Source: a virus
Length of the DNA stretch: 22,008 nucleotides
Strand: one strand, 5' to 3'
Virus record (IMG/VR): IMGVR_UViG_3300005584_000046
Span: 1-22,008 of that record
Below, in pieces: positions 1 through 22,008 of the stretch (positions within the stretch are counted from its first letter, which is position 1; the number at the start of each line of letters is the position of its first letter). The notes beneath the pieces are model-generated. The model saw only the letters and a list, made by a program, of their open reading frames with translations. It did no database searches and was not told the origin of the DNA. A program made the position numbers and the translations under genes.

Positions 1-1
1 A

Positions 2-313
2 CCAAAAGTAACTGTAAAAGCTACTAAAGTTATTGTTAAGCCTAAAACACAAGAACCAACTTATAAAAATTTAAGAATGGGTGTTAATTTGGAAAAAAGA
101 GAAATGACAGGCGAAAATAGAAACGACATAAAACCTAATAAAAGAGATAGTATGGCTTATAAATCTGGTTATAATATGGGTTTAGGTGGTAGCAAAGGCG
201 GTCTTAACGAAAGTCCTGTTGTAAGAATGGGTAGGTATGAAGGACAAAATGTTAAACGAAAGCCTGCTGCTGTAATAGTAAAAAAATTAGTTAAAATAAA
301 ACCTAAAAAATAA
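2..313 (+). CDS. Lysine-rich small phage protein, 5' end outside window
   Basis: The reading frame is open from the first complete codon at base 2 down to the stop at 311-313. An internal ATG sits at 77, but the frame continues upstream of it with the same basic, Val/Lys-rich composition (VKATKVIVKPK), so the gene probably starts before the window. At least 103 residues are visible. The protein has a Gly/Asn-rich middle (YNMGLGGSKGG) and a strongly basic C-terminus (VIVKKLVKIKPKK) resembling the basic stretch near the N-terminal part seen here. No membrane segment or catalytic motif is visible. It lies 5 bases ahead of another basic small gene, and such proteins may bind DNA or be packaged, but function is unknown. 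Confidence 0.6.
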   Translation, partial: PKVTVKATKVIVKPKTQEPTYKNLRMGVNLEKREMTGENRNDIKPNKRDSMAYKSGYNMGLGGSKGGLNESPVVRMGRYEGQNVKRKPAAVIVKKLVKIKPKK

Positions 314-318
314 TAATC

Positions 319-582
319 ATGAAACATTCAATGAATCCAAAGATGGTTATGAAGAAAACCGTAGTGATAACAGCCAAACCAAAGCTAACACCATCAGAAA
401 GAGCTGCTAAACAAGGATTAAAAGCAAAAGTAAAATCAGCTTTTAAGTCTGAAGTTTCTAAAGCAAAGATGGGCGATGTTAAGATGCCTAAGAAAATGGT
501 TAGAGGTATGGTTAAAGACGAAAGAAAAAACTTTAGGGCAGCCAAAAAAGAAATTAGGGGTTACACAGATTACGGAATGTAA
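319..582 (+). CDS. Small basic phage protein of unknown function
   Basis: This encodes 87 residues, very rich in Lys and Arg and in Met, with almost no aromatic residues until the C-terminal GYTDYGM. The central part (about residues 25-80) looks helical and highly charged. The ATG follows the preceding stop by 5 bases with an A/T-rich leader and no Shine-Dalgarno sequence, as elsewhere in the window. It belongs to a run of four small basic genes. The composition would suit nucleic-acid binding or a minor virion protein, but I recognise no family. The reverse-strand frame at 303-545 is a shadow of this gene. Confidence 0.6.
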   Translation: MKHSMNPKMVMKKTVVITAKPKLTPSERAAKQGLKAKVKSAFKSEVSKAKMGDVKMPKKMVRGMVKDERKNFRAAKKEIRGYTDYGM

Positions 583-600
583 TAATTTAATTAAAGCAAT

Positions 601-744
601 ATGAAAAACTCAACGAAGAAAACAGTAAAGGTTATGCCTGCAAAGAAAGGTAAAGGTAAAAAATCATTCCCTGATATGAATAAAGATGGCAAAATAACTA
701 AAGCCGATATTCTTATGGGGCGTGGCGTGATTGCTAAAAAGTAA
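601..744 (+). CDS. 47-residue basic protein with EF-hand-like loop
   Basis: This is a short ORF of 47 codons (ATG at 601, TAA at 742-744). The N-terminal half is Lys-rich (KKTVKVMPAKKGKGKK). Residues 25-36 read DMNKDGKITKAD, which matches the 12-position EF-hand/dockerin calcium loop: acidic or Asn at positions 1, 3, 5 and 12, Gly at 6 and Ile at 8. The end, ILMGRGVIAKK, is hydrophobic then basic. Similar short proteins with an 'F-P-D-x-N/T-x-D-G-K-x-T-x-A-D' core are, from memory, frequent in uncultured phage genomes. Only one loop is present, so calcium binding would need dimerisation or a partner. Its place among other small basic genes supports it as real. Confidence 0.6.
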   Translation: MKNSTKKTVKVMPAKKGKGKKSFPDMNKDGKITKADILMGRGVIAKK

Positions 745-771
745 ATGTAAGACAACTGCGTCAAGAAGTAA

Positions 772-1428
772 ATGAATTTAAACCTCAACATACCTTCTTT
801 CAAATGTTTATTGAGAGTATCTCACCTTACTAAAAAAGATGCCGACAAAGATACGTACCACAATGCGTATGCTTTCGGTATTCAGTCTATAACAGGAAAG
901 ATACTTACGTTCCACGTAATGACCGATTACGGTATGCTACGTAGCAGAGTGCCGATTAGTGAGTTGTTTTTAAAAGAGCCATCAGAAGACATACCATCTC
1001 ATTTTAAGCAGTTATGGGATTGTTTTTCAGAAAATACAACGATTACAAAGTTTGAGTATCTTAATACAAAGAGATGCCAAGTGGTTTTAAAAGATGGAAC
1101 TAAAGTATGGGCTACGTATATGTTTACTGTTGATTGGTTTAACAACCCCTATTCAGATGAAGCAAGTGATTACAAGTGTGGCCACGTTCTTATAGCCGAT
1201 GAAGGTTATTTACTGTGCCAACCGAACAACAGAATATTTTGGAGAGATAGTAACTGGGTTACACAAGGATTTCCATTAGATGTAAAACACATAAAGGTAG
1301 ATACCAAACTTGAATCTGTTGAATCCTATTCAGACAGATGGGTAAGCGAAGATACCGATTCATTTTATTACAATATTAATAAACAAGACAATGGCAAAGA
1401 CACCAGCATGGACAAGAAAAGAGGGTAA
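772..1428 (+). CDS. Conserved phage hypothetical protein (218 aa)
   Basis: This is a 218-residue soluble protein with mixed alpha/beta-type sequence, many Trp and Tyr residues, and no signal peptide or membrane segment. The N-terminal block (FKCLLRVSHLTKKDADKDTYHNAYAFGIQSITGK) followed by FHVMTDYGMLRSRVPISEL resembles a family I recall in phages of aquatic Bacteroidota and cyanophage-like genomes, where it remains uncharacterised. No catalytic signature stands out. The 3' end overlaps the next gene by 38 bases in another frame, which argues for co-expression. Function unknown. Confidence 0.7.
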   Translation: MNLNLNIPSFKCLLRVSHLTKKDADKDTYHNAYAFGIQSITGKILTFHVMTDYGMLRSRVPISELFLKEPSEDIPSHFKQLWDCFSENTTITKFEYLNTKRCQVVLKDGTKVWATYMFTVDWFNNPYSDEASDYKCGHVLIADEGYLLCQPNNRIFWRDSNWVTQGFPLDVKHIKVDTKLESVESYSDRWVSEDTDSFYYNINKQDNGKDTSMDKKRG

Positions 1429-1663
1429 AGACCCGAAAGGTGGCTTGAATAAAGCTGGCATAGCGTCTTATCGCAAGGCTAACCCAGGCAGTAAGCTTAA
1501 AATGGCTGTTACCACACCTCCATCTAAACTAAAAGCAGGTAGCAAGGATGCTAATCGAAGAAAAAGCTTCTGTGCGAGAATGTCAGGAGTCAAAGGTCCT
1601 GCTACCAAACCAAATGGCGAGCCTACAAGAAAAACATTAGCACTAAGAAAATGGAACTGTTAA
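1391..1663 (+). CDS. DUF6321-like small basic phage protein
   Basis: This is a 90-residue, Lys/Arg-rich protein. Three blocks recall the DUF6321 family of phage proteins: MAKTPAWTRKEGKDPKGGLN at the start, the central RRKSFCARMSGVKGP at about residues 56-70, and the C-terminal LRKWNC. The two Cys residues, in FCARM and as the last residue, are part of that pattern. The family has no established function; the composition suggests nucleic-acid contact or a virion role. The start lies inside the 3' end of the preceding gene (38-base overlap) and the next gene begins 13 bases after its stop. Family assignment is from memory of the sequence pattern. Confidence 0.75.
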   Translation: MAKTPAWTRKEGKDPKGGLNKAGIASYRKANPGSKLKMAVTTPPSKLKAGSKDANRRKSFCARMSGVKGPATKPNGEPTRKTLALRKWNC

Positions 1664-1676
1664 CACACACTAAACA

Positions 1677-2144
1677 ATGCAAAAGAGAAACCTTGCAATC
1701 ATCAACCTATCAGACCCCAATAGCCCTAAGTTAGACTTCCTTTCAAAAAAATCTTTTACTGAAGACCTAAAAGACTTTAAAGACAAAGATAGGGTATGGA
1801 TAGTTGTAGAAACTTACTACCATAAGAGAAGCCTAAAGCAAAACAATCTGCTTCATTTATATTTATCAGAGATAGCCAAAGAAACAGGTGCGCAACTAGA
1901 GCAAATTAAAGACGCTCTAAAGAAGAAATTTCTTACTGTGCCACTTACTACCAACGATGGGGAGATAATGGCTGACAAGTCATCTGGTGAAGTCCTAGAG
2001 CGTGTTAAAAGAACATCAGAACTAACGGTTGTAGAATTTATGGAGTTTACAGAGAATGTACGGTTGTGGGCAATGGACTTTTTAGGATTGTATTTATCTT
2101 TACCAGAAGAACAGGTTGAATTAAATTTAAAAAATCATAATTAA
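1677..2144 (+). CDS. NinB-like recombination protein (putative)
   Basis: This 155-residue protein contains the pattern KRSLKQNNLLHLYLSEIAKETG followed by a helical KDALKKKFL (about residues 50-85) and a C-terminal block with T-x-x-L-T-x-x-E-F-x-x-F and R-L-W-A. This layout recalls the NinB/ORF family of lambda-like phages, single-stranded-DNA-binding proteins that load recombinases, and related uncharacterised phage proteins with 'R-S-x-x-Q-N'. It is not membrane-bound. It is the last gene before a non-coding interval and the replication operon, so a DNA-metabolism role fits. The call rests on short motifs only and could be a related but functionally different family. Confidence 0.5.
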   Translation: MQKRNLAIINLSDPNSPKLDFLSKKSFTEDLKDFKDKDRVWIVVETYYHKRSLKQNNLLHLYLSEIAKETGAQLEQIKDALKKKFLTVPLTTNDGEIMADKSSGEVLERVKRTSELTVVEFMEFTENVRLWAMDFLGLYLSLPEEQVELNLKNHN

Positions 2145-2154
2145 TAATTATTTA

Positions 2155-2162
2155 TATATTTG
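2155..2162 (+). promoter_or_regulatory. Bacteroidota -7 promoter box (TATATTTG)
   Basis: TATATTTG matches the Bacteroidota sigma-factor -7 consensus TAnnTTTG exactly. It sits 10 bases past the stop of the NinB-like gene, in a strongly AT-rich stretch. No TTTG is found at the usual distance upstream. Predicted transcription would begin near 2167-2169, which is exactly where the first hairpin of the following non-coding interval begins. Confidence 0.5.
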
Positions 2163-2167
2163 TGTGT

Positions 2168-2275
2168 CTATTAGGGGTTCTCATTCCCTTGTTAGTGTGT
2201 TTTCATAGAGTAGCTTGGTAGTGCGAGCTTCTCAATTAACCCAGAGTTTTTCTCCAATTTCTCTGGGTTTTTTTA
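2168..2275 (+). ncRNA. Candidate phage small RNA with three hairpins
   Basis: No convincing ORF lies between 2145 and 2323. Downstream of a TAnnTTTG box, three stem-loops follow one another. The first pairs CTATTAGGGG (2168-2177) with CCCTTGTTAG (2186-2195), with one mismatch and an 8-base loop. The second pairs GAGTAGCT (2208-2215) with AGCTTCTC (2226-2233), with one T-T mismatch. The third is a 9-bp terminator hairpin followed by a T-run. Promoter, folded body and terminator together define a transcript of roughly 108 bases. The first hairpin resembles a tRNA T-arm and the second a D-arm, but no acceptor or anticodon stem forms. Family unknown. Confidence 0.5.
2238..2275 (+). terminator. 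Rho-independent terminator
   Basis: AACCCAGAG (2238-2246) is perfectly complementary to CTCTGGGTT (2261-2269), a 9-bp stem with a 14-base loop, followed by a run of Ts (2268-2274). It ends the transcript from the NinB-like gene and/or the candidate small RNA, and it separates them from the replication operon. Confidence 0.85.
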
Positions 2276-2287
2276 TTTTAAAATAAA

Positions 2288-2319
2288 TTTGACATTGTGT
2301 AAAATTGTATTTACATTTG
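2288..2319 (+). promoter_or_regulatory. Promoter of the replication operon
   Basis: TTTG at 2288-2291 and TACATTTG at 2312-2319 are separated by 20 bases, matching the two-part Bacteroidota promoter (TTTG, 19-21 bases, TAnnTTTG). It is the best promoter match in the window. The expected start of transcription (about 5-7 bases after the box) falls on or beside the ATG at 2324, implying a leaderless mRNA. Confidence 0.75.
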
Positions 2320-2323
2320 GCCT

Positions 2324-2506
2324 ATGGAAACAGAAGAAAAACAATTAAATGCTTATAGTATATCAAATCTGATTACTATATCGGATTATGCCAAACTACG
2401 TGGCGTAACAAGACAAACAATTTATAATTGGATTGCAGAAAAAAACATTAAGACAGTTGATTTATTAGGCAAACAGTACATTGATAAGTCTACTGCAAGT
2501 AAGTAA
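2324..2506 (+). CDS. Small helix-turn-helix regulator (MerR/excisionase-type)
   Basis: This is a 60-residue protein. Residues about 17-55 (ITISDYAKLRGVTRQTIYNW, then IAEKNIKTVDLLGKQYID) form a typical HTH_17/excisionase-like winged helix-turn-helix: 'x-x-A-x-L-x-G-V-T-R-Q-T-I-Y-x-W-I' with a following wing ending in 'G-x-x-Y-I-D'. There is no effector domain and it contains no Met other than the first. Proteins of this type act as DNA-binding regulators or architectural factors. It is first in the replication operon, and the promoter lies so close that the message should be leaderless. It may control its own promoter or the adjacent small-RNA promoter; that is inference. Confidence 0.75.
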   Translation: METEEKQLNAYSISNLITISDYAKLRGVTRQTIYNWIAEKNIKTVDLLGKQYIDKSTASK

Positions 2507-2555
2507 GTCTTTTTTTGGCAATAAACATTTTACACTTTTTAAAATAATTAATTTA

Positions 2556-3266
2556 ATGGCATATAGATACTCTGATACCCTTAAATGGCAAGATGAATGG
2601 TTTGTAGACCTTACAAGCATTGAAAAACTACTATTTCTTTACCTATACGACAACTGTGATATAGCAGGATTTTTTGAATTGTCTTACCGTAAAATATCCT
2701 TTGATTTAGGTTGTAAAGAAGCAGAAATTAAAGGGGCTTTAAAGGGGCTTGGAAAGGGCATAATAATTAACGATGATGAAAAATGTTTACTTGTAAAAAA
2801 CTTTATTAAACATCAAAAAAATCTTCCAATTAACCCTGATAATAAAGCTCATTTAGGAATTTTAAAAAGAGCAATAATTTATTTACCAAAATTCAATAAT
2901 ATAACTTTAGACTATCAAGAAGGGTATTTATACATAGGGGCTTCAAAGCCCCTTCCAAGGGGCACTGGTATAGCTATAGATATAGTATATAGTATAGAAG
3001 AGCGAGAAAAAAAATTTAAAGAGAGTTTGTATCCATTTACTAAGTACGATAAGAACCCTGATGGAATATACCCAAAAGAGTTAATAAAAGATTTTTATGA
3101 ATATTGGACAGAGAAGAATAAAACAAAATCAAAAATGAGATTTGAAATGCAAAATACTTGGGAGTTAAATAAAAGATTGGTTACATGGTCAAATAATATT
3201 ATTTCAAAAAATAAAGAAAAACAAAATTTAAATTATTCTCAATCTTCAAAAGTATCAGCAAACTAA
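2556..3266 (+). CDS. Replication initiator / replisome organiser-like protein
   Basis: The frame is open further upstream, but the first ATG (2556) gives a natural start MAYRYSDTLKWQDEWF; the only upstream start is a TTG at 2481 inside the preceding gene. The product has 236 residues. Residues 1-110 look like the winged-helix N-terminus of phage replication proteins (SIEKLLFLYLYDNCDIAGFF, ISFDLG, LVKNFIKHQKNLPINPDN), and the C-terminal part has KELIKDFYEYWTEKN, as in DnaD/lambda-O-like proteins. It directly precedes a DnaB-type ATPase with a 1-base gap, the classical initiator-helicase pair. Unusual repeats inside the gene (2730-2997) may be its binding sites. Exact family not determined. Confidence 0.65.
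   Translation: MAYRYSDTLKWQDEWFVDLTSIEKLLFLYLYDNCDIAGFFELSYRKISFDLGCKEAEIKGALKGLGKGIIINDDEKCLLVKNFIKHQKNLPINPDNKAHLGILKRAIIYLPKFNNITLDYQEGYLYIGASKPLPRGTGIAIDIVYSIEEREKKFKESLYPFTKYDKNPDGIYPKELIKDFYEYWTEKNKTKSKMRFEMQNTWELNKRLVTWSNNIISKNKEKQNLNYSQSSKVSAN
2730..2997 (+). repeat. In-gene repeat cluster, candidate replication origin
   Basis: Within the initiator gene, AAAGGGGCTT occurs twice in tandem (2730-2739, 2741-2750) followed by GGAAAGGGC. Near 2937, GGGGCTT (2937-2943) pairs with AAGCCCC (2946-2952), and the same GCCCCTT (2948-2954) can pair instead with AAGGGGC (2957-2963). Directly after come five TATAG copies in 29 bases (2969, 2975, 2981, 2988, 2993) and an A-rich run. Iteron-like G/C blocks followed by an AT-rich easily melted stretch inside an initiator gene is the arrangement of the lambda O origin. 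The coding sequence (KGALKGLGKG) could by itself explain part of the tandem repeat. Confidence 0.4.
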
Positions 3267-3267
3267 C

Positions 3268-4230
3268 ATGATAAAGAAATACACACACATACAGAAAAGC
3301 TTAGATGAACTTCGTGAGATAGGAGTTCCAAGAGGTGAGAACACAGGATTTAAAAAACTTGATGACCTGTACAGCTTAAAGCAAGGTTCATTCACATTTA
3401 TCCTTGCTCCACCACATCATGGCAAATCAGAGTTTTGTTTTGAGCTTGTAATCAATCAAGCAATCAAGTTTGGTAAAAAATCTTTAATCTATTCTCCCGA
3501 AACAGGAAGCGTAGAAGATATTTACTCTGAACTAATCCACAAGCTTACAGGAAAACCTTTCTACAAATCAATTAACGACCACGTAGATGACAGAAAGTAT
3601 TACGAAGCAATAAATTACATTGATGAATACTTCTCAATCGTTGATGGCGATGAAAAAAGTTATAGCTTTAAGGATTTAACGGAATTGATAACAGATGAAA
3701 AAATAATTATGTCTGACCCATACAATGAGTTAATTCACGATATGACAGAGTTTGGTACAAGGCAAGATTTGTATATCGAAAGGCTTTGTAGTGAAATTCG
3801 TAGGTACTGCAAGAAAAATAAAAAGCATTGTTTGCAGACTTTACACCCAGCGCATCAGCAAATTGTAGTTGAGAAAGGATTTAGGTACTATCCGATGCCT
3901 ATGGCTAGAGAAGCAGCAGGAGGGCAGGCATTGTTACGCAAGGCAATGACATGGATAAATCTTTGGAGGCCACCAATCGGATTAAATGACGAAGATGGTC
4001 AGCCGTACAGAGAAAACGAAGTTGTGGTGAACATTGAGAAAGCTAAACCAAAGGGAGTATCGACAAGGGGAACAATAAGACTATTCTTTGATTGGAAGAA
4101 AAACAGATATTACGAAGAAGGAGATTACAAAGACCTTTACGCATTTGAACACGAAACTGCAAAAAAAGGAACAGACTTTAGAGAACCATTAGCAACAATA
4201 AAATTAACAGATGATGAAGTCCCATTTTAA
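3268..4230 (+). CDS. DnaB-type replicative helicase / RecA-fold ATPase
   Basis: This 320-residue protein has a RecA-like ATPase core. TGFKKLDDLYSLKQGSFTFILAPPHHGKSE (residues 26-55) carries the Walker A motif APPHHGKS (47-54) in the usual DnaB context. IIMSDPYNEL (146-155) fits the Walker B strand, and TLHP (191-194) corresponds to the sensor strand. AREAAGGQALLRKAMTWINLWR and VVVNIEKAKPKGVSTRGTI resemble the C-terminal DnaB/RecA elements that contact the neighbouring subunit. It lacks the N-terminal primase-binding domain of bacterial DnaB, as many phage helicases do. It probably unwinds the origin after loading by the initiator encoded just upstream. The last residues, DDEVPF, resemble the acidic-aromatic tails that bind partner proteins. 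Confidence 0.8.
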   Translation: MIKKYTHIQKSLDELREIGVPRGENTGFKKLDDLYSLKQGSFTFILAPPHHGKSEFCFELVINQAIKFGKKSLIYSPETGSVEDIYSELIHKLTGKPFYKSINDHVDDRKYYEAINYIDEYFSIVDGDEKSYSFKDLTELITDEKIIMSDPYNELIHDMTEFGTRQDLYIERLCSEIRRYCKKNKKHCLQTLHPAHQQIVVEKGFRYYPMPMAREAAGGQALLRKAMTWINLWRPPIGLNDEDGQPYRENEVVVNIEKAKPKGVSTRGTIRLFFDWKKNRYYEEGDYKDLYAFEHETAKKGTDFREPLATIKLTDDEVPF

Positions 4231-4232
4231 TT

Positions 4233-4577
4233 ATGAACAACGAAACATATTACAGAGAGTTATCAGAAATGTATGCTTTTAAAAACGAAGCTGAATTAAA
4301 GCCATACAATGAATTATTATTAGCCAAAGGTGTACTGTATAAGATGGAGGATGAACTCTTGTCTTATGGCTTAAAAAGTGGCAACAGAGAGAAAATTAAA
4401 GACGCTAAGGATAGACTAAATATTTTATTTCAATTTATTGAATCAATCTCATCGGTTTTATCTGAAAATACACAACTTAGAATCTTACTTAAAGATAGTA
4501 TGGTTCAGAGGTCTAACTTAGAAGATTTATTAATTTCTATGGACAAACAGAATAAATTTGCAGATGAAAATAATTGA
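4233..4577 (+). CDS. Helical protein of unknown function in replication operon
   Basis: This 114-residue protein is predicted to be almost wholly alpha-helical (YYRELSEMYAFKNEAELKPY, then KDRLNILFQFIESISSVLSE). It has no Cys, no signal peptide and no catalytic motif. It begins 2 bases after the helicase stop, so it is co-transcribed and probably coupled to it. Position behind a helicase suggests a replication accessory or loader factor, but nothing in the sequence proves this. Family not recognised. Confidence 0.6.
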   Translation: MNNETYYRELSEMYAFKNEAELKPYNELLLAKGVLYKMEDELLSYGLKSGNREKIKDAKDRLNILFQFIESISSVLSENTQLRILLKDSMVQRSNLEDLLISMDKQNKFADENN

Positions 4578-4827
4578 GGATAAAACACTAGTTTTTTGCT
4601 GGAACATACTTGACAAAATAGAATTAGGTCAAAAGATATTAATTTCACAACACGCACCTAAAAAGCCTGATTTGTTTATTGAGTGCGCTAAAAAATATGC
4701 AGACTGTTACGGTACTATTTTGTTTTCAGATGATTATCAAGAGATTAAAAAAGTAAACACTTTTAAACAAATTAAAAATTTATTTGCAAAATTGAAAAAC
4801 AATAGTGTAATTTTATCATTAAAATGA
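4564..4827 (+). CDS. Small protein of unknown function (87 aa)
   Basis: A TTG at 4558 is also in frame, but the ATG at 4564 is the likelier start, overlapping the previous gene by 14 bases. The 87 residues show alternating strand and helix character (LVFCWNILDKIELGQKILIS, CAKKYADCYGTILFSD, VILSLK). Three Cys residues are present but they do not form a metal-binding pattern. The fold might be a small Rossmann-like alpha/beta unit. No family recognised; the overlap indicates co-expression with the replication genes. Confidence 0.55.
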   Translation: MKIIEDKTLVFCWNILDKIELGQKILISQHAPKKPDLFIECAKKYADCYGTILFSDDYQEIKKVNTFKQIKNLFAKLKNNSVILSLK

Positions 4828-4843
4828 GCGCAACTATTTTTTA

Positions 4844-5203
4844 ATGGCAACAATAAAGCAACAATCAAAACTAATTATCGAACATCCTTTTTTTGAAGAT
4901 TGCCTTAAAAAAGCAAACGCTGGTGATTTTAGTGGTTTTGAAAGATTGTTTTTAGAAATACAAGCCCACGTTTGGGAGAAGGTAGCCTTAGACGCTTCAA
5001 GAGTTTACGGATATTACCGAAGAGCAAATAGCTGCGATATAAAAAAAGAGATAAGGGATATGCCTCCTCCCGTTTCGTTAGACATAAGACTTCCATTCAT
5101 TAAGGAAAACTTAATTACTAAAACAGTAAAGATTAAAAAAATAACCAGAAATAACACTAACCAGTTATTAATGTTTGAAATAAAAAAAACCGTAGTCCGC
5201 TGA
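4844..5203 (+). CDS. Hypothetical protein ending the replication operon
   Basis: This 119-residue protein has an N-terminal helical part (KLIIEHPFFEDCLKKANAGDFSGFERLFLEIQAHVWEKV), a middle PPPVSLDIRLPF segment and a basic C-terminus (TKTVKIKKITRNN). Its last codons lie inside the stem of the terminator at 5182-5216, so gene end and transcription end are fused, which constrains both. It starts 16 bases after the previous stop. No family recognised. Confidence 0.6.
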   Translation: MATIKQQSKLIIEHPFFEDCLKKANAGDFSGFERLFLEIQAHVWEKVALDASRVYGYYRRANSCDIKKEIRDMPPPVSLDIRLPFIKENLITKTVKIKKITRNNTNQLLMFEIKKTVVR

Positions 5204-5216
5204 TACGGTTTTTTTT
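5182..5216. terminator. Bidirectional rho-independent terminator
   Basis: An A-run plus ACCGTA (5182-5194) pairs perfectly with TACGGT plus a T-run (5204-5216), a 13-bp stem with a 9-base loop. Because one arm starts with eight As and the other ends with eight Ts, it can terminate transcription in both directions. It serves the rightward replication operon, whose stop codon (5201-5203) lies in the loop, and the leftward gene that ends at 5236. Confidence 0.85.
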
Positions 5217-5235
5217 ATTGTACATCAATAAACAA

Positions 5236-5496
5236 TTAAGCGTTAATGCTTGATGTTAAAGTTCCAACAGTTTGGGTAACATAGTAACCACCAGTCAATA
5301 CGTTATTACCATTATAGTAATTTACAGTAATGATTGATTGCACACCCTGAAGGGCTGCTTGTTGTGCTGCTGATGCAGACTCAACTTGTTGGATGTATCC
5401 TGTTCCTACAAGTAGAACAGGACAAGGGTTGGCCAGACCTGAGAACGATGTTCCATCTGGGGTTTGAAGTACATTTACACTTACAGCTACTGCCAT
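5236..5496 (-). CDS. Convergent small protein of unknown function
   Basis: This is the only supported gene on the - strand. It encodes 86 residues starting MAVAVSVNVLQTPDG. The composition is rich in Val, Ala, Ser, Thr, Gly and Gln with few charges, and strand-rich ends (SIITVNYYNGNNVLTGGYYVTQT) flank an Ala/Gln helix (SASAAQQAALQGVQ). That resembles small virion or decoration proteins more than enzymes or regulators. It faces the replication operon and ends 20 bases from the shared bidirectional terminator. No other gene occupies 5204-5719 and the codon pattern is clean, so I take it as real. A weak TA-rich box with TTTTTTG near 5541 on the - strand could be its promoter. Confidence 0.65.
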   Translation of the reverse strand: MAVAVSVNVLQTPDGTSFSGLANPCPVLLVGTGYIQQVESASAAQQAALQGVQSIITVNYYNGNNVLTGGYYVTQTVGTLTSSINA

Positions 5497-5649
5497 GATT
5501 TTTAAAATTTAAGGGTTTATAAACTAAAGTAAAGATATTACAAAAAATAATATTTTTTTTTATTTGGTAATTTAGATTTAAATATTGAAATTTGATTAGC
5601 GCAATCATTGAACAGCAATAAAAACAAGAGAGAAACCTATTAAAGAAAC

Positions 5650-5709
5650 ACCCAGCGTCAGAAGCAATCCCTAAGTTGCTGTATGTTTGCGCATCTTTTG
5701 GCGTTGGGT
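5650..5709 (+). promoter_or_regulatory. Structured leader ahead of the glycan operon
   Basis: Bases 5650-5664 (ACCCAGCGTCAGAAG) can pair with 5695-5709 (CTTTTGGCGTTGGGT) in a 15-bp RNA stem, 12 Watson-Crick pairs plus 3 G-U pairs. Inside, AGCAA (5663-5667) and TTGCT (5676-5680) can form a competing small hairpin. The stem ends 10 bases before the ATG at 5720. The TAnnTTTG match at 5682-5689 overlaps the loop, so the repeat could instead be a DNA operator. Function unknown. Confidence 0.4.
5682..5689 (+). promoter_or_regulatory. Possible -7 promoter box (TATGTTTG)
   Basis: TATGTTTG matches TAnnTTTG and lies 30 bases ahead of the first gene of the glycan operon, giving a leader of about 24 bases. 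There is no TTTG at the expected upstream distance. It is a plausible promoter for the whole rightward run of genes beginning at 5720. Confidence 0.35.
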
Positions 5710-5719
5710 TATTTTAATT

Positions 5720-6523
5720 ATGGCAACAAAAATCGTAATGGCCTCCTATGTAACCGAAACTAACAATCGGTTAGAATATGCAATAGATACCCTTATTGGT
5801 TTAATAGAAACCGTTGATTTTGATAAACACGAATTGTTTATTAGCGATAATGGGAGCTGTCAAGCAATGCTTGACTATTACAAATGGTTTAAACCACATT
5901 TCAATAATTTATTTCCAAAAGAAAACCTAACTATTTCATTAAACGGTAAAAACTTAGGAACGGCGGAAGCAGTAAACTTAGGAATACGTGAAAGAAAGCC
6001 AAATCAATACGTAATCAAAATAGATTCTGATGTAACCATTGGTAAAATAGGTTGGGTAGATAATATGGAAGAATGTTTTGATAGATACCCTAATCTTGGC
6101 ATCTTAGGATTAAAGAGAACAGAGCTAATACAGCATCCTGAACATGAAAACCCTGCATACCGAACACAATTAAAGTTCTTACCACACGAAAGGGGTGACA
6201 GCTGGGTAGTCATTGAAATCTGCAAAGACATAATCGGCACTTGCACCATGTTTAGTCCACAACTTTTAGATAAGGTGGGTTATATGTGGCAAATATCTAC
6301 TTATGCGTGGGATGATGTTTTCATGTCGCTACGTTCAGAAAAAGCAGGCTTTGAAAATGCGTTCTTACCAACAATTCCTATTGTTCACCTAGATAACGGT
6401 GAGGGTGACTATGTTAAAGAAAAATGTAAAGAAGCAGAAAGAACAATAGCTTACTTCTCTGAAATATCAGAAGACTACAAGATTGGAGTAAGAGATATTT
6501 ACTATAATCCATACGAAGGATGA
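5720..6523 (+). CDS. GT2-like (GT-A fold) glycosyltransferase
   Basis: The frame is open from a TTG at 5687, but that region lies in the structured leader; the ATG at 5720 (MATKIVMASYVTETNNRLEY) gives a normal start and 267 residues. The GT-A features are the opening beta strand, ISDNGS (41-46) in place of the usual D-N-x-S nucleotide-binding step, NLGTAEAVNLGI (78-89) and the DSD metal-binding motif (102-104) after the strand YVIKI. The later WDDVFMSLR matches the acidic acceptor/base region. It would transfer a sugar from an NDP-sugar to a glycan acceptor in the host cytoplasm. It opens a run of coupled genes; the next gene overlaps by ATGA. Confidence 0.8.
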   Translation: MATKIVMASYVTETNNRLEYAIDTLIGLIETVDFDKHELFISDNGSCQAMLDYYKWFKPHFNNLFPKENLTISLNGKNLGTAEAVNLGIRERKPNQYVIKIDSDVTIGKIGWVDNMEECFDRYPNLGILGLKRTELIQHPEHENPAYRTQLKFLPHERGDSWVVIEICKDIIGTCTMFSPQLLDKVGYMWQISTYAWDDVFMSLRSEKAGFENAFLPTIPIVHLDNGEGDYVKEKCKEAERTIAYFSEISEDYKIGVRDIYYNPYEG

Positions 6524-7101
6524 GAAAAGCAATTTTGTATAGTGGTTTTTTACGCAGTTGGAATGCTTGTAAGCAAAATCAGCTTGATTGTATTGGAGAG
6601 GGTGATAAGTATTTCTATACGTATGAGTTACCCGATGCTGTGGACTATTTTCAAGCGATACAAATACCTGAAATATATTACGCCCCTATTGCAGAGCATC
6701 TTTATATGTCAAACAAAAACCCTTTTTCAAGTATTGATAGCCCATTAAATTCTTGGCATAATCAGTACGTGAACTTTTGTCTTGTCCCACAGGGGTATGA
6801 TGTTTACATAAAGTCACGATGCGATATTCAACTAAGTGGCACAATAAACTTCAATGAGTTTGATATTAACGACACAAATATTTACATTTTAAGTGGTAAC
6901 GACCATTACAACGGTGTAAACGACCAATTTGCATTTGGTAGCTACAAAATAATGAAAAAGTATTTTTCGGTTTATGTTAACCACAGGGCGGTGTTCGACA
7001 CAGGCGAGATGTTTCACCCCGAAGGATATGTAACCAAAAACCTTCAAATGTTAGGAGTAAATATTATCCGATTAAACATTACCAACACAATACTAAGATG
7101 A
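6520..7101 (+). CDS. Glycosyltransferase-like surface polysaccharide protein
   Basis: This 193-residue protein begins RKAILYSGFLRSW and contains YDVYIKSRCDIQL (about residues 93-105) and GVNDQFAFGSYKIMKKY. This combination ('SGxxR' start, 'D-V-x-I-K/R-x-R-x-D' and 'N-D-Q-F-A-x-G') recalls WavE-like and related lipopolysaccharide/capsule glycosyltransferase proteins. The R-C-D may do the job of the metal-binding D-x-D. It is short for a full glycosyltransferase but keeps both signature ends. It overlaps its neighbours by ATGA on both sides, indicating coupled translation. Substrate cannot be told from the sequence. Confidence 0.65.
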   Translation: MRKAILYSGFLRSWNACKQNQLDCIGEGDKYFYTYELPDAVDYFQAIQIPEIYYAPIAEHLYMSNKNPFSSIDSPLNSWHNQYVNFCLVPQGYDVYIKSRCDIQLSGTINFNEFDINDTNIYILSGNDHYNGVNDQFAFGSYKIMKKYFSVYVNHRAVFDTGEMFHPEGYVTKNLQMLGVNIIRLNITNTILR

Positions 7102-8459
7102 GCATCAAATTAGTTATTTTTGATTTAGATGGTGTTTTAATTTCAACAAGAACGCTACACTATGAAGTTCTTAATCAAGCATTATTAGAGGAGGGCAAAG
7201 AATATGTTATATCATATCAAGACCACTTGTTAAAGTTCGATGGACTTAGCACCTCAAAAAAGTTAGATATGCTTGAAACCGAAAGGGGATTATCTAAAGA
7301 AGCAAAGGAAAGGGTTTGGGAAAGAAAGCAGAAATTGACTATCCCAAGTCTGGTATCGTCTATACAAGAAGATAAAAAAATCATACAAATTATTAATAAG
7401 TTAAAAGAAGACAGCATCAAGGTATATGTAGCATCCAACTCCATTGATAAATCGGTTATGGTATCGCTTAATCAATTGGGTATATTATTTTTAGTAGATG
7501 GTTATTTATCTAATGAAAGCGTTTCTTTTCCTAAACCACACCCAGAGATTTATTGGAATTGTATGACTTTGGTTGGTGTACTTCCTTCCGAAACACTAAT
7601 CGTTGAGGATAGTTATATAGGTAGGTCAGCAGCAGTATCCTCTGGTGCTAACTTATGCCCTGTAAACAACAAAGACGAGGTAACAATGGAAAGAATAAAC
7701 AACCATTTAAACAAAGAGCAGATGGACTTAAAATGGCATGATGAAAAAATGAACGTATTAATTCCCTGTGCAGGGCATGGTTCACGCTTTGCAGATGCAG
7801 GATATACGTTCCCTAAATTATTAATTGATGTCAACGGTAAGCCAATGATACAAGTGGTGGTAGAAAACTTAAATATTAATGCAAACTTTATTTTTATTGT
7901 TCGACAAGAGCATTACGATACGTATAACTTAAAATCATTACTAAATATTATCGCCCCCAACTGTAAGATTGTTACGGTAAATGAAGTAACCGAAGGTGCT
8001 TGTTGCACAACCCTCCTTGCAGAAAAATACATTGACAATGACAACCCATTGGTAATAGCAAATTCAGACCAATTTATGCAATGGAGGTCTGGTGAGTTCT
8101 ATCATTCCTTGAATAGCGACAACATCGATGGCAGTATTGTATGTTTTGAAAACATTCACCCAAAGTGGTCTTACGTTAAAACAAATGAATACGGTAATGT
8201 AACGGAGGTAGCAGAAAAAAAAGTGATATCCAATCAAGCAACAACTGGGGTTTACTTTTATAAAAAGGGTTCTGACTACGTAAAGTATAGTAAGCAGATG
8301 ATAGAGAAGAACATCAGAACAAACAATGAATTTTATGTATGCCCTGTTTTCAATGAGTTTATTGAGGATGGAAAAATTATAAAAACCTTTACGGTAGATA
8401 AGATGAATGGTCTTGGTACTCCTGAAGATTTAAACAACTATTTAAACAATAATAAATGA
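7098..8459 (+). CDS. HAD phosphatase-sugar nucleotidyltransferase fusion
   Basis: This 453-residue two-domain enzyme joins a HAD hydrolase (about 1-205) to a nucleotidyltransferase (218-453). The HAD part has the complete motifs: DLDG (9-12, nucleophile D9 and D11), ASNS (112-115), K146-P147 and VEDS (169-172), with a helical cap between motifs I and II, as in beta-phosphoglucomutase-like phosphatases. The second part starts MNVLIPCAGHGSRF with P-x-A-G-x-G-x-R (223-230), K240 in FPKLLIDVNGKPMI and the metal-binding SDQ (323-325). It probably makes an activated sugar or other NDP-linked group for the adjacent glycosyltransferases. The order 'phosphatase then nucleotidyltransferase' resembles heptose-activation pathways, but the substrate is not readable here. 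Confidence 0.8.
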   Translation: MSIKLVIFDLDGVLISTRTLHYEVLNQALLEEGKEYVISYQDHLLKFDGLSTSKKLDMLETERGLSKEAKERVWERKQKLTIPSLVSSIQEDKKIIQIINKLKEDSIKVYVASNSIDKSVMVSLNQLGILFLVDGYLSNESVSFPKPHPEIYWNCMTLVGVLPSETLIVEDSYIGRSAAVSSGANLCPVNNKDEVTMERINNHLNKEQMDLKWHDEKMNVLIPCAGHGSRFADAGYTFPKLLIDVNGKPMIQVVVENLNINANFIFIVRQEHYDTYNLKSLLNIIAPNCKIVTVNEVTEGACCTTLLAEKYIDNDNPLVIANSDQFMQWRSGEFYHSLNSDNIDGSIVCFENIHPKWSYVKTNEYGNVTEVAEKKVISNQATTGVYFYKKGSDYVKYSKQMIEKNIRTNNEFYVCPVFNEFIEDGKIIKTFTVDKMNGLGTPEDLNNYLNNNK

Positions 8460-9451
8460 AAATAATAAGCCATAGAGGAAATCTAAACGGTAAAAATCCC
8501 GATAATGAAAATAGCCCTTCTTATGTTTGCAATGCTCTTAAATTAGGGTTTGATTGCGAAATAGATTTATGGTTAGTCAATGGAATATTATATTTAGGGC
8601 ATGATACGGCACTCTATAAGATTGAGCCAGAGTTTTTATTAAAAAAAGGGTTATGGATTCATTGTAAAAACCTTGAAGCATCACACTATATAGTTAATAA
8701 CAAAGAACTGAATGGATTTTGGCATCAGTCAGATGTTATGTCATTCACTACAGGTGGGTATATATGGACATTTGCCGACAACGACTTAACGGATAAGTCC
8801 ATAGCGGTATTGCCTGAATTGGTAGGCAGGGAAAAATTTGGAATGGCTTATGGTATTTGTACAGATTATCCAATACGATACAATGAGGGTGTTGTAGATT
8901 TTGTAGAACACTTTTACGAGAAAATTACAGGGTGGTTCACGTTTCCAAGATTCTACAAAGATATGGTTGAAATGTTACCAAACGGAAGCACAGTAATTGA
9001 AGTAGGGGTTTATGAGGGCAAGAGTTTTTCTTACTTTATGGTTGAAATGTTACGTGCAAAAAAGAGTTTCAATGTAAGTGCAGTTGATAGCTTTACTTTT
9101 GGAGATGAACAAACTAAGGAGAATATTGAAGTTGTATTTAGAAGAAACTTAGCATCGGTTATTGACAAAGTAAATGTTATTAAGGGCGATAGTGGGTTAA
9201 GTGCAGAACAGTTCGAAGATGAAAGTATCGATTTCATGTTTTTAGATGCTGACCATGTTTATAGTCGTGTACACTCCGATATAATGGCGTGGTTGCCAAA
9301 AATTAAAGTTGGTGGCATAATATCAGGTCACGATTATTGCAAAGAACATGAAGGTGTTATTGAAGCCGTAGACGAAATCTTTGGGCTTGATATAGACAGA
9401 AGGTATTTGGATGAATTAGTTTGGGTTTATACAAAAAAAAATGAACGGTAA
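8456..9451 (+). CDS. GDPD-like phosphodiesterase-methyltransferase fusion
   Basis: This 331-residue protein has two domains. Residues 1-145 resemble glycerophosphodiester phosphodiesterases: SHRG (5-8), ENSPSYVCNALKLGFDCEIDL with metal ligands E35 and D37, then LGHD (48-51) with the second catalytic His at 49, and HCKN (69-72). Residues about 150-331 are a class I SAM-dependent methyltransferase (Methyltransf_24-like): VIEVGVYEGKS (180-190) binds SAM, D211 follows strand 2, and MFLDADHVYSRVHSDI then GGIISGHDY are typical of that family. The catalytic residues of both halves appear intact. No signal peptide, so it acts in the cytoplasm. A role in attaching, trimming or methylating a phosphate-linked glycan decoration is inference. 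Confidence 0.75.
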   Translation: MKIISHRGNLNGKNPDNENSPSYVCNALKLGFDCEIDLWLVNGILYLGHDTALYKIEPEFLLKKGLWIHCKNLEASHYIVNNKELNGFWHQSDVMSFTTGGYIWTFADNDLTDKSIAVLPELVGREKFGMAYGICTDYPIRYNEGVVDFVEHFYEKITGWFTFPRFYKDMVEMLPNGSTVIEVGVYEGKSFSYFMVEMLRAKKSFNVSAVDSFTFGDEQTKENIEVVFRRNLASVIDKVNVIKGDSGLSAEQFEDESIDFMFLDADHVYSRVHSDIMAWLPKIKVGGIISGHDYCKEHEGVIEAVDEIFGLDIDRRYLDELVWVYTKKNER

Positions 9452-9578
9452 GAAAGCACGTAAGCTAAAGCAACTATCCGATAGGGAGTTTGAAACATCA
9501 GACGATAAGTCCAGAAGAATGGTTTATCAAGATTTGAAAACTATGTACAAAAAAGGTCACGTAAAGTTTGCAAAATGA
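9441..9578 (+). CDS. 45-residue basic protein between glycan genes
   Basis: An ATG at 9441 opens a 45-codon ORF ending at TGA 9576-9578. It overlaps the end of the phosphodiesterase-methyltransferase gene by 11 bases and the next glycosyltransferase start by ATGA. It fills the gap exactly, which argues that it is translated, at least to couple the flanking genes. The peptide starts NGKKARKLKQLSDREFETS and is basic and helical, with no Cys and no membrane segment. Function unknown. Confidence 0.6.
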   Translation: MNGKKARKLKQLSDREFETSDDKSRRMVYQDLKTMYKKGHVKFAK

Positions 9579-10558
9579 AAACCGTTTACTATTTAAGCAT
9601 GGTTGAGGATGATGCCGCTTCGTTTTACAGAACGAATGGTGTATTCCCTTTTCTAAAATCAAAAGACATTTTAGTAAAGAACATTTATAATTATCAAAAG
9701 ACTTACGGATGGGAAAGTCTTATAGGTGCTGATATTTTTATTTTCCAAAGACCTTACCACGAACATCATGTTAATCTAATTATGATGGCAAAGGACATGG
9801 GCATTAAAGTAATATGCGAGTATGATGATGATTTACTGAATGTTCCATTCCACAACAACGCTGCTGTAACATTAAGCGAGCAAAGAGCCAATATAAAAAA
9901 GGCATTAAGTCTTGCAGATGAAGCGTGGGTCACAACTGACTGTATAAAGAAAGAATATAAATTCTTTAACAGAAACATTCATGTTATCCCAAATGCTCAC
10001 AATGATTATCTATACCCAATAGAAAACAAAAAACCATTCAATAAAGATACAAAGATTGCAGCGTACAGAGGTGGTGCATCTCACGAAGCCGATATGTATC
10101 AAAACATAAATGATATTGTAGAAACAATAGACGAGTGCCAAAATTGGACATTCAGGTTTCAAGGCAGTCGTTTCAAGCATATTGAGGAACGTACAGGCAA
10201 TAATCACGAATTTACCGACCCTGTAACTTTAATGCAGTTTTATAAACAGTACCACGAACTAAATGCAAACATTGCTTTCTTCCCATTGATTAATAATGTG
10301 TTTAACAATGGTAAGAGCAACATATCTTTTTTGGAAGCTACCTACGCTGGGTCAGCCTTTATGGGCAATAGAGATTTGTCTGAATTTAATCTACCCTTTA
10401 TTATACCTATACAAAATGGGTTTAAAGAAGAGTTTAACAAAGCAAAAGATGACTTTTATAGATTAGAAATATTGAATAACGATGCTTGGGATTGGATTTT
10501 AGAAAACAGGTTGCTAAGTAAAGTAAACGAATTAAGAATAGAAAGAATATTAGCATGA
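9575..10558 (+). CDS. GT-B fold glycosyltransferase
   Basis: This 327-residue protein has the two-lobe arrangement of GT-B enzymes of the GT4 type. The N-lobe includes ADIFIFQRP (52-60) and CEYDDDLLNVP (81-91), a pattern common in phage and CgeB-like glycosyltransferases, and ADEAWVTTDCIKKEY. Hinge and C-lobe elements are VIPN (137-140), AAYRGGASHEADM (162-174) and NGKSNISFLEATYAG (245-259), where K247 and E254 stand in the positions of the donor-binding Lys and E-x7-E of GT4 enzymes. It would use an NDP-sugar, possibly one made by the nucleotidyltransferase two genes upstream. It is coupled by ATGA to both the 45-residue ORF and the GroES-like gene. Confidence 0.75.
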   Translation: MKTVYYLSMVEDDAASFYRTNGVFPFLKSKDILVKNIYNYQKTYGWESLIGADIFIFQRPYHEHHVNLIMMAKDMGIKVICEYDDDLLNVPFHNNAAVTLSEQRANIKKALSLADEAWVTTDCIKKEYKFFNRNIHVIPNAHNDYLYPIENKKPFNKDTKIAAYRGGASHEADMYQNINDIVETIDECQNWTFRFQGSRFKHIEERTGNNHEFTDPVTLMQFYKQYHELNANIAFFPLINNVFNNGKSNISFLEATYAGSAFMGNRDLSEFNLPFIIPIQNGFKEEFNKAKDDFYRLEILNNDAWDWILENRLLSKVNELRIERILA

Positions 10559-11409
10559 AGCCAAACTTAAATTATGTATTAATACTACCAGAGCAGGTTA
10601 TAGATAGTAAAATAATCATAACTCCTGATACGATTGCAAGACCTTTTGTGAAAGGTACTGTTGTTGCCACAGGTGATGGTTGCTATAACCAAAAGACAGG
10701 TGAATTTAGGGCTACTAGTGTTAATGTAGGTGATAAAGTTTCTTATGTTCCAAACATTGGCTACTTGGTAGATAATAATGGTGAAGCATGTGTATTGATT
10801 AGGGAAGAAGAAATATTTACAGCCAATGGTAAACCTATCAATGATTGGGTAGGTGTAGAGTTTGATGAAAAGCATAATAAGTCAATGATGATTGGCAATA
10901 TTGAAATTGCAAGACCTGATACGTGGATTTATCAAGAGTTTGACGATAAGACTATGTACGAAAACAATAAGGACTTAAAGGCAACAAGCCCACAGATAGC
11001 AAAGATTATTAAACCAAATAAAAAGCATGGACTGCAAAAAGATGATTTAGTATTTGTCCATTACTTGCAGTATAGCACTTCATTAATTATTGATGGAATA
11101 AAGTACATACCATTCAACACTATATTTTTTAAGATAAATGGCAAGGATGATTTTGAGATGGCAGATGATACGTTCCTTGCAAGGCAGATAGTTATTGAAG
11201 CCCCTAAAACAGCATCGGGAATATATTTAAGTTCTACTAATGACAAGAAAGAGCCATTAAAGCTTATTATTACTCATGCTCCAAGAAACTTAAAAATAAA
11301 AGTAGGAAGCACAATAATAACTGAAGATAATTACCATTACGAAATTGATGTATATCAAGAAAAATATGTTAAGATAACTCCTGAATGGGTTATTGCATCA
11401 CTTGATTAA
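10555..11409 (+). CDS. Triple-domain GroES-like co-chaperonin
   Basis: In this 284-residue protein, residues 5-90 align by eye with GroES: a start like 'LNYVLILPEQV', the mobile-loop-like SKIIITPD, then KGTVVATGDG (33-42), VNVGDKVSYVPNIGYLV (57-73) and the end EACVLIREEEIFT (77-89), compared with 'VLIMSESDILA' in E. coli GroES. Residues about 98-196 appear to repeat the pattern more weakly (SPQIAKIIKPNKKHGLQKDDLVFVHY), and 203-284 repeat it well: TASGIYLSS (219-227) resembles the 'GGIVLTG' mobile loop, followed by KVGSTIITED and YVKITPEWVIASLD. Known phage co-chaperonins such as T4 gp31 help GroEL fold the capsid protein. Three domains in one chain is unusual. It is coupled by ATGA to the glycosyltransferase. 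Confidence 0.65.
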   Translation: MKPNLNYVLILPEQVIDSKIIITPDTIARPFVKGTVVATGDGCYNQKTGEFRATSVNVGDKVSYVPNIGYLVDNNGEACVLIREEEIFTANGKPINDWVGVEFDEKHNKSMMIGNIEIARPDTWIYQEFDDKTMYENNKDLKATSPQIAKIIKPNKKHGLQKDDLVFVHYLQYSTSLIIDGIKYIPFNTIFFKINGKDDFEMADDTFLARQIVIEAPKTASGIYLSSTNDKKEPLKLIITHAPRNLKIKVGSTIITEDNYHYEIDVYQEKYVKITPEWVIASLD

Positions 11410-11410
11410 T

Positions 11411-12340
11411 ATGGATAAAGAAAATAGAATTGATGAATTTGATATAATTCAAGAAATTTCTAATAAGTCAAAGCAAACGCAAGATATTGTAAGGGGAACA
11501 ATACATGCCTATCACACTATCATAATGCGTGAGCTTCAGGCTAATAAAACTATTTGTTGTAGGAACTTTGTAACGTATAAAGCTGCTTATAGAAAGTCTG
11601 GACTTATCAATGCTAAAGGAGTTGCCATTGTTGGTAGTAACGCTTTAAAGGTTACTCCTTCAAGAGCTATGAGAAGAGCAATAAATTCAAAAGAGACTAT
11701 TGATTATTCTTTAGACCTCTTTGAAACCGAAGAGAGCAAGGTAATAGCCAAGTTAAAAGAACAATTAAGAAAGCTAAAGATTTCAAATCATCATGCTTTA
11801 AACAAAGCCGATGTTGTAAAGAATAAATTTTCTGATAGGATTCAAAGGGTTTATAAAAGAAAGTCAGCGGTTCGTGTAAAAAAATATACCAAGACTATTG
11901 CCAATAGTAGAGTAAATCATAAGGCCAATGCTCTTTTAAATAATAAAATACTAAGGGAAAGAATAAACGAAAGCTATTTTTTAGATGCTATTACTGCTTA
12001 CCCTGTCTTAACAAAGTTCTATAAAAGTCAGCAACTTACAATTAATGAGTTGAATATGTTTATCGTAATTAATCATTTTAAATACTTTACTCACAAGGAT
12101 GCAGTATTGTTTGGGTTTAATAAAAATACAGCAGCTAATTGTTTAATTGTACTAACGGATGCAGGATTAATTGAAAAGTTTGAGGGTAGGATAAATACTT
12201 TTTGTGTAAGTTTAATTGGCAAAAAGAAGTTTACAGTATTTTCAAGAGAGATAAATAAAGATATGAGATTGCTCTTAAAGGAGTATGATAAAAAAACTGA
12301 AGGTCAAGAAAAATCATTACCTGTAAAATTCAAATTCTAA
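11411..12340 (+). CDS. HU/IHF-like DNA-binding protein fused to winged helix
   Basis: An in-frame TTG lies at 11393, but ATG 11411, one base after the preceding stop, is the likelier start (309 residues). Residues 9-93 fit the HU/IHF fold: two N-terminal helices (DIIQEISNKSKQTQDIVRGT, AYHTIIMRELQANKTI), then CCRNFVTYKAAYRKSG in place of the 'L-x-G-F-G-T-F' strand, a beta-arm region and VTPSRAMRRAIN at the end. A basic coiled-coil-like middle (105-180) follows. Residues 205-283 look like a MarR-type winged helix: LTINELNMFIVINHF, THKDAVLFGFNKNTAANCLI, LTDAGLIEKFEGR and VSLIGKKKF. IHF-like proteins bend DNA; this one might organise packaging sites or regulate late genes. Confidence 0.65.
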   Translation: MDKENRIDEFDIIQEISNKSKQTQDIVRGTIHAYHTIIMRELQANKTICCRNFVTYKAAYRKSGLINAKGVAIVGSNALKVTPSRAMRRAINSKETIDYSLDLFETEESKVIAKLKEQLRKLKISNHHALNKADVVKNKFSDRIQRVYKRKSAVRVKKYTKTIANSRVNHKANALLNNKILRERINESYFLDAITAYPVLTKFYKSQQLTINELNMFIVINHFKYFTHKDAVLFGFNKNTAANCLIVLTDAGLIEKFEGRINTFCVSLIGKKKFTVFSREINKDMRLLLKEYDKKTEGQEKSLPVKFKF

Positions 12341-12344
12341 AATC

Positions 12345-12740
12345 ATGGTAGGTAAAAAATTAGAAAATCTCCGTAGTGGCATAAAAGATGTTGATAACTA
12401 TATAAAAAAGTTAGAGGACAAGGTTAATGCTATTAATGGCTCAAACACATTAAGGTTGATAACTTCTATTGATTCAATGGCAGGTAAGATAGCTACCGAT
12501 ATTGACATGATGGCAAATGGCCAGCAGGATGAAGATGGGAACGATGTAGAAATATCTCACAAGATTGTAGATACCTTTATAAAGTTAATTGACAAGTCTG
12601 ATAAGATAAAATCATTCTCTGATGTTGTAGAAGCTTTAAGAAGCATTGAAGATGAGAAGGAAGCTGGAATTACAGGTGAAAGTATTTTTGAAAAGACTGA
12701 AAGAAGGATAAAGAGCAAGTTGAATGGCAAGACGAATTAA
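12345..12740 (+). CDS. Putative small terminase subunit
   Basis: This 131-residue protein is largely helical and charged. A coiled-coil N-terminus (KKLENLRSGIKDVDNYIKKLEDKVNAIN) is followed by helices around SHKIVDTFIKLIDKSDKIKSF and a basic tail (KTERRIKSKLNGKTN). It lies immediately upstream of, and overlaps, the large terminase gene, where the small DNA-recognition subunit is usually encoded, and the size and helical oligomerising character fit. No DNA-binding motif is clear, so the assignment is by position. Confidence 0.45.
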   Translation: MVGKKLENLRSGIKDVDNYIKKLEDKVNAINGSNTLRLITSIDSMAGKIATDIDMMANGQQDEDGNDVEISHKIVDTFIKLIDKSDKIKSFSDVVEALRSIEDEKEAGITGESIFEKTERRIKSKLNGKTN

Positions 12741-14808
12741 AATTATGCTTCAAGGCTTGGAGTACATTACTCCTGAAGTGCCTAAATATATTAGGGGCAG
12801 AGATTTAATGAGGCGTGACCAGGTATGGAATAGAGATACAACGTACCTACAATGGAATTGGAATACAGACCCAGAAGAAGGCTTTGTATGGCACGAGAAG
12901 CCATCAAAAGGTCAGATTGAATGGTATGAAGATGAAATAGAAAGGCTTCATACAGGAGATTGGATAATGATATGTGGTGAAGCTGTTTACTTTAACAAGT
13001 ACGCTTATTTCTTTCACCAATGGTTCATGCTACAAGAGGGCATATACCCAATATTCAAAGATACCTCATTAGAGTATTTCAGGTTCTACCAACTGTGCGA
13101 AGAAGATGACTTTACGTTAGGTGACTGCGGAATTAAGGGTAGGCGTGTTGGTCTTTCCTCAATGAAGGCATCAATCAATCTACTCATAGGTTTACTTGAA
13201 GAAAACACTTTGCAAGGTATTGTATCTAAGACAGGTACGGATGCAAAGGAAATGTACTTAATGGTAAAGAATGGATTAGAAAACTTGCCAGAGTGCTTAA
13301 TGCCCGACTTAGCAAAAGTAGCTGAAACAGAACTTCATATAGCCAAGCCAAGAAGCAGAATATCAACCAATAATAAAACTGTTTCAAGCAATAAAGGTAA
13401 GAACAATCGTATCAACTGGTTATCAACAGCAGAGAACGCTTATGATGGTCGTAGAGCAAGAAACATTACCATAGATGAAGCGGCCAAATGGGAAGAGGCA
13501 AACGTAGAGATATGTTTAGCCAAGATAAGTGAAACTCTTGTTATCGGTGCGTCTGTTATTGGTCACGTATCTGTATTTAGCTCTGTCAATAGGGGCGATA
13601 AAGGAGGTAACAACTTTAAGAACATTTGGATAGGCTCTAATCATTTAGGCAAGTTAGATACGGTTGGTCAAACAGAAACACGACTTAAAAGATTTTTCCT
13701 TGAAGGCTATCGTGGGTATTTTGGGTATATTGATAAGTACGGAAATTCCGTAATAGAAAATCCAACTCCCGAACAAACTTCGTATTTAGCTAAACTTACA
13801 GACCCCACAACAGGAAAGAAAGCTTGCCCTAATCCAAAGATAGGAGCAAAGCAATACATTCAAGAGCGAAGGTCTTTGTTATCAAACAACCCAGATAAGT
13901 TATCGGAGTGGGTTCGTATGTACCCCTTTGAATGGCAAGAGGTATTTAAGGATTCAAACAATGCGTGTCACTTTAACCTGAATGAGCTTAATGACCAAAT
14001 TTTGACTATTGAGATGGAGCTTGAAGGTAAAAGCAAATCTGAAAATGGCCGTATTGGAATATTTAAAAAAGCAGACAACGGAGAGATTTACTTCGTAGAT
14101 AATGCTAAAGGTATGTGGCATATCTTGGAGTTCCCTGAACAGCATAACAAATCTGTTTACAATGGAAGTGTTAAATGCCCAAACAATACAAATTACGGTG
14201 CATCGGGTCTTGATACGTTTGCTAATGCTAAACAAACGGTAGAGAAAGGTTCTGATGCTTGTTGCATAATCCACAAGAGGTATGATGCGTTAAGTCCTGA
14301 AACATCAAACATGCCTGTTGCTATGTTCTTAGGCAGACCGAAGACAAAAGATGAATTTCATAACCAAATATTTTACGGACTTGAATACTTTGGAATTAAG
14401 ATGCTTGCAGAAAGAAGCCCTACCGATTGGGAGGATTATGCTATCATGAAAAGATATGCTTCACCACTTGAATCACATAAGAAGCATGGTTATTTAATAA
14501 CAACAAAGCGGTCAAACAATTCAGAGGTGTATGGTATCGCCCCACAAGATAAAGAAGCGAGGGAACAGCACTTAACGGAGATGGTAGAGTATTCATTGAA
14601 TAATATGCACAAGATTAAGTTTCTAAGATTACTGAAAGATATGGTTAATTTTAATATTAATTCACGTACAGATTATGACGCTTGTATGGCATGGGGTTAT
14701 TCCCTAATGGGGTTAAAGGAGCATGCTTTACCTGTTAAAAAGTTGGATAATAGCAAATTAAAAATATTTCACGTTTTTAAAAAACCAATAGCACAAAAAT
14801 ACAATTAA
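12724..14808 (+). CDS. terL: Terminase large subunit (TerL)
   Basis: This 694-residue packaging motor joins an N-terminal ATPase to a C-terminal RNase H-like nuclease. The Walker A region is GIKGRRVGLSSM (136-147), lacking the usual G-K-S/T. Walker B with the catalytic acid is NITIDE (247-252), and the coupling strand VSVFSSVNRGDKGG (282-295) follows. The nuclease part has GLD (495-497) after YGASG, an acidic residue at E563 in KMLAERSPTDW, and a long C-terminal segment with TDYDACMAWGYSLMG. It packages DNA into the prohead through the portal. The ATG at 12724 overlaps the previous gene by 17 bases; a second ATG at 12745, 4 bases after that stop, is an equally likely start (687 residues). Confidence 0.85.
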   Translation: MARRIKIMLQGLEYITPEVPKYIRGRDLMRRDQVWNRDTTYLQWNWNTDPEEGFVWHEKPSKGQIEWYEDEIERLHTGDWIMICGEAVYFNKYAYFFHQWFMLQEGIYPIFKDTSLEYFRFYQLCEEDDFTLGDCGIKGRRVGLSSMKASINLLIGLLEENTLQGIVSKTGTDAKEMYLMVKNGLENLPECLMPDLAKVAETELHIAKPRSRISTNNKTVSSNKGKNNRINWLSTAENAYDGRRARNITIDEAAKWEEANVEICLAKISETLVIGASVIGHVSVFSSVNRGDKGGNNFKNIWIGSNHLGKLDTVGQTETRLKRFFLEGYRGYFGYIDKYGNSVIENPTPEQTSYLAKLTDPTTGKKACPNPKIGAKQYIQERRSLLSNNPDKLSEWVRMYPFEWQEVFKDSNNACHFNLNELNDQILTIEMELEGKSKSENGRIGIFKKADNGEIYFVDNAKGMWHILEFPEQHNKSVYNGSVKCPNNTNYGASGLDTFANAKQTVEKGSDACCIIHKRYDALSPETSNMPVAMFLGRPKTKDEFHNQIFYGLEYFGIKMLAERSPTDWEDYAIMKRYASPLESHKKHGYLITTKRSNNSEVYGIAPQDKEAREQHLTEMVEYSLNNMHKIKFLRLLKDMVNFNINSRTDYDACMAWGYSLMGLKEHALPVKKLDNSKLKIFHVFKKPIAQKYN

Positions 14809-14817
14809 AACTTATTT

Positions 14818-14825
14818 TATCTTTG
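14818..14825 (+). promoter_or_regulatory. -7 promoter box ahead of portal (TATCTTTG)
   Basis: TATCTTTG matches TAnnTTTG and sits in the 41-base gap between TerL and portal, leaving a leader of about 18-20 bases to the ATG at 14850. No TTTG is visible at the right distance upstream. It probably adds transcription of the head genes. Confidence 0.45.
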
Positions 14826-14849
14826 ATAAACGATTTTTATTAATTCACT

Positions 14850-17351
14850 ATGCCTATATACGAGTCATCACTACCAAATACACTAGATTCAGACAAGCAA
14901 AAAGATTCCGAAGCCTTTGGTTATTCAGTTTTAAAAGCTTGTTATGAAAGATGGAAATCAGGATATGGTTCAGAATCTTGGGTAGTAAGAAAACAAAGAT
15001 TTGATTACAATCGGTCTTTCTCTGTTGGTAAACAACCGATGTCTGAATATAAAGATATTATTGATGCCGATGGACAATTATCTGTAATAAATTTGCAATA
15101 TACTCCAAGTCCTATTGCTATTCCTTTCCTTAATCGTTTAAAGGATAGGTATTTGCAGCGAGTAGAAAAAATAAGTTGTGTTTCTATTGACCCATTCACC
15201 CAATCAAAAAAAGAAAAAGCAAAGAATGAAGCCTTATTTAAAATGAAGAATAAGGATGAAATCATGGCTTTGCAAAAAGACGCTGGATTTGAGTTAGAAG
15301 ATTTTAAAGATACAGACCCTGAAGATGAACAAGAATTAGATGTTGAGTTTGGCTTTAACTACAAAGAACGTGAAGAGGTAGTAATGGAGAACTTGATTAA
15401 TCTTGTTTTTTATGACAACAAATGGAGCAAGGTAATTAAGGATAGGATTTTTGACGATTTAATTAATTGCGGGTATGCCGTTAGTAAAACATATATAGAC
15501 CCCAATGGAAGAGTAAAAATAAAGTGGGTTAAGCCAGACAATTTTATTACATCATATTCCGAGTGGAATGATATGAGGGATTGGGAATGGCAAGGTGAAG
15601 TTGATTACATGACTATCACCGATATACGATTAAAATATCCGGGCAAGTTTTCAGAAAACGAATTGTTTGATTTAGCTCGTGACCATTCAGGCATGTATAA
15701 TAACGCACTATGGACTTATAATTGGTCTTATGTGTGGTTAAATGCTGTTGCAAGGCCATACGATTCTTATCGTGTTCAAGTATGTAACTTGACTTACAAA
15801 ACGCTTTATAATCTTAACTATGAAAAAAACATAGACAGGTTTGGCAAAGAGATATTAGACCCTGCAAAAGAAATAAAAGAAGGTAAGACTTATGAAAAAT
15901 CAAAACCGTATTACGTTAGTTATACAGGTGCTTACATCATAAATACCGATAAGATTCTTGAATGGGGATTGAGTAAAAACATGATTAAGCCAGAGAAGAA
16001 TCTTACAGAGATACTTTCTCCATATACGGTTTATATGTACAATAACAATCAGATGGTCAATACACCATTGATGGAAACAATGATACCAAGCATTAAGATG
16101 ATGCAGTTGTTGAATCTTAAAACCCAAAACATTATTGCTACGATTGCCCCTGATGGTTCTAACATAGATTTTGCAGGATTATCTGATATTGACTTAGGTT
16201 CGGGTATAGGAATTGTTTCTCCGTTACAGTTATACGGTATTTACCTACAAACAGGTAATATGTATTACAAGAGTATCGGTGACGATGGCGAAGAAAGAAG
16301 ACAACCACCTATTACTCCTAACAATGTAAACTTCTCAAATAAACTTCAGCAGATTGAAGGTCAATGGCAAGCAGAATATCAAAAGCTTGTGACTATCATT
16401 GGTTCTAACGCATTAGATTCAGGTCAGATAAACAATCAAGCAGTAGGTAAGCAAGTATTCCAAGATGCACGTAAGCAGGGAGAAAGTGCATCGAATTATA
16501 TTTACAATGCGTACTTAAACATCATGGAGCCGACTGCACAAAAAGTTCAACAGTTGGGTTGGGATATTCTTGTTTATAAGAAAGGTGGCTATGAAGGATA
16601 TATGGCTGCGTTGGGTAATGACAAGGTAGAATATATACGTTTAGAATCTACCGAAGATTTTGAGAGGGCGCAGTTTGATGTAAAGATTGAAGCTGTACTT
16701 GACGATACTGCACAAGCTATATTGCAAGAAAGGATAAATATTGCTTTAAGCAACAAAGAAATTTCTCTTCAAGATGCTTTACAAGTAGAGGAGTTATCTC
16801 AAACAAATATTAAATACGCTTCTTATTTATTAGCTGCAAGACAAAAGAAACGTGAGAAGCAAAGAATTAAAGAAGCTCAATTAAACTCACAATCAAACAC
16901 CGAAGCAGCTATTGCCGCAGCGGAAGCTAAGTCAAATGGCGAGATGCAGGTTATTCAATTAAAGAATGATTTGGAAGCTAAAAGAGAGAATGATAGGTTG
17001 GAGTCAATGAAGATTGAGGAGATAACCAAGTATTCAAGCATATTGAAGATAGAGCTTATGAAAGCATTGTTTGCACAAGGTAAGACTGTCGAACAAATGC
17101 CTTCAATGATATTTGATGGTATAGGCCTTGTAGATAAGACCAACAAACAGATGTTAATGGAAGAGCTTGCTGAAAACGAAAGAGAAGCACAGCAGATGGC
17201 ACAACAAATGGCTGCTGAAGAACAACAAGCCATGATGCAACAGCAACAAGGCATGGAGCAAGAGCAAATGGGAATGCAACAAGAACAGATGGGTCAAGAA
17301 CAAATGGGTGAAGAAGAAGTGATGCAAGGCGAAGAAGAGCAAATGATGTAA
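14850..17351 (+). CDS. Portal protein
   Basis: This is an 833-residue protein between TerL and the scaffold/capsid genes, the standard place for portal. The N-terminal part (ACYERWKSGYGSESWVVRKQRFDYNRSF, INLQYTPSPIAIPFLNRLKDRY) and the middle (NCGYAVSKTYIDPNGRVKIKWVKPDNF, QQIEGQWQAEYQKLVTIIGSN) resemble the large portals of Bacteroidota podoviruses. Portals form the twelve-subunit ring through which DNA enters and leaves. From about residue 675 the sequence turns into a long charged helix (QKKREKQRIKEAQLNSQSN), then from about 775 into a low-complexity Gln/Glu/Met tail with repeated EQMG units. The residues are in a position to reach inside the head or tail tube; that is inference. Confidence 0.85.
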   Translation: MPIYESSLPNTLDSDKQKDSEAFGYSVLKACYERWKSGYGSESWVVRKQRFDYNRSFSVGKQPMSEYKDIIDADGQLSVINLQYTPSPIAIPFLNRLKDRYLQRVEKISCVSIDPFTQSKKEKAKNEALFKMKNKDEIMALQKDAGFELEDFKDTDPEDEQELDVEFGFNYKEREEVVMENLINLVFYDNKWSKVIKDRIFDDLINCGYAVSKTYIDPNGRVKIKWVKPDNFITSYSEWNDMRDWEWQGEVDYMTITDIRLKYPGKFSENELFDLARDHSGMYNNALWTYNWSYVWLNAVARPYDSYRVQVCNLTYKTLYNLNYEKNIDRFGKEILDPAKEIKEGKTYEKSKPYYVSYTGAYIINTDKILEWGLSKNMIKPEKNLTEILSPYTVYMYNNNQMVNTPLMETMIPSIKMMQLLNLKTQNIIATIAPDGSNIDFAGLSDIDLGSGIGIVSPLQLYGIYLQTGNMYYKSIGDDGEERRQPPITPNNVNFSNKLQQIEGQWQAEYQKLVTIIGSNALDSGQINNQAVGKQVFQDARKQGESASNYIYNAYLNIMEPTAQKVQQLGWDILVYKKGGYEGYMAALGNDKVEYIRLESTEDFERAQFDVKIEAVLDDTAQAILQERINIALSNKEISLQDALQVEELSQTNIKYASYLLAARQKKREKQRIKEAQLNSQSNTEAAIAAAEAKSNGEMQVIQLKNDLEAKRENDRLESMKIEEITKYSSILKIELMKALFAQGKTVEQMPSMIFDGIGLVDKTNKQMLMEELAENEREAQQMAQQMAAEEQQAMMQQQQGMEQEQMGMQQEQMGQEQMGEEEVMQGEEEQMM

Positions 17352-17377
17352 GTTAAAAAAACATTGAAAAACTACGT

Positions 17378-17385
17378 TAGTTTTG
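17378..17385 (+). promoter_or_regulatory. -7 promoter box ahead of scaffold gene (TAGTTTTG)
   Basis: TAGTTTTG matches TAnnTTTG in the 61-base gap between portal and the scaffold-like gene, leaving a leader of about 20 bases before the ATG at 17413. No matching upstream box at 19-21 bases. It would boost expression of the scaffold and capsid genes. Confidence 0.45.
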
Positions 17386-17412
17386 TATAAGAGAATTTAA
17401 AGACAAATCAAA

Positions 17413-18486
17413 ATGAGTGAAAAAGTAAATGTAGCAAAAACATGGGAAGACGCTGTTCTTGATAATTTTGAAGAACAGGTTGTAGATACTACCCAAGAAG
17501 GAAAAGAAATTGTTACCGCAGGTAATGAATTAGAAACTCCTGTTGCTGATTATTCGGTTGAAATAGTTTTACCTGAAGGTGCAACCATTATCGAAGAAGA
17601 ATCCAATAAAGAAATCGTAGAAGAGCAACCACAAGTATTAGAAAGGGTTATTGAGAAATACCCTGAAATGAATGAGGATGCCAAAAAGCTATTTGCTGCT
17701 TTCCAGTCAGGAAATGAAGAAGAAGTTTTTAACTACCTATCAGAAAAGAGAAAAGACTATTCCTCTATGTCTGATTTTGATGTAGTAAAAGAAAGCTTAA
17801 TTCGTTCAAATCCTACATGGACTGAAAGAGACGTAGCTATTGAAATTAAGTCAAAGTACGGAAGCCTATCAGGTAAAAAAGATTTGTCAAGCATTGATGA
17901 AGATATTTACCCTGAAGAATACCAAAGTGCTATTGACTATAATGAGCTTATTGATGAACGTGAAACAATCCTTGCAAGGGATGCAAGGGAAGCAAGACGC
18001 ACTTTAGATGAACAAAAGAAAAACATAGAATTTCCCAAATTTACCCAAGAAGCAGAAAATCAACCTACCGAAGAAGAAATTGCAGAAGCAAATAAACAAT
18101 GGGAGGAAATGGTTACAAGTGAAGTTCCAAAAATTTCAAACTTTAAGTATAAATTAAATGGCGAGGATGTCGTTTATAAAATTACTGAAGAAGAAAAAGT
18201 GAACCTAACAACAACCATGAAGAATTTCAATGCTTCCGACTACCTATCAAAACGTGGTTGGTTTGACCAAGAAGGAAAGCCAAATATTCTAAAAATTAGC
18301 GAGGATGTCTATAAATTAGAAAATGAAGGCAAAATGATTGGCTCTGTGGCAACGCAAATTAAAACCGCTACGAGAAAAGAAGTTATTTCAAGAGATATAA
18401 AGAACATTGATATGGATGATAAATCATCATCTGATTTTAAAGTTTCTAAACCATTTTGGCAAGTAGCTATGGAAGCTGGGGAATAG
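17413..18486 (+). CDS. Acidic scaffold-like head protein
   Basis: This 357-residue protein is very acidic and soluble. The N-terminal 90 residues are rich in Glu, Val and Thr and look disordered (VEIVLPEGATIIEEESNKEI). The middle is helical and charged (LIDERETILARDAREARRTL, LDEQKKNIEF). The C-terminal part contains KISNFKYKLNGEDVVYKITEE and KRGWFDQEGKPN. It stands between portal and major capsid protein, where scaffolding proteins are normally encoded, and the composition fits. No protease motif is seen. It could also be a stable minor head protein. Confidence 0.6.
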   Translation: MSEKVNVAKTWEDAVLDNFEEQVVDTTQEGKEIVTAGNELETPVADYSVEIVLPEGATIIEEESNKEIVEEQPQVLERVIEKYPEMNEDAKKLFAAFQSGNEEEVFNYLSEKRKDYSSMSDFDVVKESLIRSNPTWTERDVAIEIKSKYGSLSGKKDLSSIDEDIYPEEYQSAIDYNELIDERETILARDAREARRTLDEQKKNIEFPKFTQEAENQPTEEEIAEANKQWEEMVTSEVPKISNFKYKLNGEDVVYKITEEEKVNLTTTMKNFNASDYLSKRGWFDQEGKPNILKISEDVYKLENEGKMIGSVATQIKTATRKEVISRDIKNIDMDDKSSSDFKVSKPFWQVAMEAGE

Positions 18487-18520
18487 TTAACAAAAATTAT
18501 AGAATTTAAAAGCCAAGAAA

Positions 18521-19858
18521 ATGTCAGCTTTACCATCAAGTTTTACCACCCCCTCTGTAACCAGAGCAGGCACGCTCATAAGTGAGCTTAACATCATTGT
18601 ACCTCGTGCATACAATCAATTTATCGACAAGTGGAAGTTCGTTCCAATCGTAATGATGAACGAATTAGCAGGTAATGAAATGCCTACTGATAACAAATTG
18701 TTCTACCACTATGAGCAAGCAGGTCGTGCTATGGGCTTTGTACAGTCAGCAACAGCTGTTTCTGTATCAGCAGGCGCACCAGCAACTATTACTGTTGCAG
18801 CAGGAGCTTATTCAGCTTCAGGTACTCGTTCTTTACCAAACGAAGGACAGATTTACTACAATGCTCGTACAGGAATTGAATCTCGTGTAAGTGCAGTTCC
18901 TAACAAGGCTACTCCTTATGCTCACACATTTGTATTAACACCAGTAATTGCTACTGAAAATGCTTCAACTCTTGCAGGTGATGTATTACAGAACAGAGGT
19001 TACAAGTACTTAGGTGAGGCATCTGATTACACAGGTACTGAAGTTCGTAACATCGACAAGTACACTAACTTTTGTACTCAAATCCGTAAGGATAGCAAGT
19101 TCACCGATTTGTCAATGGCAGAAAGAATTGACTTTGAAATTGATGGACAGCGTTTCTACAAGTACAAGCAGTTGAAGGATGACAACTATGAGATGATGCT
19201 TCAAAAAGAAGTTGCTCTTATGGATTCAAACCTTACTGATAACTTGGGTTACAACGAATCAGGTACAGCAGGAGTTATCCAACAAGTACAGGCTAACGGA
19301 ACTACTCAATACTATTCTACTATGGGCGCACAGACTACTTTTGCTCAAATTGAGCGTCAGATTGATAGTCAAGGTGGACCAGGTGAGTACGATTGGTTGT
19401 CAGATACTAATCAGAGTATCGAAATCCAAAACGCTTTGGGTAACGACTTCAACAACGGTGCTATTTTGTACGCACAAACAGGAAGCATGGACAACTTAGA
19501 CCTTGCGAGAGGATTTAAGTCATTCACTCCGTACCAACGTAAGTACAACTTCACTCGTTACTTACCATTCTCACAAGCAGCTTTCTATGGCAACAATGTT
19601 GCAGGAACTACTCGTGATAACTTCGGTTTGTTAATTCCAAAAGGAACAGGTCAAGATGCAAGAACTAAGAACATTGTTCCTAACTTCTGTATTCGTTACC
19701 AAAACATTCCCGGATTCGGAAAAGTTGTTATCGGAGAAACAGGCGGTCTTTCACCTAACGGTAAGACTACCAAGTTGGAATTAGATGTATTTCAGCAAGC
19801 GTATTACGGAGTAATGGTATTCGCAGCAAATCAATATTTGATTCTTAAAAAATCCTAA
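18521..19858 (+). CDS. Major capsid protein (HK97-like)
   Basis: This 445-residue protein follows the scaffold-like gene. Its codons differ from those of its neighbours: many more C-ending codons for Asn, Asp and Tyr, and a Ser/Ala/Thr/Gly-rich sequence, as expected for the most highly expressed virion gene. The N-terminal segment (PSVTRAGTLISELNIIVPRA) resembles an N-arm followed by an E-loop-like stretch. Later parts (FTRYLPFSQAAFYGNN, NFCIRYQNIPGFGKVVIGETG, LDVFQQAYYGVMVFAANQYL) have the strand-rich, P-domain-like ending of HK97 capsid proteins. A strong terminator follows. No maturation protease gene is seen nearby. Confidence 0.85.
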   Translation: MSALPSSFTTPSVTRAGTLISELNIIVPRAYNQFIDKWKFVPIVMMNELAGNEMPTDNKLFYHYEQAGRAMGFVQSATAVSVSAGAPATITVAAGAYSASGTRSLPNEGQIYYNARTGIESRVSAVPNKATPYAHTFVLTPVIATENASTLAGDVLQNRGYKYLGEASDYTGTEVRNIDKYTNFCTQIRKDSKFTDLSMAERIDFEIDGQRFYKYKQLKDDNYEMMLQKEVALMDSNLTDNLGYNESGTAGVIQQVQANGTTQYYSTMGAQTTFAQIERQIDSQGGPGEYDWLSDTNQSIEIQNALGNDFNNGAILYAQTGSMDNLDLARGFKSFTPYQRKYNFTRYLPFSQAAFYGNNVAGTTRDNFGLLIPKGTGQDARTKNIVPNFCIRYQNIPGFGKVVIGETGGLSPNGKTTKLELDVFQQAYYGVMVFAANQYLILKKS

Positions 19859-19870
19859 TAAAATAGGTAG

Positions 19871-19901
19871 AAGGGTGGGGAAATTCCTCACCCTTTTTTT
19901 T
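19871..19901 (+). terminator. Rho-independent terminator after capsid gene
   Basis: AAGGGTG (19871-19877) pairs with CACCCTT (19889-19895), with additional GG/CC pairing inside, followed by eight Ts (19894-19901). It lies 12 bases past the capsid stop and would set the high-level capsid transcript apart from the downstream gene. Confidence 0.85.
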
Positions 19902-19922
19902 AAATAAAAACAAAAGAGAAAA

Positions 19923-20831
19923 ATGGAAGCTTTAATTGAAAAGAAAAAAGGAAACCCAAATTTTGGGAAAAAAAGTGTTCAAGTCGTAGATGATTTAGAT
20001 AAAATCTTTGATTTTGAGCTTATTAAAACTTACGAGATTTATAAGCCAGAGGTTGTTATCATTACAGGAAGAAATAGCGAAAAGAGTGTAGGTAAGAGTG
20101 ATACTCTTTATCCTCCAACATTTGCTATACCTAATAGTGGTCTTGCTTGGGATGAAGTAGAAAATCGTCAAAGAGCTTGGAGATTTATCAATACTGAAGA
20201 ATCAATTTGGATTGATGAGCAGCGTGATTTAACAAAAGAAGAAGAAGCATCGTTACTTTCAAATACAGACAACCAACTTGAATTTAAAAAAGGAAAGTTA
20301 ATGGTTAGAGGTATTGAGAAATCTAAGCTTGCTGCTTTAATGATACAGGATATGTACGAGGGCAAGAAGAAACAATTAAAGCAAATTCCTCCTGTATATC
20401 GTTTACTTAATCCTGAAGCTATATTAAAGAATACACAAGATATTTTAGATTTAGTTTGGGAAGCAGAAAGTGCTGCAAGAAGCTGTTCTGTAAAAGAGAT
20501 GAATGAGTTTGCAAGTGTTTTAGGAATTAGCTTAGAACAAAGCGAAGCAGGAACACGCAAGGATTTTATTCTTTCTGCTAAATCAAACCCTGCTTATTTT
20601 GTTAAGCACTTTGTAAATCCAAAGAACAAATATCAATATGCTTTTTCAGAAGCAGTTAAGAATGACCTTATCACTGTAAATAGAGATACTGCAAAACTTG
20701 TTTGGTCTGAAAGTAGAGCAGAAATTACAAGCATTGCTCCAAATGCAGATGTTGCACAACAACTTGCAGAAAGGGCAGTAAACAAAGAATCGGACATCCT
20801 TGCTTTATTTGAGCAATTATCAAATCTTTAA
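19923..20831 (+). CDS. Unknown head-region protein (302 aa)
   Basis: This 302-residue soluble protein begins MEALIEKKKGNPNFGKKSVQ. A middle block is rich in Trp and acidic residues (GLAWDEVENRQRAWRFINTEESIWIDEQRDL). A helical region (PEAILKNTQDILDLVWEAES) and a C-terminal half (RKDFILSAKSNPAYFVKHFV, SIAPNADVAQQLAERAVNKE) follow. No known fold or motif recognised. The position between capsid and connector genes suggests a head or head-tail component. It is bounded by terminators on both sides, although some read-through from the capsid transcript is likely because I see no TAnnTTTG in the 64-base gap ahead of it. Confidence 0.65.
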   Translation: MEALIEKKKGNPNFGKKSVQVVDDLDKIFDFELIKTYEIYKPEVVIITGRNSEKSVGKSDTLYPPTFAIPNSGLAWDEVENRQRAWRFINTEESIWIDEQRDLTKEEEASLLSNTDNQLEFKKGKLMVRGIEKSKLAALMIQDMYEGKKKQLKQIPPVYRLLNPEAILKNTQDILDLVWEAESAARSCSVKEMNEFASVLGISLEQSEAGTRKDFILSAKSNPAYFVKHFVNPKNKYQYAFSEAVKNDLITVNRDTAKLVWSESRAEITSIAPNADVAQQLAERAVNKESDILALFEQLSNL

Positions 20832-20872
20832 TTTACAAAAGGAGGATTCTGTCCAAATTCTCTCTTTGTTTT

Positions 20873-20901
20873 ACCCCATGCTGAAAGGTGTGGGGTTTTT
20901 T
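20873..20901 (+). terminator. Rho-independent terminator with GAAA tetraloop
   Basis: ACCCCATGCT (20873-20882) and GGTGTGGGGT (20887-20896) form a 10-bp stem including three G-U pairs, closed by a GAAA tetraloop, followed by six Ts. It ends the transcript of the 302-residue gene. Confidence 0.85.
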
Positions 20902-20903
20902 GA

Positions 20904-20938
20904 TTTGAAAAACTATTATATTTTTTGTATTACATTTG
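20904..20938 (+). promoter_or_regulatory. Promoter ahead of the connector gene
   Basis: TACATTTG at 20931-20938 matches TAnnTTTG. A TTTG lies at 20904-20907 with a 23-base spacer, slightly longer than the usual 19-21. Transcription would begin about 14 bases before the ATG at 20957, directly after a strong terminator. Confidence 0.55.
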
Positions 20939-20956
20939 TTTAAGTAAGAAATTTCA

Positions 20957-21859
20957 ATGGCAAATATCAACGACATATTTCAGTTAGTACAATATCGTGC
21001 CAATAAAAATGGTTTTTTGGGAAATATTTCTCCCAATGATTTTAATTTAATTTTTCCTCGTGCAGAAATTAAGTATTACAATTCTCTTTACGCACAATAT
21101 TATAAAACACAGCGTATATCTGATGCTTTAAGTAGATTTTTTAGTCCCTTAACTGCTATTAACATGCCTACAAGTGGTGGTACTGCTGGTCAATACACAT
21201 TCCCATCGGATTTATTTCACGTAGATGCTTTAACTCATACTGTTGGTACGGAGCAATACCTTGTTGCTAGGATAGAGAAAGATAGGTTAGCAAATCATTT
21301 ATCATCAAAGATAGAAGCACCAACTACTACATTTGCTATTTATACAGAATACAAAACGTATTTACAATTTTACCCAGTAACTTTAGCTACGGCAAATTTG
21401 ATTTACCTTAAAGCACCTACAACAAGTGTTTGGGGGTATACGCTGAATGGGGTTACTGCTTTTAGTACTTTAGTTGGAGGTAGTTCATATACAAACGGAA
21501 CTTACACAAATGTTGTAATAACAGGTGGTACAGGTAGTGGTGCAAGAGCAACGATTGTTGTTTCAAGTGCGCAGGTTACTTCTGTTACTATAACTACGGC
21601 AGGTAATGGATATGTAATCGGTAATGTTCTGTCTGCTAACGCTGCTAACATTGGAGGTACAGGTTCAGGCTTTGCTTTTACAGTAACACAAGTATCAGGC
21701 AGTAGGCCTGTTTACAATCCATTAACTTCTGTTCAGCCCGAGTGGAACGAAACAGACTTGGATAATATTATTTATCTCGCATTACAAGACATAGCGATGA
21801 ATATGAGAGATGGCATGTTGCAACAATTTTCACAAGTAGAAACACAACAAGCGAAATGA
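20957..21859 (+). CDS. Head-tail connector-like protein with inserted domain
   Basis: The outer parts of this 300-residue protein form one unit. The N-terminal 155 residues (INDIFQLVQYRANKNGFLGN, FNLIFPRAEIKYYNSLYAQY, GQYTFPSDLFHVDAL, YLQFYP) read like small virion adaptor proteins. The end (SRPVYNPLTSVQPEWNETDL, NIIYLALQDIAMNMRDGMLQ) is a continuation of it. Between them, about residues 173-247, sits a Gly/Thr/Val-rich insert with the pattern SYTNGTYTNVVITGGTGSGA and GNGYVIGNVLSANAANIGGTG, as in the beta-rich modules found in many phage structural proteins. The gene has its own promoter box and is coupled to the next gene by ATGA. Confidence 0.65.
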   Translation: MANINDIFQLVQYRANKNGFLGNISPNDFNLIFPRAEIKYYNSLYAQYYKTQRISDALSRFFSPLTAINMPTSGGTAGQYTFPSDLFHVDALTHTVGTEQYLVARIEKDRLANHLSSKIEAPTTTFAIYTEYKTYLQFYPVTLATANLIYLKAPTTSVWGYTLNGVTAFSTLVGGSSYTNGTYTNVVITGGTGSGARATIVVSSAQVTSVTITTAGNGYVIGNVLSANAANIGGTGSGFAFTVTQVSGSRPVYNPLTSVQPEWNETDLDNIIYLALQDIAMNMRDGMLQQFSQVETQQAK

Positions 21860-22008
21860 CCTATCAACAAATAAGCGAACAAATTAGGACTATGCTATAT
21901 GATGGAATACCATCAGATGACGCATCTTTCAGTTTAAGATATATTGCAGAGCTTGTAGCACAAGAAGTTGCTGTTCAAGCACGTAAGAATGCTTTTGAAA
22001 ATAGCAGC
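21856..22008 (+). CDS. Hypothetical protein, 3' end outside window
   Basis: An ATG at 21856 overlaps the preceding stop (ATGA), and the frame stays open through all 51 codons to the end of the window. The visible part (MTYQQISEQIRTMLYDGIPS, FSLRYIAELVAQEVAVQARK) is helical and ends at NAFENSS. Placement after the connector-like gene suggests another head-tail or virion component. Too little is present to name it. Confidence 0.6.
   Translation, partial: MTYQQISEQIRTMLYDGIPSDDASFSLRYIAELVAQEVAVQARKNAFENSS

Follow-up and report, generated by a model that had tools for sequence, protein, structure and literature searches.

A phage protein with three GroES-type domains in a single chain, a probable Cpn20-like co-chaperonin

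An open reading frame (ORF) of 284 codons, found in a marine phage, encodes three GroES-type domains in a single chain. We consider it probable that its product is a multi-domain co-chaperonin, whose three barrels would take part in the lid over a seven-fold GroEL ring and thereby assist the folding of phage proteins. On this explanation the ancestral unit in phages was a lid of two domains, similar to Cpn20 and with its gene close to that of the terminase; domains 2 and 3 represent it, and an ordinary GroES domain was joined to their front in the present clade. The sequence that was analysed (hereafter the window, 22,008 nucleotides) is a 22-kb fragment from a virus record, with phage terminase and portal genes. 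No report of a three-domain GroES was found in the literature that we searched.

The locus, its relatives and their chaperonin genes

The features discussed here are collected in Table 1. Thirteen IMG/VR contigs carry close relatives of the three-domain ORF (71-99% amino acid identity). Ten of these relatives are full length, an eleventh is cut by the edge of its contig and lacks only residues 1-6, and two more are truncated; all three domains are present in each of the 11 that are intact or nearly so. A chance misassembly is ruled out, as the same intact three-domain ORF is found on separate contigs. Wherever it could be computed without saturation, dN/dS between relatives was 0.04-0.27 overall, and by domain 0.04-0.08 (domain 1), 0.06-0.16 (domain 2) and 0.16-0.27 (domain 3): every domain is under purifying selection and thus maintained. 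A pattern scan of 84,980 bacterial and archaeal genomes retrieved no relatives of the protein and thus gave no sign that it came from a prophage or a host. Among cultured phages none matched the three-domain protein, and tblastn with one of its metagenomic two-domain relatives (L073) gave no cultured phage match either.

Table 1. Features of the window (all on the + strand; position 1 is the first nucleotide of the window)
Feature	Position	Remarks
Upstream glycosyltransferase	9575..10558	PHROG 7162; also conserved beside two-domain relatives
Three-domain GroES-like ORF	10555..11409	ATG at 10555, stop included; 284 aa
ATGA overlap	10555..10558	Start of the three-domain ORF, stop of the glycosyltransferase
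Domain 1 (residues 1-92)	10555..10830	Canonical Cpn10/GroES; missing from two-domain relatives
Domain 1, mobile-loop region VIDSKIIITPDTIARP	10597..10644	Retains the hydrophobic triplet; K/S in place of the conserved glycine
Domain 1, roof hairpin region DGCYNQKTGEFRATSVNV	10675..10728	From alignment with GroES
Domain 2 (residues 93-197)	10831..11145	GroES-type barrel, from predicted structure only
Domain 2, mobile-loop equivalent HNKSMMIGNIEIARPDTW	10873..10926	Predicted beta-hairpin, IEI triplet
Domain 2, family-specific insertion PDTWIYQEFDDKTMYENNKDLKATSP	10915..10992	From alignment of 19 sequences
Domain 3 (residues 198-284)	11146..11406	Diverged GroES domain
Domain 3, mobile-loop region EAPKTASGIYLSSTNDKKEP	11197..11256	G222 invariant in 19/19 aligned sequences, then hydrophobic residues
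Terminase large subunit	12724..14808	Conserved downstream landmark; PHROG 6681, 3.7e-67
Probable major capsid protein, 445 aa	18521..19858	Assigned from synteny with relatives' virion structural proteins; candidate client

The genes around it deserve a few comments of their own. Between the replication and packaging genes lies a sugar and methyl-transfer cassette (5687-9451) that varies between relatives; it comprises glycosyltransferases, a fusion of a HAD phosphatase with a nucleotidyltransferase and a methyltransferase with an extra N-terminal domain, which suggests a swapped island for surface or DNA modification. Upstream, an ORF of 86 amino acids (5236-5496) is apparently the sole minus-strand gene of the window; a relative has it conserved (L013:1267-1527), and L118 and L119 may hold counterparts. 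The gene that follows the three-domain ORF (11411-12340) codes for an HU/IHF-like DNA-binding domain with a C-terminal part of weak anti-repressor similarity, and the protein found at the same place in L038 has no detectable similarity with it. The terminase large subunit, with 694 residues and no insert in the window, reaches 1042 residues in some close relatives, L013 (7170-10298) and L002, where it is interrupted by what looks like an intein carrying a homing endonuclease of LAGLIDADG type. The probable capsid protein had no family match in a PHROG search, and neither tRNA nor Rfam matches were found within the window.

Scans with the alignment of domains 2 and 3 uncovered marine phage contigs that encode these two domains only, in proteins of 195-209 residues that are 27-37% identical to the window protein. 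Their genes begin at the same glycosyltransferase junction; in most of the contigs inspected the two-domain gene comes after this glycosyltransferase, shortly upstream of terminase. Diverged two-domain versions are also carried by cultured Flavobacterium, Cellulophaga and Maribacter phages, and in elemovirus, phi13:2, phi38:1 and Panino, all of them cultured, a two-domain GroES-like gene of 180-200 codons sits just before terminase. In a tree of the terminases the three-domain clade makes a single branch, sister to two two-domain contigs (L023 and L024) and placed within two-domain lineages. This nesting is most simply explained if domain 1 was fused once, onto the front of an ancestral two-domain protein.

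A different arrangement is seen in a related phage (contig L035, or G006), where a protein of 282 residues at the same place (L035:4752-5597) resembles domains 2 and 3 followed by a third, C-terminal part. Its first two parts are linked by their profiles to domains 2 and 3, while a comparison of the third with GroES gave no significant profile link, and it was set aside as a second three-domain case for this reason. It is possibly an independent three-domain lid. The contig also carries an ordinary GroES elsewhere.

Several of the relatives associate the two-domain gene with chaperonin genes proper. In contig G014 (L119:6007-8186) it shares 4 bp (ATGA) with the beginning of a GroEL gene, with a single-domain GroES downstream, in what appears to be a three-gene phage chaperonin operon; this neighbourhood points to a co-chaperonin and not to a virion part. 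In contig G012 the two-domain gene is preceded, at a distance of about 6 kb, by an ordinary GroES gene of the same strand. Elemovirus, Panino and phi38:1 encode a GroEL and an adjoining ordinary GroES elsewhere in the genome, besides their two-domain gene. That a GroES domain is fused to the pair in one clade and co-occurs with it as a separate gene in others suggests a joint action of these pieces. The window itself showed no GroEL, and most of the metagenomic two-domain contigs, several of which are fragments, showed neither GroEL nor a separate GroES. This weighs somewhat against the explanation, and makes the host GroEL the likely partner in these cases.

The company of packaging and structural genes leaves room, however, for other roles, and this counts against a co-chaperonin. 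The GroES fold might have been reused for head assembly, for packaging or in the virion, for example as a ring or spacer at the terminase or portal, with loss of GroEL binding. The gene is indeed close to terminase in nearly all relatives, domain 2 has a conserved insertion that is foreign to GroES, and in the several relatives that own a separate, ordinary GroES beside GroEL the extra protein could serve another task. We nevertheless consider this reuse unlikely. The two-domain gene of G014 seems to share an operon with those of GroEL and GroES, no relative has lost the glycine in the mobile loop of domain 3, and the clade of the window has fused a canonical GroES domain onto the protein. The orthologue in phi38:1, moreover, bears no structural label, unlike its neighbours. 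The virion role that had been envisaged from the sequence of the window thus found no positive support.

Somewhat more doubtful still is a role as decoy or modulator, in which the protein would bind the host GroEL, or poison the host GroES ring through mixed assembly, not to fold phage proteins but to divert or block protein folding in the host or a defence linked to GroEL. A three-domain chain mixed with host GroES would be expected to alter the make-up of the ring, the loop glycine is missing from domain 1, and mixed co-chaperonin rings are known in chloroplasts (PMC4242682). Yet the purifying selection on all domains and the conserved loop motif fit a working lid equally well, and the apparent operon with a phage GroEL speaks for co-operation rather than interference. 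A co-chaperonin remains our preferred reading.

Three domains, three kinds of evidence

The original prediction saw three GroES-like domains in the ORF, the middle one (residues 98-196) as a diverged copy. Both points were borne out, by Pfam for domain 1, by NCBIfam and hhalign for domain 3, and by an AlphaFold2 model for domain 2, a copy so strongly diverged that sequence comparison gave no significant match. Domain 1 matches Cpn10 of Pfam (PF00166) at 6.2e-15 over residues 3-88, above the gathering cut-off, and it carries the score of the whole protein against this family (55.4 bits, for a cut-off of 21.1); domains 2 and 3 alone stay under the cut-off, at 17.0 bits. It also matches PHROG 3188 (GroES, 6.7e-11) and several NCBIfam GroES subfamilies, and in alignment is 30-39% identical to the single-domain GroES of several other phages and to that of E. 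coli. By homology, it is expected to adopt the GroES beta-barrel fold. Domain 3 is more distant: it matches NCBIfam GroES at 5.7e-4 (residues 213-282) and PHROG 13932, a two-domain phage GroES, at 1.5e-3, while its family profile meets the GroES profile with an hhalign E-value of 3.7e-8 and a probability of 95%.

The short motifs that had been pointed out in domains 1 and 3 fared unevenly. The hydrophobic loop triplets are there, IIIT at residues 20-23 and GIYLS at residues 222-226. A 'K-V-G-D/S' turn is read as K-V-G-S in domain 3, whereas domain 1 has N-V-G-D, and the closing strand, described as 'V-x-I-x-x-x-x-I', ends in V and not in I in domain 3; both departures are slight. The roof hairpin, about ten residues in GroES, is kept in domain 1 and absent from domains 2 and 3. 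Domain 2 has an insertion peculiar to the family, of which W124, N138 and P146, and likewise Q147 and I148 just behind it, are invariant in 19/19 aligned sequences.

Modelling had to take this modular make-up into account. With seven close sequences, the full chain reached an AlphaFold2 pLDDT of only 31.7, and single-domain GroES sequences aligned to it were split between domains 1 and 3. Hence domains 2 and 3 were modelled apart (residues 93-284, 19 homologues in the alignment), and it is to them that confident modelling is limited: mean pLDDT 86, pTM 0.78, and a pLDDT of roughly 75-94 over domain 2. In a Foldseek search of the PDB, the matches of near-unit probability to this model were all GroES or Cpn20 chains. 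VIA-align superposed Chlamydomonas Cpn20 on both domains (165 residues, model positions 1..192, Z 9.3, rmsd 4.9 Å); domain 3 was aligned to GroES with Z up to 9.8, and domain 2, more weakly, to dehydrogenases of the MDR family, in their GroES-like domains (Z about 5, most rmsd values above 4 Å). When viral models were searched, the second match was a two-domain cpn10, that of Cellulophaga phage phi18:3. For residues 98-284, where a fold other than that of GroES would have contradicted the prediction, the model and both structural comparisons returned a GroES/Cpn20 fold.

It is rather improbable, in our opinion, that domain 2 is an unrelated beta domain, modelled as a barrel, which would leave domains 1 and 3 as the only GroES-like ones. 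Domain 2 does lack a sequence link to GroES, as its profile gave no significant match in profile-profile comparison with that family, and comparing the profiles of the three domains with one another, built from close relatives only, yielded nothing significant. Against this stand the model confidence over the domain, the extent of the superposition on Cpn20, the matches to dehydrogenase domains and, in sequence, a weak link to the N-terminal domain of the two-domain GroES of cultured phages (hhalign probability 58%, 22 columns). The GroES-type fold of domain 2, as predicted by one model, is thus well supported. As for a lid over another seven-fold ring such as ClpP, brought to mind by a top match across both domains (7ekq_R, in an entry that contains Cpn20 and Cpn23 and is titled CrClpP-S2c), it is very improbable: the match reflects the fold of Cpn20 and not its partner, the ORFs that were inspected showed no Clp gene, and in a relative it is GroEL that adjoins the two-domain gene.

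How three domains might cap a seven-fold ring

Neighbouring subunits of a GroES ring meet with the last strand of one against the first strand of the other, so that the short linkers of the present protein fit neighbouring positions in a ring. As a co-chaperonin, it would place the three barrels of one chain side by side in the lid, over a ring of host or phage-encoded GroEL. The lid might then be made of 3+3 domains, or of 3+3+1 with one single-domain GroES, and bind GroEL mainly via the SGIYL loop of domain 3. The loss of the mobile-loop glycine in domain 1 counts against the explanation. The clients would be phage proteins, most likely, at a guess, the capsid protein. For the latter we prefer to imagine a roomier, or even open, dome, given that the roof hairpin is missing from domains 2 and 3 and likewise from T4 gp31.

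It had been argued that a three-domain chain cannot simply replace a heptamer, with a different ring make-up or a virion role as the only ways out. The premise is too strong. Six to eight GroES domains joined covalently in an engineered chain are functional with GroEL (PMC5780408), and Cpn20, alone or mixed with Cpn10, works with a seven-fold chaperonin (PMC5780408; PMC4242682); in such even or linked lids one chaperonin subunit is left unbound, or one lid domain stays out (PMC5780408; PMC4242682). Since two-domain co-chaperonins serve seven-fold chaperonins, the choice between these two outcomes is not supported as it was argued. By the same token, two copies of a three-domain chain are enough, whether or not a single-domain GroES joins them, and a pair of chains, by itself or completed by one GroES of the host, makes a plausible lid. 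A bolder view, which we advance tentatively, is that of a natural three-domain lid, either not seven-fold (six domains, one GroEL subunit being free) or mixed (seven domains, with one GroES of host or phage), that would be asymmetric, partly roofless and tuned to a single phage client.

Relation to known co-chaperonins

To our knowledge, the discussion of multi-domain co-chaperonins has centred essentially on plastids, where the fit of even-numbered lids to a seven-fold chaperonin is a standing question. The two- and three-domain lids of phages offer an independent, presumably easily expressed, system to study ring make-up, domain specialization and loss of the roof. They also suggest an investment by marine Bacteroidota phages in folding machinery of their own, encoded next to the genes for packaging.

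Bacterial GroES (Cpn10), which domain 1 resembles, and more distantly domain 3, has one domain of about 10 kDa per chain. T4 gp31 is a phage co-chaperonin with a GroES fold; domain 3 matches it in structure (Z 6.8-7.5) with 6-8% identity. It has no roof loops, and their absence is believed to make it easier to accommodate gp23, the capsid protein (PMC6318259), but it has a single domain per chain and forms a homo-heptamer, where the present protein has three domains per chain. Nearer are the two-domain GroES proteins of PHROG 13932 (phi13:2, phi38:1, elemovirus, Panino), which share the layout of domains 2 and 3 and the site just upstream of terminase; the predicted fold of the phi18:3 member matches domains 2 and 3. 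They are, however, devoid of domain 1 and of very low identity, and several of their phages add GroEL and a separate GroES.

Finally, the Cpn20 proteins of plastids and apicoplasts (Arabidopsis Cpn20, Chlamydomonas CPN20 and CPN23, P. falciparum cpn20) likewise set GroES-type domains head to tail, and Cpn20 works with a seven-fold chaperonin, often mixed with single-domain Cpn10. It has two domains, as do the closest outgroup relatives of the phage protein, which has three; it is plastid-targeted and made from a eukaryotic nuclear gene, whereas the present protein is phage-encoded. Unlike Cpn20, the phage protein is without roof hairpins in two of its domains, and its domain 2 has no detectable sequence relationship. 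In short, it is probably a phage co-chaperonin of the Cpn20 kind that has grown to three domains, with a predicted activity and ring make-up.
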